A stretch of 64,000 bases of DNA from Planctomycetota bacterium (GTDB lineage Bacteria; Planctomycetota; Planctomycetia; Gemmatales; Gemmataceae). Shown one piece after another: positions 1-64,000 of the stretch (positions within the stretch are counted from its first letter, which is position 1; each line of letters opens with the position of its first letter). Location: positions 1 to 64,000 of the forward strand of contig JAIOPV010000164.1 in assembly GCA_021413735.1 (NCBI GenBank), given 5' to 3'. Below the pieces are notes generated by a model, which did not search any database, was not told the origin of the DNA, and was given only the letters and a program-made list of their open reading frames with translations. The translations under genes were made by a program, and so were the position numbers.

Positions 1-64
1 GGTAGCGTTCCCGTAGCGCTTGCAAAAGTTCTCGCTTCGTTTGCGGGCTGATCATGGTGTGCAT
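1..64 (-). CDS. Transposase/integrase, N-terminal fragment (cut by window edge)
   Basis: The minus strand reads MHTMISPQTKRELLQALRER and then leaves the window. From memory, the ISPQTKRELLQALRERY segment matches the start of planctomycete DDE-type integrase/transposase proteins, which begin with a short helical DNA-binding region. ATG codons at 64 and 55 are both possible starts. Two imperfect direct repeats follow immediately upstream (83-139), as expected for transposase-binding sites at an insertion-sequence end. Only 21 residues are visible, so the family call rests on a short stretch. The catalytic domain would lie to the left of the window. Confidence 0.5.
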   Translation of the reverse strand, partial: MHTMISPQTKRELLQALRERY

Positions 65-82
65 CGTGTGCCTCTGGTGATG

Positions 83-139
83 GGTAACATCATCGTGAGG
101 CAACGGCCCCCTCTCGGTAACAAAAATCGTGAGGCAATG
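83..139. repeat. Direct repeats at insertion-sequence end
   Basis: Two copies of GGTAACA(2-3 nt)ATCGTGAGGCAA occur at 83-103 and 116-137, in the same orientation. They lie between the partial transposase start and the truncated gene that ends at 90. Repeated motifs of this kind are typical of transposase-binding IS ends. The IS boundary is probably close to 138-145, but no target duplication can be checked because the other end is outside the window. Confidence 0.5.
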
Positions 140-377
140 CGGACGGGAGTTCTAATCGCCGCTCTACACGCTCCCCTGCGCGATCATTTATTACCACAGC
201 AGCCGCCACCTCTTCCGCAGTCATGTTCTCGCACACATCCAGCATCACGTCGAACACCGGGGTCAGTGCGCCCCGGGTCGTCTCCACCAGTTCAACAGCC
301 AACACCCCAAGAGCCTGGAATACAGCCTGCGTGTGGCTCGCGAGTGAGTCGGCCGGTTCCTGCATCAGCGGTTCCAT
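90..377 (-). CDS. Hypothetical protein, C-terminus replaced by insertion sequence
   Basis: A 95-residue acidic, helix-rich protein of unknown function, starting at ATG 377 one base after the stop of the upstream frame (379-381). A GGAG-type ribosome site lies in that upstream gene's last codons, so the two are translationally coupled. The last roughly 15 residues (LPHDFCYREGAVASR) are encoded by the GGTAACA...GTGAGGCAA repeats of the insertion-sequence end. The natural protein probably continued past about position 140 and was cut by the insertion. No domain was recognised. Confidence 0.5.
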   Translation of the reverse strand: MEPLMQEPADSLASHTQAVFQALGVLAVELVETTRGALTPVFDVMLDVCENMTAEEVAAAVVINDRAGERVERRLELPSALPHDFCYREGAVASR

Positions 378-378
378 T

Positions 379-817
379 TCAGTTCTCCGACATGAACCGA
401 ACATTTGTAACACTCCCAGTCGAGCCAATGTCCGATGTGACCATCATGTCGAACTGATCCGAGACCGGATCAATCACCGCCCACGCTCGCACCGCCGACC
501 CATCCTTACGCAGCCGATAATCGTAGTACCGGTAATCAACGAAATCGTTGGTCGCCGATGGCTTCCCGAGAAGTTCCGTAGCCTGGGCTTTCGACTTGCC
601 CACCATCAGCTTCCGGAACTCATCCCTAGGTATACCGCTTCCCGGTTGTGGCTGAGCCCGTGCCACCGGCAGACGCAACGGAAGGACCGGACACGGCCAC
701 TGAGGTTGCCTGGGCCCTGGGCCAGAGAGCCGCCCGCGTACCCACGATGCCAAGGAAGAGGCCACCAGACGCAGAGAGAAGTGCAACCAGCAGAAGGGAG
801 GACTGACGGGACCGCAC
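379..817 (-). pseudogene. BamE/SmpA-like small exported protein, frameshifted
   Basis: Two minus-strand frames make one protein only if joined. From a GTG at 817, the first frame gives a basic start and hydrophobic segment (SSLLLVALLSASGGLFLGIV) and stops at 626. The second frame continues with IPRDEFRKLMVGKSKAQATE, then a DYRYYDY region, to the stop at 379. The second part resembles the BamE/SmpA outer-membrane-assembly lipoprotein fold (FRKLMVGKSKAQATELLGKP). The frames meet near 630-660 and one base must be skipped. The defect may be a real mutation or a base-call error. No lipobox cysteine is visible. The downstream gene (377-90) starts one base after the stop. Confidence 0.5.
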
Positions 818-841
818 GGCAGCGGCAGCGGCTGGCGCGGA

Positions 842-1132
842 ACCTCACGACACTACATTAATTATCCACAATGCCTCGGAATCCTGGATAGGGGGCAGTG
901 GCTCATTGCGCCCGTTCGCTGCACAACCAGCGAGTCCTCGCCACGAACATCGTCGCATAACAAATCTACCCACTTCGAGGTTATCGCTCCGAACGGCAAG
1001 CCCGTTGTCGGAGCCGGCGTCAACCAAGTGCAGTTCAAAGCCGCTGGCGAAGGCAAGCAGTAGGTTATCGTTGCGTACAAGCAGGGGAAAGATGACGCGA
1101 AGGTCGAGATCGACCTCGAAGTGAAGAAGTAG
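842..1132 (+). pseudogene. Remnant of a small protein gene with internal stop
   Basis: One plus-strand frame reads protein-like sequence without a convincing start: ...STHFEVIAPNGKPVVGAGVN, then QVQFKAAGEGKQ, a TAG at 1061-1063, then VIVAYKQGKDDAKVEIDLEV and a final stop at 1130-1132. The text around the internal stop reads through naturally, as if a sense codon had mutated. The alternating polar and hydrophobic pattern suggests a beta-rich domain. No family is recognised. A terminator-like hairpin follows at 1155-1185, which supports a former gene end here. Confidence 0.45.
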
Positions 1133-1154
1133 CGCTCCGACAACAGAGGTGAGA

Positions 1155-1185
1155 GGCCACCGCGACACCCGTTGTCGCGGCGGCC
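1155..1185. terminator. Hairpin downstream of the decayed gene
   Basis: GGCCACCGCGACA and TGTCGCGGCGGCC pair around a short loop, with one unpaired A/C. No long T-run follows. The hairpin sits between the end of the plus-strand remnant and the convergent TPR gene. Confidence 0.45.
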
Positions 1186-1247
1186 ACTTCGCGTTGTAAC
1201 TGCTCACTTTCGAGCGTTGTTTATCTCTCCATGGTCTGATTCAATCT

Positions 1248-2300
1248 TTAGGGTTTGATAAAGATTGATTCGAAAACCTCTTTCGTTCCGCGAACTTCTT
1301 CGGATTTCAGTTGCACGCGAAGTTTTTGGGCCTGTTCTCGGTCATTATTAAATCGGTCTGAGTATTTGGCCGAACGGAAATCTAAAGCATCTAGGTATTC
1401 GGGGCTGTGTTTACCAAGGTGTCTTTCCAGAAGAGTTATCGCAGTGTTGAGAGGAGGTATAGCTGCCTCAGTTTTCCCTAACTGCACGTATGCTCGGGCA
1501 AGCTCCAGTTGTAATTGTGCGATAAAAACTGGGTTTTGTTTATTCTTCTCCTTGTTCATTTCGTCCTTGTACGCTTCTGTGATGATCCTTTCAGCCTGTT
1601 TCAAGTCGCCCGCAGCGAGATAATACCGTCCCCAATCCAATCTGATCCAGGGAGCCAAGAACTTATTCTCAAAGGCTAAACCCAGATATTTCTTCGCAAG
1701 CGTCAGGTCTTTGTTACGAAGAGCAACGGAGGCGAGCGATCTATAAACTTGAGTCTTTTGGATATCGCCGTTGTCCCCCCAAATTTGCAACGCCATTTCA
1801 CCGCATCGCTTGGCGTCATCGTTCCGCCCCGCATTCAAGTAGAGGCGGGTCAAGTGTGTGAGAAAATTGGCCTTCGGTTCAGTTTGCTTTTGGCTGTTCC
1901 AGTATTTTGCGAAATGTTGTTCCGCTGTCCGAAAATGCCCTGTTTGAAGGCTCTCTTGTGCAATATTGAACGACAGTAATGCTAAGTCTGGCTCAGTTGC
2001 AGCTCCGTCAGTGGCACTGATCGAATACGATTCCAGTAATGACGCTCTCGCTTCAGGGTGCTTGTGTGCGGCGCTCTGAACAAATCCAAGGGCATCCAGG
2101 AGGGCGGCACGTTGAGACTTGGACTTCAACTTGTCGTTTTGCTGCAGAGCGGTGTTAAGGGTTGTTTCAGCTTCTACATGATGACCTTTCAAACACGCTT
2201 CAAGCGCGCGTTGGCAAATCTCATCAGTCGTTTCGTGTGGAGGGGAGAAAGCAAGAATAACGAGCCAAAGATACGATACATGAAACGCGATTGCACACAT
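1248..2300 (-). CDS. Tetratricopeptide-repeat protein, probably exported
   Basis: A 350-residue protein starting at ATG 2300, preceded by GGGGA; a TTG 13 codons upstream is the alternative. The first 20 residues (MCAIAFHVSYLWLVILAFSP) look like a signal peptide or anchor. The rest is helical repeats with TPR spacing: FNIAQESLQTGHFRTAEQHF, YRSLASVALRNKDLTLAKKY, LELARAYVQLGKTEAAIPPL. TPR proteins are scaffolds for protein contacts; no enzyme domain is present. It lies 102 nt after the stop of the large surface-protein gene on the same strand, so the two may be co-transcribed and work together at the cell surface. That functional link is inference. Confidence 0.75.
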   Translation of the reverse strand: MCAIAFHVSYLWLVILAFSPPHETTDEICQRALEACLKGHHVEAETTLNTALQQNDKLKSKSQRAALLDALGFVQSAAHKHPEARASLLESYSISATDGAATEPDLALLSFNIAQESLQTGHFRTAEQHFAKYWNSQKQTEPKANFLTHLTRLYLNAGRNDDAKRCGEMALQIWGDNGDIQKTQVYRSLASVALRNKDLTLAKKYLGLAFENKFLAPWIRLDWGRYYLAAGDLKQAERIITEAYKDEMNKEKNKQNPVFIAQLQLELARAYVQLGKTEAAIPPLNTAITLLERHLGKHSPEYLDALDFRSAKYSDRFNNDREQAQKLRVQLKSEEVRGTKEVFESIFIKP

Positions 2301-2402
2301 AGCCGATCCCCAAGGTTGTCCAAAGAACCGCGAAGACAAACAAAACAGCCCACATCTTCGAAATAAAGATGAGGACTGTGCTTTCCGATCAACAATCAGA
2401 GC

Positions 2403-5400
2403 CTACCACTTAGCAGTGATGCCAAAAGTAATACTCCAATCAACCGACTTGTTGTTGTTGTTAACCGTGGCTCCAAAATTTAAAGTGGCAGATGGCGGCA
2501 CACTGTAAATATACTGAGGCTTATTACCCACCCATGAATACTTGCCACCGACGGTTAGCGTAGCGGAGCCATCCGCCTGTGGTCGATATCCGAGAGTAAA
2601 TTGGGTGGAATCTGAAAGTTGAAAATCACCTCCTAAGAATATTCCCTGATTTTGATTATAGCCAACAGTGAGGGTGCCAGCTTTACCGCAATCAAATGTA
2701 GATTGAACATCCGGCAATTGATGAGGAACCGGCGTAATAGAAATATTCAGCTTTCCATCCAAAGCCAGTTGGACTTTACCGGTTGATGAAACAGTGACGA
2801 AATTCTTTTCGTCAATTTTGTAAGTAAATTCAAGAGTTTTCTTTTTGATTTCAATGCCGTCTGCTGCGTATCGACTCACAATGCCAGTTGAGCCAATGGC
2901 AACAGCAACTCCGGTCTCCGAATCCTTATATTGGAGAGAGGTAAACTTACCAGATAGAAAAGTAACAAACGTGTCTTCGGAATATCCAATTTTGCCGTCC
3001 AGCCCCTTGTCGGAGAGTGTAAGCTTATTGAGGGCAGTAACATTGCCCTCTGCGTTCTTAATTGGGGAATAAATCTCAAAGGAGAATTTGCCATTCACTA
3101 CATTGGCATATCCAAATGGCTTGCCGTTGTCTTTGTCCCCGACGAGGACCGTTCCATGAAGAACTCGATTGGTGTCAAACCAAATCATCGCTTTGTCAGT
3201 TTTTTGTAAGACACGATCCGATATAATCCTGTTGGCGTTATTAGTCGCCTCAAGTATTATAGAATTATAGTAGGCAATCGTTTCTTCTTTAACCTTTGCC
3301 TCCGCCTTTGCCCATTCAGCCTTCGCAAGATCAACCACTGCCGGAACAATCGGAGGAGCAGTTGGCGGCGAAGAAACGATTCCCAAAACATTCTGACCAG
3401 AAGTCAGAGGAGAGATTCCGGACACTAGTGAGACAGTCCCTGTCGCCGTCGCGACCCCATCACTCACGGTATAGGTAAATGAATCATTCCCCGTGAAATC
3501 AGGGTCAGGCAAGTAACGGAAGGAGCCATCGCTTGAATTCACAACCAATTGGCCATGCTGTGGTAGTGTCAATTCGGTGATCGTTAGCAGATCGTCGTCA
3601 TAATCGCTTGCACTCGCAGTGAGAGAGCCGTACGGATCATTCGGCTGAGTGTGATATTCGAGAAGGTTGAGATCAAAATCTCCAGCATATTCAATATCAG
3701 GGGCGTATGGTGCAATATTGTCCACCAAAATGTTTGCCGTGGCGGTCGACGGATTGCCACGGTACGACACTGTGTACTGGAACGAATCAGAACCCGTGAA
3801 CCCTGCTGCGGGGGTGTACGTAAACGTTCCATCTCCCCTTACTACAACCGTCCCGTGAGTCGGTTGTGTGTTCCCCAGTAGAACCAAATCGCCTACTTCA
3901 GGCCCATCGTTACTGAAGAGTCCTGGAGCTGGCGAAGTGTTTTGGCCCTCCAGGGGATGATCGTGCAGTACCGAAAACGAGTCAGAATGGGCCGAGAAGG
4001 ACGCTACCGTGATTGACTGCTGTGAAGAGCCTACCTCCGTGCCGTTCTTGTACAAATGCGTTGTGATCGTGTAGACCCCTGCCGCAGCGTATTTGTGGGT
4101 GCCGTAAATCCCGAAGTGAGTCGGCGTTGGGACGTACTGATTGACGGTACCCTCTGAGGGCGACCCATCTCCCCAGTCAACCATAGCAGTCACACTTGAA
4201 TCGAGTGCCGAGGCAGACGCATCCACAAACGAGGCGACTTGAAAATCATAAAATTCAACCCCTTCTGTTGGGTGAATCACATCCGGCTGAACATCAACAT
4301 GATCGTGGATGGTGACGTTCGCGCTTGACGGAGTCCCGGGAACAGAATTCGGCCCCCGCAAGACTACAACCGTCGCAACTTCATCCCCTTCGAGAATCTG
4401 GTCGGTCAAGGTCTGGAGATTCACATCGACGAAGGAGTCCCCAGCGGGAATAACAACGCTTCCGCTAGGCTGGAAATAATCAAGTCCGGGAGTTGCGCCG
4501 CCTACGCTTTTGACAGCTGAGTACGTTACGGGCAGTGCATTAGTTAGATCCCCCGATCGAGTGAATCTCACTGTCCCGAGACCGCCTTCTGTGCCGTCTG
4601 AGAGCGGAATGACACTGACCTGCGAGACCAGATTTGTCGCGGAAAGACGCAGACCATCAACTCTCAATCCGACAGGGTTGAAACTCGGGTTGCCGGATGA
4701 GAGGGGATCATTTCTCACCTCGAACGTCAGAGTGTTGATGCCAGCCTGGAATGTGGCTCCATTGACGCCGTTGGCGATGTAGAGGTCAGCGTACCCCCAG
4801 TATGCCTCAACACCTGAACCCGGATTCGGCCCGGTCACAGAGAGATTCAGAGGTGTTCCATTAAGGTAAACGTTCACTCCCTCGTTGTCTGCTGACCACC
4901 GACCCGACAGTACAGCAGTCGTGGGGTCGTAGCCAGTCAAATCAATCGTTGTCTGATACTTGTAGGTGCCGGGAGTGGCAGACGCATCAGCACCCGATCC
5001 GAGTGGAGCAATCCATTCCGAATTGGAGTCATTGGCGACCCAGCGCGGGAACGGGTAAGCACCACCGGGAATGACCTTCACAGGCCCAAGCAGCGAAGCG
5101 TTTGGCGCGTCCACGACAGTCCAGTGTGGGTCGGCAGTTGGTGTGACCGGATCCCATTGAACACGAACCCCGGTTGGGTTGTTGCTCGTGCCCCCGTTCG
5201 TCACCCGGAACTCGACAGTGTTTGCTCCGGCGTGCAAGTACGAACCACTTAATGTGAACGGGGTCATGCTGCTGTAACCGGAAGACGTCACGCCTGTGTC
5301 GGTTCCGTTCACCCAAATGCTCGCGGTGTCGTCGGCTGCCCACGTACCGGACAACACGAGGTTCGTCGGATCAGTGACATTCACGGTGGTTGTGAATGAG

Positions 5401-6344
5401 TAAACCCCTGGCGGTGCGTTCCCAGCGTTATCAGCGTTGGCAGGGATAAGCCACGCCGAATCCGTTGAGCCGCCAGCCCAGTAAGGGAACGGGAAGCCAC
5501 CATCTGGAGTCCGAACTTTCACGCCAACGGTGGAACCGCCCGAAGTCACCGCGAAGTTTGAATCAGAACCGAGGTCAGATAAGCCTGTCCCCGACGAGTT
5601 CAGACTGGTCACTGCTGGGGTGGTTGTGCCCGCCAAAGGTTGTCCTGATGAATCCAAGCCAGTCCCAAATGTGGTGTTTGGAGCCGCAACAAGAGATGTT
5701 TGTTCACCTGAACCTGCAAGCCCGGATACCCGCAAGCCTGTGGGCCCACCGGAGTTGTGGACTAGGAAATCAAGGGTGTTCATTCCCACGCGGAACCCAG
5801 TAGCCAAGGAAAAGGTGGTCAGGGATTGAAAACCACCTGCGGATACTGAGACGCCCGTGTCCACACCGTTAAGGGAAATAGTCGCATCATCGTCCGCCGC
5901 CCACAACCCCGAAATGGTTACGGTGGATGGGTCGATGCCTGTGAGATCGAATGTCGTGCGGTAGTCGAACGAACCTGCCGCAGCGTTCCCGTCATCGTCG
6001 GTTGCGGCGGGAACGATCCAGCGTGAATCAGAACCATTTCCAATCCACGGGCCGATTGGAAACCCATCAGCGGTCAGTGTCCGAGTCGCGCCGGGCATCA
6101 AGGATGCGCCGCTGTTTGAAATAAGTTCATAGTGCGGGTCGTTCTGATTGTCGGCAAGTAGACCGCCGCCAGAGGTTACTCCAGTACTGAACAGCGTGAT
6201 GGGAATGGTTGCAGGCATCTCGCGGGATTCGAGAGTTTCGCACGAGAGATTCGTGCCCCGCCGAGAGGGAGTGGTGTTGCCCAGCAGATAATCCCAAATG
6301 CGGGAGCGGAAGGAACGGCTTGAACGGTTGCGTGTTGCGATCAT
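2403..6344 (-). CDS. Large multidomain surface/adhesin-like protein
   Basis: A 1313-residue protein. The start is taken at ATG 6344 (MIATRNRSSRSFRSRIWDYL), since the longer frame to 6530 is not protein-like. Near the N-terminus is a cysteine followed by LESREMPA, resembling the N-terminal LEPR-type motif of planctomycete secreted giants. Then follow: three related modules (about residues 90-560) each with an AADD/SADN...LNG core, resembling carbohydrate- or ligand-binding jelly rolls; a Calx-beta region (about 575-680); a PKD-like domain (VDWGDGSP, about 718); and two cadherin-like/tandem-95 domains (DSFQYTVS, DSFTYTVSDG, about 785-975). The last 100 residues are alternating amphipathic beta strands ending in an aromatic residue (ITFGITAKW), as in outer-membrane barrel proteins. 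It probably acts in adhesion or cell-surface structure. Confidence 0.8.
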   Translation of the reverse strand: MIATRNRSSRSFRSRIWDYLLGNTTPSRRGTNLSCETLESREMPATIPITLFSTGVTSGGGLLADNQNDPHYELISNSGASLMPGATRTLTADGFPIGPWIGNGSDSRWIVPAATDDDGNAAAGSFDYRTTFDLTGIDPSTVTISGLWAADDDATISLNGVDTGVSVSAGGFQSLTTFSLATGFRVGMNTLDFLVHNSGGPTGLRVSGLAGSGEQTSLVAAPNTTFGTGLDSSGQPLAGTTTPAVTSLNSSGTGLSDLGSDSNFAVTSGGSTVGVKVRTPDGGFPFPYWAGGSTDSAWLIPANADNAGNAPPGVYSFTTTVNVTDPTNLVLSGTWAADDTASIWVNGTDTGVTSSGYSSMTPFTLSGSYLHAGANTVEFRVTNGGTSNNPTGVRVQWDPVTPTADPHWTVVDAPNASLLGPVKVIPGGAYPFPRWVANDSNSEWIAPLGSGADASATPGTYKYQTTIDLTGYDPTTAVLSGRWSADNEGVNVYLNGTPLNLSVTGPNPGSGVEAYWGYADLYIANGVNGATFQAGINTLTFEVRNDPLSSGNPSFNPVGLRVDGLRLSATNLVSQVSVIPLSDGTEGGLGTVRFTRSGDLTNALPVTYSAVKSVGGATPGLDYFQPSGSVVIPAGDSFVDVNLQTLTDQILEGDEVATVVVLRGPNSVPGTPSSANVTIHDHVDVQPDVIHPTEGVEFYDFQVASFVDASASALDSSVTAMVDWGDGSPSEGTVNQYVPTPTHFGIYGTHKYAAAGVYTITTHLYKNGTEVGSSQQSITVASFSAHSDSFSVLHDHPLEGQNTSPAPGLFSNDGPEVGDLVLLGNTQPTHGTVVVRGDGTFTYTPAAGFTGSDSFQYTVSYRGNPSTATANILVDNIAPYAPDIEYAGDFDLNLLEYHTQPNDPYGSLTASASDYDDDLLTITELTLPQHGQLVVNSSDGSFRYLPDPDFTGNDSFTYTVSDGVATATGTVSLVSGISPLTSGQNVLGIVSSPPTAPPIVPAVVDLAKAEWAKAEAKVKEETIAYYNSIILEATNNANRIISDRVLQKTDKAMIWFDTNRVLHGTVLVGDKDNGKPFGYANVVNGKFSFEIYSPIKNAEGNVTALNKLTLSDKGLDGKIGYSEDTFVTFLSGKFTSLQYKDSETGVAVAIGSTGIVSRYAADGIEIKKKTLEFTYKIDEKNFVTVSSTGKVQLALDGKLNISITPVPHQLPDVQSTFDCGKAGTLTVGYNQNQGIFLGGDFQLSDSTQFTLGYRPQADGSATLTVGGKYSWVGNKPQYIYSVPPSATLNFGATVNNNNKSVDWSITFGITAKW

Positions 6345-6837
6345 GAGAAGTTCTCGATGCTGTGAAACTGGAAATGGAAACGCCTGACTCACCCGCGAGA
6401 TTTGGGTGAGGCACAAAGAAGGATTGGCTGGTCCCCAGTGGATGGCGGGGATGTGGAAATCGTCAGATGCGTGCCGACTCACGAATAGTGGTTTACTGAA
6501 CAATAGTACAGTATTTGGCTTCGGAGTCAATCGCAGGAGTGAACTTCCAGCGGAACGAGTGGTTCTTGCTTGTTTGGCCGACAGAGAGGTTGGGCTGCCT
6601 GGGCGCTGCCTGGGCGAAGCGGTTCACGGGTCATTCCTTTGATGCGGAGATGGTTTCATCATTGAGCATTCGCCGTAATCGTCAATAGGCTCGTTCGTTT
6701 TGTTTTGCGAAAAGACGCAGGAACTATCCAACCCGACGTTCACAGAAATTCGACCCATATAAATCGCGAATCGCCCCCGAAATGTGTCAGCGATTTTTCG
6801 GAATTCGCAAACTTTCTCAAAACCCTCATGCACGCCA
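6345..6837. other. Intergenic region upstream of the surface protein
   Basis: No gene is recognised in these 493 bases. They hold the candidate minus-strand promoter at 6503-6530, a roughly 150-nt untranslated leader for the surface protein, and a tandem duplication GCTGCCTGGGC x2 near 6592-6615. Confidence 0.5.
6503..6530 (-). promoter_or_regulatory. Candidate sigma-70 promoter for the surface protein
   Basis: On the minus strand TTGACT (6530-6525) is separated by 16 nt from TACTAT (6508-6503), each one mismatch from the TTGACA/TATAAT consensus. Transcription would start near 6496, about 150 nt before the ATG at 6344. Confidence 0.5.
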
Positions 6838-7083
6838 TTATTCTGGAACGTGTTCGACTCGATTTGTGAGCGTAACCAAGACGTTGGGCGGCAGCTCTCG
6901 CACTGTCGCAACGCGGAGCCACACGCGAGACTGCCCCTGCACTCTGACTCGCACTCGCTGATCGTCGGCGAAATTGAGCTGCTGCCAATCGGCGAGTGAC
7001 AACCGCAGCCGCAAGCCATCGTCGAACTCCCGCAAGTTGGCCCACATCTCGAATCTGTTCACATTCAGCAATCTGCCGTTCAT
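6838..7083 (-). CDS. Small conserved-looking protein of unknown function
   Basis: An 81-residue protein starting at ATG 7083 with a strong ribosome site (TGGAGGGTG, 6 nt spacing), which makes it a credible gene despite its size. It begins MNGRLLNVNRFEMWANLREF and is rich in alternating charged and hydrophobic residues (LRLRLSLADWQQLNF, RVRVRVQGQSRVWLRV), suggesting a small beta barrel. It has no cysteines, signal peptide or known motif. A perfect 7-bp inverted repeat lies just upstream (7100-7115) and could control it. Function unknown. Confidence 0.55.
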   Translation of the reverse strand: MNGRLLNVNRFEMWANLREFDDGLRLRLSLADWQQLNFADDQRVRVRVQGQSRVWLRVATVRELPPNVLVTLTNRVEHVPE

Positions 7084-7099
7084 GATTCACCCTCCACGA

Positions 7100-7115
7100 G
7101 TTGTACCTGTACAAC
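7100..7115. promoter_or_regulatory. Palindromic operator candidate
   Basis: GTTGTAC and GTACAAC form a perfect inverted repeat with 2 nt between them, 16 nt upstream of the ATG at 7083. Size and symmetry fit a dimeric repressor site. It also lies upstream of the decayed plus-strand gene, so it could have served a divergent pair. Confidence 0.4.
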
Positions 7116-7401
7116 TGTGCGCAACGGCGGCGGCGAATCAAATCGAATTGCGGTTTTCGTGTTGAGTTCAAGGAGGTGCGAACCGCTTCGCCACGGTGCG
7201 TGGCTCGCGCTCACCGTAGCGGTTTTGCTCACTCCGCGCTGGTTGCCCACGCGAAATATCGGTCCAGTATCGACCCGATATCGAAGCCAAACGGCCGGTC
7301 GTCACCACAGACCTCCACGTTGCCAACTGTCCGAATTTGACCGAGTGACAGCGACAGTGAGTACGAAGCGGTGAACGACGTTGCATCCAAGAACCCGATG
7401 C

Positions 7402-8365
7402 GGAGCGGGTTGCTATCCGCCTACGCTCGAAACGGTGGATAGGGATCGCGAACAACCCACAATCAAGCTCAACAATCGCCCGAATCAGGAAGGTCGTTAC
7501 CTCATCGACACGTCGTGCTGAGCGTCGAACATCGCGACAAGGGCGAAGTGGTTTCCGCCGCAAAGTTCGACGACTTCGATGAAGTGGCGGGCATGTGGTG
7601 GGCTCGCCGCATCGTGCTAACCGATGCCGAAGGGCACCGCCGATGGAGTGAGACGCAGACCGTCACCGAAGTCTCCGCCGAAGATTTCACGAAGCGCATG
7701 ACGGAGGAATTGGCCGGCAAGGATCGCGTCATCCTGCTGCCGCAGCCGGTGCCGAAAGTCGCGGAGGCGAAGGCTGCGGTCACGATTGGCAAGGCAACGT
7801 TCACCGATCACGCCGTGCTGACGCTGCACTTCGCCGCGAGTCAGCGGTGGTCGCGTGCCCTCGATCATCTTCAAGAGTGCGAGCGCCTCGCGGCGGGTAA
7901 GCCCGGCATGCTATGGCTTCGCGATGCGTTCCTGACCGCGAGCCGCCGCAACGAAGAACTCCGCAAGCGACTCCTCGAAGAAGCCGCGAGCCTCGCGGCA
8001 ACGACCGCCGCCGACACTCGCGCCAACGACGGCTTCCTCGCCGAAACGATGTTCACTGAGGTCGAACGGGTGCTTCAGTCATCGGAGTTGCTTGAGCTTT
8101 CCGATGTGTTGAAGAAGGTCTACGAGCGTCAACTCGCACACCTGCACGCGATGAAAATGTGGCGAACACGCCAAGTCAGCCTCTTGCATGCGAAGCGACC
8201 GCCGACGAACTCGTTGCCCGCATCGCGAAGGTGCGAGAATCGACGAAATCGCCATCCGATCTTCGCTCACTCGATCTGTTGGAACTGCTCGTCGAACGAC
8301 GTTCGGCGGAACTCATGAACCAGCCTGGGCCGCACGCCGCAAAGGCGCTCGCCGCGCTGGGTTGA
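7402..8365 (+). pseudogene. Decayed protein gene, three reading frames
   Basis: Protein-like sequence runs through three frames. About 7402-7511 gives ...QPTIKLNNRPNQEGRYLIDT; 7503 to about 8160 gives VVLSVEHRDKGEVVSAAKFD, DEVAGMWWARRIVLTDAEGH, then helical repeats (WSRALDHLQECERLAAGKPG); from about 8159 the third frame gives LACEATADELVARIAKVRES to a stop at 8365. No single frame carries the whole and there is no proper start. The WW..RI..TD pattern followed by helical repeats is known to me only as a piece of larger planctomycete proteins, without a reliable name. Upstream (7116-7401), a strong AAGGAGG at about 7170 and a hydrophobic frame (GAWLALTVAVLLTPRWLP) may be the old N-terminus in yet another frame. 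Confidence 0.5.
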
Positions 8366-8379
8366 AGAGGGCCCTCTTC
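8364..8379. repeat. Perfect 16-bp palindrome
   Basis: GAAGAGGGCCCTCTTC starts within the stop codon of the decayed gene. It may be a terminator remnant or a recombination site; nothing else identifies it. Confidence 0.4.
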
Positions 8380-8468
8380 GATCCCGGCTTCGGCGATCCA
8401 AGCGAACACCACCCACACCGGCGCGTCTCCGTGTGCTCCCAAAGCGGCGGTCGGATGAAAACTCAATT

Positions 8469-8536
8469 ACACGTCTAAATAACAGTCTTATTTGCGTCAT
8501 AATATATGAGTGAGACCGAATAGCTATTGCATACCC
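8469..8536 (+). promoter_or_regulatory. Upstream cassette, copy 1 (ATPase unit)
   Basis: Three blocks match those at 10479-10546 at identical spacing: ACACGTCTAAAT (8469-8480), GTCATAATATATGA (8496-8509) and CATACCC (8530-8536). CATAAT at 8498 makes a good -10, 17 nt after CTAAAT in the -35 position. TCATA-ATA-TATGA inside it is an inverted repeat and could be an operator. The next gene on this strand is the AAA ATPase at 8780. Confidence 0.55.
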
Positions 8537-8779
8537 TTGGAACTGCCAGGTTCCGCCTTGCAGGAGGAGGCAGAGCTCCACGCAGTGAGAGGATTGCTCC
8601 CGACGATTGCCGGGACTCGACCAAGGAGCGCAGCACGCCGTGTAATCCTCGCCTTCCAGCCACCGCCGGGAACTGGCTTGCCGTATGCGATTTGCGGATT
8701 TGCGGATTTGCAATTGAAATCTGGTGGAGTGGATTGTAGTTTTGCAGAATTGCAGATTCAATTCCGCAAGGACGCATCA
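8537..8779 (+). other. Leader of the ATPase gene with repeats and hairpins
   Basis: No convincing gene. The stretch holds a hairpin GGAAC-TGCCAG-GTTCC (8539-8554); nested complementary segments GAGGATT...AATCCTC and GCTCC...GGAGC (about 8590-8650) that could fold as a long arm; and a triple repeat of GATTTGCG near 8689-8711 followed by two TTGCAGA motifs. These could be transcript structure or iteron-like protein-binding sites. A GTG frame from 8510 is open through it but reads like non-coding sequence. Confidence 0.4.
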
Positions 8780-9703
8780 ATGGCGAAGGACAAACCACAG
8801 GGCCGCTCGGAACGTTCGGGTGCCCTCACGCAGTATCAGCAACTAGTTCGGCTTCTCGCTGATCGAGTGCGCTCGGTCGCGAAGGGATATCAGACCGGCG
8901 CTTACGTGACCGGGCGACCAGGTTCTGGAAAGACGCATACCGTTCGGCGCATTCTTGAAGAGTGCAAGACGAACTATGTCTTCCTCAACGGCCGCTTGAG
9001 TCCGGCGGCTCTGTACGACGAGATCGAGGAACGACCGGATTCGGTGCTGGTGATTGACGACATCCCCCTCCTGTTCAACAACCTCCAAGCCGCTCAGATT
9101 CTCATGGCTGCTGTCGGGGGTGACCCCGGCGTTCCACGGCGGGTGACATATTCGATCAAAGGGCTTCGGCGGATCACGGAATACAACGGTGGAATTATCG
9201 CCATCAGCAACCGCCCGCTCCGGCAGGACCCGGCTGGACTAGCTTTGGCGAGTCGATTGGCGACGTTGGAACATGAACCCACTGACGAGATGTTGATCGC
9301 GTTCATCGAGAGCGAGGCACGGAAGGGTGTCAAAGACGTGCCTGGGAAGGAATGCTTGATGGTTTTTGAACACGTCATCGATGTGTGTCGCGCCGGGGAC
9401 TACCGGATTGACCTGAGATACTTCTTCAAAGGTATTGAGGACTACCGCTGTTGGAAATCCGAAACCTGTGAGACGGATTGGCGAGCCCTCGTCCGCTCAT
9501 CGATGCGCCGCGTCCACGCCGATGAATTGCCGTTGGTGCCGGTGACGCGAGCTGGGACGAAGACCGCCGAGCATGAGATCGTTCGGGAATTACACGCACG
9601 GAAGTTGGCGCGGGACGTCTTGGAGGTCGAGTGGCGGAAACTGACCGGCAAGACCATGGACAGTTTCTACCGGCGAAAGCGTGAGCTTGGCCTTCAGGGA
9701 TGA
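8780..9703 (+). CDS. AAA+ ATPase of a mobile or replication module
   Basis: A 307-residue protein. The start at ATG 8780 has AAGGA 6 nt upstream. Walker A is GRPGSGKT (45-52), Walker B is VLVIDD (89-94), and a sensor-type Asn sits in IAISNRP (about 144). An arginine-rich C-terminal part (YRRKRELGL) could bind DNA. The layout resembles the small ATPases that serve as helicase loaders or transposition/partition ATPases on phages, plasmids and integrated elements. The exact role cannot be named. It is the first gene after upstream cassette copy 1 and lies upstream of the serine recombinase unit. There is no membrane segment, so it acts in the cytoplasm. Confidence 0.7.
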   Translation: MAKDKPQGRSERSGALTQYQQLVRLLADRVRSVAKGYQTGAYVTGRPGSGKTHTVRRILEECKTNYVFLNGRLSPAALYDEIEERPDSVLVIDDIPLLFNNLQAAQILMAAVGGDPGVPRRVTYSIKGLRRITEYNGGIIAISNRPLRQDPAGLALASRLATLEHEPTDEMLIAFIESEARKGVKDVPGKECLMVFEHVIDVCRAGDYRIDLRYFFKGIEDYRCWKSETCETDWRALVRSSMRRVHADELPLVPVTRAGTKTAEHEIVRELHARKLARDVLEVEWRKLTGKTMDSFYRRKRELGLQG

Positions 9704-9742
9704 TTCGCCGCCGCCAAGCGACGAACTATCTTCATCCACGTT

Positions 9743-10423
9743 GTGATCGTTGTGAAGGTAACCTTCGCCGGCAGGAACTCGTTCAGCCAAACCCAACGGG
9801 AGAAGCTGGTTGTTGAACTGAACTCGCAGGCCGTGTTCGCGGCGAAGTTACTTGCCGGTGAGATGCCGCAAGACATCGAAACCGCGTTGACGAAAGCTGG
9901 TTTGTCACTGTTCCCGAAGTCGCTGAAAGAGATCGAGACAGACTGCTCGTGCCCGGACTGGTCGAACCCGTGCAAGCACATCGCGGCGGTGTATTACCTG
10001 CTCGGCGAGGAGTTCGACCGCGACCCGTTCTTATTGTTCCGCCTGCGTGGCACGGACCGTGAACGGATTTGCGGTCGCCTCTCGCCGACTCCAAGCGCGA
10101 AGGCCGAGCCAGCCGAGAAGACGCTCGAACCCGTCGCCAAGCCGGAACCATTGCTGGGTGATGCGGCGACATTCCGGGCGAGTCCCTCGCTTCCCGCGGA
10201 TTTGTGCGGCGAGGTGCGGTTGCGGCCCGCAAGTGCAGCCGGGCTGAAGCAGCTCGGTGGCTTCCCGTTCTGGCGCGGCACCGAGCGATTCCTGGAAGCG
10301 CTCGCGCCGACACATCCCGCTGCCGCGCAGCGAGGGCTTGCCCTGTTCGAGTCCGAGCGTTCGAGTCCGTCGGAAGGCCCATCCAACTCAACGCTCCGAC
10401 CTCGGCGTAACCGATGCCGCTGA
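9743..10423 (+). pseudogene. SWIM zinc-finger protein, N-terminally truncated
   Basis: A 226-residue frame from GTG 9743. It carries the SWIM signature CSCPDWSNPCKH (C68, C70, C77, H79) after a conserved-looking AAKLLAGEMPQDIE segment. SWIM proteins of this bacterial type usually have about 100 more residues in front (an RGR-rich start and a beta-rich region) and often partner a SNF2 helicase. Here the match begins abruptly just after the upstream ATPase gene, with no good ribosome site. No SNF2 gene is nearby. I infer that a chromosomal or element gene lost its front end in a rearrangement. The C-terminal third is low-complexity but includes the usual GGFPFWRGTERFLEAL segment. Confidence 0.65.
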
Positions 10424-10478
10424 AACACAGCACGATCGTTAGCATGCAGCATGCCCCGCGTCCCTCATTGAGGTTGAC

Positions 10479-10546
10479 ACACGACTAAATTTCGGGAAGA
10501 ATTGTGTCATAATATATGATAAATAGAATGTTAGTTATTCATACCC
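10479..10546 (+). promoter_or_regulatory. Upstream cassette, copy 2 (recombinase unit)
   Basis: ACACGACTAAAT (10479-10490), GTCATAATATATGA (10506-10519) and CATACCC (10540-10546) sit exactly 2010 bp after the same blocks of copy 1. The rest of the 68 bp is clearly diverged, so the blocks look functional. CTAAAT/CATAAT with a 17-nt spacer would start transcription toward the MerR-like gene. A TTGACA at 10474 is unique to this copy. Confidence 0.55.
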
Positions 10547-10691
10547 GTCGCCAACCTTCTCGCTTCTCGCGGAATGACATGCCGGTTCCATTCCCATTTC
10601 CCTTTTGAACTTTTCTGCCGAATTGGATTTGACTCTTTCCTGATTGAACCCTAAACTCCACTTATCCAAATTGGGCAAGTGAGCTTTCGGG

Positions 10692-11183
10692 ATGGATATG
10701 GCCGAACTCTCCGCTCGCACCCAGTTGCCCGTTCGCAAACTCCGTTATGTCTTCGATCACGGTGTGCTGCCCGGGGCGCAACCGGACTCTCCTGGGCAAG
10801 GGATCCCGCGAACCTTCACTGATTTCGAGGGCTTCGGCATCGCCCTCGCGGCCCGCTTGCTTGACGCTGGTTTGACACGGAAACTCGTTGCCGCCTGCAT
10901 CTTGAAATCGGGCGAGTCGCCTCGCCGCTCGGCCCGGATCAATGAGCTTCCACTGTATCTCGTGTTTGCCGCAGCCGCAGGGAAACTCGAGGTGGGAGAC
11001 GGCAAGTATCTTCGGCTCAGTGGGGATGCTCGTCCGGGAATCGCCAAAGCGTTCGACACCGACTGGCAACCCCTTGTTGGGGTGGTCCCGGCTCCTGTTG
11101 AGTATCGCCCGACCGTTCATGTTCGCTTCGATCTTGAGCCGCTGGTTGTCCAAGTTCGATCTTCGAACACCGACTCGTGGTAA
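10692..11183 (+). CDS. MerR-like DNA-binding protein
   Basis: A 163-residue protein beginning MDMAELSARTQLPVRKLRYV, a MerR-type helix-turn-helix. It is followed by a wing with GQGIPRTFTDFEGFGIALAA and a leucine-rich helix. The C-terminal part has no cysteines or known ligand-binding motif. It lies 41 nt before the next gene and that one 12 nt before the serine recombinase, so the three probably form an operon behind cassette copy 2. It may regulate excision or the shared cassette, or act as a recombination directionality factor; this is inference from position. The ribosome site is weak. Confidence 0.6.
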   Translation: MDMAELSARTQLPVRKLRYVFDHGVLPGAQPDSPGQGIPRTFTDFEGFGIALAARLLDAGLTRKLVAACILKSGESPRRSARINELPLYLVFAAAAGKLEVGDGKYLRLSGDARPGIAKAFDTDWQPLVGVVPAPVEYRPTVHVRFDLEPLVVQVRSSNTDSW

Positions 11184-11224
11184 GTTGTCTGAACGAAGAA
11201 TTACCTCACGCGAGGCGACCAAGG

Positions 11225-11716
11225 ATGGTCTCAACTTCTGCCATCGATCTGTGTCACTATCCGCAGGAATTGATTGCGTTCGCGACCAATGAAGCAGGTC
11301 GTGATGCGATTGACCTCGGCGATTTTCTCGCCGCTGCGGGACTGGCACCTCCGCCGGGGGAAACCCGCGGGATCCCGAAGGGAATCCTCCTCGACTTGGG
11401 TGCCGTGGTGCGTTTGCGGCGTTGGGAGGCCGCCGGCTACTCGATTCACTTGGATGCGGGACTTCCATCCGCCCGCGAGGCATTGGGTGGTGTGATCCGC
11501 ACTCTCATCATCGCGGCAGAGAAACCTGCTGTTCTGGCTCTCGCTGGGGCACTCGGCCGCGCCGTTTTCGACCTGATGATTACACGGTTCGCGTGGGCTG
11601 CGCGGATCGAACTCGGAGCGGATGTCGCTCTGGACACCCAGAACGATGACGCGTTGGTCGAGGCCATGGCGCAATTTCTATGGGCGCATCGGCATCACAT
11701 CCCCGTCACCGAGTAG
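11225..11716 (+). CDS. Hypothetical protein in recombinase operon
   Basis: A 163-residue protein. The preferred start is ATG 11225 (MVSTSAIDLCHYPQELIAFA) with AAGG just upstream; a longer frame from 11177 overlaps the previous gene. It contains DLGDFLAAAG, then GIPKGILLDLGAVVRLRRWE, similar in rhythm to the wing region of the MerR-like neighbour, then a hydrophobic helical half (VLALAGALGRAVFDLMITRF). It may be a diverged paralogue of the upstream gene. No catalytic motif is visible. It ends 12 nt before the serine recombinase. Confidence 0.5.
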   Translation: MVSTSAIDLCHYPQELIAFATNEAGRDAIDLGDFLAAAGLAPPPGETRGIPKGILLDLGAVVRLRRWEAAGYSIHLDAGLPSAREALGGVIRTLIIAAEKPAVLALAGALGRAVFDLMITRFAWAARIELGADVALDTQNDDALVEAMAQFLWAHRHHIPVTE

Positions 11717-11728
11717 AGGACACAAGCC

Positions 11729-13756
11729 ATGACGAAGCGACCGGAGCGGGGCACAGCCCTCTTTTACCATCGCGATAGTGAGGGGAACTCAAGGCTCGTG
11801 CCACCGCAGTACGTCCAGTGGGGGCAGCGTGAAGCCGTGCGGTTGGGCGTCACGTTCTCCGGCACACCAGCCGCGATTTCGGCGATGATCGAGAGTGGCC
11901 GGTCCGTCGACGGCGATCTGTTCCTGGACTTCGGAATCTCGGGCAACCTCCTCCGCCGTCCTGGCCTTGATGCCTTCCGAACGCGGGCCATCAACGACTC
12001 AACGGTCACCCACCTGTTGGTGCCACGCCGTGACCGCATCGCCCGCCCGGCCAACCCGAACGACGGGCTTGAGATCGAGCGTGAACTGCGAACGGCGGGA
12101 CTGACACTGGTATTCATGGACGGGATGACTCTCGCGCCGACGCCGCGCGGAGCCGAGATCGATCTCGGCGAACAGATCGTTGGAATGATCGATTACCACA
12201 ACTCCGGCCGATTCCGTCGTGAACTCGCCGAGAAGCAGGTCTATAGCCAGATCAAACTCGCCACCTTGGGGTTCTCCATCGGCGGCGAGCCGCCCTACGG
12301 GTTTCGTCGCTGGCTCGCTAGCGAGGATGGCACTCCGAAGCGGGAACTGGAAGATCACGAGACCGTCCACCTACCCGGCCACCACGTCATCTGGCGGCCG
12401 ACCGCGAGCGAAGAGATGAAGGTGGTTCTGCGAATTCTGGACCTGATCCTGACGATCCCCGCCGCCCGGATCGCCCGATTGTTGAACACGGAAGGCATCC
12501 CGTCTCCGCGTGCCGGCCGGGTTCGTGCTCGGAACGGGGTGAAGGTCGAGATGAGCGGCGAGTGGACGCAGAACACGGTCCGGTATATCGCAACCAACTC
12601 GCTGTTGATCGCGGTGTGGGAGTACGGCAGGCACTCAGAGGGCGACCAGCGGCGGTTGACCCCGAATGGGCCCCGCGCGTTGGGTGAAGGCGACTTTCAC
12701 CCCGATGGGAAGCCCAAGACAGTTATCAACTCGGACGACCAGATCATCCGTACACCGGCGAAATCGGAGGCGGTGACGACGCAAGAACACTTCGACCGCA
12801 TCCGGGAGGTGATCGAGGTCCGAGGGCGGCACCTGAGGGGCAAGGCCCGCACACGTGGCCAGTCCCCGAACCCGCTTGGCGGGCGGATCTACGATTTGAA
12901 CTGCGGGTGGCTGATGTATCGCAACGCCAAGCGGAAGAAGTGGTGCTACGGGTGCGGCTTGTACCAGAACTCGCAGGCCAAGTGCTGCCGCCACAACCTG
13001 GTCGAAGGCGAGATGGCATCACGGTTCGTCCTCGCGTGTCTCCGCCAGCGACTGCTGAACCCTTCCACGCTCTCCAAGCTGAAAGGCCGCCTCCAAGAGT
13101 TAGCGACGGCGGAACAAGGCGAGGATCCCGGGCAGCGACAGTTGGAGTCTGATCGAATCGAACTTGTTGCGTTGCGGCGGAAGGTTGAGAAGGTCGCGGA
13201 GAACATGGCGTTGGCCGAGTCGCGTGAGGAACGCGATGCCACGGCGAGCGTATTCCGGAAACTCAAGGATCAGGAATCCGCCATCGAACGGCGGATCGCC
13301 TCGCAGCGCCCGGCCTCGCCGCAGGCGGAACCTCAGCAACAAGTGGAAGCGGCACTTGGCACCCTTGGGCGGCTGACCGAGTCGATCACGAACGGCACCG
13401 TGGACTGGTCTGTCATCGGCGGTGCCTTTAGCCAGACGAACGCCAAACTCTACCTTCGCTTTTCGGAGGTTGAGAAGGGGCGAACGAAGATCAACGTTCC
13501 GGCGGGTGGGGTGGTGACGTTCGGTTCGACACCGCCGCCGGGCTCTCTGTACACGGGACCGACTGACCGACCCAGCATCCGAAAGATGCTGGCGGCCGGT
13601 GAGTCGGTCACCGCGATCCCGGAGTGCGTTACTCCGGGAAATTCTGATTCTGGTCAGGATGTGATACGGTCAGCTAACGTGCAAAGCCGCAAGCGGCTTC
13701 AAGCCGCTTGCGGCTTCGCAGTTACTGCTCGCGGAACTTTTTCCCCAATCGGCTGA
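11729..13756 (+). CDS. Large serine recombinase
   Basis: A 675-residue protein of the resolvase/invertase superfamily. Resolvase domain: YHRDSEG holds the presumed nucleophile Ser17 and conserved Arg15; FLDFGISGN and LVPRRDRIAR match the later catalytic-domain motifs. A recombinase domain follows (about 190-330), including GFSIGGEPPYGFR. A zinc ribbon carries C-G-W, C-Y-G-C and C-C-R-H near residues 390-420, and a coiled coil covers about 465-530, as in phage-type integrases of this class. The last 24 residues are encoded by a palindrome of the GCCGCAAGCGGC family (13684-13716) and lack protein character, so the natural C-terminus may have ended earlier or been changed at an element junction. 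It would integrate and excise the surrounding element. Confidence 0.85.
   Translation: MTKRPERGTALFYHRDSEGNSRLVPPQYVQWGQREAVRLGVTFSGTPAAISAMIESGRSVDGDLFLDFGISGNLLRRPGLDAFRTRAINDSTVTHLLVPRRDRIARPANPNDGLEIERELRTAGLTLVFMDGMTLAPTPRGAEIDLGEQIVGMIDYHNSGRFRRELAEKQVYSQIKLATLGFSIGGEPPYGFRRWLASEDGTPKRELEDHETVHLPGHHVIWRPTASEEMKVVLRILDLILTIPAARIARLLNTEGIPSPRAGRVRARNGVKVEMSGEWTQNTVRYIATNSLLIAVWEYGRHSEGDQRRLTPNGPRALGEGDFHPDGKPKTVINSDDQIIRTPAKSEAVTTQEHFDRIREVIEVRGRHLRGKARTRGQSPNPLGGRIYDLNCGWLMYRNAKRKKWCYGCGLYQNSQAKCCRHNLVEGEMASRFVLACLRQRLLNPSTLSKLKGRLQELATAEQGEDPGQRQLESDRIELVALRRKVEKVAENMALAESREERDATASVFRKLKDQESAIERRIASQRPASPQAEPQQQVEAALGTLGRLTESITNGTVDWSVIGGAFSQTNAKLYLRFSEVEKGRTKINVPAGGVVTFGSTPPPGSLYTGPTDRPSIRKMLAAGESVTAIPECVTPGNSDSGQDVIRSANVQSRKRLQAACGFAVTARGTFSPIG
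13684..13716. repeat. Perfect inverted repeat, GCCGCAAGCGGC family
   Basis: Two 16-nt arms (AAGCCGCAAGCGGCTT and its complement) flank one central base. Each arm is itself nearly palindromic. It lies within the 3' end of the recombinase gene and may be its terminator, an inserted repeat or an attachment-site region. Confidence 0.6.
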
Positions 13757-13837
13757 AGCCGCAGCCTTCGCGCAACCGATATTACCGGTACCATCGTCCC
13801 CACGAAACGCGGGACACCATCCGGCGGGAGGCTCGAT

Positions 13838-14110
13838 ATGCGAACGAAGCGGCTTTGGATTGCCGGCGCGGTGCTCGCACTCTGCGGGACGACCGGATGC
13901 CAGACGTGGTTCGGCGGGTTGACCCTGCCAAGCGGTCGATATCTCGAACGTCACTATCCGCAATACTTCTCGCCCGATCCCGACTTCCCGCTGCAACGCG
14001 AACTCGCAAGCCAGGAAGATCCGGAAGGCGCTGCTCGTCGCGCTGGCGGCGGTGGTGGCGTGGTTCCTGCACCCGCTCCGCCCGCACCACCGGTTCCAGC
14101 CGGACACTAA
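13838..14110 (+). CDS. Small lipoprotein
   Basis: A 90-residue protein with a basic N-terminus, hydrophobic core and lipobox ending at cysteine 21 (ALCGTTGC), so it is likely exported and lipid-anchored. The mature part has LPSGRYLERHYPQYFSPDPD, a pattern I associate with short Gemmataceae lipoproteins, then a Gly/Pro/Ala-rich tail. Function unknown. A 15-bp-arm hairpin follows at 14124. Confidence 0.65.
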   Translation: MRTKRLWIAGAVLALCGTTGCQTWFGGLTLPSGRYLERHYPQYFSPDPDFPLQRELASQEDPEGAARRAGGGGGVVPAPAPPAPPVPAGH

Positions 14111-14123
14111 TTCATGTTGTTTC

Positions 14124-14167
14124 AACACCGCAAGCGGCCACAATTCTTTGTCGCCGCTTGCGGTGTT
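14124..14167. terminator. 15-bp-arm hairpin, GCCGCAAGCGGC family
   Basis: AACACCGCAAGCGGC and its exact complement flank a 14-nt loop, 13 nt after the lipoprotein stop. It is probably a terminator for the gene to the left; it also belongs to the dispersed repeat family. Confidence 0.55.
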
Positions 14168-14279
14168 ACAGCACGACTTGATTCCGCCAGCGACTCCGGG
14201 TATGCCCCCCGTACCAAGCGAACGATAACACCGACTGGCAGGATGCCGATCGGTCGCCGCGAAGTACGGGGAGAAGATC

Positions 14280-14912
14280 ATGCCGCAGGGAACGCGGGGG
14301 AGATTGTTCTGGGTCGCGTACACGGGGCTGGGTGCCGTGCTGTGCGCCGGAGCGATCGGCTGCATGAACACGGATAAAGATCGCGTGCCACCCCCGAAGA
14401 TCGGGGCCAACGGTCCGAAAGGCAATTCGCCGCCGCCAGGGTTTCCAAGCATCCAACCGATTCCCGGCTCGACGCCGGTTGGCTCAAACACACGGCCTAC
14501 TTCGCCAGGCTTCAACAATCCCGCAGCCGGACTGGGTGGTGTCCAACCAGCAGGCGGAATCACGCCGGGAGCTGGTGTGCCGCAATCCCGCGTGGGTGGG
14601 GGTGGTGTGACGCCTGCGGGCTTCAACCAAACTCAGCCGATGGTGCCCAACGTCGCGCCTCCTGGCAGTTTCACGGGAACGTCGCTGCCAGCGCCGACCT
14701 CGGGCTACAACCCGCAGAGCAACGCAGGCGGTCCACCGCCGGTGAATCTGGATCCCGCGCCGTTGCCACCCGTGCCGCCAGGCAGCACAACTTCCAACTC
14801 GAACTTCACTCCAATCCCGGCGGCGGTCCTTCCGCCGCAACCGATCGGGGTTCAACCGCTTCCGGTGTCGGGGCCAATCGCGCCATCGCAGATTGCCCCC
14901 CCCGGAAAGTGA
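14280..14912 (+). CDS. Proline/glycine-rich lipoprotein
   Basis: A 210-residue protein. The N-terminus is basic, then hydrophobic (FWVAYTGLGAVLCAGAIGC) and ends in a lipobox-like AIGC at residue 28. The mature part is low-complexity, rich in Pro, Gly, Asn and Ser, and probably disordered. No ligand or enzyme motif is present. A surface-anchored linker or cell-wall-associated role is possible but not shown. It ends against the convergent larB gene; a hairpin at 14920-14947 separates them. Confidence 0.6.
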   Translation: MPQGTRGRLFWVAYTGLGAVLCAGAIGCMNTDKDRVPPPKIGANGPKGNSPPPGFPSIQPIPGSTPVGSNTRPTSPGFNNPAAGLGGVQPAGGITPGAGVPQSRVGGGGVTPAGFNQTQPMVPNVAPPGSFTGTSLPAPTSGYNPQSNAGGPPPVNLDPAPLPPVPPGSTTSNSNFTPIPAAVLPPQPIGVQPLPVSGPIAPSQIAPPGK

Positions 14913-14919
14913 ATGCCGC

Positions 14920-14947
14920 AAGCCCAGGGGTTGTTATCCCTGGGCTT
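14920..14947. terminator. Bidirectional terminator between convergent genes
   Basis: AAGCCCAGGG and CCCTGGGCTT pair around an 8-nt loop. The right side overlaps the last codons of larB. The position between converging genes suits a two-way terminator. Confidence 0.6.
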
Positions 14948-15716
14948 TGTCATCTCGGGCCTTCTCGATTCGCTTCACAATCAACGCCGCCATGTAGCCA
15001 GCTTTGAAGCCTGCGTCGATGTTTACGACGCACACACCAGCCGAGCAACTGTTCAGCATCGTGAGCAGTGCCGCGACTCCACCGAACGACACTCCGTAGC
15101 CCACGCTCGTCGGGCACGCGATCACCGGGCAATCCACCAACCCGCCCACCACACTCGGCAACGCTCCATCCATTCCCGCGACCACAACCACGACATCCGC
15201 TGCCGCGAGCTTGTCACGTTGCCGCAAAATGCGATGGATGCCCGCGACGCCCACATCCGCGATCAGTTCGGTGTTCGCACCCATTACGCGAGCCGTGTTC
15301 ACCGCTTCCTGAGCAACGGGAAGATCGCTCGTGCCTGCCGTGACCACATACACACGCCCAACCGATGCCGGTCGGATGCCAGGCAGTGGAAGCCAGAACG
15401 TGCGGGCGAGGCGATCTTGTTCGGCCGTGGGAAAGTGAATCGCGAGATGTTCCGCCTGTGCAGCATTCACGCGGGTCACGTAGCAATCTTGCCCCGCTGC
15501 CGAGAGTCGCCGAACGACGCCTTCTACCCATTCTGCCGTCTTTCCCTCAGCGAACACAACTTCCGGAAAGCCGCAACGATCCTTACGCTGAAGATCGACC
15601 GTTGCGAATCCGAGATCAGCAACCGGATTGCCCACGAGTTGCGTCGCCGCATCCTCGACAGAAAGTTGCCCATCGCGAACGCCATCGAGAAGTTGCTTAA
15701 CTTCGGTCGCCGTCAT
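14934..15716 (-). CDS. larB: LarB, nickel-pincer nucleotide cofactor synthesis
   Basis: A 260-residue protein. LarB carboxylates and hydrolyses nicotinic acid adenine dinucleotide to start synthesis of the nickel-pincer cofactor of lactate racemase-type enzymes. The start at ATG 15716 (MTATEVKQLLDGVRDGQLSV) has AGGGGA upstream. The C-terminal domain has the AIR-carboxylase-like features of the family: VVTAGTSDLPVAQEA, ADVGVAGIHRIL, VVAGMDGALPSVVGGL and CPTSVGYGVSFGGVAALL. No larC, larE or larA is in the window, so its partners must be elsewhere. It lies 57 nt after the ABC permease gene on the same strand, with a GCCGCAAGCGGC repeat between. Confidence 0.9.
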   Translation of the reverse strand: MTATEVKQLLDGVRDGQLSVEDAATQLVGNPVADLGFATVDLQRKDRCGFPEVVFAEGKTAEWVEGVVRRLSAAGQDCYVTRVNAAQAEHLAIHFPTAEQDRLARTFWLPLPGIRPASVGRVYVVTAGTSDLPVAQEAVNTARVMGANTELIADVGVAGIHRILRQRDKLAAADVVVVVAGMDGALPSVVGGLVDCPVIACPTSVGYGVSFGGVAALLTMLNSCSAGVCVVNIDAGFKAGYMAALIVKRIEKARDDKAQG

Positions 15717-15773
15717 GCCATTCCCCTGAATCGCGATCATGCAACGCCGCAAGCGGCGAAAACCAGTCTTGTC

Positions 15774-16754
15774 TCACAGCGGTGCGGGCAAATCTCGCCG
15801 TGTGAACGTCCGCAGCGCGAGCAGATACCCGATAGCTCCCACCGCGAGGAGCGTTATCGCCCCGGACACACTGGGCGCTCCACTCCACACTTTACCGACA
15901 TCCGTCATCCAGTTTCCGTCGAGCATCACCTTCTGCGGCTGAAAGTAGAAGAACAGCGTCAGCGGTCGCACGAACGCCGCCGGTTCCCAGAGTTGCCCAA
16001 TCGTGTTTGCCACGAACATCACAACAACTACCAACACCGCGTAGCCAGTGACCTTCCCTCGACTTCGCCCCGCAGCAGACAACGCAATCGTGATGCCACT
16101 GATCGCAAACATGAGCGAGAAGGTGTTCATCAAGCCTGTGATTTCACCAAGCCCACTCACTGCCAGTGGTTCGGGGTGTTCGGGAATCGGGAACGGGTTT
16201 CGGCCGCCTGGGAACTTCAGGTTCTTCAGTGTGGTATAGTCCGGAACGAAATCGCCGACGATGGCGAGGCCGAGTTGCGTGCCCGCGAAGAATGCCAGAC
16301 AGAGGATCGGCAGCACGATCAGGTCCACGAGGAAGTGCGCGAGGATGAGCCGATTTCGCGGCACCGGTTGCGACATGAGAAGTTCCATTGTGCCGCGGTC
16401 GAGTTCGCCTGCCACAGCACCCGCAGCACGGCCGATCGCCCACACAACGCACAGCGTCAGCACGATCGGGTGAAGCATTCCCATTGCCAGGAAATCGTTG
16501 GGCCGCTCGAAGTTCAGATCACCCCAACCGAGCGCCGCCTGCGAGACCTTCCCCGGACCTTTGAAGAGGATGTCTTGAAACATATTCCGGTCGCCGAAGA
16601 CCGACGCGACGGAAGTGAACACGGGTGAAATCTCGACGGTGACCCGCTGAGCGATCTTGACCCAGAACGTCGCGAAGACGAACAGCACGAGGCAGACCAC
16701 GAGCAGCGCGGGCCGCACATCGCGAAGCAGTTTGCGAACGAGAATGAACGTCAT
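15774..16754 (-). CDS. ABC-2 type transporter permease
   Basis: A 326-residue integral membrane protein with about six hydrophobic segments: LLVVCLVLFVFATFWVKIA near the start, then helices at about 95-115, 140-165, 210-230, 240-262 and 295-315. A long extracytoplasmic stretch follows the first helix. The segment GELDRGTMELLMSQPVPRNR is typical of ABC-2 permeases, where it forms the coupling region with the ATPase. Its start lies 12 nt after the ATPase gene's stop, so they form one transporter. The substrate cannot be told; such pairs export drugs, lipids or polysaccharide, or support gliding-type secretion. Confidence 0.85.
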   Translation of the reverse strand: MTFILVRKLLRDVRPALLVVCLVLFVFATFWVKIAQRVTVEISPVFTSVASVFGDRNMFQDILFKGPGKVSQAALGWGDLNFERPNDFLAMGMLHPIVLTLCVVWAIGRAAGAVAGELDRGTMELLMSQPVPRNRLILAHFLVDLIVLPILCLAFFAGTQLGLAIVGDFVPDYTTLKNLKFPGGRNPFPIPEHPEPLAVSGLGEITGLMNTFSLMFAISGITIALSAAGRSRGKVTGYAVLVVVVMFVANTIGQLWEPAAFVRPLTLFFYFQPQKVMLDGNWMTDVGKVWSGAPSVSGAITLLAVGAIGYLLALRTFTRRDLPAPL

Positions 16755-16766
16755 GTGTGTGTCCGC

Positions 16767-17642
16767 TTATCCATGAAATCGGCGATAGATCGGCGTCAAC
16801 CCTTGCGGTTCGATCTTCAGATCGGTCAGCGATTGCTTCGCGAGCCAGTCGAGCAACGCCGGCAACGCCCCGCGATACGTCAGGTTCAACTGCCCCTCGA
16901 CAATCGCGTCTGTGGGCAATGCTTCGCCACCAGGTCCGCTCCCTGGAGGTGTTCCCAGGATGCGAGCCGACACCGCACGACCTTCGCGAAGCTCGCTCAT
17001 CTCTTGGATGTGGACGAGTTCACCACGACGCAGGATCAGCACGCGATCGCACACCGCTTCGACTTCCTGCAAAACGTGCGACGAGAACAGCACAGCCTGC
17101 CCGCGTGCCTTCGCGGAACGCAACTGTTCGAGTAATTCGTCGCGCATCGTGGGGTCGAGCGTGTTGGTGGGTTCGTCCAGAATGATGAGGGGCACCTTCG
17201 GCAACAGCACCGTGAGCAGCGCCACCTTCCGCTTCATTCCGCTGGACATATGCGTGAGGGGTCGGTCGATGTCGATGTCCAACTTCTTGGCGAGCATGTC
17301 CACTTCGGAGCCAGGCACTTCGCCGCGAAGTTTTCCGAGGAAGATCACCAGTCGGCGACCGGTCATCGTATCGTAGAGCCTGAGTTCGCCGGGCAGATAT
17401 GCGACTTGCTTGCGTGCCTCGACGCCTTCCGCCCAGCAATCGAACCCGCCGATGCTCGCTCGCCCGAGGGTCGGTTTCAGGAACCCGAGCAGACTTCGCA
17501 GTGCGGTCGATTTTCCGGAACCGTTCGGCCCGAGGAGCCCAACCACCTCACCGGCCGCGATGGTGAGATTCAATCCGGCGAGGGCGCGGAACGATCCGTA
17601 GTCTTTCGTCAAATTCTCAGCGACAAGCAGCGGATTCGGCAT
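16767..17642 (-). CDS. ABC transporter ATP-binding protein
   Basis: A 291-residue cytoplasmic ATPase. The start at ATG 17642 (MPNPLLVAENLTKDYGSFRA) fits the family; the frame continues upstream without protein character. Walker A is GPNGSGKS, the signature is a variant (HMSSGMKRKV rather than LSGGQ), Walker B is LIILDEPTNTLDP and the switch His is in FSSHVLQEV. The C-terminal 70 residues are the regulatory extension usual in this class. The gene is followed at 12 nt by the permease, forming one ABC-2 exporter unit. Confidence 0.9.
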   Translation of the reverse strand: MPNPLLVAENLTKDYGSFRALAGLNLTIAAGEVVGLLGPNGSGKSTALRSLLGFLKPTLGRASIGGFDCWAEGVEARKQVAYLPGELRLYDTMTGRRLVIFLGKLRGEVPGSEVDMLAKKLDIDIDRPLTHMSSGMKRKVALLTVLLPKVPLIILDEPTNTLDPTMRDELLEQLRSAKARGQAVLFSSHVLQEVEAVCDRVLILRRGELVHIQEMSELREGRAVSARILGTPPGSGPGGEALPTDAIVEGQLNLTYRGALPALLDWLAKQSLTDLKIEPQGLTPIYRRFHG

Positions 17643-17730
17643 GCGACGGCTTTCGGTCTGAATCGGATCACAATCGATTACAAACAACACTACCCCGCGA
17701 TATCGCTCTGAGTTACAGAGGAACGGTTTT

Positions 17731-17811
17731 GCGAGCCACGGGGTTTATCCCCGTGGTCTTCGTTTCACCGATGCACAGACCAAGACCACGGGGATAAACC
17801 CCGTGGCTCGC
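17731..17811. repeat. Perfect inverted repeat with 30-nt arms
   Basis: The 30 bases at 17731-17760 are the exact complement of 17782-17811, with a 21-nt loop. Each arm also folds alone through CCACGGGG/CCCCGTGG. It lies between divergent genes (ATPase and the exported protein at 17861), so it is unlikely to be a simple terminator. It may be a mobile palindromic repeat. Confidence 0.7.
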
Positions 17812-17860
17812 AGTGACAGTGTCGAGTAAGCTGCAAGCGACACACCTCGGAGGCTCAACA

Positions 17861-18814
17861 ATGCGTGGACGCTGGCTCATCGGGATCTTCGTTGTCGGGT
17901 TGGCTGCACTCGGTTCACATGGTGAATCGCCTGTGGAGAAACCGAAAACTCCGGCTGGCGAACAACCGGCCGAGGCCAAGAAACTGCCCGACGAACTGGC
18001 CACGCTGAACGTTGCCTCGCGCAAGATGTACTCAGGCGGTCGCACTCTGGAACTCTCAACGATCCCGGTCATCATCATCGTTTCCGGCGATGACCTCGTG
18101 CTTCGCAAGAACGGCAAGCGAACCGTCGCGACCGTAGTTCCGCCGGAATACCACTCGCTGAAGTGCATCGCACATTCAACGCTTGCCCTATGTACCCATC
18201 TCATTTTTGAGCCGGGACGCCCCCTCAACGAAGACCGCATGAAGACGTTAAAGGAGTATCACGCGCAAATGACCGCCGCGGTGCCTGCCGTCGAGAAGTG
18301 CGGCTTCGACGCTGACACGCTCGCTCGCCAAAAGCGCATCCTTGCTCGGGCACTGGAATTCACCGCGAAGGTCATCGAAGCGGGAAAGGTGTCCGGCGAC
18401 GATCTCGCGAAGTTCTGTCGGACGTCGCGTGCCGATGTGCTGGCGAACGCTGCGGGTGCCGCGAAGGCTCAACTGGTCAGCATGCACAAGCAGGTCATGG
18501 AGTGGAAGAAGGACATGACGGCCGAGGAATGGGCACTGCTCACGGTCGTGATCCCCGGAGTTCAGACAGCGCGCCCCGAGAATGCCGCCGTACAATATTT
18601 TGCTCGACTCTTCGGCGAAGCTGTCGGCGAAAGTCGCCGTGTCGTGTATGCCGAATCGCTGTGGGACGAGGAGAAGGCGATCAACTTACTCGGCACAATT
18701 CGACTCGACGGGAAGCTCTCGGTCGCGGTGTTCGGCGACCCGTTCCGGATGTATCGCGATCTTCTCGCTGATGTCGCGAGAACCGCCATCGACGACATTT
18801 TCGCCGCCCCGTGA
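17861..18814 (+). CDS. Exported protein of unknown function
   Basis: A 317-residue protein. The start at ATG 17861 has a clear GGAGG. The N-terminus (MRGRWLIGIFVVGLAALGSH) is a signal peptide, followed by a charged Pro/Glu linker. The mature part is mostly helical with a central domain containing GDDLVLRKNGKRTVATVVPP. No catalytic motif or cysteine pattern identifies it. It ends 19 nt before the thiolase gene and could be co-transcribed, but a functional link is not evident. Confidence 0.6.
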   Translation: MRGRWLIGIFVVGLAALGSHGESPVEKPKTPAGEQPAEAKKLPDELATLNVASRKMYSGGRTLELSTIPVIIIVSGDDLVLRKNGKRTVATVVPPEYHSLKCIAHSTLALCTHLIFEPGRPLNEDRMKTLKEYHAQMTAAVPAVEKCGFDADTLARQKRILARALEFTAKVIEAGKVSGDDLAKFCRTSRADVLANAAGAAKAQLVSMHKQVMEWKKDMTAEEWALLTVVIPGVQTARPENAAVQYFARLFGEAVGESRRVVYAESLWDEEKAINLLGTIRLDGKLSVAVFGDPFRMYRDLLADVARTAIDDIFAAP

Positions 18815-18833
18815 CCCAACAAAGGAATCACAA

Positions 18834-20015
18834 ATGGACGCATACATCCTCTCCGCTGTCCGCACCCCGATCGGGAAGTTCCTCGGCGGTCTTGCGGAAC
18901 TGACCGCTCCAAAACTCGGGGCCATCGTCATTGCGGAGGCCATCAAGCGAGCGCACGTCGAGCCTGCACAGGTGCAAGATGTCATCATGGGAAACGTCGT
19001 GCAGGCCGGCGTCGGGCAAGCGCCTGCACGGCAAGCGGCGATTCTTGCAGGCGTTCCGGACACGGTGCCGGCGCACACGACGAACATGGTGTGCGGTTCC
19101 GGTTTGAAGGCGGTCATGCTCGCGGCGAAGAGCATTAAGGCCGGCGACGCGAGCATCATTGTTGCTGGAGGAATGGAGAGCATGAGCCGAGCGCCGTTTC
19201 TGCTTCCCGGAGCAAGACTCGGCTACAAGTACGGCGACCAAACCGCCCAAGACGCTCTGATTCGTGACGGGTTGTGGTGTCCGTTCGAGAACTGGCCGAT
19301 GGGCGAAGCGGCCGAATACATCGCGACGAAGTGCGAAGTTGGTCGCGCCGAACAGGACCGCTTCGCGGCCCAGAGCCATCACCGGGCGACGATCGCATGG
19401 TCGAGTGGCGCATTCAAGGACGAGGTCGTTCCGGTCACTTTCTTGGCGGGAAAGAAGCCATTGCCGCCGGTCGAACGCGACGAGGGCATCCGTTCCGACA
19501 CGACCTACGACACGCTCGCCAAGCTGAAGCCAGCGTTCAAGGCTGATGGCAGCGTGACGGCCGGCAACTCGTCGCAACTGAGCGACGGAGCGGCGGCGTT
19601 AGTCGTGGCATCGGGGCGGTTCCTGGAGATCGCGGGGGCCAAGCCGCTGGCTCGCATCGTGGCGTATTCGATGAGCGGCGTGAACCCGAAGGACATCTTC
19701 ATCGCGCCGGTGTCGGCGGTGAAGTCAGTGTGCGAGAAGGCAAGGCTCGCGGTGAAAGACATCGACCTGTTCGAGTTGAACGAGGCGTTTGCGTCGCAGA
19801 TGCTGGCGTGCGGAAAGGAACTGCAGCTCGACGAGTCGAAGGTGAACGTGTTGGGTGGCGCGATTGCGTTGGGGCATCCGATCGGAGCGAGCGGGGCACG
19901 GGTGTTAGTGACGCTGATTCATGCGTTGCGTCATCGCAACAAGCGGTATGGGTTAGCGTCGCTGTGCCTCGGTGGTGGCAACGCCGTTGCCATGATTGTC
20001 GAGCGAGTGGACTAA
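18834..20015 (+). CDS. Acetyl-CoA acetyltransferase (thiolase II)
   Basis: A 393-residue cytoplasmic enzyme that condenses two acetyl-CoA to acetoacetyl-CoA, or cleaves acetoacetyl-CoA. The start at ATG 18834 has AAAGGA 9 nt upstream. Catalytic residues are visible: Cys87 in NMVCGSG, the NEAFA loop, His348 in ALGHPIGASG and Cys378 in SLCLGGGNA. Length and motifs match the AtoB/PhaA group. With no phaB, phaC or mevalonate genes nearby, the pathway (polyhydroxybutyrate, ketone or fatty-acid metabolism) cannot be chosen. The neighbour at 20025 follows 9 nt after the stop, suggesting co-transcription. Confidence 0.92.
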   Translation: MDAYILSAVRTPIGKFLGGLAELTAPKLGAIVIAEAIKRAHVEPAQVQDVIMGNVVQAGVGQAPARQAAILAGVPDTVPAHTTNMVCGSGLKAVMLAAKSIKAGDASIIVAGGMESMSRAPFLLPGARLGYKYGDQTAQDALIRDGLWCPFENWPMGEAAEYIATKCEVGRAEQDRFAAQSHHRATIAWSSGAFKDEVVPVTFLAGKKPLPPVERDEGIRSDTTYDTLAKLKPAFKADGSVTAGNSSQLSDGAAALVVASGRFLEIAGAKPLARIVAYSMSGVNPKDIFIAPVSAVKSVCEKARLAVKDIDLFELNEAFASQMLACGKELQLDESKVNVLGGAIALGHPIGASGARVLVTLIHALRHRNKRYGLASLCLGGGNAVAMIVERVD

Positions 20016-20024
20016 CCGCGAACC

Positions 20025-20435
20025 ATGAAGTCCACGCTGCTGATGCTTGAAGATGACGCCGAGCGCATGACCCGATTCCAAGCGGTGATCGCGAGGCTTG
20101 ACGTCGAACTCATCGTCTGGCGGGATGCTCACTGCATGATTGCGGAGTTAGCAGCGTTCCTGCCCGCGGCCCGGCTGATTTCGCTCGACCACGATCTGGA
20201 GCCCGAAAGCGACACCGACCCCGGCGATGGCCTCGACGTCGCGAAGCATCTCGCGAACCTGTCGCCGATGTGCCCGGTCATCATTCACACGAGCAACGGC
20301 GTCCGCGGCGACTCGATGACCGGTGAACTGGAACTCGCCAAGTGGAAGCATCATCGCGTGATGCCGCTCGGCGACGACTGGATCGAAGTCGATTGGTACG
20401 CTATTGCTCGCCGGGTGCTTCGCAAGAAAAGGTGA
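20025..20435 (+). CDS. Cyclic-phosphate-processing receiver-like protein
   Basis: A 136-residue single-domain protein. It begins LLMLEDDAERMTRF, like a response-regulator receiver, and has SLDHDLEPE where a receiver has its phosphorylated Asp strand, then VIIHTSNGV and a final basic helix. The LDHDL motif is typical of the receiver-derived domain proposed to process cyclic phosphates in RNA or nucleotide repair contexts, which lacks an output domain. That function is family knowledge and not shown here. It lies 9 nt after thiolase and 13 nt before the M41-like gene. Confidence 0.65.
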   Translation: MKSTLLMLEDDAERMTRFQAVIARLDVELIVWRDAHCMIAELAAFLPAARLISLDHDLEPESDTDPGDGLDVAKHLANLSPMCPVIIHTSNGVRGDSMTGELELAKWKHHRVMPLGDDWIEVDWYAIARRVLRKKR

Positions 20436-20448
20436 ATCGAAATCTCGA

Positions 20449-20922
20449 ATGCCAGACACTCCCCAACACGATCCAATCACGGCGTATCACGAAGCGGGCC
20501 ACGCCGTCGTAGCACTCGCCCTCGGCAGGCCCGTTCATCGCGTCAGCGTGCTGCCCAACCGCGACCGCCTCGGACACTGCGAATTCGCCAAGGGGAAGTT
20601 CAAACCCAGCGACGACGCACTCGAACGCGAATGTCTCATCGCACTCGCCGGACTCGCGGCCGAGGCCAGGCACACCGGTCGATACGAAATGGAAGGCGCG
20701 AACCAAGACCTGCGCTATGTGCGACGGCTCGTGCTGGAACGCAAGTCGGAACGAGCCGCCCCGCGATACGAAGAACGGCTCCTGAGCAAGGTCGAGGCGA
20801 TACTCGGCGATGACGAAACGTGGCGAGCCGTGGAACTGATCGCGGCGGAGTTACTGAAGCACGGCGTCATCAGTGGCCGCGCCGCACGGCATCTCTTCGA
20901 ACAGGCGACCGCAGAGAAGTAA
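20449..20922 (+). CDS. M41-like (FtsH protease domain) metallopeptidase, stand-alone
   Basis: A 157-residue protein beginning at ATG 20449. The HExxH zinc motif is in ITAYHEAGHAVVALALG (His14-Glu-Ala-Gly-His18), as in the protease domain of FtsH. It lacks the AAA ATPase and membrane part of FtsH and is much shorter than that family. A third zinc ligand may be the Asp of the GANQDLRYVRRL segment, which matches the GA.nDl motif of M41 peptidases. Such small M41-like proteins are common in planctomycetes with unknown substrates. It is convergent with the SUI1 fusion gene, whose stop is immediately adjacent (20923). Confidence 0.7.
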   Translation: MPDTPQHDPITAYHEAGHAVVALALGRPVHRVSVLPNRDRLGHCEFAKGKFKPSDDALERECLIALAGLAAEARHTGRYEMEGANQDLRYVRRLVLERKSERAAPRYEERLLSKVEAILGDDETWRAVELIAAELLKHGVISGRAARHLFEQATAEK

Positions 20923-21501
20923 TCACCCACCCGAACGCTTCACCTTGTAGCCGAGCTTTTCCAGTTCAGTCACGAGCTTGTCGCGGTGGTCGCCCTGAAT
21001 CTCGATGCGGCCATCCTTCGCCGTGCCGCCACTGCCACACGAGTTCTTCAACTTCGTCGCAAGTTCCTTGAGCGCTTCCTCGCCCAGCGGCAACTCCGAC
21101 ACCACCGTGACGCCCTTGCCCTTTCGGCCAGCAGTCTCGCGACCAACCTTTACCGTATGAATCTTCTTCGGTGCTGCCGCCGGGGGCGGGGGTGGCGACA
21201 TCACCGCTTGATCGTTGCCACCGAGCAACCGGGCGAGAAGCTTGTTCACTTCCAGTTCGAGGTCACTCGACACGAGGCGTTCGAGCTTGCCTTGCCAGTT
21301 CGGCGTGAGGTCCGGCGACTCCACCACGACCAGCACCGAGACACCCGCAAGCGCATCGGCGGGTAGGTCGTCGGCTGGTCGCGAACGCACCGACCACGAC
21401 AACCCGACGCGACTCGCCGCAGCCGAGAATGCTGTCTCCGCTGCCTTCGCTCGTGCGGCGTCGGGAGAGATGAACAGGATGATCTTTTGGAACTTGGCCA
21501 T
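20923..21501 (-). CDS. SUI1/eIF1-domain protein with extra N-terminal domain
   Basis: A 192-residue protein from ATG 21501 (MAKFQKIILFISPDAARAKA). The C-terminal 80 residues are a SUI1/YciH-type domain, including KVGRETAGRKGKGVTVVSEL, KNSCGSGGTAKDGRIEIQGD and KLGYKVKRSGG. This domain belongs to eIF1-like factors that monitor start-codon choice. The N-terminal 95 residues form an alpha/beta unit (IILFISPDAARAKAAE, then VSVLVVVESPD) whose layout recalls low-molecular-weight phosphatases, but without the catalytic CX5R loop. A proline run joins the two. YciH proteins are normally about 110 residues, so the extra domain is unusual. Confidence 0.75.
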   Translation of the reverse strand: MAKFQKIILFISPDAARAKAAETAFSAAASRVGLSWSVRSRPADDLPADALAGVSVLVVVESPDLTPNWQGKLERLVSSDLELEVNKLLARLLGGNDQAVMSPPPPPAAAPKKIHTVKVGRETAGRKGKGVTVVSELPLGEEALKELATKLKNSCGSGGTAKDGRIEIQGDHRDKLVTELEKLGYKVKRSGG

Positions 21502-21515
21502 GTCAATCTCAAGCA

Positions 21516-21587
21516 GGGCCGCCACGGAGGGCGGCCCCTACAAATCAAAGGGTTCTTGCTTGTAGGGGCCGCCCTCCGTGGCGGCCC
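21516..21587. repeat. Perfect inverted repeat with 28-nt arms
   Basis: 21516-21543 is the exact complement of 21560-21587 around a 16-nt loop; the arms are built on GGGCCGCC and GGGCGGCCCC. It lies between the stop of the methanethiol oxidase gene and the SUI1 gene start, both on the minus strand, where a transcript hairpin could end the upstream unit. Confidence 0.7.
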
Positions 21588-21593
21588 ATTCGC

Positions 21594-22997
21594 TCAACTG
21601 AAGATGTCGCTGGTGCAATCGCCACCAGGGTAACGAACCTCGTGCGCACGACTCGGGCCGTCCGGCTCCTTCCCGAAATCGACGTGGAACTTCTCGTTCA
21701 GCGTCAGCCCGCCCTTGTCGGTGTCGCAGTCGAGTTGCAGCATCCACGAACCCCGCTTCGCCATATCCGGATAGAAGACGTTATCCCAGGTGCTGTAAAG
21801 CGAGTTCGTGAGGTAAAGGCGTTTGCCGTCGAGCGACAATTGCATCATTTGCGGCCCGCCGCTCAGTTTCTTGCCCTTCGGTTGTCCTTGCGGGGCCACG
21901 ATGCCGCCCAGAGTGATGCTGCCGACCGGCTTCGCCTCACGCGGGTTGGTGATGTCGAATTGATACACCTTCCCGTGTAACCACGTTGCGACGTACATGA
22001 ACCGGTCATCCATCGAGATGACGAAATCGCTGATGAGCGCAGGCACAACCCCGCCGGGGAACTTGTCGTCCTTTACCCCACCTAAACCGACCACTTCCTC
22101 CACCTTCCACTTCCCATCCGCATCAGGCGCGAACTTCCACATCTTGCTGCTGAGAGCGGCACCGACGAAGCCCCACGCCTTCTCCGGGTCGTGAGCAAAC
22201 CGCACCTCCAGCGGAATTGCTCCGGCACCCAGATCGAACGACTGGCGAATCTTTCGCTCCGGCCAGTCCCACAAGTGAATCTTCTGGCCGTACTTACCCG
22301 CTTTCACGTCGTCGAAATTCGGCCCAGGTGCGAACGTTTTCGGCGCGGCCCACTCGCTCGATACCATCACTTTGTGACGCGGTTGATACCAGAAGTCATA
22401 GTTGAACGACATTCCTTTCGCGTCCTTCTCCCAGCGGCCGGTCGGCTCGAATTTCTCGTTCAGCAGCAGGAAACCGCCAGGGCCTTCGCCTTTCGCGTTG
22501 CCGAGCATCGAGATCATGACCTCGCCACTCGGCAGGCAGTGAACCGTGTGCGGGGCAGTCAGGTCGGCTACCTTCGCGATGTCATCGGGCTCGATGACCT
22601 TGTGCATCTTCAGATTCAGCGGATCCTTGGCGTCGATGATGTGAATGCGACTCGACCCCAACCCCGGGACGATTAGATAGCGCCGATCGCCTGGTTTGCC
22701 GTGACATGACGAGCAGATGTTCCAGCCGAAGTGATGCAACTCGTCGCCGACCTTCGGCATCTTCAACCGCGAGACGACCTGCGAATACAGCTTCGAGTCT
22801 GGGTCGGCATCGACAACCGCAAGGTAATCGGGTTTGTCGATGCCGGTGCCGGTGTAAGTGCAGGTGACGAACAGCAACTTCTCGCGTGGCCCCTTCATCG
22901 CTTCTTTGGGCGATGCGAACCCAGGTGTGTCGGCGGCACCAGCGAGGGTTGATGCCGCACCGACAGCGGTCGCGGCCAAGAATTCGCGGCGATCCAT
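21594..22997 (-). CDS. Methanethiol oxidase / selenium-binding protein SBP56, Tat-type signal
   Basis: A 467-residue protein of the SBP56 family, which oxidises methanethiol to formaldehyde, hydrogen sulfide and hydrogen peroxide. The body matches closely: KLLFVTCTYTGTG, VGDELHHFGWNICSSCHG, TAPHTVHCLPSGEVMISMLG and YLTNSLYSTWDNVFYPD. The CSSC pair and the His residues are those expected for the metal site. The first 25 residues (MDRREFLAATAVGAASTLAG) carry a twin-arginine pattern and signal-like core, so the enzyme probably works outside the cytoplasm. The start at ATG 22997 has GGGAG upstream. It is divergent from htrA and followed by a 28-nt-arm palindrome. Confidence 0.88.
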   Translation of the reverse strand: MDRREFLAATAVGAASTLAGAADTPGFASPKEAMKGPREKLLFVTCTYTGTGIDKPDYLAVVDADPDSKLYSQVVSRLKMPKVGDELHHFGWNICSSCHGKPGDRRYLIVPGLGSSRIHIIDAKDPLNLKMHKVIEPDDIAKVADLTAPHTVHCLPSGEVMISMLGNAKGEGPGGFLLLNEKFEPTGRWEKDAKGMSFNYDFWYQPRHKVMVSSEWAAPKTFAPGPNFDDVKAGKYGQKIHLWDWPERKIRQSFDLGAGAIPLEVRFAHDPEKAWGFVGAALSSKMWKFAPDADGKWKVEEVVGLGGVKDDKFPGGVVPALISDFVISMDDRFMYVATWLHGKVYQFDITNPREAKPVGSITLGGIVAPQGQPKGKKLSGGPQMMQLSLDGKRLYLTNSLYSTWDNVFYPDMAKRGSWMLQLDCDTDKGGLTLNEKFHVDFGKEPDGPSRAHEVRYPGGDCTSDIFS

Positions 22998-23101
22998 ATC
23001 TGGCTCCCAAGGAGGAGTTCGGTCGCGTTCATCTTATGCGACAGAATTGGACTTGCCTGCCTGCCGTAGAATGGGACACGCAAAACGTAGGAGAACTACC
23101 C

Positions 23102-24118
23102 GTGTCACGATTCTGGCAGCACTTCATCACCAACGGCGGCGAAGACGAAGTTCCCGCATCTCCCGCCCCGCAACCCGTCAACGATGGCGACGCACTCGAC
23201 GCATTTTCCCGCGTCGTGGTGAACGTTGCCGAGAAACTTCGCCCAGCCGTCGTGAACCTCCGGGTTGGCAAAGGCGCACGCGCCGGCGGCGGCTCCGGCG
23301 TGCTATTCACGCCAGACGGCTTCCTGCTCACGAATCACCACGTCGTGGATGACGCGGACAAGGTTCGCGTTCGCCTCAACGATGGCTCCGAGTTGTCGGG
23401 CCGCGTTGTCGGCAACGATCCGTGGACCGATCTGGCTGTCGTGCAGATCGAAGGCAACACGTTCCCGTTCGCGAGCCTTGGCGATTCGGCAAAGCTGAAA
23501 GTCGGGCAACTCGCGGTTGCCATCGGAAGCCCGCTCGGGTTCGAGTCCACCGTGACGGCCGGCGTGATCTCGGCGCTGGGGCGCACGCTTCGCAGCGTGT
23601 CGGGCCACTTGGTCGACAATATCGTTCAGACCGACGCCGCGTTGAATCCGGGGAACAGTGGCGGGCCGTTGGTCGATTCGCACGGTCGCGTGGTGGGCAT
23701 CAACACGGCAATCATTCAGCCGGCACAGGGGATCTGTTTCGCGGTGCCGGTGAATACGGCGAAGACGATTCTGCCGCAACTTCTCAAACACGGCCGCGTC
23801 ATTCGTGGGTACCTTGGGCTACATGCGAGACAGGTGCCGATTGCTCCGGATATCCGTTCGAAATATGTGATCGACCAGAAGACCGGGATCGAGATTATGA
23901 TGCTCGAAGAAGACGGGCCAGCTCAGAATGCGGGGTTGTGGATTGAAGATGTGGTCGTGTCGTTCGCAGGTAAGCCAGTAACGAACATCGACGATTTGCA
24001 ACGTTTGCTGACGCAACACCCAGTTGGGATGCCTGCTCCGGTGGTCGTGATCCGCGAGGGCAGGCGTGTGGAACGCACTGCGGTTCCGGGTGAGTACCCA
24101 AGCCCTGTGCGAGGATAA
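23102..24118 (+). CDS. HtrA/DegP-type serine protease
   Basis: A 338-residue S1C protease from GTG 23102 (MSRFWQHFITNG) with AGGAGA 8 nt upstream; the frame runs further back, but that part is not protein-like. The catalytic triad is His80 in LLTNHHVV, Asp110 in WTDLAV and Ser186 in GNSGGPL. The substrate-pocket loop TDAALNPGNSGGPL is intact. One PDZ domain follows (about 250-335; GYLGLHARQVP, PAQNAGLWIEDVVVSF). No signal peptide or membrane anchor is visible, which is unusual for HtrA and suggests a cytoplasmic form or an unrecognised export route. It degrades or refolds damaged proteins. Confidence 0.88.
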   Translation: MSRFWQHFITNGGEDEVPASPAPQPVNDGDALDAFSRVVVNVAEKLRPAVVNLRVGKGARAGGGSGVLFTPDGFLLTNHHVVDDADKVRVRLNDGSELSGRVVGNDPWTDLAVVQIEGNTFPFASLGDSAKLKVGQLAVAIGSPLGFESTVTAGVISALGRTLRSVSGHLVDNIVQTDAALNPGNSGGPLVDSHGRVVGINTAIIQPAQGICFAVPVNTAKTILPQLLKHGRVIRGYLGLHARQVPIAPDIRSKYVIDQKTGIEIMMLEEDGPAQNAGLWIEDVVVSFAGKPVTNIDDLQRLLTQHPVGMPAPVVVIREGRRVERTAVPGEYPSPVRG

Positions 24119-24444
24119 TCTGGGAATTCCGTGGAAAAAGATGGCCACTCGGGCTTTTTATTTTTCGACCGCGTGCGTATCATCCTGGGGACGGGTGGCG
24201 AGTGCCACTCGCTCAGGAGCTACGAATCGCCTTGCTGCTATCTCGCTTCGACCCTTCTTGGTCTTTTGACTCTGAGCACGACCTCACAGCCTCCAAGACA
24301 GTCAAGCTGGTATTGCCGCAGAGGAACCGCCCTCGTCGTTCAGCGTTCTTGCTGAACGAGCCGGCCTGAAATCGTTCCGTTCCTGTCTGGCGCGCGGCCT
24401 TTCCGCGCAAAGTTTGCAGGGCCAGTGGCCCAGAGTGAAAGACC
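24119..24444 (+). other. Structured leader upstream of the RRM gene
   Basis: A 326-nt gap without a convincing gene. It contains hairpins GCGAGTG/CACTCGC (near 24209), a 9-bp stem TCGTTCAGC/GCTGAACGA (24336-24359) and GCGCGG/CCGCGC (24392-24408). It may be the 5' leader of the downstream RNA-binding protein gene, which has no strong ribosome site. Leader-mediated cold or autoregulation is possible inference. Confidence 0.35.
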
Positions 24445-24828
24445 ATGTCGGCGAAGAAGTTGTATGTTGGGAACATCTCGTTCCAAACCACCAGTGACGA
24501 TCTTGTCCAGGCGTTCTCCCAATACGGGACCGTCCTGGGTGCGCAGATTGTCAGCGATCGCGAAACCGGCCGCAGCCGAGGATTCGCGTTCGTCGAAATG
24601 CACACCGGCGGCGATGAAGCGATCGCCGCAATGAACGGTGCGCAACTCGGCGGCCGAACCCTGACCGTCAACGAAGCCAAGCCCCGCGAAGAACGTCCTC
24701 GGACGGGCGGCGGTGGCGGCTACGGTGGTGGTGCGGGTGGCGGTGGCGGTCGTGGTGGCTACGGCGGTGGCGGCGGCGGAAGCCGTGGCGGCTACGGCGG
24801 TGGCGGTGGTGGCGGCGGCCGCTACTGA
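24445..24828 (+). CDS. Glycine-rich RNA-binding protein (RRM)
   Basis: A 127-residue protein. The single RRM has RNP2 (LYVGNI, about 6-11) and RNP1 (RGFAFVEM, about 45-52) in the right order. The C-terminal third is a Gly-rich tail with scattered Arg and Tyr, of the RGG type known to aid RNA binding or chaperoning. Proteins of this size and design in bacteria act as RNA chaperones, often induced by cold. The start is ATG 24445, weakly supported by GTGAAAG. A strong terminator lies about 100 nt downstream (24932-24968). The gene is monocistronic. Confidence 0.9.
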   Translation: MSAKKLYVGNISFQTTSDDLVQAFSQYGTVLGAQIVSDRETGRSRGFAFVEMHTGGDEAIAAMNGAQLGGRTLTVNEAKPREERPRTGGGGGYGGGAGGGGGRGGYGGGGGGSRGGYGGGGGGGGRY

Positions 24829-24931
24829 TAATTGAACAACAGCGAATCAATGGCGAGTGGGGGATGTGAACCCCACAGGTAAGGGATTAGCACTACCGTA
24901 GGTGACTTCTCCCCCGCTCTCCAGCGAGTTC

Positions 24932-24968
24932 AAGAAAGCCTCAGGCCGTTGCCTGGGGCTTTCTTTTT
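24932..24968 (+). terminator. Rho-independent terminator
   Basis: AAGAAAGCCTCAGGC and GCCTGGGGCTTTCTT pair with a 4-nt loop (one T-G pair), followed by TTTTT. It probably ends the RRM transcript and reads only rightward. Confidence 0.75.
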
Positions 24969-25025
24969 TTGTGTCGGCGGGATACGCTCAACCTACCAGC
25001 CTTCCATCCCGCCGAGTCCAATCTC

Positions 25026-26096
25026 ATGTTCAAGCGTCTTGCGCTGTTCGTAGTCGCCGGAGGTGCGTTCGCTCTGGCTATCCTCGCGGCCGAGAAGCCA
25101 GCCGACGAACCGAAGCAACTTCCAATTCCCGAGATGAAGTTCAACGACGTAAAGGAGATCGCCCCGGGCGTCTTCTTCCGCTATTCGTCCATCTCGGCGA
25201 GCGATCCCAAGATTCCCTTCGGCGGCAGCAACAACATCTGGATCGTCTTCAAGGATTACGTGCTCGTGATCGACGCGAACTTCCCGAAGGAAGCGGCTGA
25301 TGTCATCGCGGACATCAAGAAGACGACCAAGAAGCCGATCAAGTACGTTCTCGACACGCACCACCACGGCGACCACGCCTACGGCAACTGCATCTGGGCG
25401 AAGGAAGGGGCGCAGGTCATCGCGAGCAAGCAGACGACTCGCTTGCTGAAGACGAACGGCCCGAAGCAATGGGAAGACGCCGCGAAGGATCGCAAGGACA
25501 TCAAAGAGAACGAACTGAAGCAAGCCGACATCACCTTCGACGACAAGTACGAACTGAAGGACGACACGCAGCACGTCGTGTTCCACGCCTTCGGCCACAG
25601 TCACACGATTGGCGACGCGGTGGCTTACATGCCGAAGCACAAGATCCTTTGCACAGGCGACGCCTGCGTGAACGGTGCGTTCAACTACATGGGTCAATCG
25701 AGTTCGGCGGGTTGGATCAAGTGCCTCGAAGCGATGGAGAAACTGGACATCGACCTGATTTGCCCCGGTCACGGAATGATCGCTCGGAAGGATCTCCTCG
25801 GCAAAGAGAAGCGGTACTTCACGGAGCTGCGGGCGGCAGTGCAGAAGGGGATCGACGACAAGAAATCGCTGGCCGACATCACGGCGAGCCTGAATTTCCC
25901 GTGGTACAAGGAGTGGACCGGCGTTGAAGTGGCTGGCCCGCAAATGAACAAGGACAGCGTGAAGCACGTCTACGAGGAACTGACGGGGAAGATCGACCAC
26001 GACCGCCTCGGGGCACGGCCAACGCCATTGGATTGGCGAGCGAACCCGACTGGTTTAGCGAGTGGTGAACCCCGCAGCGACCCGGCTGCGGAGTAA
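25026..26096 (+). CDS. Exported metallo-beta-lactamase-fold hydrolase
   Basis: A 356-residue protein starting at ATG 25026 (MFKRLALFVVAGGAFALAIL), a signal peptide ending near residue 22. The MBL zinc motif is THHHGDHAYGN (HxHxDH). Later ligands appear in HAFGHSHTIGDAV, CTGDACVNGAF and CPGHGMI, matching both metal sites of the fold. Such periplasmic MBL proteins hydrolyse varied substrates (lactones, esters, thioesters, beta-lactams), so the substrate is not predictable from sequence. The last 35 residues lie outside the fold and are low-complexity. A strong palindrome (26111-26242) follows. Confidence 0.85.
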   Translation: MFKRLALFVVAGGAFALAILAAEKPADEPKQLPIPEMKFNDVKEIAPGVFFRYSSISASDPKIPFGGSNNIWIVFKDYVLVIDANFPKEAADVIADIKKTTKKPIKYVLDTHHHGDHAYGNCIWAKEGAQVIASKQTTRLLKTNGPKQWEDAAKDRKDIKENELKQADITFDDKYELKDDTQHVVFHAFGHSHTIGDAVAYMPKHKILCTGDACVNGAFNYMGQSSSAGWIKCLEAMEKLDIDLICPGHGMIARKDLLGKEKRYFTELRAAVQKGIDDKKSLADITASLNFPWYKEWTGVEVAGPQMNKDSVKHVYEELTGKIDHDRLGARPTPLDWRANPTGLASGEPRSDPAAE

Positions 26097-26110
26097 CCGA
26101 TTTGGTTTTC

Positions 26111-26242
26111 GCCCTCTCCCCTTGCGGGAGAGGGCAGCGAGGCTTTGCGAGCGGGTGAGGGTGAGCCTGCCGAACTTCTCCAGCTTTACCTCTCACCCGG
26201 TCAGCGAAGCGCTGCCCACCCTCTCCCGCAAGGGGAGAGGGC
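26111..26242. repeat. Long imperfect palindrome, CCCTCTCCC family
   Basis: Outer arms GCCCTCTCCCCTTGCGGGAG and their near-complement flank inner partial complements (GCGGGTGAG, CTCACCCG). The overall span is 132 nt. Each arm also folds alone. The same design occurs inside the gene at 42688-42810, and part of it at 58079. It lies between the MBL and kinase genes on the same strand. Confidence 0.65.
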
Positions 26243-26281
26243 ATGAAGAATACCAGGAATGCGTCTCGCGGAGTCTTGTGC

Positions 26282-27508
26282 ATGTCGAACCGTGAAGCGA
26301 AGCCGACTCCGCCACCGCACACCACCCGCTACGAGTTCTTCGAGCCGCTCGGCAGTGGCGGCACTGGCACGGTCTACCGGGCCCGCGACCTGACAACCGG
26401 CGACCTCGTGGCCGTGAAGGTTCTTCGTGCAACGATGTACGAGAACCCCACGCACCACCAGAGGCTTGCACAGGAATTCCGGGCATCGACGCAACTCGAC
26501 CACCCGAATATCGTGCGTGCGTTCGCGATGGAAACCGACGGCTCGACCAGCTTCCTCGTCTACGAATTCGTCGAGGGAAGAAGCCTCGCGGATCGCATCG
26601 AGAAAGAGGGGCCATTCCCGGAAGAGGAAGCGATTCGGATCATCACACAGGTCGTGCAGGCTCTTCACTACGCACACCAACGGCAGATCATTCACTGCGA
26701 CGTGAAGCCCGACAATATCCTGCTGCTGCCCGATGGCCGTGCGAAGCTCGCCGACTTTGGCCTGGCGAAGGATCACAACAACGACCAGAACCTCACGCAG
26801 CATGTCGGCATTCTCGGCACGCCGAATTTCATGGCTCCCGAGCAGTTCGGCGAAGCGAAGAGTGCTGGCGTTTTGTGCGATGTCTACTCGCTCGGTGCGA
26901 CGCTCTACAACATGGTGACGGGTCAACTTCCGTTCGATGTGAAGTTCGCGCTGGCGATGCTCTCGCAGAAACTTCAGGGCGAGATTCCTTCTGCTCGTGC
27001 AGTGCGACCCGAGATCGGCGAATGGGTTGATCGAGCGATCCAGGGCGCGATGAACCCGAAGCCAGAGCTTCGCCCCGACTCGTGCCTGACGTTCTTCAAG
27101 CTCCTGACAGCTCGACCACCATCCGCTCCTGAGCGTGCGTCGCCTGAGGCGATTCCGGTGCCGGACGGGCTAAATCGGCGGGCGTCGGTGCGTCATCGGC
27201 TTGTGGTTGGCACAAGCGCAACGGTCGATACGGCAGTGTTCGGCGGTGGCGAGGAGACGGTGGAGGAGTGGCCGTTGGTTGTGCGTGATGTATCGGTAAG
27301 TGGAATCGGCGTGACGCTGGCTCGGCGCTTCGAGCCGGGGACTGAATTGACCATCGAGTTAGCCGATGAGCCTTCGGCGAATCCGAGCAAGTTCGCGCTT
27401 CGCGTCGTTCGGGTGCGTTCGGAAAGTGCTGGTTTGTGGATTCACGGCTGTGAGTTCGTCAATCCACTCGGAGACAGCGAACTCTCAGCGTTGCTGGCGT
27501 ATGCGTGA
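26282..27508 (+). CDS. Ser/Thr kinase fused to PilZ (c-di-GMP) domain
   Basis: A 408-residue protein from ATG 26282. The kinase domain (about 16-275) has G-loop LGSGGTGTVY, catalytic Lys46 in VAVKVL, a loop IIHCDVKPDN (138-146) and DFG at 158-160. The HRD motif is HCD, so the conserved Arg is a Cys; Asp140 and the rest are intact and activity is likely. The C-terminal 110 residues are a PilZ domain with both c-di-GMP motifs: RRASVR (299-304) and DVSVSG (336-341). The protein would couple the second messenger to phosphorylation in the cytoplasm; no membrane helix is visible. It converges on the UDG gene 18 nt away. Confidence 0.85.
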   Translation: MSNREAKPTPPPHTTRYEFFEPLGSGGTGTVYRARDLTTGDLVAVKVLRATMYENPTHHQRLAQEFRASTQLDHPNIVRAFAMETDGSTSFLVYEFVEGRSLADRIEKEGPFPEEEAIRIITQVVQALHYAHQRQIIHCDVKPDNILLLPDGRAKLADFGLAKDHNNDQNLTQHVGILGTPNFMAPEQFGEAKSAGVLCDVYSLGATLYNMVTGQLPFDVKFALAMLSQKLQGEIPSARAVRPEIGEWVDRAIQGAMNPKPELRPDSCLTFFKLLTARPPSAPERASPEAIPVPDGLNRRASVRHRLVVGTSATVDTAVFGGGEETVEEWPLVVRDVSVSGIGVTLARRFEPGTELTIELADEPSANPSKFALRVVRVRSESAGLWIHGCEFVNPLGDSELSALLAYA

Positions 27509-27526
27509 AAGCCGCCCGTGCGACTC

Positions 27527-28318
27527 TTACGCTTTCTTCTCGTTCGGATTCGGACGGCCCATCGTTTTCAGCAGGAGCTTCATATCTTCCCAAATGGCTC
27601 GACGTGTCTTCTCTGTCTCGTCACGGAGCATCGCTGAGGGGTGGAATGTGCAGATCAGCGGAACCCCGCGAAGTGTGTAGACCTTCCCGCGAAGCTTTGT
27701 GATACCCGTTGACGTGTTCAGCAGGTTTTTCGCGGCCGTGCCACCCAACGCCACGACATGCTTCGGCTTCACGATGTCGAACTGACGCTCGAAGAATGGT
27801 CGGCAATTCTCGCATTCCTCAAGCGTTGGGGGACGGTTCGCCGAGCCTGAACCAGTAGCCCCTGGTGGACGGCATTTCAGCGTGTTGAAGATGTACACTT
27901 CTTCTCGTTTGAAGCCGCAACCGTTGATGATGCGAGTGAGCAATTGGCCTGCCTTACCGACGAATGGTTCGCCAGCCCGGTCTTCGTCTCCACCGGGAGC
28001 TTCACCAATAAAGGCAACGTCGGGATCAATTGGACCAACACCGAAAACCGTTTGTCTGCGAGTTGAAAACAATTCCGGGCAGCGATCACATTTCTCAACC
28101 TCGGTCGCGAGGACGGTAAGTTCGCGTTTCCGAACCGCAATAGGATCGGGTGGTGGCGGCGGGAGTGGTTCTGCCTGCCGTGGCGTAACCGCGACCCGAA
28201 GGGGAGCGAGGGCGATCGGTTCACCACGCGGCACGAACATCACGCCGGCCGAACGAAGCGATTCGAGATGTGCCCGAACCTGACGGGTAAGATCAATCGG
28301 CGTTGCGTCGTCGGCCAT
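27527..28318 (-). CDS. Family-4 uracil-DNA glycosylase (Fe-S)
   Basis: A 263-residue enzyme of the UDG family 4 type that removes uracil from DNA. It has the four-cysteine 4Fe-4S pattern: CDRCPEL, then later CRPP and CENCRPF. Motif A is [17 protein letters not shown] and the HPS motif is [10 protein letters not shown]. The first 65 residues are a poorly conserved Pro-rich lead. The start at ATG 28318 has GGAGGAG 4 nt upstream, and it lies 19 nt after the ASPIC-protein stop, so it may be the last gene of the long minus-strand operon that starts at 39954, although its function (DNA repair) is unrelated. Confidence 0.9.
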
Positions 28319-28337
28319 GAACTCCTCCCGATCAGCG

Positions 28338-31300
28338 TCAGCGTTTCCCCGCGGGGCGGGTGTTCCATGTGCGGTCGTATTCCGTCACCGTTGCGGGCGG
28401 CGGATGCTTCACCGGATCATACGGATAGTGGGGCATCCCGCGATAGGGCAGTGGCGACACATTCGCGCCGGTCACGGTGGTAAGGGCGGTGTCTTTGCAA
28501 TAACCCCAACTTCGCAACACGAACGAACGCTTCCACCCCGTCTTCAGTTCCGGGGGTGTTGCTGCGTCGAACTCGACGGTCACCTCGTCGCCGGGGCCGC
28601 AGATCACATGACGATCGTCCTGCTCACGAAGTAACTCCGTGACATCCCCCAGCCGCGTGAAATTGCCCTTCCACTGCGACACCGAAACCGATTCGAGTCG
28701 ATCGTAGTCGTAGGCGATCGGCAGCTTTCCGCCGGGCATGTGTTCGCGTGCGAAACCTCTGTGTTCCAACGACGCGGAGACCAGCGAGCAGCTGAACGGC
28801 GTGGCGGGCTTCGTGTCAGCGAGCGGCGCGATGAACAGTTGATCCCAGTAAATGCGGATGTTCGTGCGGATGCGAACCGACCCGCCATTCGGATCAATCC
28901 AGCCGGTGACGTCGGCCGTCATCACGCGGGTCAGCCCAGCGGGGAACCCGATCTCGCCGAGGTTCTTCCAGGTGCCGTCGGCTTGCTTCTGTTCGAGTAT
29001 CGGTGCGATGGTCGGCACGTCAGCTTGTGTCGCGGCGTAGATCGACTCGGGGTACGGGTAGTCGGTCCAGCCCGCGAGTACGAGATACACCTTGCGACCC
29101 GCGGGCAGCTTCTTGAGGTGCCCCGCGAAATCCAACTCCACGAAATGCTCCTCCGCGTAGCCGAGCCACGACCGCACGGCGAAGCCATCGACGTGTTTGC
29201 CGTTGCGTTCCCGCAATGTCGCTGTCACATCGCGCCCCTTGTGATCGGTTGCCTTCGTGGCGAAGATGCGTTCCGAATCGCGGAAGTACAGCAATTCCTG
29301 CGACGGCTGCGGCACGCTCGTGGCGAACCTCTCATCGGGAAAGACGCTGACTTCTGCGGGGTGATCGATCACATCGAGACGGAGCTTGTCGAGGTACATC
29401 ACTTCGTCCATCGGCTCCGCGATCTTCAGCGAATAGCGGCCGTTTCTCGGCGCGAGTTGATGTGCCTCGATCTTCACCGATTCCTCAGGTCGCGGCGGGC
29501 GAGTTGAACCGTCGGGGTTACCTTCGCCCATCGAGCCAGCGCCGAGCATGTCCGTGATGTATGCGAACCGTTCGCCATTCCACGCGAAGAGAATCGGGCA
29601 CGACGTTCCCTTGCGGTTCGTCTCCGCGATCTTGATGTCGCCCACCGCGAGGTTCAGTTCTGCTTGTGGCACGGCGTCGGGCCAACGGACCCGCACGACA
29701 TCCGCGACATTTTCTTTCCCGAGCCCGAAGTGCAACGGCAACCGCGATTGCCCAAGCCCCGCGAAGAGTGTCGTGTTCTCGGCACCGGTTCGCAGCGGTC
29801 CGGCGTGAATGCGAACCCAACTCCCAATACCGTCGCTGTTCGTGCGGCGATTGCTGCCCTTGTCGCGTGCCCCCGTGAGCGTCAGCCTCAGCGATTTGTT
29901 GCCGTTCCCGAGACTGCGAAGAACGTGCAATCCACTGGAAGCCGACCACGCCAGCACATCCGGGTTGCCGTCGCCATCAAGATCAACGGGCAGCACCGCG
30001 AGCAGATTCGGGAGAACTTCCGCGTCGGGACCGAACGGCGTGGCTTGCTTCGCGAATCGGCCAGTGCCATTCCCTTGCAGAAAGACAGGCTTGCCCTCAC
30101 CAGACAGGCCGACGATATCGGTGCGGCCATCGAGATCGAGATCGCACCACGCCGCCGAACGCAACGGTGGCGAATCCGTGATCCCAGAAGAGAACCTCGC
30201 AGCGAGGTTCTCTTCTGCATTGTCTCGCTTGCTCACGAGAACCCGGGGCACAGCCTCCGCATCAAGCAGCACGAGGTCAGTCTGATCGTCGCCGTTCGCA
30301 TCAACAACAAGCCCGCCGTTCCACTTTCTGGACGCTGTGGTAACAGAATCGCCGCGATGAAAGCGAAGCATCCGATCGTTCAGCACCGTGACCGGCGGCG
30401 TACCGTCTACGAGAACGATCAGGTCAGGATCGAAGTCGCCATCGACATCCGTGACGACCACGCCGGTGATTGGCCCTTTCACGAGAAGTGCGTTCGGTTC
30501 CGTAAGTTGCTTGAACGCGACCTTGAGCGGCAGCAGTTGGCCGGGCGGTGCAGGGGGGGCTTCGCCGACATTCGCGAACACGACGAGCCGAGCTTCACGA
30601 ACCGCGACGAGATCGAGGTCACCGTCTTGATCGAGATCAACCCACGACGCGGTCAGGTATTCGCCATCGTCCTTGTCGAACCCAGCCGCGGCAGATTTAT
30701 CCTCGAAAACTTTGCCGTCGGCGTTGCGGAACAGCTTCAACCCCGACGGCCCGCACAGAGCGAGATCGACGAAACCGTCGTTGTCGAAGTCGCCGACCGC
30801 GCCACCGAAACTGCCCGCGTGCTTGGTGAGTCCGCTCTCAGCAGTGACATCCGTGAACGTGTTCCCGTCGTTGCGAAGCAGCAAATCGCAGACGCTTCCC
30901 GCACGCATCACGGCACCGAGGACCAGCACGTCCGGCTTGCCGTCGCGGTTGTAATCGAGAAGCAGAATCGTGCCGCCGAATCGCGTGCGAACATGCTTCC
31001 GTGATTCATCGAGTTTGTCATCCGTTACCCATGTCGTGCCGGCCGCGAGGTTGACCGTGAACCCCTTCAACGACTCGAACATCGGCAGTCGACCAAGGAC
31101 TGGCGGTGGTGCTGGCGACGTGCCAATCACTTCCCCATAACGCCCCATCTCGGTGTACTTCACGTCCCACGCATCGCTGGCGTTCGCCTGCCCGAGTGCC
31201 TGGAACTCCGCGAGCAACTGCGCTTTGCGTGCCTCGTCCTCGGCCGTGATTCTGTGATTTGCGAGTGCGTAGCGTGCCGCGTTCAGATACGGATTCAGCT

Positions 31301-31856
31301 TCAACGCCTTCTCAAAGAAGTCTTTGGCCTCGGCAGATTCGGACGAGTTTGGGGTACAGCGGCCGCGCATGTACCACGCCTGTGCGTCGCGTGGATCGAT
31401 CTTCGTGACAGCCTTGAAATGCTTCGCAGCTTCCGTGAGTTCGTTGCGGTGATAGAGGATGATGCCCGAGCAAAACTGAGCGTGTGCGTTGTCGGGTTCT
31501 TGCTTCAGCACTTCGGTGAAGATTGCGAGGGCACGGTCGAGGTTCGCGGGCGTTTGCGTGTTCAGCAACGCGATGCCGAGGTTGATCTTCGCGGCGGTCC
31601 AGTCGGGGGCGAACTTGCTGGCCTCCTCGAACGCCTCAACCGCGAGTGGGTACTCGAACTGATCCATAAGCCCGATGCCGCGCACATTAGCTTGCGTTGC
31701 TTTCGCGAGGTCGGGTTGATCGGGCAGCGGCTGCGGAGGCGGCATCTTGAGGTAGTTCACCAGCCCGATGACCGCCAATGCGACCGACAGGATCACGTAG
31801 CCGAGGAGCCACTTGCGTGCCCGCGACGGCTTCGATTCGGGAGAAGGTGAAGACAT
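28338..31856 (-). CDS. Membrane-anchored TPR + FG-GAP + ASPIC/UnbV protein
   Basis: A 1172-residue protein. The start is ATG 31856, with GAGG upstream; GTG 31859 is adjacent. A single N-terminal helix (LLGYVILSVALAVIGLVNYL) anchors it. TPRs follow (about 45-235: AFEEASKFAPDWTAAKINLG, AEAKDFFEKALKLNPYLNAA). A seven-bladed-type FG-GAP/VCBS region (DVDGDFDPD, DLDGDGNPD) then leads into an ASPIC/UnbV domain (VRIHAGP, VRVRWPD). The C-terminal 500 residues are beta-rich and of unknown fold. Proteins of this CRTAC1-related class are extracellular and often calcium-binding. It lies 102 nt after the CRTAC1 gene, with a hairpin between them. Confidence 0.85.
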   Translation of the reverse strand: MSSPSPESKPSRARKWLLGYVILSVALAVIGLVNYLKMPPPQPLPDQPDLAKATQANVRGIGLMDQFEYPLAVEAFEEASKFAPDWTAAKINLGIALLNTQTPANLDRALAIFTEVLKQEPDNAHAQFCSGIILYHRNELTEAAKHFKAVTKIDPRDAQAWYMRGRCTPNSSESAEAKDFFEKALKLNPYLNAARYALANHRITAEDEARKAQLLAEFQALGQANASDAWDVKYTEMGRYGEVIGTSPAPPPVLGRLPMFESLKGFTVNLAAGTTWVTDDKLDESRKHVRTRFGGTILLLDYNRDGKPDVLVLGAVMRAGSVCDLLLRNDGNTFTDVTAESGLTKHAGSFGGAVGDFDNDGFVDLALCGPSGLKLFRNADGKVFEDKSAAAGFDKDDGEYLTASWVDLDQDGDLDLVAVREARLVVFANVGEAPPAPPGQLLPLKVAFKQLTEPNALLVKGPITGVVVTDVDGDFDPDLIVLVDGTPPVTVLNDRMLRFHRGDSVTTASRKWNGGLVVDANGDDQTDLVLLDAEAVPRVLVSKRDNAEENLAARFSSGITDSPPLRSAAWCDLDLDGRTDIVGLSGEGKPVFLQGNGTGRFAKQATPFGPDAEVLPNLLAVLPVDLDGDGNPDVLAWSASSGLHVLRSLGNGNKSLRLTLTGARDKGSNRRTNSDGIGSWVRIHAGPLRTGAENTTLFAGLGQSRLPLHFGLGKENVADVVRVRWPDAVPQAELNLAVGDIKIAETNRKGTSCPILFAWNGERFAYITDMLGAGSMGEGNPDGSTRPPRPEESVKIEAHQLAPRNGRYSLKIAEPMDEVMYLDKLRLDVIDHPAEVSVFPDERFATSVPQPSQELLYFRDSERIFATKATDHKGRDVTATLRERNGKHVDGFAVRSWLGYAEEHFVELDFAGHLKKLPAGRKVYLVLAGWTDYPYPESIYAATQADVPTIAPILEQKQADGTWKNLGEIGFPAGLTRVMTADVTGWIDPNGGSVRIRTNIRIYWDQLFIAPLADTKPATPFSCSLVSASLEHRGFAREHMPGGKLPIAYDYDRLESVSVSQWKGNFTRLGDVTELLREQDDRHVICGPGDEVTVEFDAATPPELKTGWKRSFVLRSWGYCKDTALTTVTGANVSPLPYRGMPHYPYDPVKHPPPATVTEYDRTWNTRPAGKR

Positions 31857-31901
31857 CACGAAGCCTCAAGCAAGCGGGCGGAATGAATGGCTACCGCGTA
31901 G

Positions 31902-31948
31902 CCGCGACCGAAGGGAGCGTTCGGGTATCACGCTCCTTTCGGTCGCGG
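31902..31948. terminator. Hairpin between CRTAC1 and TPR-ASPIC genes
   Basis: CCGCGACCGAAGGGAGCGT and its complement (18 of 19 pairs) flank a 9-nt loop. It lies in the 102-nt gap between two minus-strand genes, so it may be a partial terminator or RNA-processing site inside the operon. Confidence 0.55.
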
Positions 31949-31961
31949 CGACGCGAAAAAC

Positions 31962-33863
31962 TTAGGGTGAGGGTAAGTTCTGTCGCAGCGTGGACGCGGT
32001 GTTCGCTTTGAGGTTCGTCCACGTCTGCAACGGCAGCTCCTTGCCAGGCCAGCGCACCGTAACCTTGTCGATGATGTGATTCTCGCCAAGACCAACCGTG
32101 ACCGGCAGTTCACTCTGGCTCAGGTAGCCGCGTGCCCCAGCGACATCACGGCGATACGTTTTGCCGCCAGCTTCGACGGTCACCTGTGCCCCAATGGCGC
32201 TGGTGTTCGCGGTCTTGCCGTCGCCGACGAGTGTGAGCCGCACGAACTTGTTGCCGAGCTTCGTGTCGTTCCGCAGCAATCGAGCGCGACCGTTGTTCTC
32301 CACCAACACGACATCGAGATCGCCGTCGCCATCGAAATCGAGGAACGCCGAGCCGCGACCCACGAGCGGCCGGAACAGATCCTTCCCCGCGTCGGCTTCG
32401 CCGACTAGCTCGAAGACGCGAGCGGGGTCGCCGGTGTTCCAGTAGAGTTGCACCGGTTGTGCGAATTGCTGGCCAGCCTGAACGCGACCGATCTCCGGTT
32501 CGAGATGGCCATTGTTCACAAGCAAATCGAGGCGACCGTCGAGATCGTAGTCGAAGAAGAAGGTGCCGAACTTCAACGGGAAGCGGCTCGGACCCGTTAG
32601 CCCAACGGCGAGCGCAGAGTCAGTGAAACGCGGCTTCTTGGGGTCGGCGACCGTGAGGAACGTCAGCGGTTCGTTGGCGAAGTTTGCGATCACGATGCCG
32701 TGCTTGCCGGGCAAGTGTTCGCCAGCGTCGATGCCCATTGCACCGCGTGCCCGACCTTCCGCGTATGCCGCATTCGACGCCAGCCCTTTCTCCTCAAACT
32801 TGCGGCCGTTCGCCGTCGGCACGTTGTGGAAGAAGAAGTTTCGCACGGTGTCGTTCGCCACGATGAGATCGGGCCAGCCGTCGCCGTCGGGGTCGCACAC
32901 GATTACGCCAAGTGCCTTCGCAACGCGCCGCTCTTTTGCACCCGCTGCCGTGCCTTCCTTCTCGGTAACGATCACTCCGGCGACCGCTGACACATCCTCG
33001 AACATGCCGTCGCCGAGGTTGCGGTACAGGGCACACTGTGACCCTTCAAACTGTTGCGGCGGCAGATACGCCCGACCGATTCCGGTGAGCGTAGCATCGA
33101 TGGAAAGATCCACCGCCGGCGACCAGTTCACATACCGACACACGAACAGATCGAGTTTGCCGTCAAGGTCGTAGTCCACAAACGTCGCACTCGTGGCGAA
33201 CTCGATCGGCTCCCGCGACTTCAGGAACTCCTCGGCCAACAGGTTGCCGGGCCACTTGCCTTGAGGTGTGATGCTCGCGCTAGTCGAGATGTCCTCGAAG
33301 CGCCGGCTGCCGTCACCACCAGCTCCGTTGCGAAACAACTTGTTGCCTCCCACGCCAGTAACGAACAGATCACGGAAGCCGTCGCCGTCGATGTCGCCCG
33401 AACAGGCCCCCATGCCGTACATCGACACGACCAACCCCATGGCAACGGTCACGTCCTCGAACGTGCCGTCGCCCTTGTTTCGGTAGAGCGTGAGGCACGA
33501 CGCGGCGGGTTTGTCGGGGGCTTGGTTGCCGGGCCACGGACACGCATTCACGAACAGCAAATCCTGTCGGCCGTCGTTGTCGAAGTCGAGAACGCAGACG
33601 CCGCCACCCATCGTTTCGGGCAGCAGTTTCTTCCCGGTGGCACCGTTGAAGTGTGTGAACGTGATGCCGGCCGTGTCGGTTACATCGGTGAACGTGACCT
33701 TCGGAATCGCGATCGCTTCGCGTTCCTTGTTCGCGGGTACCTCGGGCGGCTTCACCTTGACGGGCGACACGAACCAGTCGGTCGTGAGCAGGATCACCGC
33801 AATGGCGATGCTGCTCAACGTCACGAGAACGAGCGCCATTCGGAAGAGGGTGCGGTAGGTCAT
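31962..33863 (-). CDS. CRTAC1-type FG-GAP/ASPIC protein
   Basis: A 633-residue protein from ATG 33863. The N-terminal helix (MALVLVTLSSIAIAVILLTT) is a signal or anchor. The main body is a beta-propeller of FG-GAP repeats with Asp-rich calcium loops: DFDNDGRQD, DIDGDGFRD, DYDLDGKLD, DPDGDGWPD, DYDLDGRLD and DFDGDGDLD. An ASPIC/UnbV domain ends it (GAQVTVEAGGKTYRRDVAGA). In animals CRTAC1 is a matrix protein; in planctomycetes such proteins are secreted and of unknown role. It lies 53 nt after the multiheme cytochrome gene. Ribosome binding is not obvious, so coupled translation may help. Confidence 0.85.
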   Translation of the reverse strand: MTYRTLFRMALVLVTLSSIAIAVILLTTDWFVSPVKVKPPEVPANKEREAIAIPKVTFTDVTDTAGITFTHFNGATGKKLLPETMGGGVCVLDFDNDGRQDLLFVNACPWPGNQAPDKPAASCLTLYRNKGDGTFEDVTVAMGLVVSMYGMGACSGDIDGDGFRDLFVTGVGGNKLFRNGAGGDGSRRFEDISTSASITPQGKWPGNLLAEEFLKSREPIEFATSATFVDYDLDGKLDLFVCRYVNWSPAVDLSIDATLTGIGRAYLPPQQFEGSQCALYRNLGDGMFEDVSAVAGVIVTEKEGTAAGAKERRVAKALGVIVCDPDGDGWPDLIVANDTVRNFFFHNVPTANGRKFEEKGLASNAAYAEGRARGAMGIDAGEHLPGKHGIVIANFANEPLTFLTVADPKKPRFTDSALAVGLTGPSRFPLKFGTFFFDYDLDGRLDLLVNNGHLEPEIGRVQAGQQFAQPVQLYWNTGDPARVFELVGEADAGKDLFRPLVGRGSAFLDFDGDGDLDVVLVENNGRARLLRNDTKLGNKFVRLTLVGDGKTANTSAIGAQVTVEAGGKTYRRDVAGARGYLSQSELPVTVGLGENHIIDKVTVRWPGKELPLQTWTNLKANTASTLRQNLPSP

Positions 33864-33916
33864 GATCGTTGTGGTATTTCGTCGTGAAGCGCCCCACCAT
33901 TGGGGCCGCCCCGATA

Positions 33917-36900
33917 TCAGCGGTTCGTCGGGTAGATCACGATGCCCTCGGCAGCGGCGTTCGCGGCTGGGTTCTTCTCGCGGTACTTCTGCGTCGTGGC
34001 GGAACGGGCCAGTTCGTCTGGCTTGTACATCGCGTGCGAAAGCTGATGCAGGCTCGCCAACGCCGCTGCGAGCGCCGCTTGCACCGTGGCATCTTTCTCC
34101 GCGTGGAACGCCGGCCTCAACTGTGCGATCAACGCCCGCACGGTTGGCAACCGTGGAGACGTTGGATCGGGGAGACGCTTGCCAATCGCCGTCACCGCAG
34201 CGGCCAGTTCGGTCGCGGCCTTCGTGCGATCTGCAGGCGAAGTTCCGGCTTTCGTAGCCGCGTCGCCGAGTTCCTTCAACCGCTCCGTGGATGGCGGTTC
34301 GGACGGAATCGCCACACTCGTCGTTCCGTGGCCGAGTTGCTCGTAGCACTGACTCAGCCCAAAGTGCGAATCTAAATCCTCCAGATCAACCGCGAGCGCT
34401 CTCTCGTAAGCAGACACCGAACGCAACAAGAACCCGCGTTCGGCCTCGGAGTGTGCTGCTTCCAACGTGCTGCGTTTGTAGAGCGTGCGGCCGAGTTCCG
34501 CGAGGACGACGTAGTCCCGCGTGAAGTCGAACTTCGGCTTGCCGTCGTCGTGCTTCGGTTGGTTCGCCGGGTCCACGATCTTCTCGAAGAGTGCCGCGGC
34601 CGCGTCGAGGTCGGCGGCGCGAGTCGCGTTCTGGGCCGTGAGCAGTCCGTTGAACCAAGCCAGCAACCACCACGGAGCAGGTGGGTCGCTTTCCTTCGCG
34701 GCGTTCAGTTCACGACCAGCCTCCGCGAGTCGCTGGGCGCCGCCCTGTTCCATCAGCACGCGAGCCAGATTCACATGCCCGTGCCAAACGGCATCCTTCG
34801 CTCCGAGCGTAAGCAGCTTGCGGAACGCTGCCTCGGCTTGCTTCAGGTTGCCGCGTTTCATCCCCGCGCCGCCCTCGATGAAGCAACCGATGCCGTAATC
34901 GTTCCACCGCTGCCACGGCGGCTTGATCGCCGACTCCTGCGGTGGCACACTCTCGGCAACGCCAGCCACCGGTAGTACCACGCGATCCTCGCAGATATCC
35001 ACGATCGGCAACTTCGGCACCGGCTTCCCAGCCTCCTTGTGCACGAGTTCCATGTACTTGTAGTCGAACTTGCGATACCGCAGTTTCACCGTGAGTTCGA
35101 CGGGGCCGGTCACATCGGGCGGCACCGTTAGCTTGTAATGCACGACCTGGCCGGCACCCGGCGGAATCTGCTTGTCGTACAGCGGCGTGAAGATGTCTTG
35201 CGGGTTGCGGCGGTCGATGCGGTTGCCGTTGCGATCAAGCATGTGAACGTTCACGAAGTGCGACCACGGATCGACCTCGCCCGTCTCGTCTGGTCCCGAC
35301 ATCGCACCGCTGCGACCAATCACTTTGCCCCCAGCAGTCGCCTTGAAGTCCACCCAGATCTCGTTGGAATCGACCGTGCCCTGACTGAACGGATGGCCGA
35401 TGTTCAGCGTGCGAATGACGACTTCGATGATGTGCGTTTCGCCTGGCTTGAGTTGTGGCAATGTCGGCCGAATCACCGCGGGCAGATCCTCCGAGGCGTT
35501 GATCGGCTTCACGCCGAACAGGTCGATTCGCAGCTTGCCGTCGCGGAGGAACTCGGCGGTCGTGTCGATGGCCTTCTGCAACTGCGGCTCACGCCCGGCG
35601 AGTCGCGGCTCCTTCTTCAGCAACTCGAACAGTCCGGTATTGGAACCCGGGAAGAAATGACTGTGCCGCTTGCGTGTGCCGGAGCCGTCGAAGTCCTTCG
35701 AACCGAAATCGCCGCTCGGTTCCAACGGCATGTGGCACGCGGCGCAGTTGTCCTTCTTGCCGGTCGGCGGGAAGTAGAAGCTCCGCGAGCCGTTACCCAC
35801 GCCACTCAAAATGAACGTGTCGTAATGGTTCTGGCCACGCAGGAAATCCTTGTAGTGATTCAGTTCCACCGGCAAGTGCACCTTGTGACACGTCGAACAG
35901 AACTCGGCGGTCTTATGGTGCGGCTTCAGGAATGTCTTCTTGTGAAGCTCCGGTTTCGCCTTAATGAGCTGGTTGTTGAGCCACTGGAGGGAACTCGAAT
36001 CGGAGTACGCGAACGGATAGTGCTGGGCTTCCTCGATGGTGTAAGCGGCGTTGCCGATCGGTGCGTTGACGTGCGTGATCGAGTGGCACACGACGCAGGT
36101 GATGCCGGCGTGGGCCGTCGGGTCGTTGATGATGTCGTAGTTGGGGTCGTCGAACTTCCCACTGAAGAACGGCACCGGATCGTGGCAGCCGGCACACCAA
36201 CGCGAGGCGTTCATCTTGCCGTCGCGCTCCAGCGACACCTTGCGGGTTTCCTTGACGCTGAACAGGTACGCCGGGTTGTTGAACGAACTGAACTTGTGCG
36301 CCGAGTGCAGATGGTCGTTGAAGATGTCCTGGTGGCACTTCATGCAGTACGTGTCGAGCATCATCGACTGCTCGGGGATGAACTTGCCGTCGGTCGTCCG
36401 GGCCTCCGACGGGAAGAAGTAACGCATGCCTTCCGGCGAACCTTCACGCCCGTATTTCTGCGGGTCGAGGATGTGAAACGCTGCCATGCTGACGACCACG
36501 GCCAGGACCACGACGCCGCCGTACTTGCCGTACTTCCACTTGATTGGCGGCCCGGCCCGGCGATGCAACACATATGCATACACCGCGAGGAGCGGCACAA
36601 GGACATGCGCGAAGTAGATCGACCAGCGGCCGACTGAACCGGTCGGCAGTTGCGGCATCCCCTCGATTTGGATGAGCGCCAACCCGGTGACGGCGATCAC
36701 CAACCCGAGCGCGAATACGATGACGCCCAGCCGCACGGCGACGCGGTTCTCTCGCTTGCGGGCGCTCCACCAGTGCGCGAAGCCGAACAGCAGGAACGGC
36801 GCAACACCCACAACACCGACAACGGTGTGCGCCAGGATCATCCAGAATGTGAAGCCTGTCGTGAAGAGTTGATCGGGCTTTACCCGGTTCATCACGGTGA

Positions 36901-37090
36901 TGCTGAGGAGGTAAATCCCAGTCGCGGCGAGGAAGCCGAACCCGGCGAACACCGCATACAGCAGCACCCGCAAGCGTGGACCGATCGCTGGCACATACGG
37001 AGCCGCGGGAGCCCCAGTCCGCTTCTTCACCACGACAGTCGGAACGCTCGCCGCTTCGTATTCACTCACGATCGACACTCCCCAGCTCAT
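33917..37090 (-). CDS. Membrane pentaheme cytochrome c with TPR domain
   Basis: A 1057-residue protein starting at ATG 37090, whose ATG overlaps the kinase stop (ATGA), so it is translationally coupled. Five hydrophobic helices occupy about 41-64, 81-107, 119-143, 155-177 and 191-207. Helix pairs carry His88/His106 and His162/His176, as in b-type heme proteins (inference). The exported part has five CxxCH haem-c sites at 249, 299, 332, 398 and 449 (CMKCH, CAGCH, CVVCH, CSTCH, CAACH), resembling the cytochrome c554/NapC-like group. A beta region and about six TPRs (790-1020) follow. It would carry electrons across the inner membrane to extracytoplasmic partners, possibly the CRTAC1 proteins encoded next. 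Confidence 0.85.
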   Translation of the reverse strand: MSWGVSIVSEYEAASVPTVVVKKRTGAPAAPYVPAIGPRLRVLLYAVFAGFGFLAATGIYLLSITVMNRVKPDQLFTTGFTFWMILAHTVVGVVGVAPFLLFGFAHWWSARKRENRVAVRLGVIVFALGLVIAVTGLALIQIEGMPQLPTGSVGRWSIYFAHVLVPLLAVYAYVLHRRAGPPIKWKYGKYGGVVVLAVVVSMAAFHILDPQKYGREGSPEGMRYFFPSEARTTDGKFIPEQSMMLDTYCMKCHQDIFNDHLHSAHKFSSFNNPAYLFSVKETRKVSLERDGKMNASRWCAGCHDPVPFFSGKFDDPNYDIINDPTAHAGITCVVCHSITHVNAPIGNAAYTIEEAQHYPFAYSDSSSLQWLNNQLIKAKPELHKKTFLKPHHKTAEFCSTCHKVHLPVELNHYKDFLRGQNHYDTFILSGVGNGSRSFYFPPTGKKDNCAACHMPLEPSGDFGSKDFDGSGTRKRHSHFFPGSNTGLFELLKKEPRLAGREPQLQKAIDTTAEFLRDGKLRIDLFGVKPINASEDLPAVIRPTLPQLKPGETHIIEVVIRTLNIGHPFSQGTVDSNEIWVDFKATAGGKVIGRSGAMSGPDETGEVDPWSHFVNVHMLDRNGNRIDRRNPQDIFTPLYDKQIPPGAGQVVHYKLTVPPDVTGPVELTVKLRYRKFDYKYMELVHKEAGKPVPKLPIVDICEDRVVLPVAGVAESVPPQESAIKPPWQRWNDYGIGCFIEGGAGMKRGNLKQAEAAFRKLLTLGAKDAVWHGHVNLARVLMEQGGAQRLAEAGRELNAAKESDPPAPWWLLAWFNGLLTAQNATRAADLDAAAALFEKIVDPANQPKHDDGKPKFDFTRDYVVLAELGRTLYKRSTLEAAHSEAERGFLLRSVSAYERALAVDLEDLDSHFGLSQCYEQLGHGTTSVAIPSEPPSTERLKELGDAATKAGTSPADRTKAATELAAAVTAIGKRLPDPTSPRLPTVRALIAQLRPAFHAEKDATVQAALAAALASLHQLSHAMYKPDELARSATTQKYREKNPAANAAAEGIVIYPTNR

Positions 37091-39954
37091 CCACCCAGTA
37101 ACCACGCGAACCAACCCTGGCCCGCGACCCGTCCGCCCCGAACGTGAGCCGCGAACTGTGCCGCCGTCGCGTGTCGCTTCTTCGGCTTCCACTCCATCGC
37201 ACGCCGACAAACTCGCCCCAGTGCACCCGATTTCGTTGCGGTTCGACGCGCTCGAGAAGCCGCTTCTTGAAGGCCGATCCATCTTCGGTCGGGCAGCCCC
37301 GCCCGCGTTCCGAACACGTTCTCGGGTGGAATTCCCATCAGCAATTCTGCGAGCAACGCCCCGAGCGCATACACATCGGCGGCCGGCGTGAACTTGATCG
37401 GTTCACGCAACAGATACTCCGGCGGCTTGTAGCCAGCCCGCGTTTCCAACTGCACATCGAGAACGCCAGTCTGCGCCGCCCCCCACCGACCTTCCACGTC
37501 GGCAACGAGTCGGAAGTCGGTGACTCGCGGTGTGCCGTCCGCGGCGAACAGGATCTTGTCGGGGTCGAGATCGCCGTGGAATAGCCCGTGCTGGTGTGCG
37601 TGGTGAACGGCAAGCGCGATTGTCGCGGCAAGTTCAGCGGCAGCCCCCGCCGTGAACGGTCCGCTTGCGAGTTTCTTCGTCAGCGTGCCGCCCGGCAGAT
37701 ACTCCTGAATGACGGTCAGCCGGCCCCCGTATTCCTCGATGCCGAGAGTCGCGCGAATGTTCGGGTGGCGGATCTTCGCCGCGGCAGAGAGCGTTCGGGT
37801 GAGTTGAACCTTGGCGGCGGGCGAGAGCCTGGCTGTGTCGATCTGGTGAAGCGTCACATCTTCGCCTTCGGGCGTGCGCGCCTTCACGAGTCTGCCGAGG
37901 CGGGTATCTCCGAGTGGCTCGACATGGCTGAACCCGGACGGAACTCCGCGATCCCCTGCGACGGTCGGACCGCCAGTGGGGCCAGGAGCTTCGCGAAGGA
38001 ACGTCTTCAGTGCATCGGCAACATCGTCGGCTTTCTGATATCGACGTGACGGGTTCGCATCGAGGCACATCAAACAGATCGACTCCAATCGTGCCGGCAA
38101 ATCGACCCGCACTCGCCCAGGCGAGACAAGTGTGCGTTTGGGATCAGGAACGCGGCCGGTGAGGAGCATGTAGAGCACCGCACCGAGAGCGTAGATATCG
38201 TCGGCAGCGCGGCCCGGTCCTTGCGACAGATCGGTGAACGTGACGGTTCCGTCAGCTGCAAGCAGGATATTCGCGGGCGACAGATTCCCGTGAATGTGCC
38301 CGAGCGCGTGCAGTGTCGCGAGCGCCGTGGCTGCCTTCGCGGTTAGTTCGGCAGCGTCGCGAACGGGCCGATCTGCTGGCGCGACTCGCTCTGCCAACGC
38401 CGCGAGGCTTCCACCCGGAACGTACTCCATCGCGCAGTACACCAACCCGTCGCGCTCGCCGAGGTCGTACACTTCGACGACCAGCGGCCGGGGAGCGTGA
38501 CCGGCCTTGTGGTAATGCCGTTTCACTTCGGCCGCGATGACCGCTTGCCGTTCGAGTTGTTCGAGCGCTGCCTGCCGACCGGCCAAACTCGTGGATACCA
38601 CCTTGAGCGCGACTTCACGCCGCAGTCGAGTTTGCCGTGCCCGATAGACTTTTGTCTCGTCGTTACCGCCAAGCACGCCAAGCAGATCAAAGCCCGACCG
38701 CCGAGCCCAGTGCGCGAACCACTCTTCGCGATTCACGACCGTCGCGCGAACCTCGGCACCAGCGAGGAATCCGCGAAGATCGGTCGCGAGTTCGCCAGCA
38801 GTCGCGTAGCGGTCAGCGGGGTCTTTCTCCAGGCATTTCAAGCACACGGCTTCAATCGCCGGGGAAATGCCAGCTCGTACTCGCGTCGGCGGAAGGGGCT
38901 TGTCCATGACCTGCGCGAGAACCAGTTCCATGCTCGTGCCCTGAAACGGCGGCGTGCCCGTGAGGCACTCGTACATCATCGCGCCGAGAGCATAAACGTC
39001 CGCAGCAGGTCCGATGTCGGTGCGGCCCTGGGCCTGTTCAGGTGCCATGTATGCGGGCGTGCCGAGGACGGTTCCGGAATTCGTGAGGCCGCCGTCGGAT
39101 GCGAGGTCTTTCGCCAGCCCGAAGTCGGTGATGATCGGCGTGCCGTCGCTGCGAAGCAGAACGTTACTCGGTTTCAAGTCGCGATGGATGACACCCGCCG
39201 CGTGAGCAGCCTGAACGCCCCACGCCAGCACTTCCATCAACTCGGCAACCTTGTTATCGGTCAACTTCTCTTTGCGAAGCCGATCCGCGAGGTTGCCGCC
39301 TTCGACCAGTTCGAGCGCGATGTACGGGCAACCGTCGAGTTCGCCCGATTCGTAAACGCGAACGATGTGAGGGTGATTGAGCCTGGCGAGTGCCTGTGCC
39401 TCAGCGAGAAACCGCAGCCGATGCGCCGGGCTGACGTGTTCGCCACCGAGGATCATCTTCAACGCGGCGAGCCGGTTCAGTCGGCGATGTCGTGCCTTGT
39501 AGACAACGCCCATGCCGCCGCGACCAAGCTCACCGAGAATCTCGTAGCCGACGAGATCACGCGCCGAACCCGCCGCTGACCGCGTCGCATCGGTCAGGGC
39601 ATGCCAACGATCGACGAGCCGACGGATTCGCTCCGAACAGTTGGGAAATCGCCGAACGAGGTTCTCAACATCGGAAGCCATACCGCGTTCGGTAGCGAGC
39701 ATGAATTCCTGAAACGCGAGGTCGGCGACGTGAGCGGCTTCCGCCGCCAGCGCTGGCAGTGCCGCGAGATAGGCTTCGACGCGAATGTGCTCGCCGATTG
39801 CCCAGCGAGCACGAAGATCAGCCATCACGAGCATGGCTTGTTCGTGTGGCGCGAGGTCGGCGAGCCTGGAGACGGATTCCGGCAGTGGCGCCCCAGCCGA
39901 GAGCGTTGCGCTTTCGGGGTTCTCGGAAGCGATACTGATGGCTGCGCTTTTCAT
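37087..39954 (-). CDS. Ser/Thr kinase with one active and two pseudokinase domains
   Basis: A 955-residue protein from ATG 39954 (MKSAAISIASENPESATLSA), GAGAG upstream. A helical region (35-125) precedes kinase 1 (137-397), which is intact: LGRGGMGVVY, Lys166, HRDLKPSN at 257-264, DFG at 277-279, APE. Kinase 2 (422-655) keeps Lys451 but has HGNLSPAN (catalytic Asp to Asn557) and DLS for DFG. Kinase 3 (about 676-940) lacks the VAIK lysine, has HGDLDPDK and DFR instead of DFG. The second and third are therefore likely pseudokinases that bind or regulate. No membrane helix. The stop overlaps the cytochrome start, tying the kinase to that operon. Confidence 0.88.
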   Translation of the reverse strand: MKSAAISIASENPESATLSAGAPLPESVSRLADLAPHEQAMLVMADLRARWAIGEHIRVEAYLAALPALAAEAAHVADLAFQEFMLATERGMASDVENLVRRFPNCSERIRRLVDRWHALTDATRSAAGSARDLVGYEILGELGRGGMGVVYKARHRRLNRLAALKMILGGEHVSPAHRLRFLAEAQALARLNHPHIVRVYESGELDGCPYIALELVEGGNLADRLRKEKLTDNKVAELMEVLAWGVQAAHAAGVIHRDLKPSNVLLRSDGTPIITDFGLAKDLASDGGLTNSGTVLGTPAYMAPEQAQGRTDIGPAADVYALGAMMYECLTGTPPFQGTSMELVLAQVMDKPLPPTRVRAGISPAIEAVCLKCLEKDPADRYATAGELATDLRGFLAGAEVRATVVNREEWFAHWARRSGFDLLGVLGGNDETKVYRARQTRLRREVALKVVSTSLAGRQAALEQLERQAVIAAEVKRHYHKAGHAPRPLVVEVYDLGERDGLVYCAMEYVPGGSLAALAERVAPADRPVRDAAELTAKAATALATLHALGHIHGNLSPANILLAADGTVTFTDLSQGPGRAADDIYALGAVLYMLLTGRVPDPKRTLVSPGRVRVDLPARLESICLMCLDANPSRRYQKADDVADALKTFLREAPGPTGGPTVAGDRGVPSGFSHVEPLGDTRLGRLVKARTPEGEDVTLHQIDTARLSPAAKVQLTRTLSAAAKIRHPNIRATLGIEEYGGRLTVIQEYLPGGTLTKKLASGPFTAGAAAELAATIALAVHHAHQHGLFHGDLDPDKILFAADGTPRVTDFRLVADVEGRWGAAQTGVLDVQLETRAGYKPPEYLLREPIKFTPAADVYALGALLAELLMGIPPENVFGTRAGLPDRRWIGLQEAASRARRTATKSGALGRVCRRAMEWKPKKRHATAAQFAAHVRGGRVAGQGWFAWLLGG

Positions 39955-40309
39955 TCTCTCATAGCGTAACCTGCGGCATGACACGGGGCAACTTGCGGCA
40001 GGTCAGCATTGGTTCCGGGCCACTTCCACACCCCTCCCCGGAACCAACCGATTCAGGCCCGGAACCATTCCATTCGTCCGGAAGAAATATCGTTCAGACA
40101 AGCCGCAGGAATTGCTTCCAACGCATCTCCTTACCGAAATGGTGATTGCGTGCGGGGGGTCTGGCACCCTCGTGGACTGTCCGAAATTCCACCTCCGGAA
40201 CCATCATTTCGCCCCCGGAACCATGTCACCTGTCCGGAAGAAAAACCATCAGAATGTGTCTCGGTTCACGGCTTCTCGACGCCACAAGACTCACCCGAAC
40301 TTGATCGCA
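39955..40309. promoter_or_regulatory. Upstream region of the kinase operon with CCGGAA array
   Basis: No gene is credible here. CCGGAA motifs occur at 40038, 40059, 40078 and again at 40195, 40215, 40234, plus an inverted copy (TGGTTCCGG) at 40010. Four read CCGGAACCA; the third of each triplet reads CCGGAAGAA. Steps of 19-21 bp put them on one face of the helix. The two triplets repeat with a 156-157-nt period. They lie 56-290 nt before the kinase ATG, so a regulator could bind here. Confidence 0.6.
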
Positions 40310-41230
40310 CTACTTTCGTAATCCTGCGAGGAATTCCCGCAGGCTCGCTTCCAGGGTGCGGGCTTCCTCGGGCGTGAATTTCGTCTTCGTCGTGAGGTCG
40401 CGCAACTCCTCCGAAACCACGAGCGGCGTGCCATTCGGAAGATGATCGACGCCGAAGGTGGAAGCCGTCGCGATGCCGAGAACGTCGAAGCCCTTTGGAT
40501 CGGGGACGAGCTCGGCCTCGTCAATTTCGTTTGGCTTCAGCAGAACTGCCTTCGCCGAATCAAAGCAATTGCTGGAGGCGTCGAGCGGCCACAGCAGCAC
40601 ATCGAGTTGCCCCGTTTTGCTGTCCACGAGTAGAGCGTAACGGTAACGGATGAGCTTGTTCACTTCGCCACAGCGAAACCACACGGGCGTATCCATTAAC
40701 GCGAACGTCGGACCTTGTACGACGACCACCGCGAGTGCCTGAATTTGGTAGCCTTGCGTGATGATCTGCTTCGTAATCCAGTCGAGCTGCACGCCGTGCT
40801 TCGGGGCCGTTTCCGCTGTGATGACGACATCCTTACCGCCAACGGTGGTGCCGAGACCAAGGGCGATCGCTCGCAGTTGATAGCGGGTTTCGTCGCCGCG
40901 TGTTTCGGGCCGCACATCAGCTACGAACGCCGTGAACATCCAGCGTGTCATGCGAACGGTCTGCGAGCGTGCGAGCCTGGGAATCTTCGACTCTTGATCC
41001 GGTCGCACGCGCGGCAAGCTCTTGATGACGAGATGCGACCAGCCTTCCGGGGGAGTCGTGCCGACGACGGTTCCCGGCGGAATCTTTTCGGGAGGCTTCG
41101 CGGCGACGTCGTAATCGGCGGTCCACTGCGGCGCGGGTGCGGCTGCCGGCCACAAATACCACGACGCCCCGCCGAGCAGCGCGAGAGCCATCACACCAAG
41201 AAGCCACCGCAGTCGGCGTTTTGTTACCAT
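40310..41230 (-). CDS. Membrane-anchored protein of unknown function
   Basis: A 306-residue protein from ATG 41230 with GGGGA upstream. An N-terminal helix after basic residues (RWLLGVMALALLGGASWYLW) anchors it, with the rest outside the cytoplasm. The soluble part is mixed alpha/beta with no recognised motif; segments include GWSHLVIKSLPRVRPDQESK and RYRYALLVDSKTGQLDVLLW. Two isolated cysteines occur. It could be transcribed ahead of the kinase operon, but the 355-nt gap with a site array argues for a separate unit. Confidence 0.6.
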   Translation of the reverse strand: MVTKRRLRWLLGVMALALLGGASWYLWPAAAPAPQWTADYDVAAKPPEKIPPGTVVGTTPPEGWSHLVIKSLPRVRPDQESKIPRLARSQTVRMTRWMFTAFVADVRPETRGDETRYQLRAIALGLGTTVGGKDVVITAETAPKHGVQLDWITKQIITQGYQIQALAVVVVQGPTFALMDTPVWFRCGEVNKLIRYRYALLVDSKTGQLDVLLWPLDASSNCFDSAKAVLLKPNEIDEAELVPDPKGFDVLGIATASTFGVDHLPNGTPLVVSEELRDLTTKTKFTPEEARTLEASLREFLAGLRK

Positions 41231-41346
41231 GTTCCCCAATCTGTGCAGTTCCACCGCGTGCCTTGGTCTTCCTCCGACGCACGGACCATGTTATCCCGCC
41301 GATACCGAGCGTGCTGGTCTTCGCGCGCCGTCAGCAGGAGTACGCC

Positions 41347-43266
41347 GTGAACACCCTACCCGTTAGCCACGCGAACACCAGCGTTGCGAGCTTCTTGAAC
41401 CGTGGGCGCGAATTCGGGTCTCGCCTGGCGACTGCGTTTGAGTCGCCTTGGGTGGCTTACGGGTTGATCGTGGCGCTTCAGTTGAAGTTACTCTGGGGTT
41501 TGTGGGCGGTCGCGGACGTGGTGGCAGGTGATCTCGGTTATTACTACGCGAACGCCTGGCGATGGCACACCACCGGGCACGGCAACTACGCCTGGTCGCC
41601 ACTATACACCGCGTTCTACTCGCTGTTCTTCTCGATTGATCCTGACCCGAACTGGGCGAACGTCGCCCACCGAATCACGATCGTGATGAGCATCGCAGTG
41701 CTGGCCCTCGCGGTGTTCCGACAACTGCTGCCCGCTGCGGTCGCGTGGCTCTGTGCGGCGTGGTTGGTTGTGAATCCGATCGTCTACGACGCGATGTACG
41801 AAGTGCATCTCTTCGCGCTGATTCCGACGCTACTCTCGATTCTGTTGCTCTCGACGGCGAGAACTCCGTGGCGTCGCGGAGCAGGTTTGGGGGTGCTGGG
41901 AATCACGACTGTGTTGTGTCGCAATGAGCTGTCGGTTGCGTTCGGCATTCTGGGGCTGGGGTTGGCGGTGCTGGAATGGCGACGCATTCGCCGACATGAA
42001 GGAGCGGGGCTTGGTCGAACGCTCGTGGCGTATGCTGTCGCGTTGTCGGTGGCGGCGCTAGCGTGCGGGTTTGTGTATAGCCGGTCTTCGATTCGTGGCG
42101 AAGAACTCGCGGCCGAGATGCAGTTCAAGCACACGCTTCCGATGCGGCAAATGTACGCGACGGCTTACGCTGCGAGGCATCCCGAATGGAAACTCCGCGG
42201 CATGACGCAGGGCGACGCCCTGATGACCGATACTTTTGGCAAGCCCGACCCGACGCTCGTTGAGATGATGAAGGCGAATCCGAAAGCGGTCGCGGAACAC
42301 TGGTCATGGAACACGACCCTGTTTCCGAACGGCGTCGAATTACTGCTCTTTAATCGAGCATCGGGGGCGGTTCACCCGGACTTCTTCCCGCCATCCGATC
42401 TGCGGCTCAACCACTGGTGGCCGGCAGTGCTGCTCGGCGGGTTGTGTGTCCTGTGGATCGCGGGACTCACGACGATTTGCCGCAGGTGGTCGCAGTGGAA
42501 ACAATGGATCGCACCGCGAGCGCCGGCGTGGTTCCTGCTGTTCGGGCTGGCGTGCGTCGCCGTTCCCGTGACGCTGACGTGCCGACCACGACCCGCGTAT
42601 ATGTTCGGCTTCGGTGTGACGCTCATCGTGCTGACGGGGTTGTGCGTCTGGGTCCTCGCAACGCGATTGCGTGCCGGCAACTTCTTGCCCTCCCCCCTTG
42701 TGGGGGAGGGTGGCGAGTCTTCGAGCCGGGTGGGGGGTATCGCCTCAACATCTCAACAGGTCTCCCCCCCACCCGTCGGCGAAGCGCCGCCGACCTCCCC
42801 CCCAAGGGGGCTGCTGGCGACGCTGCCGACTTACGCGAATGGTCGAAGTGCTGATAGCCGGCCAATTGCGGAAACGCTCGCCAGACTGGAACCGCACCGA
42901 GCCGAACTCGCACAGCCGGGAATCACGCTCGTGGGTTCTTCGAGCGGTATCAGTTTGTACGTCACCCCGACGGCTCGCATCAGACGATATCTGACGGACT
43001 CAATCAGTGGAACGACGCCGAACGTCGTGCAGTACACAGCTCTTGAACTCGGCTGGCAACAGGGCGAACCGATGCACGCGATGCTCACCCGCATCGGAGC
43101 CGATTACCTCTATCTCGATGAGCGAGTGATCGCGCTGTTGCAGCGCGACCGCCCAGCCGAGGCGAAGGAAATCCTTGCAGGCCAGCATGCCCCAGGCTGG
43201 CAGATGATCGACGCCGACGACAGCCCAGGCCGACGCTGGCGGTTCTATAAAGCGATCCGACCGTGA
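41347..43266 (+). CDS. Polytopic membrane protein, glycosyltransferase-39-like
   Basis: A 639-residue protein from GTG 41347 with GGAG 7 nt upstream. About ten hydrophobic helices occupy the first 480 residues, with a long loop after helix 1 that contains DVVAGDLGYYYANAWRWHTT. An acidic residue in the first extracytoplasmic loop and the overall layout fit the GT-C (PMT/ArnT/GT39-like) fold, which uses lipid-linked sugars. The C-terminal soluble part (about 500-639) is alpha/beta. Residues about 448-489 are encoded by a palindromic DNA repeat of the CCCTCTCCC family (42688-42810) inserted in frame, giving a Pro/Ser/Gly stretch in a loop. Substrate unknown. Confidence 0.65.
   Translation: MNTLPVSHANTSVASFLNRGREFGSRLATAFESPWVAYGLIVALQLKLLWGLWAVADVVAGDLGYYYANAWRWHTTGHGNYAWSPLYTAFYSLFFSIDPDPNWANVAHRITIVMSIAVLALAVFRQLLPAAVAWLCAAWLVVNPIVYDAMYEVHLFALIPTLLSILLLSTARTPWRRGAGLGVLGITTVLCRNELSVAFGILGLGLAVLEWRRIRRHEGAGLGRTLVAYAVALSVAALACGFVYSRSSIRGEELAAEMQFKHTLPMRQMYATAYAARHPEWKLRGMTQGDALMTDTFGKPDPTLVEMMKANPKAVAEHWSWNTTLFPNGVELLLFNRASGAVHPDFFPPSDLRLNHWWPAVLLGGLCVLWIAGLTTICRRWSQWKQWIAPRAPAWFLLFGLACVAVPVTLTCRPRPAYMFGFGVTLIVLTGLCVWVLATRLRAGNFLPSPLVGEGGESSSRVGGIASTSQQVSPPPVGEAPPTSPPRGLLATLPTYANGRSADSRPIAETLARLEPHRAELAQPGITLVGSSSGISLYVTPTARIRRYLTDSISGTTPNVVQYTALELGWQQGEPMHAMLTRIGADYLYLDERVIALLQRDRPAEAKEILAGQHAPGWQMIDADDSPGRRWRFYKAIRP
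42688..42810. repeat. Palindromic repeat inserted in frame in a gene
   Basis: A 123-nt segment starts CCCTCCCCCCTTGTGGGGGA and ends in a matching CCCCCCAAGGGGG arm. It has inner complementary parts (GGGTGGGGGG, CCCCCCCACCC; GGCGAAGCGCC). The layout equals the intergenic palindrome at 26111-26242. Its length is 41 codons, so the host frame stays open. Confidence 0.65.
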
Positions 43267-43336
43267 TCTGCACACGACTTCCCCTGAATCCGTTAAGATT
43301 CAGGAATCGTCCCGTGATTCGTGTCTTGAGGTCGCA

Positions 43337-44107
43337 ATGTTCCGCAGACTGTTCGCCCTCACTGGGCTTCTGTTCGCCTTGGCCGGTTCCGGTATGTTCG
43401 TTGCTCTCGCGATTGCGGCTTGGAAAATCAAGGCCGAGGTGGAACGAGAGACGAACGACCTCGCGACCCGCGCCAACGCGGCCGGGGATGAAGCCGATCG
43501 CGCCATTAACTTCGTCGGGAAAGTGATCGAGACAGCCCAGGCGGACCTGAACGCTGCACGCGTTCCCGTATCTGCCCCGGAACACATCAGGGTCAATCCG
43601 CTTGTGCAGATGTCAGCACGGCAAACGTCAATCAATCTGGCCGGATCGCTCGAACGGGCGCTCGGAGCCGTCACAACCGCGTCCGACACCGTCGTTGTGG
43701 TGAACGCGGCGTTGCAACTCGCCTCGGGGAGTGAGCAATTCGAGAAGATGTTCGGAGTCCGTCCGGACCAGATCGCTCAGACACAGACGGCTCTCGGGTC
43801 GGTCGCGGGCGAACTCCGTGAAGCTCGGAGCATTCTCGGCATCCCAGTTTCTTCCAGTGGAGAGCCGGCCACTGTGGAGCAACTCGACGCGGTCGATAAC
43901 GCCCTTCGGCTGGCAGGGCGATTTCGGGAAGAGATGTCGAAAATTGTCGGAGATGCACGCAAGCGAGTGAACGAGACGAAGCAGCAAATCGACTTGTGGG
44001 CGTGGAGATTGGCCGTCGCGGTGACGGCACTCAGCGTTGTCGGAACCGTTGGGCAGTTCTTTTTGGCGAGATTCTGCGTTCGCAAACTGAACAATCTGCC
44101 GGCGTAG
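43337..44107 (+). CDS. Membrane protein with two helices and coiled coil
   Basis: A 256-residue protein of unknown function. Helices lie at about 5-28 (LFALTGLLFALAGSGMFVAL) and 225-245 (LAVAVTALSVVGTVGQFFLA). Between them is about 190 residues of long charged helices (ETNDLATRANAAGDEADRAI, GDARKRVNETKQQIDLW), probably a coiled coil outside the membrane. The design recalls chemoreceptor-type or membrane scaffold proteins without a signalling domain. It begins 70 nt after the glycosyltransferase-like gene and may be co-transcribed. Confidence 0.65.
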   Translation: MFRRLFALTGLLFALAGSGMFVALAIAAWKIKAEVERETNDLATRANAAGDEADRAINFVGKVIETAQADLNAARVPVSAPEHIRVNPLVQMSARQTSINLAGSLERALGAVTTASDTVVVVNAALQLASGSEQFEKMFGVRPDQIAQTQTALGSVAGELREARSILGIPVSSSGEPATVEQLDAVDNALRLAGRFREEMSKIVGDARKRVNETKQQIDLWAWRLAVAVTALSVVGTVGQFFLARFCVRKLNNLPA

Positions 44108-44125
44108 CAGAACCAGTTTCGCTCC

Positions 44126-44137
44126 GCCGCAAGCGGC
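44126..44137. repeat. Single GCCGCAAGCGGC copy between convergent genes
   Basis: A 12-bp copy of the dispersed motif, flanked by CGAA on one side and TCC on the other, lies in the 36-nt gap between the membrane-protein stop and the CpaF-like stop. Another single copy is at 15746-15757. Confidence 0.5.
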
Positions 44138-44143
44138 GAAGAC

Positions 44144-45219
44144 TCAGCGTTGCATCGCAGTCAGAATTTCCAGGATGAGCCGGCTCTGATCGGTGTCGCT
44201 CAGGAAAATCTTCTCGGCGACCACGTATTCGCTCACATACGCGGCAACTACCTTCCGCATTTCGGCGATTTCGACACGGTGCAGATCATACACGCCGAGG
44301 CTCGCCAGTTTGGAAATCAGTCGCTCGATGATGCGGTTGCGGTGTCTCGTCAGGGCGTCCGCCTGAGACTCCGTCGAGCGTGGCGGTGGGGTGGTGATGG
44401 CGTTGCTGCCCGTTCGCGACGACGTCGCGGGAGAATCGGAAGGCGGCCGAACTCCGGATGCGGTCGAACCCGAACCGCCAATTCCAGCCATTCCCGAAGC
44501 AGGCGTCGGAGCCGTTCGCGGCAGATTCGTTGACGATCCCGAAGAGGAAGCTGAGGCCGTTCGCGGTTGATTCGCGGACGAACCGGATGCGGAGATGCGG
44601 CTGGCGCTGCCGGTGCGGCAGCAGTCCCGGCAGCTTCGACGCGAATGAACGCGATGTTCGCAGCCACTCCCAAGGCCGGCGGCGGAACGATCGCCATTGC
44701 CCGAAAGCCGTTCGGAAGTTTCAGGTCGAACGTGTTGACGCTCGTTGTGGCCCCACCGATTGGGTCGGCGTGCGTCGCGAGTCGGTCGAGTGCCGCGTTG
44801 AGGTGATCCTCGTCGCGGAAACGAACGTGGCACGGAATCCAACCACCCATATCTCGCCGAACGATCACCGCGTGTGGCCCACAAACCATCACTTCCCGCA
44901 CACTGGGGTCGTTGAACAGTTCTTCGAGCGGCCCGTAGCCGAGCAATTCCGCCAAGACCTCATCGACGAGCCGTTCACGGTCCGGCTTCGGCAACCCGCG
45001 GCCTTCCTGGTCGGCGATTTGTTCGGCATATGTTCGGAGACTTTGGCGCAGGAGCGAAACGGGCATCCGCTTCGAGGTGCTCGGATCCATCCGATCCTCG
45101 AGCTTCGCCAATACCTTGACTTTGATCTGCTCGAACGACTGGGCGACCCCAGACGAGATGACGCCAGATTTTGGACCCTGGGCAGCGGGATACCCGCCGG
45201 AGGGGCGTTGGGGCAGCAT
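44144..45219 (-). pseudogene. CpaF-like protein lacking ATPase core, frameshifted
   Basis: From ATG 45219 (AGGTGA upstream) the frame encodes the N-terminal domain of CpaF/TadA-type secretion ATPases: VKVLAKLEDR helix, LLGYGPLEELFNDPSVREVM, VCGPHAVIVRRD, FDLKLPNGFRAMAIVPPPAL, AFIRVE. Instead of the Walker A core there is an Ala/Pro/Ser linker, in which the good reading frame changes (near 44600-44640; one base appears missing). The other frame ends with RIIERLISKLASLGVYDLHR and DTDQSRLILEIL, which looks like a second copy of the CpaF N-terminal helical module. So the protein is either a broken gene or a non-ATPase regulator with a frameshift in its linker. Confidence 0.6.
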
Positions 45220-45668
45220 ACGATGTCACCTGCGGAGGTTGGCGCTGTTCCTAATCTTAGAACGCGATTCTCTTGACGGCACAAATCCAGAGCTTAAAGC
45301 ACGAAATTCAGGCGACACTGTGGATTATCAGCTACGGTAAGCCATTTCCGAGGCCCAATGTCTTCAGGGGCAATAATTCAGGCCGGGGGCGATTTTCCGT
45401 TCGGCCCAAATCTACCTAACTCCGTATCTCCAAATTATGCCGACTGCAAATCTCGTGCGTCGGTTTTCATCATTTCGATGCCAGGCCCTTGCATTTTTCC
45501 AGGCATCGCTTGACCTACACAAGAACTTCGCTTAGCCTGCTTATTCAGTTCTCCGGCCGCCTGCTGGACTGTCGGCATCCCGACAAATCAGCATCCCGAC
45601 GGAATGAGTCCGAACACAGCACCCACGGATGGGACGCCCCGCCTCTGGCGAGCCGCCCGCTTCGCACC
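45220..45668. other. Divergent intergenic region before ispE
   Basis: No gene is recognised. The 449 bases hold a hairpin CGATGCCAGG/CCAGGCATCG (45476-45508), the candidate promoter at 45510-45538 and a short direct repeat GCATCCCGAC x2 near 45570-45600. Confidence 0.45.
45510..45538 (+). promoter_or_regulatory. Candidate promoter for ispE-spoVG
   Basis: TTGACC (45510-45515) and TAGCCT (45533-45538) are 17 nt apart. The -35 is near consensus, the -10 is weak. Transcription would start near 45545, about 125 nt before the ispE ATG. Confidence 0.35.
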
Positions 45669-46601
45669 ATGACTCGCTCGTGCGTTCTGGACCCGCTCAC
45701 GGTCTACCCGGTGTTCCGCGCCGGGCCGAATGCTATTGTCGTTTCTGCGCCTGCGAAACTCAACCTCTTCCTCGAAATCCTGCGCAAACGTCCCGACGGC
45801 TACCACGATCTCGAATCGCTCATGGTCGCGGTCGATCTCTTCGACACCCTCGAACTGCGAGCCAATGCCAGCGGCATTATCTCGCTCAGTTGCGATATTC
45901 CGGGGCTTCCGACGGACAATCAAAATCTCGTCGTGAAGGCTGCAAACGCATTGCGAAGCCACGTTAATCGCGTTCAACTCGGCGCAGACATCACACTCAC
46001 GAAACGCATTCCGATGCAGGCCGGTCTGGCGGGTGGCTCGGCCGATGCGGCAATCGCACTCGTCGCCTTGAACGAAATCTGGAAACTGGCGCTGACACGG
46101 GAAGAACTCGCGGGTATTGCGTCGTCCATCGGGTCGGACGTCGCCTTCTTCCTGACGCCGCCAGCGGGTTGGTGCATCGGGCGTGGCGAAGTGGTCTCTC
46201 CCGAAGTGGTTGGTCGAACGCTCGATTTCGTGGTGGTGTGCCCGTCGATTGGGCTGGCGACAGCCGACGTGTACCGGAAGCTGACGGTGCCGACTTCACC
46301 CGTAAACGGTGAAGCCGTGCGAGCGGCGGTTCGATCCGGCGATCCGATGGCGCTCGGGAAAGCGGCGTTCAACCGACTGGAAGAGCCCGCGTTCGCGTTG
46401 TCGCCCCGAGTAGAGCAGATTCGCAATCGACTCGCCGGGTTAGCCCCGTGTGGAGCGCGAATGTCTGGAAGCGGGTCGGCGGTTTTCGCCGTTTGCCGCG
46501 ACCGGGCCGAGGCTTTTCGGGTGGCGTCTGCGTTTCGCAGTGCCGACCAGACGAGCGGCCTGGATTCACGAATCTATGTGGTTCGCAGTTTTGCCCCCTG
46601 A
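45669..46601 (+). CDS. ispE: IspE, 4-diphosphocytidyl-2-C-methyl-D-erythritol kinase
   Basis: A 310-residue GHMP kinase of the non-mevalonate isoprenoid pathway, phosphorylating CDP-methylerythritol. The start is ATG 45669. Family motifs are clear: SAPAKLNLFLEILRKRPDGY, IPMQAGLAGGSADAA (ATP-binding loop), GSDVAFFL and MSGSGSAVFAV near the end. Length matches the family. Its stop is 23 nt before the GTG of spoVG, and the same ispE-spoVG proximity is found in Firmicutes (with purR and yabJ between), so the pairing is probably old. There is a candidate promoter at 45510. Confidence 0.93.
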   Translation: MTRSCVLDPLTVYPVFRAGPNAIVVSAPAKLNLFLEILRKRPDGYHDLESLMVAVDLFDTLELRANASGIISLSCDIPGLPTDNQNLVVKAANALRSHVNRVQLGADITLTKRIPMQAGLAGGSADAAIALVALNEIWKLALTREELAGIASSIGSDVAFFLTPPAGWCIGRGEVVSPEVVGRTLDFVVVCPSIGLATADVYRKLTVPTSPVNGEAVRAAVRSGDPMALGKAAFNRLEEPAFALSPRVEQIRNRLAGLAPCGARMSGSGSAVFAVCRDRAEAFRVASAFRSADQTSGLDSRIYVVRSFAP

Positions 46602-46623
46602 TCCCGCATGAAGGAGAAGCGCG

Positions 46624-47208
46624 GTGGTCATCACGGAAGTCCGCATCAAGCTTTGCGAGGCGAACAGCGAGCGGTTGCTCGCGTTCTGCTCGGTCACCTT
46701 CGACAATGCCTTCGTGGTCCGCGACCTGAAGATCATCGAGGGGACGAAGGGAATGTTCGTGGCGATGCCGAGCAGAAAGCTCACGGATCGCTGCACCAAG
46801 TGTTCATGCAAGAACCACCTTCGGGCACGGTTCTGCAACTCGTGCGGTTCGCGTCTCGACGAAAGTCGAGCCATGCGAGACGTCGAGGGGCGGGCGAAAC
46901 TGCACGCCGACATCGCGCATCCGATTCACTCAGCTGCTCGCGAGCAGATCCAGAGTGCCGTCATCAAGGCGTTCGCCGAGGAGCGGGAACGAGCGAAGAT
47001 GCCGGGCTATGTCTGCACCTACGACGACTACGATTACGATGCAGATGATTCACCGGTGAGCTACGGCTCGATGGTTGCGGAAATGGGCAAGGGCGTGAGG
47101 ACTCACGCGCCGCACGCCGCACCCAAGGGCACGCACTTCCACACAGAAGCGCCGGTGGGCAAGTCGGTCGCGAAGGCGACTGATGATTTCGGTGCCGGGA
47201 TTGGTTGA
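46624..47208 (+). CDS. spoVG: SpoVG-like protein with inserted zinc ribbon
   Basis: A 194-residue protein from GTG 46624 with a strong AAGGAGAA. The SpoVG fold is evident: EVRIKLCEANSERLLAFCSV, NAFVVRDLKIIEGTKGMFVA, MPSRKLTD and later AHPIHSAAREQIQSAVIKAF. Where Firmicute SpoVG (about 95 residues) has a short turn, this protein carries a four-cysteine zinc ribbon (C57, C60, C71, C74) with FCNSCGSRL. The last 65 residues are an Asp/Tyr-rich, disordered tail. SpoVG binds DNA and RNA and affects division or surface genes in Firmicutes; the role in planctomycetes is unknown. A 22-nt-arm palindrome follows. Confidence 0.88.
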   Translation: MVITEVRIKLCEANSERLLAFCSVTFDNAFVVRDLKIIEGTKGMFVAMPSRKLTDRCTKCSCKNHLRARFCNSCGSRLDESRAMRDVEGRAKLHADIAHPIHSAAREQIQSAVIKAFAEERERAKMPGYVCTYDDYDYDADDSPVSYGSMVAEMGKGVRTHAPHAAPKGTHFHTEAPVGKSVAKATDDFGAGIG

Positions 47209-47228
47209 GAATTGTGGTTTCGTTTGGT

Positions 47229-47287
47229 TTTTGCCGCTTGCGGCGTTGCACTCTCTCAATCACTGTGCAACGCCGCAAGCGGCAAAA
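47229..47287. terminator. 22-nt-arm hairpin, GCCGCAAGCGGC family
   Basis: 47229-47250 is the exact complement of 47266-47287 around a 15-nt loop; the arms are flanked by T and A runs, so it would work as a terminator both ways. It lies between the convergent spoVG and Dabb genes. Confidence 0.75.
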
Positions 47288-47304
47288 CTAAGCAGCTAAT
47301 TCGG

Positions 47305-47736
47305 TCACTTCTTAGCGCCGGTCTTGTAATCCGTGAATTCGGAGTCGAAGACGCGAACCTTGGCCCAACCGGCCTTGTTCTCTTCGATGAACTTCAAGTG
47401 TTCTGGGTGAACTGCGTACTTGTCGTGCGCGGCCTTGTCCGTGAACACGAGATGCAGCGCCACGTCGAAATCGCGATCGTTCACGTCACGCTTGAAAGAA
47501 TCCCCCAGCACGCCCGCCGAGAAGAACACCACGCCATCGTGATCGGCGAGATACTTCTTGCACGCCTCCACCAACTTCGCCTTATTCTCAGCGGTCGGCT
47601 CCTTCAACTTGAAGTAAACCATGTGGCCGACGTTCGGCCCGGAAGCCGCTTTCTTCTTATCTTCCTTGGCGACGACGCCAACAACTGTTGAGCCAAGGAT
47701 GGCACCAAGCAGAGCCGCGAACGCGAGACGGGTCAT
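47305..47736 (-). CDS. Exported Dabb (stress-responsive A/B barrel) protein
   Basis: A 143-residue protein from ATG 47736 (MTRLAFAALLGAILGSTVVG, a signal peptide). The mature part has the Dabb pattern: HMVYFKLKEPTAENKAKLVE, VVFFSAGVL, DVALHLVFTDKAAHDKYAVH, PEHLKFIEENK. Dabb domains are dimeric ferredoxin-like folds; some are enzymes, others have only structural roles. Export of this domain is common in planctomycetes. It is convergent with spoVG; the next gene on the left is separated by the hairpin. Confidence 0.8.
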   Translation of the reverse strand: MTRLAFAALLGAILGSTVVGVVAKEDKKKAASGPNVGHMVYFKLKEPTAENKAKLVEACKKYLADHDGVVFFSAGVLGDSFKRDVNDRDFDVALHLVFTDKAAHDKYAVHPEHLKFIEENKAGWAKVRVFDSEFTDYKTGAKK

Positions 47737-47986
47737 GAGAAATTCTCCAGAGTGACCGATTCACGGTACAGAACCGTATAGAGATGATAGCGGTCACACC
47801 CCGTCGGTGGCCGCGTATTGGAATTGAGCAAGTTCACGCTGGGTGCCGCGAGCCAGATTACCCAGATTGCCAAATGCTGAGATAATGCCCGAAAGTTGCT
47901 CTCCGCAGCGAGCGAACTTGTCCCTGTGACCTGTTCGGCGGTATGATTCCCCCTGCATCCCCTGTTTGTCTCCGAGGGCAAAGCCT

Positions 47987-50158
47987 GTGAGCGCCACCCC
48001 GATTGGGTCGTCCGACGACAAGAATCGCTACGGTCGTCAGATCGAGGAGGCGTTTGAAGCCGCTGCCAAACTGGCCGGCTCGAACCTCGCTCCCACCGAG
48101 TTCTACGAGCAATTCCTGAACAAAGCCCTCGCAGCCATCGAAGCTCCGGCCGGTGCCGTGTGGCTCCGCACACCGCAGGGGTTCCTTCAGGTTGCCTGCC
48201 AGCTCAACCTCGACAAAGTCGGCCTCGACGCCAAACGCGGCGGTCGCCAGTGCCACAACGAGGTGCTTCGGCAGGTCTTCCAGGCAGCGCCGCCTCGGCC
48301 GGTCATTCTGGAACCGAACGCGAGACTCGCACCCGGTCCCGGCGAACCCGGCCCCGTGCCGCCCGCAAATCTGACCGATCACTTCGCGCTGTTCGCGCCG
48401 ATCGTTACCGCAGACAAGCAATCGCTTGGCGTGCTGGAAGTGTTCCAGAACCCGAGCCACGATCCACGGATGTACCCGGCGTTTCTGAACTACGCCTTCC
48501 AGATGGCGGGTTACGCCAGCCAGTATCACGCTTTCATCAACGCTCGTTCGGGCTCCGGTACCGAACGGACGTTCGTTCAGATCGAAGCGTTCGCACGGCT
48601 CGTTCACAGCACGCTCAACCCAACCGAAGTGGCGTATCACATCGCGAACGAAGGGCGAAAACTCATTGAATGCGATCGGCTCTGCGTCGGCGTCCGCTAC
48701 TCTCGCAAGAAGGTGACTGTCGAGGCTGTGTCGGGTGCGGACGTGGTCGAGAAGGCCAGCACGCACGTTCGCCGAATGCGGCACCTGATGGAAGCGGTCC
48801 TCGAGTGGGGAGAACCGCTCACATTCAAGGGCACAAAAGACGCCGGGCTTCCGCCAAACGTCGCAGAATCGCTTGACGAGTATCTGCACGAGAGCCAGCC
48901 GAAACTGCTCGTCGTTCAGCCGATCCGCGACGAACGCGAGAAAGACACGACGAAGCCAGCTCGCTCCGTGGTGCTGCTGGAGAGCTTCAACCCGCCTGAG
49001 AACGTGGAACCGCTCGTTCAACGGCTCGACGTGATCGCAAAGCACGCAGCCCCGGCACTGTACAACGCGGCCGAGTTGAAGCGAGTTCCGCTGAAATTCC
49101 TGTGGTGGCCGCTCGCGAAACTGCAGGAAGGGGTTGGCGGGAAGGCCAAGTTCATCGGCATCTCGGTCGCGCTGCTGATTGTCTTCCTGACCGCGGCGAT
49201 GATCTTCGTTCCGTATCCGTTGCGGATGGAGGCGAAGGGGCAGTTGCTGCCGGTCGAGATCCAGCAGATCTTCCCGCCGCGTCCTGGTGTGGTGCGAGAA
49301 ATCCGCGCCAAGCCCGGCGACAAGCTATCGCCCAAGTTCGAATTGCTCTCCCTCTTCGACCCCGAACTCGGCAAGACGTATGGCGAAGCACAGGACAAGT
49401 TCAACCTCTCGGTTCGCTCCATTGAGTTGCTGAACCGGCAGATCGACGACCCGAACATCACGCCATTGGACAAGGTGCCATTCAAACGGGATCTGGTGAC
49501 GGCCGAGAACGAGCGAGACTCCGCGAAAGAGTTGATGAACTCGCTCGATCGGCAGTACAATGGCGGCCGACCGGCCCACAAACCGGGGTGGTTCAGGGCG
49601 TTCGCGCCCGAATTCGACCCTCGACTTGCCAGGCCCAATGGGGCATCGTCCTGGACGGTGTTGAGCGACGATCGCCGTGAGAATTTGCTCGGCAAGACCG
49701 TGAAGCCTGAGCAAGAACTGTTGCGAGTCGGGAACCTTCAGGGTCCGTGGCAGATCGAGTTGAAGATTCCGCAGCGGAGCATTGGGCAGATTCTGAAGGC
49801 GTTCGCGAACAAGGATTATTCCAAGGTCGAAGCTGGCACCGGCAAGCAATACCTCGACGTTGACGTGCTGTTGTCCAGTCAGCCAGACGCGAGCTACATG
49901 GGTCGGCTGTATCGCAGTGACGTCTCGGCACAAGCTGTTCCAAACAAGACGGAACACGACGAGACGGAGCCGGTCATCACGGCCTACGTGAAGTTGAATC
50001 TCGACGACTTCCCAGCAAATCTCAAGATCCCGACCGACCAGTTCGTGACCGGACTGGAGGTTCGCACGCGAATCCGTTGCGGCGACCACGCCCTGGGCTA
50101 CTCAATGTTCCACGGCGTTTGGGAGTGGTTCTACGAGAAGGTAGTGTTCTTCTTTTGA
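47987..50158 (+). CDS. GAF-GAF-TM-HlyD membrane adaptor (gene 1 of export locus)
   Basis: A 723-residue protein. The start is GTG 47987 with GAGGG upstream; TTG 47966 is an alternative. Two GAF-like domains (about 20-190 and 200-385; EAPAGAVWLRT, LIECDRLCVGVRY) are cytoplasmic by topology. One helix follows (FIGISVALLIVFLTAAMIFV, about 400-420), then a HlyD-like barrel-sandwich unit (RMEAKGQLLPVEIQQIFPPR, PGVVREIRAKPGDKLSPKFE), a coil region and a beta domain ending in LGYSMFHGVWEWFYEKVVFF. HlyD adaptors bridge inner-membrane pumps to outer partners. Gene 2 follows 205 nt later and gene 3 after that, each with HlyD parts, so they probably form one complex. GAF domains may sense a ligand. Confidence 0.8.
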   Translation: MSATPIGSSDDKNRYGRQIEEAFEAAAKLAGSNLAPTEFYEQFLNKALAAIEAPAGAVWLRTPQGFLQVACQLNLDKVGLDAKRGGRQCHNEVLRQVFQAAPPRPVILEPNARLAPGPGEPGPVPPANLTDHFALFAPIVTADKQSLGVLEVFQNPSHDPRMYPAFLNYAFQMAGYASQYHAFINARSGSGTERTFVQIEAFARLVHSTLNPTEVAYHIANEGRKLIECDRLCVGVRYSRKKVTVEAVSGADVVEKASTHVRRMRHLMEAVLEWGEPLTFKGTKDAGLPPNVAESLDEYLHESQPKLLVVQPIRDEREKDTTKPARSVVLLESFNPPENVEPLVQRLDVIAKHAAPALYNAAELKRVPLKFLWWPLAKLQEGVGGKAKFIGISVALLIVFLTAAMIFVPYPLRMEAKGQLLPVEIQQIFPPRPGVVREIRAKPGDKLSPKFELLSLFDPELGKTYGEAQDKFNLSVRSIELLNRQIDDPNITPLDKVPFKRDLVTAENERDSAKELMNSLDRQYNGGRPAHKPGWFRAFAPEFDPRLARPNGASSWTVLSDDRRENLLGKTVKPEQELLRVGNLQGPWQIELKIPQRSIGQILKAFANKDYSKVEAGTGKQYLDVDVLLSSQPDASYMGRLYRSDVSAQAVPNKTEHDETEPVITAYVKLNLDDFPANLKIPTDQFVTGLEVRTRIRCGDHALGYSMFHGVWEWFYEKVVFFF

Positions 50159-50159
50159 G

Positions 50160-50268
50160 TTGGTGTTTCGTGTTTGGTGTTTCGTGTTTAGTCAGACCGG
50201 TCGAGTCTTGCTCTCTGGCAGACTCCACCAAGGACAAACTAAACACAAAACACTCAACACTCAACACG
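50160..50268. repeat. Long AT-rich imperfect inverted repeat
   Basis: Tandem GTGTTTCGTGTTTGGTGTTT-like units (50160-50192) face ACTAAACACAAAACACTCAA-like units (50237-50268). It lies in the gap between the first two HlyD genes and may form a transcript hairpin. Repeats of this AACACT type are common between planctomycete genes. Confidence 0.55.
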
Positions 50269-50362
50269 ATCCGGCAAACCCGCCGACCGTTGGGCGAGTC
50301 CGTCTCGCACCCCGGCGGCAACCGTGCTACAACCACACACGTCCCACAAGGAGGACAATGTC

Positions 50363-52531
50363 ATGCGAACACGTACATCGTTACTGCTCGCGGTTCCCGT
50401 TCTGCTTACAGTAATTCTCGTCGGGTGCAAACGCGGCTCCCCAGAAACGCCGAAAGGTGAAACTGATCCTGCTGCCGCAAACGGCACCAGCAGTCGGCTT
50501 CTGATGCCCGACGATCCGAAGGCGGATATCGGCAACGCACTGTTCAAAGCGGCAGGCCCGCCACCCACGTATCCCACCTCGGCACTGGGCAACGAACCGA
50601 TCGTCATTCCCAATATGACCGTGCAGTTCGAGGATCGACAGACCGTGTCGGCCGAAGTCGATGGCAAGATCGAACTGATCGCCACCCCGATGACGAAGCG
50701 CCCGGACGGCGTCTGGGAGTACCATCTGGCCGATGGCACGGTCGTCACACACGACCCGGCCAAGTTCGACATGAAAAGCCTGCACCCTCGCATCGAGTTC
50801 AACCCACGCGACAAACTCGTCTACAAGGATAACCCCGAGAAGTGGACGCCTTATTACAAGCTCCGCGAGGGTGAACTCGTCTCGGACGACCAGATTCTGT
50901 GCCTTCTGGACGACGCTCTCGTGAGCACGAAATTGAAATCTGCCAAGCAGATCAAGGAAGCCGCCAGCCAGGGGATCAAGGCCGCCCAGGAGGGCGTGAA
51001 GCTCACCGAAGAAAAGATGAAACTGTATAAGGATGTCGCCTCGTCCATCTCCGCGAAGGAACGTCTGGAAGACCAGATCACTCTCACACGATTCACTGAG
51101 AACCTCGCCCAATCGTCGTCGACCATCGCCAAGGCGGAGCAGGAACACGACGAAGCTGTCGTCATGCTGCACCGACACCGCATCAAGAGCCGGGTCGATG
51201 GGATCATCCGTACCGTCGCGAAGCGACCGGGCGAGTTCGTGCGTGCTGGGGAAAAGATCTACGAAATCCAATCCACGGAAAAGGTGCGACTCGAAGGCAA
51301 TCTCGACGTGCAATACTACGACCGTGTGAAGCGGAACTCGCTGGTGACCGTTGAACCGGCCTTGCCAAGCGCTCCAATGAAGTCGCACGCCTGGCACCGT
51401 CAGGAAGCCTCGGGGGTCGCGGTGACTGGCCATCCGACGCAGCCGTTGATTGTGTCCGCGAGCCTCGATGGATCAGCACTCGTGTGGGATCCGAACCTGA
51501 AGGGCGAACCGAATCGGGCCAGCACCCCGTCGAACTTGCCGCACCCCGTGCCCGTTCGCAGCGTTGCCTGCACTCCGCCGGGATCCAAGGCGATTCTCGC
51601 TGTAACCGGCGGCGACGACGGCAAGATCCGCGTGTGGGACGTGTCGGACCTGAACAAACTTCAGAAGAGCCCGGTCAGCCCGATCAGTGAACCGACTGAC
51701 GCTCACGCTTCCGGTATCCAGGCTGTCGCCATCAGCCCCGATGGCAAGTACGCCGCGACCGCAGCAGGCCGCGAAGTCTTCATCTGGGATCTGGCGGCTG
51801 GCAAGAAGCTGTACGCGCTGCCCGATTCGCATCGCGACAGCATCACGTCGTTGTCGTTCACCCCGCAAGCCCAACTCGTGACCGCCTCGAAGGACCGCAC
51901 CTTGAAGGTGTGGCGAGTCGGAAGCGAGAAGGCTGCCGTGGCTCGCACAATCGACCACCGTTCTGGAGCGATTGATGTTCTGGGCGTGAGTCCTGACGGC
52001 GGGCGAGTTCTGTTCGATCAGGATAAGACGCGAGTTGACCTCGTGAACCTGTCGGACTCGCAGACGATTGGGCAGCTCACGAACGTCGGGCCGAGCGTCG
52101 CGTTCGCGACCCTTGCCGTGTTCGGACCTGATTATGTGGCACCTAACAGCCCTGTCGAGAAGATGCCTTACACCATCGTGACGGCTGGTGGTGAAGGCGA
52201 TCTCAAGGGCGGTCTCCAAGTGTGGCACGCTCCGCGAGCTGGTGGTCGCGGCTCGGAAGTCGCTCGGTTCATCACACCGGGTCGTGTGGGGGTGACCTGC
52301 GCCGCGTTCAGCCCGCACAAGGACATCCCGTTCCTCGTGGTGGGAACCGCTGCGGGAACGGTTCACGTTTGGACGCCGCCTGCTGGCCCCGCGACTCGTC
52401 TCGAAGGCCGGATCACCAACATCGACGCGACCGATCCACGGTACATGACCGTTCGCGTTGAGATGAGCAACAAGAATGTCGGCCTGCTCGACCGCAGTGC
52501 CGCAACGGTGATCGTGAATCCAGGCCAGTAA
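50363..52531 (+). CDS. HlyD-type lipoprotein with WD40 propeller inserted (gene 2)
   Basis: A 722-residue protein from ATG 50363 with AAGGAGG. A lipoprotein signal ends at Cys22 (LVGCKRG). Residues about 80-330 resemble a membrane-fusion adaptor: a beta-sandwich half, a coiled coil (about 195-260; KEAASQGIKAAQEGVKLTEE) and the returning sandwich strand (KSRVDGIIRTVAKRPGEFVR). A WD40 propeller (about 345-680) follows: PLIVSASLDGSALVWDP, GGDDGKIRVWDV, AATAAGREVFIWDL, TASKDRTLKVWRV, AGTVHVWTP. The last 45 residues (RLEGRITNIDATDPRYMTVR) return to an adaptor-like beta domain, so the propeller is inserted, not appended. It may bind a cargo or partner between the other two adaptors. Confidence 0.75.
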   Translation: MRTRTSLLLAVPVLLTVILVGCKRGSPETPKGETDPAAANGTSSRLLMPDDPKADIGNALFKAAGPPPTYPTSALGNEPIVIPNMTVQFEDRQTVSAEVDGKIELIATPMTKRPDGVWEYHLADGTVVTHDPAKFDMKSLHPRIEFNPRDKLVYKDNPEKWTPYYKLREGELVSDDQILCLLDDALVSTKLKSAKQIKEAASQGIKAAQEGVKLTEEKMKLYKDVASSISAKERLEDQITLTRFTENLAQSSSTIAKAEQEHDEAVVMLHRHRIKSRVDGIIRTVAKRPGEFVRAGEKIYEIQSTEKVRLEGNLDVQYYDRVKRNSLVTVEPALPSAPMKSHAWHRQEASGVAVTGHPTQPLIVSASLDGSALVWDPNLKGEPNRASTPSNLPHPVPVRSVACTPPGSKAILAVTGGDDGKIRVWDVSDLNKLQKSPVSPISEPTDAHASGIQAVAISPDGKYAATAAGREVFIWDLAAGKKLYALPDSHRDSITSLSFTPQAQLVTASKDRTLKVWRVGSEKAAVARTIDHRSGAIDVLGVSPDGGRVLFDQDKTRVDLVNLSDSQTIGQLTNVGPSVAFATLAVFGPDYVAPNSPVEKMPYTIVTAGGEGDLKGGLQVWHAPRAGGRGSEVARFITPGRVGVTCAAFSPHKDIPFLVVGTAAGTVHVWTPPAGPATRLEGRITNIDATDPRYMTVRVEMSNKNVGLLDRSAATVIVNPGQ

Positions 52532-52553
52532 GTCGTCAGTCATCAGTTCTCAG

Positions 52554-52586
52554 TGGTCAGTCGGAGCCAACAGTTCCGACTGACCA
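52554..52586. repeat. Inverted repeat between export genes 2 and 3
   Basis: TGGTCAGTCGGA and its exact complement flank 9 nt. Nearby CAGTCATCAGTTCTCAGT and ACTGACAACTGATAACTG-like segments extend the pairing. It probably folds in the RNA between the second and third genes. Confidence 0.55.
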
Positions 52587-52646
52587 CGAACGCCTCATTT
52601 CATCCGATTGTTGCTCTTTACTGACAACTGATAACCGATAACTGCC

Positions 52647-54908
52647 ATGAATACAGACACCGAGAACCTCAACGATCCGGCCGAGCGCCGAAAATCGGTC
52701 CGGTTGAAGGTGCGTCCCGACCTTCAGACCTACGACCAGAAATACGAAGGCAAGACATTCCACGTCATCAAAGACCCCGTATGCCTGCGGTATTACCGAT
52801 TTAATAAGCAGGAACATTTCGTCTTTGGGCTGTTCGACGGCGAACACACGTTGGAACAGGTTCGCGACCGCTTCGAGGCTGAGTTTCCACCGCAACGGCT
52901 GGAGTATCAAGACCTGGAAGTATTCGCACGGCAGCTCGTGACGGCCGGACTCGTTCAGCACGAACAGCAGGGGGCGGGCAAGCACCTGTTCGAGCGACGC
53001 GCGAAACAACGCCGCTTCAAGCAGTTCACGACGTTCACGAATATCATGTATTTGAAGATCCCGGTCTTCGACCCGGATCGCATTCTGAACTGGATGTATA
53101 AGTATGTGTCGTGGATCTTCACGACATGGTTCTTGATCGCGAGCATATTGTTTATTCTGTCGGCCGTTGTGCATGTTCTGCTGCACTTCGACACGTTTAA
53201 CGCCAAGCTCCCCGCATATCAAGAGTTCTTCTCGTTGAACTCAGTCATGTATATGTGGATCTCGTTGGGGGTCGTAAAGATCATCCACGAGTTCGGGCAC
53301 GGGTTATCGTGTAAAGGCTTCGGCGGTGAAAGTCACGAGATGGGTGTCTTGCTTATGTGCCTCAGTCCGGCGTTGTATTGCAATGTTACCGACGCCTGGA
53401 CTCTCGCGGATAAGTGGAAACGCATCATCATCAGCTTCGCGGGCATTTACGTTGAGTTAATGATCGCCGCTGCCGCCACGTTCGTGTGGTGGTATACGCC
53501 GCAATATCCCGTGGTGAATAACATCGCACTGTGCGTCATGGTTTTGTGTTCAGTCTCAACGATCATGTTCAACGCCAACCCGCTGATGAAGTTCGACGGG
53601 TATTACATCCTGGCGGACTGGATTGAGGTGCCGAACCTCCGCGAAAAGTCCACGAAATTCTTGAATGGCATCTTCCTTGCGAAGTGCCTGGGTGTGGAAG
53701 CTCCGCCGGAGCCGTACATGGCTCCCTGGCGAAAAGCATTGTTCGTGATCTACGCGATTGCAAGCTGGGTTTACCGCTGGGTCGTCATGTTTGGAATCCT
53801 GTGGTTCCTGGCAGACTTCCTCGGCCCGAAGCTCAAGATTCTGAGCCAGATGTTGGCCTTGGCTTCGCTCGCTTCAATGTTTGTGATCCCGGTTTATAAG
53901 ATGGGCAAAAATATCCACCAACGAGGGCGGCTCCCTGATATGAAAGCCACGCGGGTCTATACGACAACGGCTGTCGTCTGTGTATTGCTCGTCGGGTTCT
54001 TCTTCTTGCCTTTGCCGCTCAGCCGAATCCGCGACACGGGCATGATTGTTGTCGATTACAACTCCATCGAGGCGGTCGCGCTTGAGGAGCCGGCCCGCTT
54101 GATGGAGCTTTCGCCCGACATCCGCCCCGGTGTTCTGGTGAGCAAGGGGCAACCACTCGGGCTGTTCAAGAACGACGAACTGGATCTTGAAATCGACCGC
54201 ATGACGAACTTCCGCGATGGTCAACGCCAGAGCGCGAAACAGTACGCAGCAACTGCGGCCATCAATCGGGCAGAAGGAAACGATGCCGCAGCGAAGCGAA
54301 ACGCAGTTGAAGCGCAAATTGCTCAGGAAAAGTCGGCAACGGCCCAGAACGGACTCGATCGGCTCCTGGCTCGCCGCGATGCGATTGCCAAACTCAAAGC
54401 TCCTCGCGACGGCACCTTGATTGCGGCGCCGTCTCCCGACGAACGCGGAAAACTGTTCGACCGTGGGTTCTCCGAGGCTGCGCCGCTGTTCTCGGTTGGC
54501 GACCCAACGAAACTCCTGCTTCGCGTGCCGGTCAGCCCGCCGGATTATCGCCTTCTCAGCGACGACCTCGCCGAGCGAAAAGAACTCGATGTGTCCATCT
54601 ACGTGAAGGGTCGAACCGATCGCGAGTTCCATGGCAAGGTTCGCAATCTGCCTCCGCAAAACGCCGACACGGTTCCGATTCAACTGACGCAGCGAGGCGG
54701 CGGTCCGCTTGCGGTGAAGCCCGGTGGCGATCCGAACATCTTGCAGCCGCTCGCGCAGGTGTATCTGGTCGATGTGGAAATCCTCGACGCAGACGCAGCC
54801 CTCGACCCAGGCCAACTCGCGAACGTGAAGATCCACACGAAATGGCGAAGCGGTGCGTGGTGGCTCGGGCGAACCATTGCTAACGCCTTCGACCTCGGAC
54901 TGTATTGA
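52647..54908 (+). CDS. PqqD-like / M50 site-2 protease / HlyD fusion (gene 3)
   Basis: A 753-residue membrane protein from ATG 52647. Residues 20-105 look like a PqqD/RRE-type domain (YYRFNKQEHFVFGLFDGEHT, LVTAGLVQ). An M50 (site-2 protease-like) region has HEFGH at 214-218, NPLMKFDGYY at 311-320 (Asp third ligand) and about eight hydrophobic helices. After residue 440 comes a HlyD-like unit (IVVDYNSIEAVALEEPARLM, SPDIRPGVLVSKGQPLG), a coiled coil and a beta domain, ending WWLGRTIANAFDLGLY. PqqD-like domains bind leader peptides; M50 enzymes cut within membranes; HlyD parts form export conduits. Together they imply peptide processing with export, although no precursor peptide was found. Confidence 0.8.
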   Translation: MNTDTENLNDPAERRKSVRLKVRPDLQTYDQKYEGKTFHVIKDPVCLRYYRFNKQEHFVFGLFDGEHTLEQVRDRFEAEFPPQRLEYQDLEVFARQLVTAGLVQHEQQGAGKHLFERRAKQRRFKQFTTFTNIMYLKIPVFDPDRILNWMYKYVSWIFTTWFLIASILFILSAVVHVLLHFDTFNAKLPAYQEFFSLNSVMYMWISLGVVKIIHEFGHGLSCKGFGGESHEMGVLLMCLSPALYCNVTDAWTLADKWKRIIISFAGIYVELMIAAAATFVWWYTPQYPVVNNIALCVMVLCSVSTIMFNANPLMKFDGYYILADWIEVPNLREKSTKFLNGIFLAKCLGVEAPPEPYMAPWRKALFVIYAIASWVYRWVVMFGILWFLADFLGPKLKILSQMLALASLASMFVIPVYKMGKNIHQRGRLPDMKATRVYTTTAVVCVLLVGFFFLPLPLSRIRDTGMIVVDYNSIEAVALEEPARLMELSPDIRPGVLVSKGQPLGLFKNDELDLEIDRMTNFRDGQRQSAKQYAATAAINRAEGNDAAAKRNAVEAQIAQEKSATAQNGLDRLLARRDAIAKLKAPRDGTLIAAPSPDERGKLFDRGFSEAAPLFSVGDPTKLLLRVPVSPPDYRLLSDDLAERKELDVSIYVKGRTDREFHGKVRNLPPQNADTVPIQLTQRGGGPLAVKPGGDPNILQPLAQVYLVDVEILDADAALDPGQLANVKIHTKWRSGAWWLGRTIANAFDLGLY

Positions 54909-55624
54909 GAATGGTTGGAGTCGTATTTCGCGACGAATTGACTTGTGTTGAGGTAATTCCCATCACCCGGCTCGCAAATCCTCGCTGAAGAGAACTGCAA
55001 CCAGCCACCTCTCCCCCAGATTTTGGGAGAGAGGTCGCGACGAGTCTTCGAGCCGCGGGGGAGGGGAATGACGTTTCTCAACTCCTTTGTCGCTACGCTG
55101 CTCCCACTTCCTGCTTTCCTTTTGGTACAACTCATTCGTTCGCTCGCGGGGGCAGCACCACAACTGCGGCGTTACGCCGTGGGTGGGAATTGCCGGTCAT
55201 CCTCGGATTCAACGCAACCACTCGGTGGCGTTTTGTCCCGAGTGCGTGCGCTGAACGGCGCGGAAAGTGGCCCCGCGAGCGGACACCCCTTCATCTTTCC
55301 AAAGTCCGAGAATCTAGTAGGACAGCGGTAGCTTTTGCGAAGAACTCGTGTCATGCTGAAAGTCGATGCCGTGCTGCCCCGGTGTCTCTCCCACCTGCCA
55401 CCGAGCGATGAATTCCAGCCGCAATCGTGGAACTTGCCCGCTGCCATTCCCCACGATTCCTCACACCGGACCACTGCCTCCGGTTGGCTGCCCTCCGATC
55501 AGTACGGTCTTGGCCGTGCGATCAGGTGGGGCGTTTTCGTTGCGCACGAAATGCGCGGCGTTGGCTCGAAAGAGTCGCCGTTTAATGAACGTGCTGAAAC
55601 CTACGACGGGCGAGGGGCGAGTCG
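54909..55624. other. Long intergenic region
   Basis: No gene is recognised in these 716 bases. They include a CCTCTC/GAGAGG hairpin (about 55014-55045) related to the CCCTCTCCC repeats. Several open frames of 60-160 codons exist on both strands, but none has a ribosome site or recognisable sequence. This is where a VTC-type gene would be expected beside DUF4956, but no trace of one was seen. Confidence 0.4.
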
Positions 55625-56326
55625 ATGCCTGAGTGGCTTCGTGAGATCGTGCCAGCCGGGACTGCAGCGGACCTCGCACAGCTCGGAACGGACCTCGGCC
55701 AGCTTGCAAGCTGCCTCCTTTGGTCCGCATTCTTCGGCGTCGCGGTCGCCGCGATTTACTTCGTCACTCAACGACGCGGACGCGCCGAAACATCTTCCCT
55801 CATCTCGACGCTCGTGCTGATGACGATCTTGCTGGCGATGGTCACACTCGTGATCGGGCACAACCTCGCCCGTGCGTTCGGGCTTGTCGGCGTGCTTTCG
55901 ATCGTGCGATTTCGGACTATCGTGGACGACACACGCGACACCGCATTCGTAATCTTCGCGGTTGTGATCGGAATGGCCGCCGGAGCGAAATTCTACACAC
56001 TCGCAGGGGTCAGTCTTCCAATCATCGGGTTAGTCGCGTATGCGCTCAATCGATGGAGCAGAAGTTGCCGTAGCGGGATGACCTCGATTCTCATCGTCAA
56101 GATCGCCATCAGTCCTGACCCTGAATCGGTTGTGAAGCCGACCTTGGCCAAACACCTGAATACGTTCAACCTGATCTCGGTTGAAACGGCCAAGCAAGGG
56201 GCCACGCTCGAATTGCGATATCTGGCGAAGTTGCGTGCCGAGGTGTCGGTTGTCGCGTTGATCCTCGAACTGAATCGCGTCGAGGGTGTTCAGGGCGTCG
56301 AGTGGAAAGAACCGTCAGACAGATGA
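55625..56326 (+). CDS. DUF4956 membrane protein
   Basis: A 233-residue protein from ATG 55625 with GAGGGGCGAG upstream. Four hydrophobic segments cover about 25-150 (LLWSAFFGVAVAAIYFV, LVLMTILLAMVTLVIGH, FVIFAVVIGMAAGAKF, LPIIGLVAYAL). The family mark is GLVGVLSIVRFRT with DTRDTAFV after it. The last 80 residues are a cytoplasmic ferredoxin-like unit. DUF4956 proteins usually sit beside a VTC-like polyphosphate polymerase and CotH; here CotH starts 27 nt downstream and no VTC is visible. The role is unknown. Confidence 0.85.
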   Translation: MPEWLREIVPAGTAADLAQLGTDLGQLASCLLWSAFFGVAVAAIYFVTQRRGRAETSSLISTLVLMTILLAMVTLVIGHNLARAFGLVGVLSIVRFRTIVDDTRDTAFVIFAVVIGMAAGAKFYTLAGVSLPIIGLVAYALNRWSRSCRSGMTSILIVKIAISPDPESVVKPTLAKHLNTFNLISVETAKQGATLELRYLAKLRAEVSVVALILELNRVEGVQGVEWKEPSDR

Positions 56327-56352
56327 ACCCAATTCGTCCGGGGGATTCGATC

Positions 56353-58056
56353 ATGTACCGCTTCGCAATCGCGTCGGTCTTCATTGTCGCGGTTGCTGTT
56401 GGGATCAATGCCCAGCAGCCGGCTCCCGCAAGGAATCTCGTCGCCGAGACGGATGCGTTCTTCACCGATGGGAAGATACCGAATCTGAGCATAACAGTCG
56501 GCATGAAAGAGGCCGATTCCCTTCGCCGTGAACCGCGGAAGTATGTGAAAGCCACGCTCAAGGAAGGCGACAAAACCTACACCGACATCGCAATTCACCT
56601 CCGCGGCTCCGCCGGCAGCTTCCGCAACTTCGACGACCGCCCCGGCCTGACGATCAACATGGACAAGTTCACCGATGGTCTCGACTATCGCGGAATGGAC
56701 AAGTTCCACCTCGCGAACTCGGCCCAGGATCCGAGCTATCTGTCGGAACTGATTTGCGGCGAAATTTGCAAGGCGGCTGGAGTGCCTGCGGCACGGATCG
56801 GTCACGCGATTGTGACGCTCAATACTCGCAAACTCGGCATGTATTACTTCAAGGAAGGCTACGACAAGAATTTCCTCAAGAGGAACTTCAAGAGCAGCAA
56901 CGGCAACTTCTACGATGGCGGCTTTCTTCGCGACATCGACCAACCTCTCGACCTGATCTCGACCAAGGACGACGTGCCGGACCGCAAGGATTTGAAGGCT
57001 TTGCTTGAAGCTGCCCGTGAACCCGACAAAGCGAAGCGCTTCCAGCGACTCGAAAAGGTTCTCGATCTCGACGAGTTCATCAGTCTGTGCGTGGTCGAAA
57101 TCATCATGTCAGACTGGGACGGCTACCCGATGAAGCCGAACAATTACCGGATCTACCACGATCGCGAACGCGACAAGATGATCTTTATCCCGTCGGGTAT
57201 GGATCAGATGTTCGGCGATGTGAACTGGAGCATCCTGCCTGGGTTCAACGCGATTGTCGCGCGTGCGTTGATCGACACTCCCGAAGGAAAGAAGCGATAC
57301 ATCGCCCGATTCCGCGAGATCATGAAGACCTGCTACAAGCCGGATGATCTGGTAAAGAAGCTCGACGAAGCCGAGAAGCGAGTGCAGGCGGCGCTGGTGA
57401 CCGTCGATGCGAACCAGGCACGCGATCTCAAGAACCATGTCGAACGGCTCCGCAGTGCGATTCGTCAGCGTGCGAAGATCGTTGATGCGCAGCTCGCGAT
57501 GTACGAGATTTCCGACGGCAAACCGATCGACGCCGAAGGGTTCATTCACGCATGGCTCGTTCTCTCTCCGGTGCCGCACCCGCCGGGTGTCGATGCGAAC
57601 GCGGCGGTCGATAAGCAGTTGATCCCGGATGAGGCGAAGCTGGAGCCGAAAGAAAACGACAAAGTGAAGGTGGCGGGCAAGGAACTCGCATGGACAAAGG
57701 TCCAAACTGACAGATACTTCGTCGACTTATCGAGCGTGAACGGTGCCGCGGAGAACGCGACGGGGTACATGGTGACGTATATCGTGGCTCCCGACGAAAT
57801 GAAGGAAGTGACGATGCGGATTGGCAGCGACGACTCTGCGAAGGTGTATTTGAACGGCAAGGAAATCGGCAAGGTGATCGCGGGGCGGGCCGTCGGCAAG
57901 GATCAGGATTCTTTCGGCAACCTGACGCTGAAGAAGGGCGTGAACGTCGTGGTGTTCAAGGTGTCGAACGGCATCTCAGAATGGGCGGGCGCCGCCCGCT
58001 TCGTCGATAAAGCCGGCGCACCGCTGAAGGGGATCAAGGCTCAACTGACGAAGTGA
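56353..58056 (+). CDS. Exported CotH-family kinase-like protein
   Basis: A 567-residue protein from ATG 56353; the N-terminus (MYRFAIASVFIVAVAVGINA) is a signal peptide. CotH motifs are present: IAIHLRGSAGSFRNFD, MSDWDGYPMKPNNYRIYHD (metal-binding region), FIPSGMDQMFGD. CotH proteins are atypical kinases that phosphorylate coat or surface proteins in spore formers. The C-terminal 130 residues form a beta domain like PA14 or a carbohydrate-binding module (MRIGSDDSAKVYLNGKEIGK). Gene order DUF4956-CotH supports joint action at the cell surface. Confidence 0.85.
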   Translation: MYRFAIASVFIVAVAVGINAQQPAPARNLVAETDAFFTDGKIPNLSITVGMKEADSLRREPRKYVKATLKEGDKTYTDIAIHLRGSAGSFRNFDDRPGLTINMDKFTDGLDYRGMDKFHLANSAQDPSYLSELICGEICKAAGVPAARIGHAIVTLNTRKLGMYYFKEGYDKNFLKRNFKSSNGNFYDGGFLRDIDQPLDLISTKDDVPDRKDLKALLEAAREPDKAKRFQRLEKVLDLDEFISLCVVEIIMSDWDGYPMKPNNYRIYHDRERDKMIFIPSGMDQMFGDVNWSILPGFNAIVARALIDTPEGKKRYIARFREIMKTCYKPDDLVKKLDEAEKRVQAALVTVDANQARDLKNHVERLRSAIRQRAKIVDAQLAMYEISDGKPIDAEGFIHAWLVLSPVPHPPGVDANAAVDKQLIPDEAKLEPKENDKVKVAGKELAWTKVQTDRYFVDLSSVNGAAENATGYMVTYIVAPDEMKEVTMRIGSDDSAKVYLNGKEIGKVIAGRAVGKDQDSFGNLTLKKGVNVVVFKVSNGISEWAGAARFVDKAGAPLKGIKAQLTK

Positions 58057-58077
58057 GTCCCATCGTAGCTGGTTTTG

Positions 58078-58098
58078 CCTCTCCCCTTGCGGGAGAGG
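58078..58098. repeat. CCCTCTCCC-family hairpin
   Basis: CTCTCCC-cttgc-GGGAGAG hairpin about 20 nt after the CotH stop, related to the large palindromes at 26111 and 42688. It probably ends the DUF4956-CotH transcript. Confidence 0.5.
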
Positions 58099-58286
58099 GT
58101 GGCCGCGCTTCGTGGCCGGATGCGGGAAATACCTCCACACAACTAATTCCACGCGAGCCTCACCGGTTCCACCCAAGTGATTTGGGGCGACGACGGACGC
58201 TGACTCGTGCTCGGAGAATGCTTGACCGAGCACGAGCGACTGCCGACACTAACTCATCACACCTCTTCCCCTCTCCGAGTGTCGTC

Positions 58287-59381
58287 ATGGATCGCCGTGC
58301 ATTTCTCGCAGCCTCGCTCGCATCTCCGCTCATCGCCAAAGCTGGAGCCGAAGCTCCCGTCTCGCGGCTCCTGTATGTGGTCTGCCCCGGTATCCGCGAT
58401 TACCTGGAATTCGGTGGTGCCGGCATCCTGGCGTTCGATATCGACAACGGACACAAGTTCGTGAAGCGCATCGCCACCGACGCGAGCAAAGCCGACAAGC
58501 CCCGAAACATCAAGGGCGTCGTCGCCAACCCCGTCACCAAGAAGCTTCACTTCACCACGCCGGAATCGCTGTCCTGCGTCGATCTCGTGAGCGAGAAGAC
58601 CGACTGGAGCAAAGAGCTTCCACAAGGTTGCGACAGGCTCGCGGCCACGCCCGACGGCAAGACGTTGTTCGTTCCGTCGTTCGAGAAAGACACCTGGAAC
58701 GTAGTCGATGCGATCAGCGGAAAGGTGACTGCCGAGATCGAGACAAAGAGTGGAGCGCACAACACCATCTGCGGACTCGACGGAAAGCGAGCATACCTCG
58801 CGGGGCTGAAGTCGCCGTTGCTGTTTGTCGTGGACACCATGACGAACAAGATCGTCGACAAGATCGGCCCGTTCGCCGCGTCGATTCGCCCATTCACGGT
58901 CAACGGATCGCAAACGCTCTGTTTCGTGAACGTGAACGAGTTGCTCGGGTTCGAGATTGGCGACCTGAAGACCGGGAAGAAGCTCCATCGCGTCGAGGTG
59001 CCCGGCTTCGAGAAGGGGAAGGTGAAGCGGCACGGTTGCCCGAGCCACGGCGTCGGCCTGACGCCGGACGAAAAGGAAGTGTGGGTGGTGGATGGCTTCA
59101 ACGAGCGGGTTCATGTGTTCGACGCGACCGCGATGCCGCCGAAGCACACGGTGAGCATCAAGCTCCGGGAACAGCCGGGGTGGGTCACGTTCAGTCTCGA
59201 TGGCAAGTATGCCTATCCGTCCACCGGCGAAGTGATCGACACCACAACCAAGAAGATCGTGGCGACGCTGACCGACGAGAAGGACCGGGAGGTCCACAGC
59301 GAGAAGATGGTCGAGATTCATTTCAAGGAGAAGGTGCCGGTCGTTGCGGGAGACCAGTTCGGCCTCGGTCGGAAGCGATGA
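58287..59381 (+). CDS. Tat-type YVTN/beta-propeller protein
   Basis: A 364-residue protein from ATG 58287 (MDRRAFLAASLASPLIAKAG), a twin-arginine signal. The body is repeating four-stranded blades: RLAATPDGKTLFVPSFEKDT, WNVVDAISGKVTAEIETKSG, LLFVVDTMTNKIVDKIGPFA and VGLTPDEKEVWVVDGFNERV. This fits the YVTN/cytochrome-D1-like propeller group; no heme or active-site motif is visible. The protein is probably periplasmic, function unknown. The pattern RRxFLAA matches the methanethiol oxidase at 22997, so two exported propellers use the Tat route. Confidence 0.75.
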   Translation: MDRRAFLAASLASPLIAKAGAEAPVSRLLYVVCPGIRDYLEFGGAGILAFDIDNGHKFVKRIATDASKADKPRNIKGVVANPVTKKLHFTTPESLSCVDLVSEKTDWSKELPQGCDRLAATPDGKTLFVPSFEKDTWNVVDAISGKVTAEIETKSGAHNTICGLDGKRAYLAGLKSPLLFVVDTMTNKIVDKIGPFAASIRPFTVNGSQTLCFVNVNELLGFEIGDLKTGKKLHRVEVPGFEKGKVKRHGCPSHGVGLTPDEKEVWVVDGFNERVHVFDATAMPPKHTVSIKLREQPGWVTFSLDGKYAYPSTGEVIDTTTKKIVATLTDEKDREVHSEKMVEIHFKEKVPVVAGDQFGLGRKR

Positions 59382-59536
59382 AGCCGCGAGAAATCGTTTC
59401 CTGAGCGAGATGGGTTGCCTGCACCGTCGAAAATCAGGAGAATTCAGGCTGTTTCAGAATCGCGCGCAAGTCTTGCCGCACGGCCCGTTCCTGAGGCGAA
59501 CCCGGCGGGAGATGTCCGGGACACGAGGAAACAGCC

Positions 59537-60274
59537 ATGACGACCCCGAACACCACCAATTCGACCAAGCAGCCAACTATCTCGGATCTCATGGTCCGTT
59601 TCCTTGCGAACCGCTCAGACGCCGTGAACGCGGCAGTCGAGTCTGGCGAAGGAGAGGTTGAGCTACACGAGGTCGCTGCCGGTTTTCGGGTGGATCCGCG
59701 TGCGGCCTGGAACGACGCAACAACGAATCACACTGCCGCTGCGGTTCCCCTCCCGCCCGACTGGGCCACGCTCGTGAATCAGCCGTCTTCGGCCTTTGCG
59801 GTGTCGATGGCAGCCGGGAACTTCCCGCAACGAGTGCGCGATCTGCACCCGCTCCTCACGAAATTTAACCCGACGGAGCTTCGACCATCTGGAACGCAAC
59901 AACCATCGCCGGGCCTGAACGGCTTGCGGGGTTGGATCAGCAAGCAATCCGCGAGTCAGCCGATTCTCGCTGCGGGTCTCGCCCGTCTGATTGGCGAATT
60001 CGACACAGCCGAGAAGCTGCTTCCCGCTGATGCCGCGAACGAACGGGCCGCACTCCAATGGCACCGGGGACACTGCGAGGCAGCACTTGCGGCCTGGAAT
60101 GCGATGCCGGAATCGCCTGCGGTTCTATTCAATCGGGGCATGGCTCTGCTGTTCTTGGGCAAGATCGCTGACGCGAAGCCGGTGCTGATGAAGGCCGTCG
60201 CCACGATTCCCGAGACGAGTGGCTGGAATTCCCTCGCCCGTCTGTATCTCGCGGTTGCCGAGATTCATGGCTGA
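59537..60274 (+). CDS. TPR-like soluble protein
   Basis: A 245-residue protein from ATG 59537 with AGGA upstream. A Thr/Asn-rich N-terminus leads into a helical protein; the last 110 residues show two or three TPR-like pairs (LARLIGEFDTAEKLLPADAA, RGHCEAALAAWNAMPES, VLFNRGMALLFLGKIADAKP). No signal peptide. Probably a protein-interaction scaffold. It is followed by a 23-nt-arm palindrome and a DUF1080 gene. Confidence 0.55.
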   Translation: MTTPNTTNSTKQPTISDLMVRFLANRSDAVNAAVESGEGEVELHEVAAGFRVDPRAAWNDATTNHTAAAVPLPPDWATLVNQPSSAFAVSMAAGNFPQRVRDLHPLLTKFNPTELRPSGTQQPSPGLNGLRGWISKQSASQPILAAGLARLIGEFDTAEKLLPADAANERAALQWHRGHCEAALAAWNAMPESPAVLFNRGMALLFLGKIADAKPVLMKAVATIPETSGWNSLARLYLAVAEIHG

Positions 60275-60295
60275 CCTTTGAAGTCGAATGTCGTA

Positions 60296-60360
60296 AAGTC
60301 GAACGTCGTAAAGCTGAACGGTCCCGCATTTGGGGCTTTCAGCTTTGCGACGTTCGACTT
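60296..60360. repeat. Inverted repeat with 23-nt arms
   Basis: 60296-60318 pairs with 60338-60360 at 22 of 23 positions around a 19-nt loop. A partial extra copy of the left arm (GTCGAATGTCGTAAA) precedes it. It lies between the TPR gene and the DUF1080 gene. Confidence 0.65.
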
Positions 60361-60387
60361 TCGTCATTTGCCTCCGGAGTCTCCCCC

Positions 60388-61095
60388 ATGCGAAACACTG
60401 TCCGTATTGCCGCTGGTCTGCTGTTCGGCGTTGTTGCCGTCGGTGCGTTGCACGCCGACGAACCGAAGCCACCGAAGGACTTCACGCCGTTGTTCAACGG
60501 GAAGAACCTCGACGGCTGGCAAGGCAACATCGACATGAAACAGCGGGTCACGATGCCCAAGGAAAAGCAGGAAGATTTCATCAAGTCGCGAACCAAGATT
60601 GCCGAGGAGCACTGGACCGTGAAGGATGGCGTGATTCACTGCGACGGCAAGGGCGGCGTCAGCCTCCAAACCGTGAAGGATTACGCGAACTTCGAGTTGA
60701 TGGTGGACTGGAAGATCGAGAAGAACGGCGACAGTGGGTTGTACATTCGCGGCCAACCGCAAATTCAGATCTGGGATTCGGAGAACACTCCAGGTGCACG
60801 CGGCGTCGACAAGAATTCAGGCTCCGGCGGCCTGTGGAATAACCCAGCAGGCGACAAGGCGAAGATTCCGCTGAAGAAGGCCGACAAGCCGGTCGGCGAG
60901 TGGAACACCTTCCACATCACGGTGATCGGCGAAGAAGTGACCGTGAAACTGAACGGCGAACTCGTGGTCGATAAAGGCAAGCTCGCGAACTACTTCGACA
61001 AGGGCAAGCCGCTCCCCGAAAAGGGACCGATTGAACTTCAGTTCCACGGCGACCCGCTGTGGTTCAAGAACATCTACATCAAAGAGCTGCCGTAA
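60388..61095 (+). CDS. Exported DUF1080 protein
   Basis: A 235-residue protein with signal peptide (MRNTVRIAAGLLFGVVAVGA). The DUF1080 (3-keto-disaccharide hydrolase-like) fold is clear: FTPLFNGKNLDGWQGN, WTVKDGVIHCDGKGGVSLQT, YANFELMVDWKIEKNGDSGL, GEWNTFHITVIGEEVTVKLN and IELQFHGDPLWFKNIYIKEL. It is a beta-sandwich resembling concanavalin-type lectins; members are thought to act on oxidised glycosides. Planctomycetes have many copies. It is followed by an 11-bp hairpin terminator. Confidence 0.9.
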   Translation: MRNTVRIAAGLLFGVVAVGALHADEPKPPKDFTPLFNGKNLDGWQGNIDMKQRVTMPKEKQEDFIKSRTKIAEEHWTVKDGVIHCDGKGGVSLQTVKDYANFELMVDWKIEKNGDSGLYIRGQPQIQIWDSENTPGARGVDKNSGSGGLWNNPAGDKAKIPLKKADKPVGEWNTFHITVIGEEVTVKLNGELVVDKGKLANYFDKGKPLPEKGPIELQFHGDPLWFKNIYIKELP

Positions 61096-61107
61096 CACAA
61101 TGGCTCG

Positions 61108-61134
61108 CGCTCGCCGGAAAGCATCCGGCGAGCG
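61108..61134. terminator. 11-bp-stem hairpin terminator
   Basis: CGCTCGCCGGA and TCCGGCGAGCG with a 5-nt loop, between the convergent DUF1080 and kinase genes. No T-run follows. Confidence 0.6.
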
Positions 61135-61152
61135 AATCAAATCTCAACAGGT

Positions 61153-63192
61153 TCAAAAACGCGTTTCGTGGGAGGGATCGTCGGGCAGTTGCGACTTGGT
61201 CGGCTTTGGCCTCGGTGATCGGGTGCCGATAAACCAGAGCGTCAGCAGGACCTGCAACACGCACGCGTAACCTCCACGAATGAACGGCCTCCTCCTATCT
61301 TCCTCATGAATCCGATTCCACTTTTCTTCGAGCCTGGCTCCCGCAGCACGGTCGATGAACGTGTTGGTCAAGCTGTAGTCCCTGTCAATTTCCTCAGCGT
61401 GCGAGCCAGGGGGCGTGGTCGAGGTCAGGGCGAATGCAAAGTAAATCAAGATAATTGCTGAGCAAATCCCCGCTCGGAACCGACGTGGAACGGGTTGCTC
61501 CCGTCCGAAGTACCAGTTCAGCAAGCTCGCAATCATCATCACAACGCAGAATAAGACTACCCAACGTATGTTTTCCAAAACTCGTATATTTTCGTCAAAC
61601 AGAGCGAGATAGACCCCGAAAGCCGCCACCATTGTGCAAAGCGCTGCTTCTGCTCCGAGAATTCCCGAGGCAAGTATCGAGGCGACCAACGGAGGCTGCG
61701 GCGTGGCGAGTTCAGTTGCTGGCTCATCTTCCAAAATCTCGGCATTTTTCTCGCCTGGAGCCGCTTGCTCTGGGGTTGCTTCTTTTGGGGGCTCCTGTGT
61801 CGGTGGAACGAACTCTTCTTCCGGTTCGTGATCGTCTTCCGGTGGATCGCCACCGAGATCTAACGGTTCTGAGTGAAACCCGTAGACAGGTTGACCGCCG
61901 GGTGGTGGAGAGGGCGGAATGGCCTTGAGCGGGAAACGTTTGCTGAGCACCAAACCGTTCGCTGGCTGTCGCGTTTCGTTGTGGTCGATGCAATCGCCGA
62001 GCAGGTCGATCAACTCGCCCGGCACACCGATGTCACGCAGTTCACGGTCGAACCGAGGAGGTGGTGCCACGTCTAGGCGACCGGTGAGCATCTGGTAGCC
62101 GATGACGCCCAGAGCGTGAACGTCGTCGCGGGGGTCAGACGGGTCGCCGCGTTGCTGTTGAAGGCGTGCGTACACAACGCTGCACGTTCCCGGAGGCAAC
62201 AACTCGGAGACGTGGACCGCCGTTGGCTTTGTGGGCGTCTGCGTGTGAACTCGTGCGACAATATCGCTGATCCCGAAGTCGGTAATCATCAACTTCGGTT
62301 TCCCATTGCCACGCTTCTGCACGAGAATATTGCCCGGCTTCAGGTCACGGTGAACCACGGGCGACGCTGCCCCTCGTGAGTCCGTGAGCGTGTGGAAGTG
62401 CCCGGTCGTCTCGGCAAGCGTCTTAATCGCGGCCGTGGCAACTTTAACGCGTTCCTCGATCGGTTTGCTTTGCCATCCAAGCATGAGCCCCGTCAGATCC
62501 CCGTCAGTTATGAGTTCGTATGCGAGCCAGGGGAAATCCGAATCGAGTTCGGCCTCAAGTAACGGAACGACGTGCGGGTGCTTCTGCTCACGCGCGAGGC
62601 GTGAAACCTGTGCGACGTGTTTCGCTTCATGCCGCAGCAATTCCCTGGCCCGTGGGTCGATGCAGAACTTTACGGCCCAGGGATGCGCGTACTGATGGTC
62701 AACTCGCCAGACTTCTCCGAATCCACCGGTTCCAAGCGGTTCAACGAGCGTTCGCCCCGGCCGCCCCGGGAGCGCCTGCCCGGCATGAAACCGTGGCAAC
62801 TGTTGTGGGAGCCTACGCACCAGATCCGCTGGCGTTTCGAGCCTGAGATTGGCGGGAATCGTGGTTCCCGACGGATCTTCAGGACGGCGAAGCGAGCGAC
62901 GGACGGCACCGGGAATTTGGGCAAGGTAGAGTTCAAGAGGAGCGGCGCTTTCAGCACCATCGGCTGTTTCGCGGGCGATCTTTTCGGCTGCGGCCCGGGC
63001 TTCCTGGAGAGTGGCTTCCGCGGCCCGCCGCAAGTCTTCGCGAATCTGCTCGCGATTACGCTGTTCCTTGTACCGCTTGAGGGCATCGCTCGCGACGTCG
63101 AGGAGGTAATTCGAGCCCGGCACCATCTCCGTCAGCCCGCGAATTCCCTTCTCCATTACCGCTTCTGCAACGCACTGCATGAACGCATACAC
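61153..63192 (-). CDS. Ser/Thr kinase with C-terminal membrane helices
   Basis: A 679-residue protein. The start is GTG 63192 (GAGGATC upstream); ATG 63180 is an alternative. Residues 1-80 are helical with a coiled coil (REDLRRAAEATLQEARAAAE). The kinase (about 147-420) is intact: LGTGGFGEVW, Lys175 in WAVKF, HRDLKPGN from 281, DFG at 305-307. A Pro/Glu-rich linker is followed by about four hydrophobic helices (about 510-660; ILASGILGAEAALCTMVAAF, VVLFCVVMMIASLLNWYFG, GYACVLQVLLTLWFIGT). The topology puts the kinase inside and only short loops out. Target unknown. Confidence 0.8.
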   Translation of the reverse strand: MYAFMQCVAEAVMEKGIRGLTEMVPGSNYLLDVASDALKRYKEQRNREQIREDLRRAAEATLQEARAAAEKIARETADGAESAAPLELYLAQIPGAVRRSLRRPEDPSGTTIPANLRLETPADLVRRLPQQLPRFHAGQALPGRPGRTLVEPLGTGGFGEVWRVDHQYAHPWAVKFCIDPRARELLRHEAKHVAQVSRLAREQKHPHVVPLLEAELDSDFPWLAYELITDGDLTGLMLGWQSKPIEERVKVATAAIKTLAETTGHFHTLTDSRGAASPVVHRDLKPGNILVQKRGNGKPKLMITDFGISDIVARVHTQTPTKPTAVHVSELLPPGTCSVVYARLQQQRGDPSDPRDDVHALGVIGYQMLTGRLDVAPPPRFDRELRDIGVPGELIDLLGDCIDHNETRQPANGLVLSKRFPLKAIPPSPPPGGQPVYGFHSEPLDLGGDPPEDDHEPEEEFVPPTQEPPKEATPEQAAPGEKNAEILEDEPATELATPQPPLVASILASGILGAEAALCTMVAAFGVYLALFDENIRVLENIRWVVLFCVVMMIASLLNWYFGREQPVPRRFRAGICSAIILIYFAFALTSTTPPGSHAEEIDRDYSLTNTFIDRAAGARLEEKWNRIHEEDRRRPFIRGGYACVLQVLLTLWFIGTRSPRPKPTKSQLPDDPSHETRF

Positions 63193-63362
63193 AGGCGATC
63201 CTCGGTCCGTCGGTGCATTATCTCAGGCTGGCTGTTCAGCCTCGTGCTTCTGATTGGTTCTATCTTGCTTCAGGCAGTTGCGTATTTCAATCGTCCCTTG
63301 ATTCTCACAAGTATTTGCACCGATCAAGGAAGCCGCGGCCCGCCGCAAGAATTGTTACGCAG

Positions 63363-64000
63363 TCACGCCGGAATTGCCTTGATCGCATCGAGTGCCCGTC
63401 GCAACGGGCACTCGGTCACCGCCATCCCCTCGCCCCGCCGATACTGTTGAAGCAACTCCGACGATCGCTTCGCCAGCATCCGCCGCACTTCCCGCCGCTT
63501 CCCCTTCACACGCGGAATCACCATCGAATCGTAGCCTGTCGTTTGATGACGCAGCCACGCAATCACCGCTGCCTCGGCACGATCTGCGATCGGAATGCGT
63601 TCCGTGCGAGCGACGGTGCCGCTGCCAACGGGTGTGGCGTGAGTCGTCACTGCAGACGCGAGCCGTTGAGCTAACTCGGCATAGTTTGGGTGAAACGCCA
63701 GACATGCCAGCACCGCTGCGTGGAAGTCCTCGACGTACTCGGCCTGTGCCGCGTCCCGTCGCCGTGCATCCGCTGCCTTGCGTTTCGCGTGCTGCTCCGT
63801 GGAACGCTCGGCGACCAGTTCTGCCTTGATCTGCTCGACGATGTTCGCGGGTGCCCACACGCCTTGCGAGAACACCTTGCGACCGCGTTTCTGCTGCACG
63901 GTCCACGACGGACCAGAAGCTTTCACACGCCGCGTCAGCCCAGGATCACCGGGCGGAACGAGACACCAACCCTCGGGAACACGCTGCACTTTGCCGTCGG
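63363..64000 (-). CDS. DUF2293 domain protein (5' end outside window)
   Basis: The frame is open to the right edge; a GTG at 63989 may be internal since coding sequence continues above it. The visible 208 residues include LVPPGDPGLTRRVKASGPSW, WTVQQKRGRKVFSQGVWAP, a charged helix and the C-terminal DUF2293 domain: AVIAWLRHQTTGYDSMVIPR, VKGKRREVRRMLAKRSSELL. Its basic residues suggest nucleic-acid binding. Role unknown. It ends 170 nt before the membrane kinase start, same strand. Confidence 0.8.
   Translation of the reverse strand, partial: DGKVQRVPEGWCLVPPGDPGLTRRVKASGPSWTVQQKRGRKVFSQGVWAPANIVEQIKAELVAERSTEQHAKRKAADARRRDAAQAEYVEDFHAAVLACLAFHPNYAELAQRLASAVTTHATPVGSGTVARTERIPIADRAEAAVIAWLRHQTTGYDSMVIPRVKGKRREVRRMLAKRSSELLQQYRRGEGMAVTECPLRRALDAIKAIPA

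Follow-up and report, generated by a model that had tools for sequence, protein, structure and literature searches.

A predicted membrane-anchored pentahaem cytochrome genetically linked to CRTAC1-type propeller proteins in Planctomycetota and Verrucomicrobiota

Which of the closely spaced genes around a multihaem cytochrome of a Gemmataceae planctomycete belong together, and what might their products do? The stretch of DNA analysed here, referred to as the window (the first 64,000 nucleotides of contig JAIOPV010000164.1), had initially been annotated with an operon of four genes, for a triple kinase, a pentahaem cytochrome, a CRTAC1-type protein and a TPR-ASPIC protein. All four genes are indeed present on the same (minus) strand (Table 1), and the gaps of 53 nt between the cytochrome and CRTAC1 genes and of 102 nt between the CRTAC1 and TPR-ASPIC genes were given correctly. 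The kinase stop (TGA) and an in-frame ATG share bases, as described (ATGA), but this ATG is probably not the true start of the cytochrome, because a GTG at 37069, 17 nt past the kinase stop, has GGGGAG eight bases ahead, whereas the ATG has no such site, and because the aligned portion of most cytochrome relatives starts at residues 10 to 32. Judging from the sequence, GTG 37069 is the likely start. Furthermore, the same-strand run extends past the TPR-ASPIC gene: a uracil-DNA glycosylase (UDG) gene, absent from the initial annotation, follows at 19 nt, so that spacing alone would rank it as a member ahead of CRTAC1. A promoter and terminator scan returned fewer sites than were found in shuffled sequence, and the GC profile of the block of three genes (cytochrome, CRTAC1 and TPR-ASPIC) shows no step at either end. 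Overall, the four-gene unit was drawn wrongly: these three genes are the real module, and the kinase lies outside it.

Table 1. Features of the locus, with positions in the window.
Feature	Position	Strand	Remarks
Triple Ser/Thr kinase (P0001)	39984 (or 39954) to 37087	-	One domain with the usual motifs, two degenerate; judged outside the module
Membrane-anchored pentahaem b/c cytochrome with TPR tail, 1057 aa	33917..37090	-	Translation, 5 CxxCH, AF2 model
Cytochrome: five TM helices, residues 38-207	36470..36979	-	AF2 model; H88, H106, H162, H176 inferred b-haem ligands
Cytochrome: pentahaem c domain, residues 240-520	35531..36373	-	Cytochrome_C554, 5ze8 profile and fold match
Cytochrome: beta-rich domain, residues 521-706, motif QGTxDSNE, invariant H566	34973..35530	-	
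Cytochrome: helical TPR tail, residues 725-1046	33953..34918	-	Absent from third subfamily
CRTAC1-type FG-GAP propeller (P0003), ASPIC/UnbV domain, N-terminal hydrophobic stretch	31962..33863	-	
TPR-FG-GAP-ASPIC protein (P0004), GTG start 31859, N-terminal hydrophobic stretch	28338..31859	-	
TPR-ASPIC: C-terminal domain, ~430 aa, no Pfam family	28341..29627	-	
Uracil-DNA glycosylase (UDG) family 4	27527..28318	-	Kinase's neighbour in G013; judged outside the module

The kinase had been placed at the head of the operon and proposed to control, or be controlled by, a redox chain, and its shared strand and overlapping or 17-nt junction with the cytochrome gene in this genome are what such a role as controller or sensor has in its favour. 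Inspection by eye shows that only its first domain keeps HRD and DFG; the second has HGN, and the third lacks the VAIK lysine (VTLH). Searches of 58 relatives, in each of which the 14 best first-look candidates were scored, recovered a full-length orthologue (E ≤ 1e-100) in a single genome of the same genus, G013 (71% identity). There, the kinase and UDG genes are adjacent, with 13 nt between the kinase stop and the UDG start; the genome has no match to the cytochrome, and the CRTAC1 and TPR-ASPIC genes are also missing from this site. G013 is colinear with the window from position ~16.8 kb to the UDG gene, except for a ~1.3 kb stretch near 21.5-22.9 kb, and past the other end of the kinase the two genomes cease to resemble each other in the stretch compared. 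The adjacency of kinase and UDG without the three genes implies that the latter came or went as a block in the window and, since elsewhere the set is found in different genomic contexts, the window lineage is more likely to have gained it than G013 to have lost it. We infer that a three-gene block was probably inserted between pre-existing kinase and UDG genes, creating the false appearance of a kinase-led operon.

Consistent with this, no P0001 orthologue sits beside the cytochrome in any relative's locus examined, so that the proposed order of kinase and cytochrome is not conserved; for instance, in G003, which has the most similar cytochrome (76-77%), the upstream gene encodes a sigma-54 response regulator and not a kinase. 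The few kinase domains encountered near cytochrome loci are kilobases away and 34-51% identical to P0001 or to a kinase-PilZ protein of the window. A count over 80 loci, which left out weak kinase matches under 80 bits, revealed P0001-like domains at 34-35% identity in two loci (L057 and L064), upstream by more than 6 kb, and relatives of the kinase-PilZ protein at 47-51% in two others (L061 and L063), downstream by more than 6 kb. A partial kinase domain lies at the edge of L037 and another (34%) ~2.3 kb upstream in G038; none of these domains is orthologous to P0001. The kinase is thus probably a chance neighbour of the cytochrome, and its regulatory role, now largely refuted, appears very improbable. 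Tight gene spacing was misleading here, as the empty site in the close relative G013 makes the UDG gene, too, look like a bystander. Two further observations concern these neighbours. The kinase-PilZ protein, a kinase fused to a domain of the c-di-GMP-binding PilZ family, adjoins the UDG gene in the window (26243-27508) and is colinear in G013. In G025, the set likewise has a UDG gene beside it (L031, 11825-12832), although upstream and divergent, yielding two arrangements of the same neighbour.

The cytochrome was described initially as inner-membrane b-type helices followed by five c-type haems, an architecture borne out by the fusion of four invariant transmembrane histidines to five haem motifs, with haem binding predicted. 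In the AlphaFold2 model (68 sequences; pLDDT 87.3, pTM 0.85), both pairs of these histidines, H88, H106, H162 and H176, lie on helices TM2 and TM4, a placement that would suit a stack of two b-haems spanning the membrane, and they are the putative ligands of two such haems. They are invariant in 68 of the 68 aligned main-subfamily sequences as well as in all 16 members of two divergent subfamilies, and the same holds for all five c-haem motifs, the first of which takes the form CX4CH, not CxxCH, in the five aligned members of the third subfamily (L189, L190 and L192-L194). The transmembrane part (residues 30-215) matched no Pfam cytochrome b family and nothing named above the cut-off, including families of the HydC/FdnI type; the Ni/Fe-hydrogenase b subunit family was matched weakly in 1 of 19 members (E 0.04), and a remote kinship is possible.

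Scanned alone, the haem domain matches Pfam Cytochrome_C554 above the cut-off (E 2.5e-4), a family also matched in 19 of 19 relatives at E ≤ 0.1. Its profile matches pentahaem cytochrome c552 of Thermochromatium tepidum (5ze8) over the first three motifs (E 3e-4), and with VIA-align residues 239-706 of the model align with most of c552 (Z 13.3, rmsd 4.0, 341 aligned of 385); TPR proteins reach an equal Z, but mainly over another part of the model. A Foldseek search with the whole cytochrome gave nothing at E ≤ 0.001, and the 50 matches listed were mostly TPR and other repeat proteins, with no cytochrome among them. NCBIfam ExtKL (NF040886) was matched at E ≤ 0.1 in 8 of 19 members, but not in the window protein up to that E-value; scanned singly at E ≤ 0.001, it matched five of nine chosen relatives at 19-36 bits (best 35.6) against a cut-off of 250, which none of the nine reached. 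The cytochrome thus shares with c552 five c-haem motifs (one being CX4CH in the third subfamily) and the fold, whereas the profile matches to c552 and ExtKL are weak. To our knowledge, c552 and ExtKL cytochromes are not fused to b-type membrane domains or TPRs. Cytochrome c552 itself has been presented as structurally akin to the pentahaem cytochromes of cable bacteria, grouped with ExtKL, and to an archaeal nanowire cytochrome (PMC11976967).

The histidines outside the haem-binding motifs bear on a different role, in which the cytochrome would be a periplasmic reductase or oxidase of the wider c554 type, fed by quinol, with its own c-haem domain turning over a small substrate that the propellers bind or deliver. 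Besides the Cytochrome_C554 match, it gains from the fact that in the haem and beta domains only four extra-motif histidines (H265, H383, H478 and H566) are invariant across the three subfamilies, H422 being replaced by E or Q and H476, H611 and H651 being variable; with four such residues for five haems, the divergent subfamilies could ligate one haem in another way, and one site might be open or unusual. However, the main subfamily has, from residue 240 to residue 706, eight extra-motif histidines that are each shared by 65-68 of its 68 sequences, enough for five bis-His haems, and the matches listed in the family scans included neither NrfA nor HAO families, the NrfB models being matched weakly. 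We regard an enzymatic role of this kind as unlikely.

How far does the set extend beyond this genome? A scan of genomic contigs returned at least 571 relatives of the cytochrome. The best 80 of these at least 571 loci comprise, by their titles, 50 from Planctomycetota, 29 from Verrucomicrobiota and one unassigned, with a few titles being doubtful MAG names, and include planctomycete isolates of Zavarzinella, Singulisphaera, Tautonia and Rhodopirellula, which are ordinary aerobes. The initial notion of a planctomycete system holds for the former 50 loci but is too narrow, given the 29 from Verrucomicrobiota; the module is widespread in both phyla. In a sample of 294 Planctomycetota genomes, with the two best first-look candidates scored per genome, 82 (that of the window included) encode the cytochrome at E ≤ 1e-50.

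Pooling yielded 138 loci with the cytochrome, 131 of them distinct once identical ones were removed and 121 with at least 1200 nt examined downstream. A CRTAC1 gene lies directly downstream, that is, on the same strand with -120 to 800 nt between domains, in 107 of the 121 loci (88 of 99 in the main, 13 of 16 in the divergent and all 6 in the third subfamily), at a median distance of 32 nt. Because the window's own genome contains just seven UnbV_ASPIC matches, two of them inside the window, this linkage is far beyond chance. The part of the proposed gene order that is conserved in these relatives is the cytochrome followed by CRTAC1. Directly adjacent CRTAC1 is missing in 14 of the 121 loci; the 11 from the main subfamily include two with CRTAC1 further downstream, one with it just upstream and eight with no same-strand CRTAC1 in the stretch examined, although one of the latter (L128) has an opposite-strand paralogue.

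Furthermore, distances between cytochromes correlate with those between the adjacent CRTAC1 proteins (r 0.89 over 107 loci, 0.85 over the 88 main and 0.86 over the 13 divergent ones), with none of 999 permutations reaching as high a value, and with shared species descent contributing to r. No other neighbour rivals CRTAC1: inspected by eye, the remaining clusters were mostly antisense shadows of module genes, plus planctomycete prepilin-like and other genes. A carbon-nitrogen hydrolase gene occurs nearby, upstream, in 4 of 20 loci of a first set, two of the four having been checked against Pfam. A second ORF with at least two CxxCH motifs is present in just 9 of the 131 distinct loci, within the stretch examined, and thus no second haem protein is conserved.

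We assessed the relationships of the CRTAC1 proteins in a quick tree of 87 sequences, with long branches flagged, comprising 37 of 89 main-subfamily proteins (36 random ones and that of the window), all 19 other linked ones and 31 unlinked ones. The cytochrome-linked proteins of the main and divergent subfamilies fall in one branch of 56 sequences (SH-aLRT 99), and those of the third subfamily form a branch of their own (SH-aLRT 100). On this tree, the cytochrome-linked CRTAC1 proteins do not form a single exclusive clade, as linkage changes seven times. The 56-sequence branch also holds six proteins scored as unlinked. Three of these are encoded just upstream of a cytochrome (L051), ~2.2-2.5 kb downstream (L089) and 3.3 kb downstream (L173), a fourth is an additional copy that precedes a linked locus on its upstream side (L084), and a fifth lies 3.8 kb away on the opposite strand (L083, a locus with 153 nt examined downstream). 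The sixth, an orthologous CRTAC1 of G016 from the same genus (L134 13953-15896 = L195 5953-7896), is ~54% identical to that of the window and comes without a cytochrome, the genome having no haem-domain match at E 1e-3; it is possibly a remnant of the module.

Both the CRTAC1 and the TPR-ASPIC proteins match FG-GAP_3 and UnbV_ASPIC above the Pfam cut-offs, domains shared with murine CRTAC1 (9etn), to which the window CRTAC1 is related at the sequence level (E 5e-11) and the TPR-ASPIC propeller in its predicted fold, 9etn being its best match (E 1.9e-20). In the initial annotation, the redox chain was proposed to run from the membrane to secreted calcium-binding propellers. Several DxDxDGxxD-type sites are conserved in the aligned CRTAC1 proteins, which would fit calcium binding. 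Electron transfer to secreted propellers is not supported by the 22 aligned CRTAC1 partners, none of which contains CxxCH; no cysteine column is conserved at 95%, and most N-termini have, by eye, a hydrophobic stretch resembling a membrane anchor, with a simple lipobox pattern in 3 of 22. Lacking CxxCH and having anchor-like N-termini, CRTAC1 does not appear to be a free secreted electron carrier, but is probably a haem-free partner anchored in the envelope. The bacterial proteins thereby differ from murine CRTAC1 both in looking, by eye, membrane-anchored or lipoprotein-like and in being genetically tied to a cytochrome.

The TPR-ASPIC protein, for which the AlphaFold2 model is moderate (nine sequences; pLDDT 71), carries 430 C-terminal residues that matched no Pfam family. 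In the sample of 294 planctomycete genomes, matches to this domain at E ≤ 1e-20 are found in 74 of the 82 genomes with the cytochrome (E ≤ 1e-50) versus 22 of the 212 others, with six domain and two cytochrome candidates scored per genome (Fisher P 7e-40, uncorrected for species kinship). Of the 96 genomes with the domain, 22 thus have no cytochrome at E 1e-50, and five of these 22 show a haem-domain match at E 1e-3; in the 28 genomes that encode TPR-ASPIC or its relatives but no strong cytochrome, the number matched by the haem-domain profile is five (E ≤ 1e-3). Of 12 domain-only genomes examined, 11 have no cytochrome around the domain, and in L213 a third-subfamily one lies ~5 kb off. At the cytochrome loci themselves, TPR-ASPIC is encoded within the stretch examined in 15 of 99 main cases and in none of the 16 divergent or the 6 third-subfamily ones. 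The small number of such loci, together with the existence of the domain away from a nearby cytochrome, marks TPR-ASPIC, on the evidence of the genomes compared, as a looser third member of the module. Other forms of the protein were also encountered. In G012 (L131 9312-9632), only the last ~105 residues are present (60% identity), beside a CRTAC1 paralogue, in what looks like a decayed copy. L132, L133, L134 and L148 hold members of a second TPR-ASPIC subfamily (~30-34% identity), which goes together with a CRTAC1 paralogue of its own, and these stretches contain no ORF with three or more CxxCH motifs.

Among characterized systems, the closest parallels in layout are CbcL and ImcH/CymA, quinol oxidases that serve extracellular respiration from the inner membrane and, like the window cytochrome, combine a transmembrane part and a periplasmic multihaem c domain in a single polypeptide (PMC9129911; PMC6295460). 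CbcL is one chain with a di-haem b membrane domain and nine c-haems (PMC9129911), and the transmembrane histidines needed for two b-haems are present here as well, their binding being predicted. However, in CbcL as described there, the nine c-haems come first and six helices of the HydC/FdnI-like type last, whereas here five helices precede five c-haems; the window cytochrome further differs in its beta domain, TPR tail and CRTAC1 partner. Because the order, the haem number and the helix number differ, we do not class it as CbcL, and the likeness that we draw is one of predicted function.

Our best reading, by analogy, is nevertheless that the complex would work like CbcL. The two putative b-haems would take electrons from the quinone pool, or give them to it, and the five periplasmic c-haems would carry electrons outward to a periplasmic partner. 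The haem-free, calcium-type propellers of CRTAC1 and TPR-ASPIC would be anchored beside the cytochrome and, if the proteins indeed form a complex, might serve as subunits for docking, for assembly or for positioning a partner without themselves carrying electrons. We lean, by a modest degree of confidence, towards regarding the cytochrome, CRTAC1 and TPR-ASPIC as an inner-membrane, quinone-linked b/c electron-transfer module with propellers in such supporting roles.

True extracellular electron transfer, with minerals, humics or partner cells receiving electrons that the complex would feed across the outer membrane, would accord with the CbcL-like layout and with the fold relationship of the haem domain to c552, kin of the ExtKL-family cytochromes of cable bacteria and of an archaeal nanowire cytochrome (PMC11976967). 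Against it speak the scarcity of further multihaem ORFs at the 131 distinct loci, the propellers being devoid of haem motifs and the aerobic isolates among the hosts, and we consider this outcome rather improbable.

Another association between a haem protein and a CRTAC1-type protein can be found in planctomycetes, where an FG-GAP gene with the annotation CRTAC1 family protein is reported to lie between genes whose products are homologous to hydrazine synthase subunits (PMC12758564). The haem protein and the gene content differ from those of the present module. Hydrazine synthase was not among the matches listed in the searches made here. The clusters suggest that CRTAC1 proteins have partnered haem proteins more than once. 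This was the nearest counterpart in the open-access full text searched, in which no paper on the cytochrome-CRTAC1 module was found; the initial view of the system as possibly undescribed thus stands for that literature. Nor did the open-access literature searched offer a function for bacterial CRTAC1-type propellers.

More tentatively, the module may represent an undescribed respiratory complex of Planctomycetes and Verrucomicrobia, in which the periplasmic hand-off from a quinone-linked b/c pentahaem cytochrome would be organized by a propeller of the CRTAC1 type, joined in many species by a scaffold of TPRs and propeller that has a new C-terminal domain. CRTAC1-type propellers occur in Planctomycetota and Verrucomicrobiota and in animals. 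If our interpretation is true, bacterial CRTAC1 would be a subunit of an electron-transfer complex, the first function for this family in bacteria. The genetic link between CRTAC1 and the cytochrome is strong and old. It opens a specific function to testing and, for these two large phyla, points towards a branch of respiration, or of redox chemistry in the periplasm, that has gone unrecognized.
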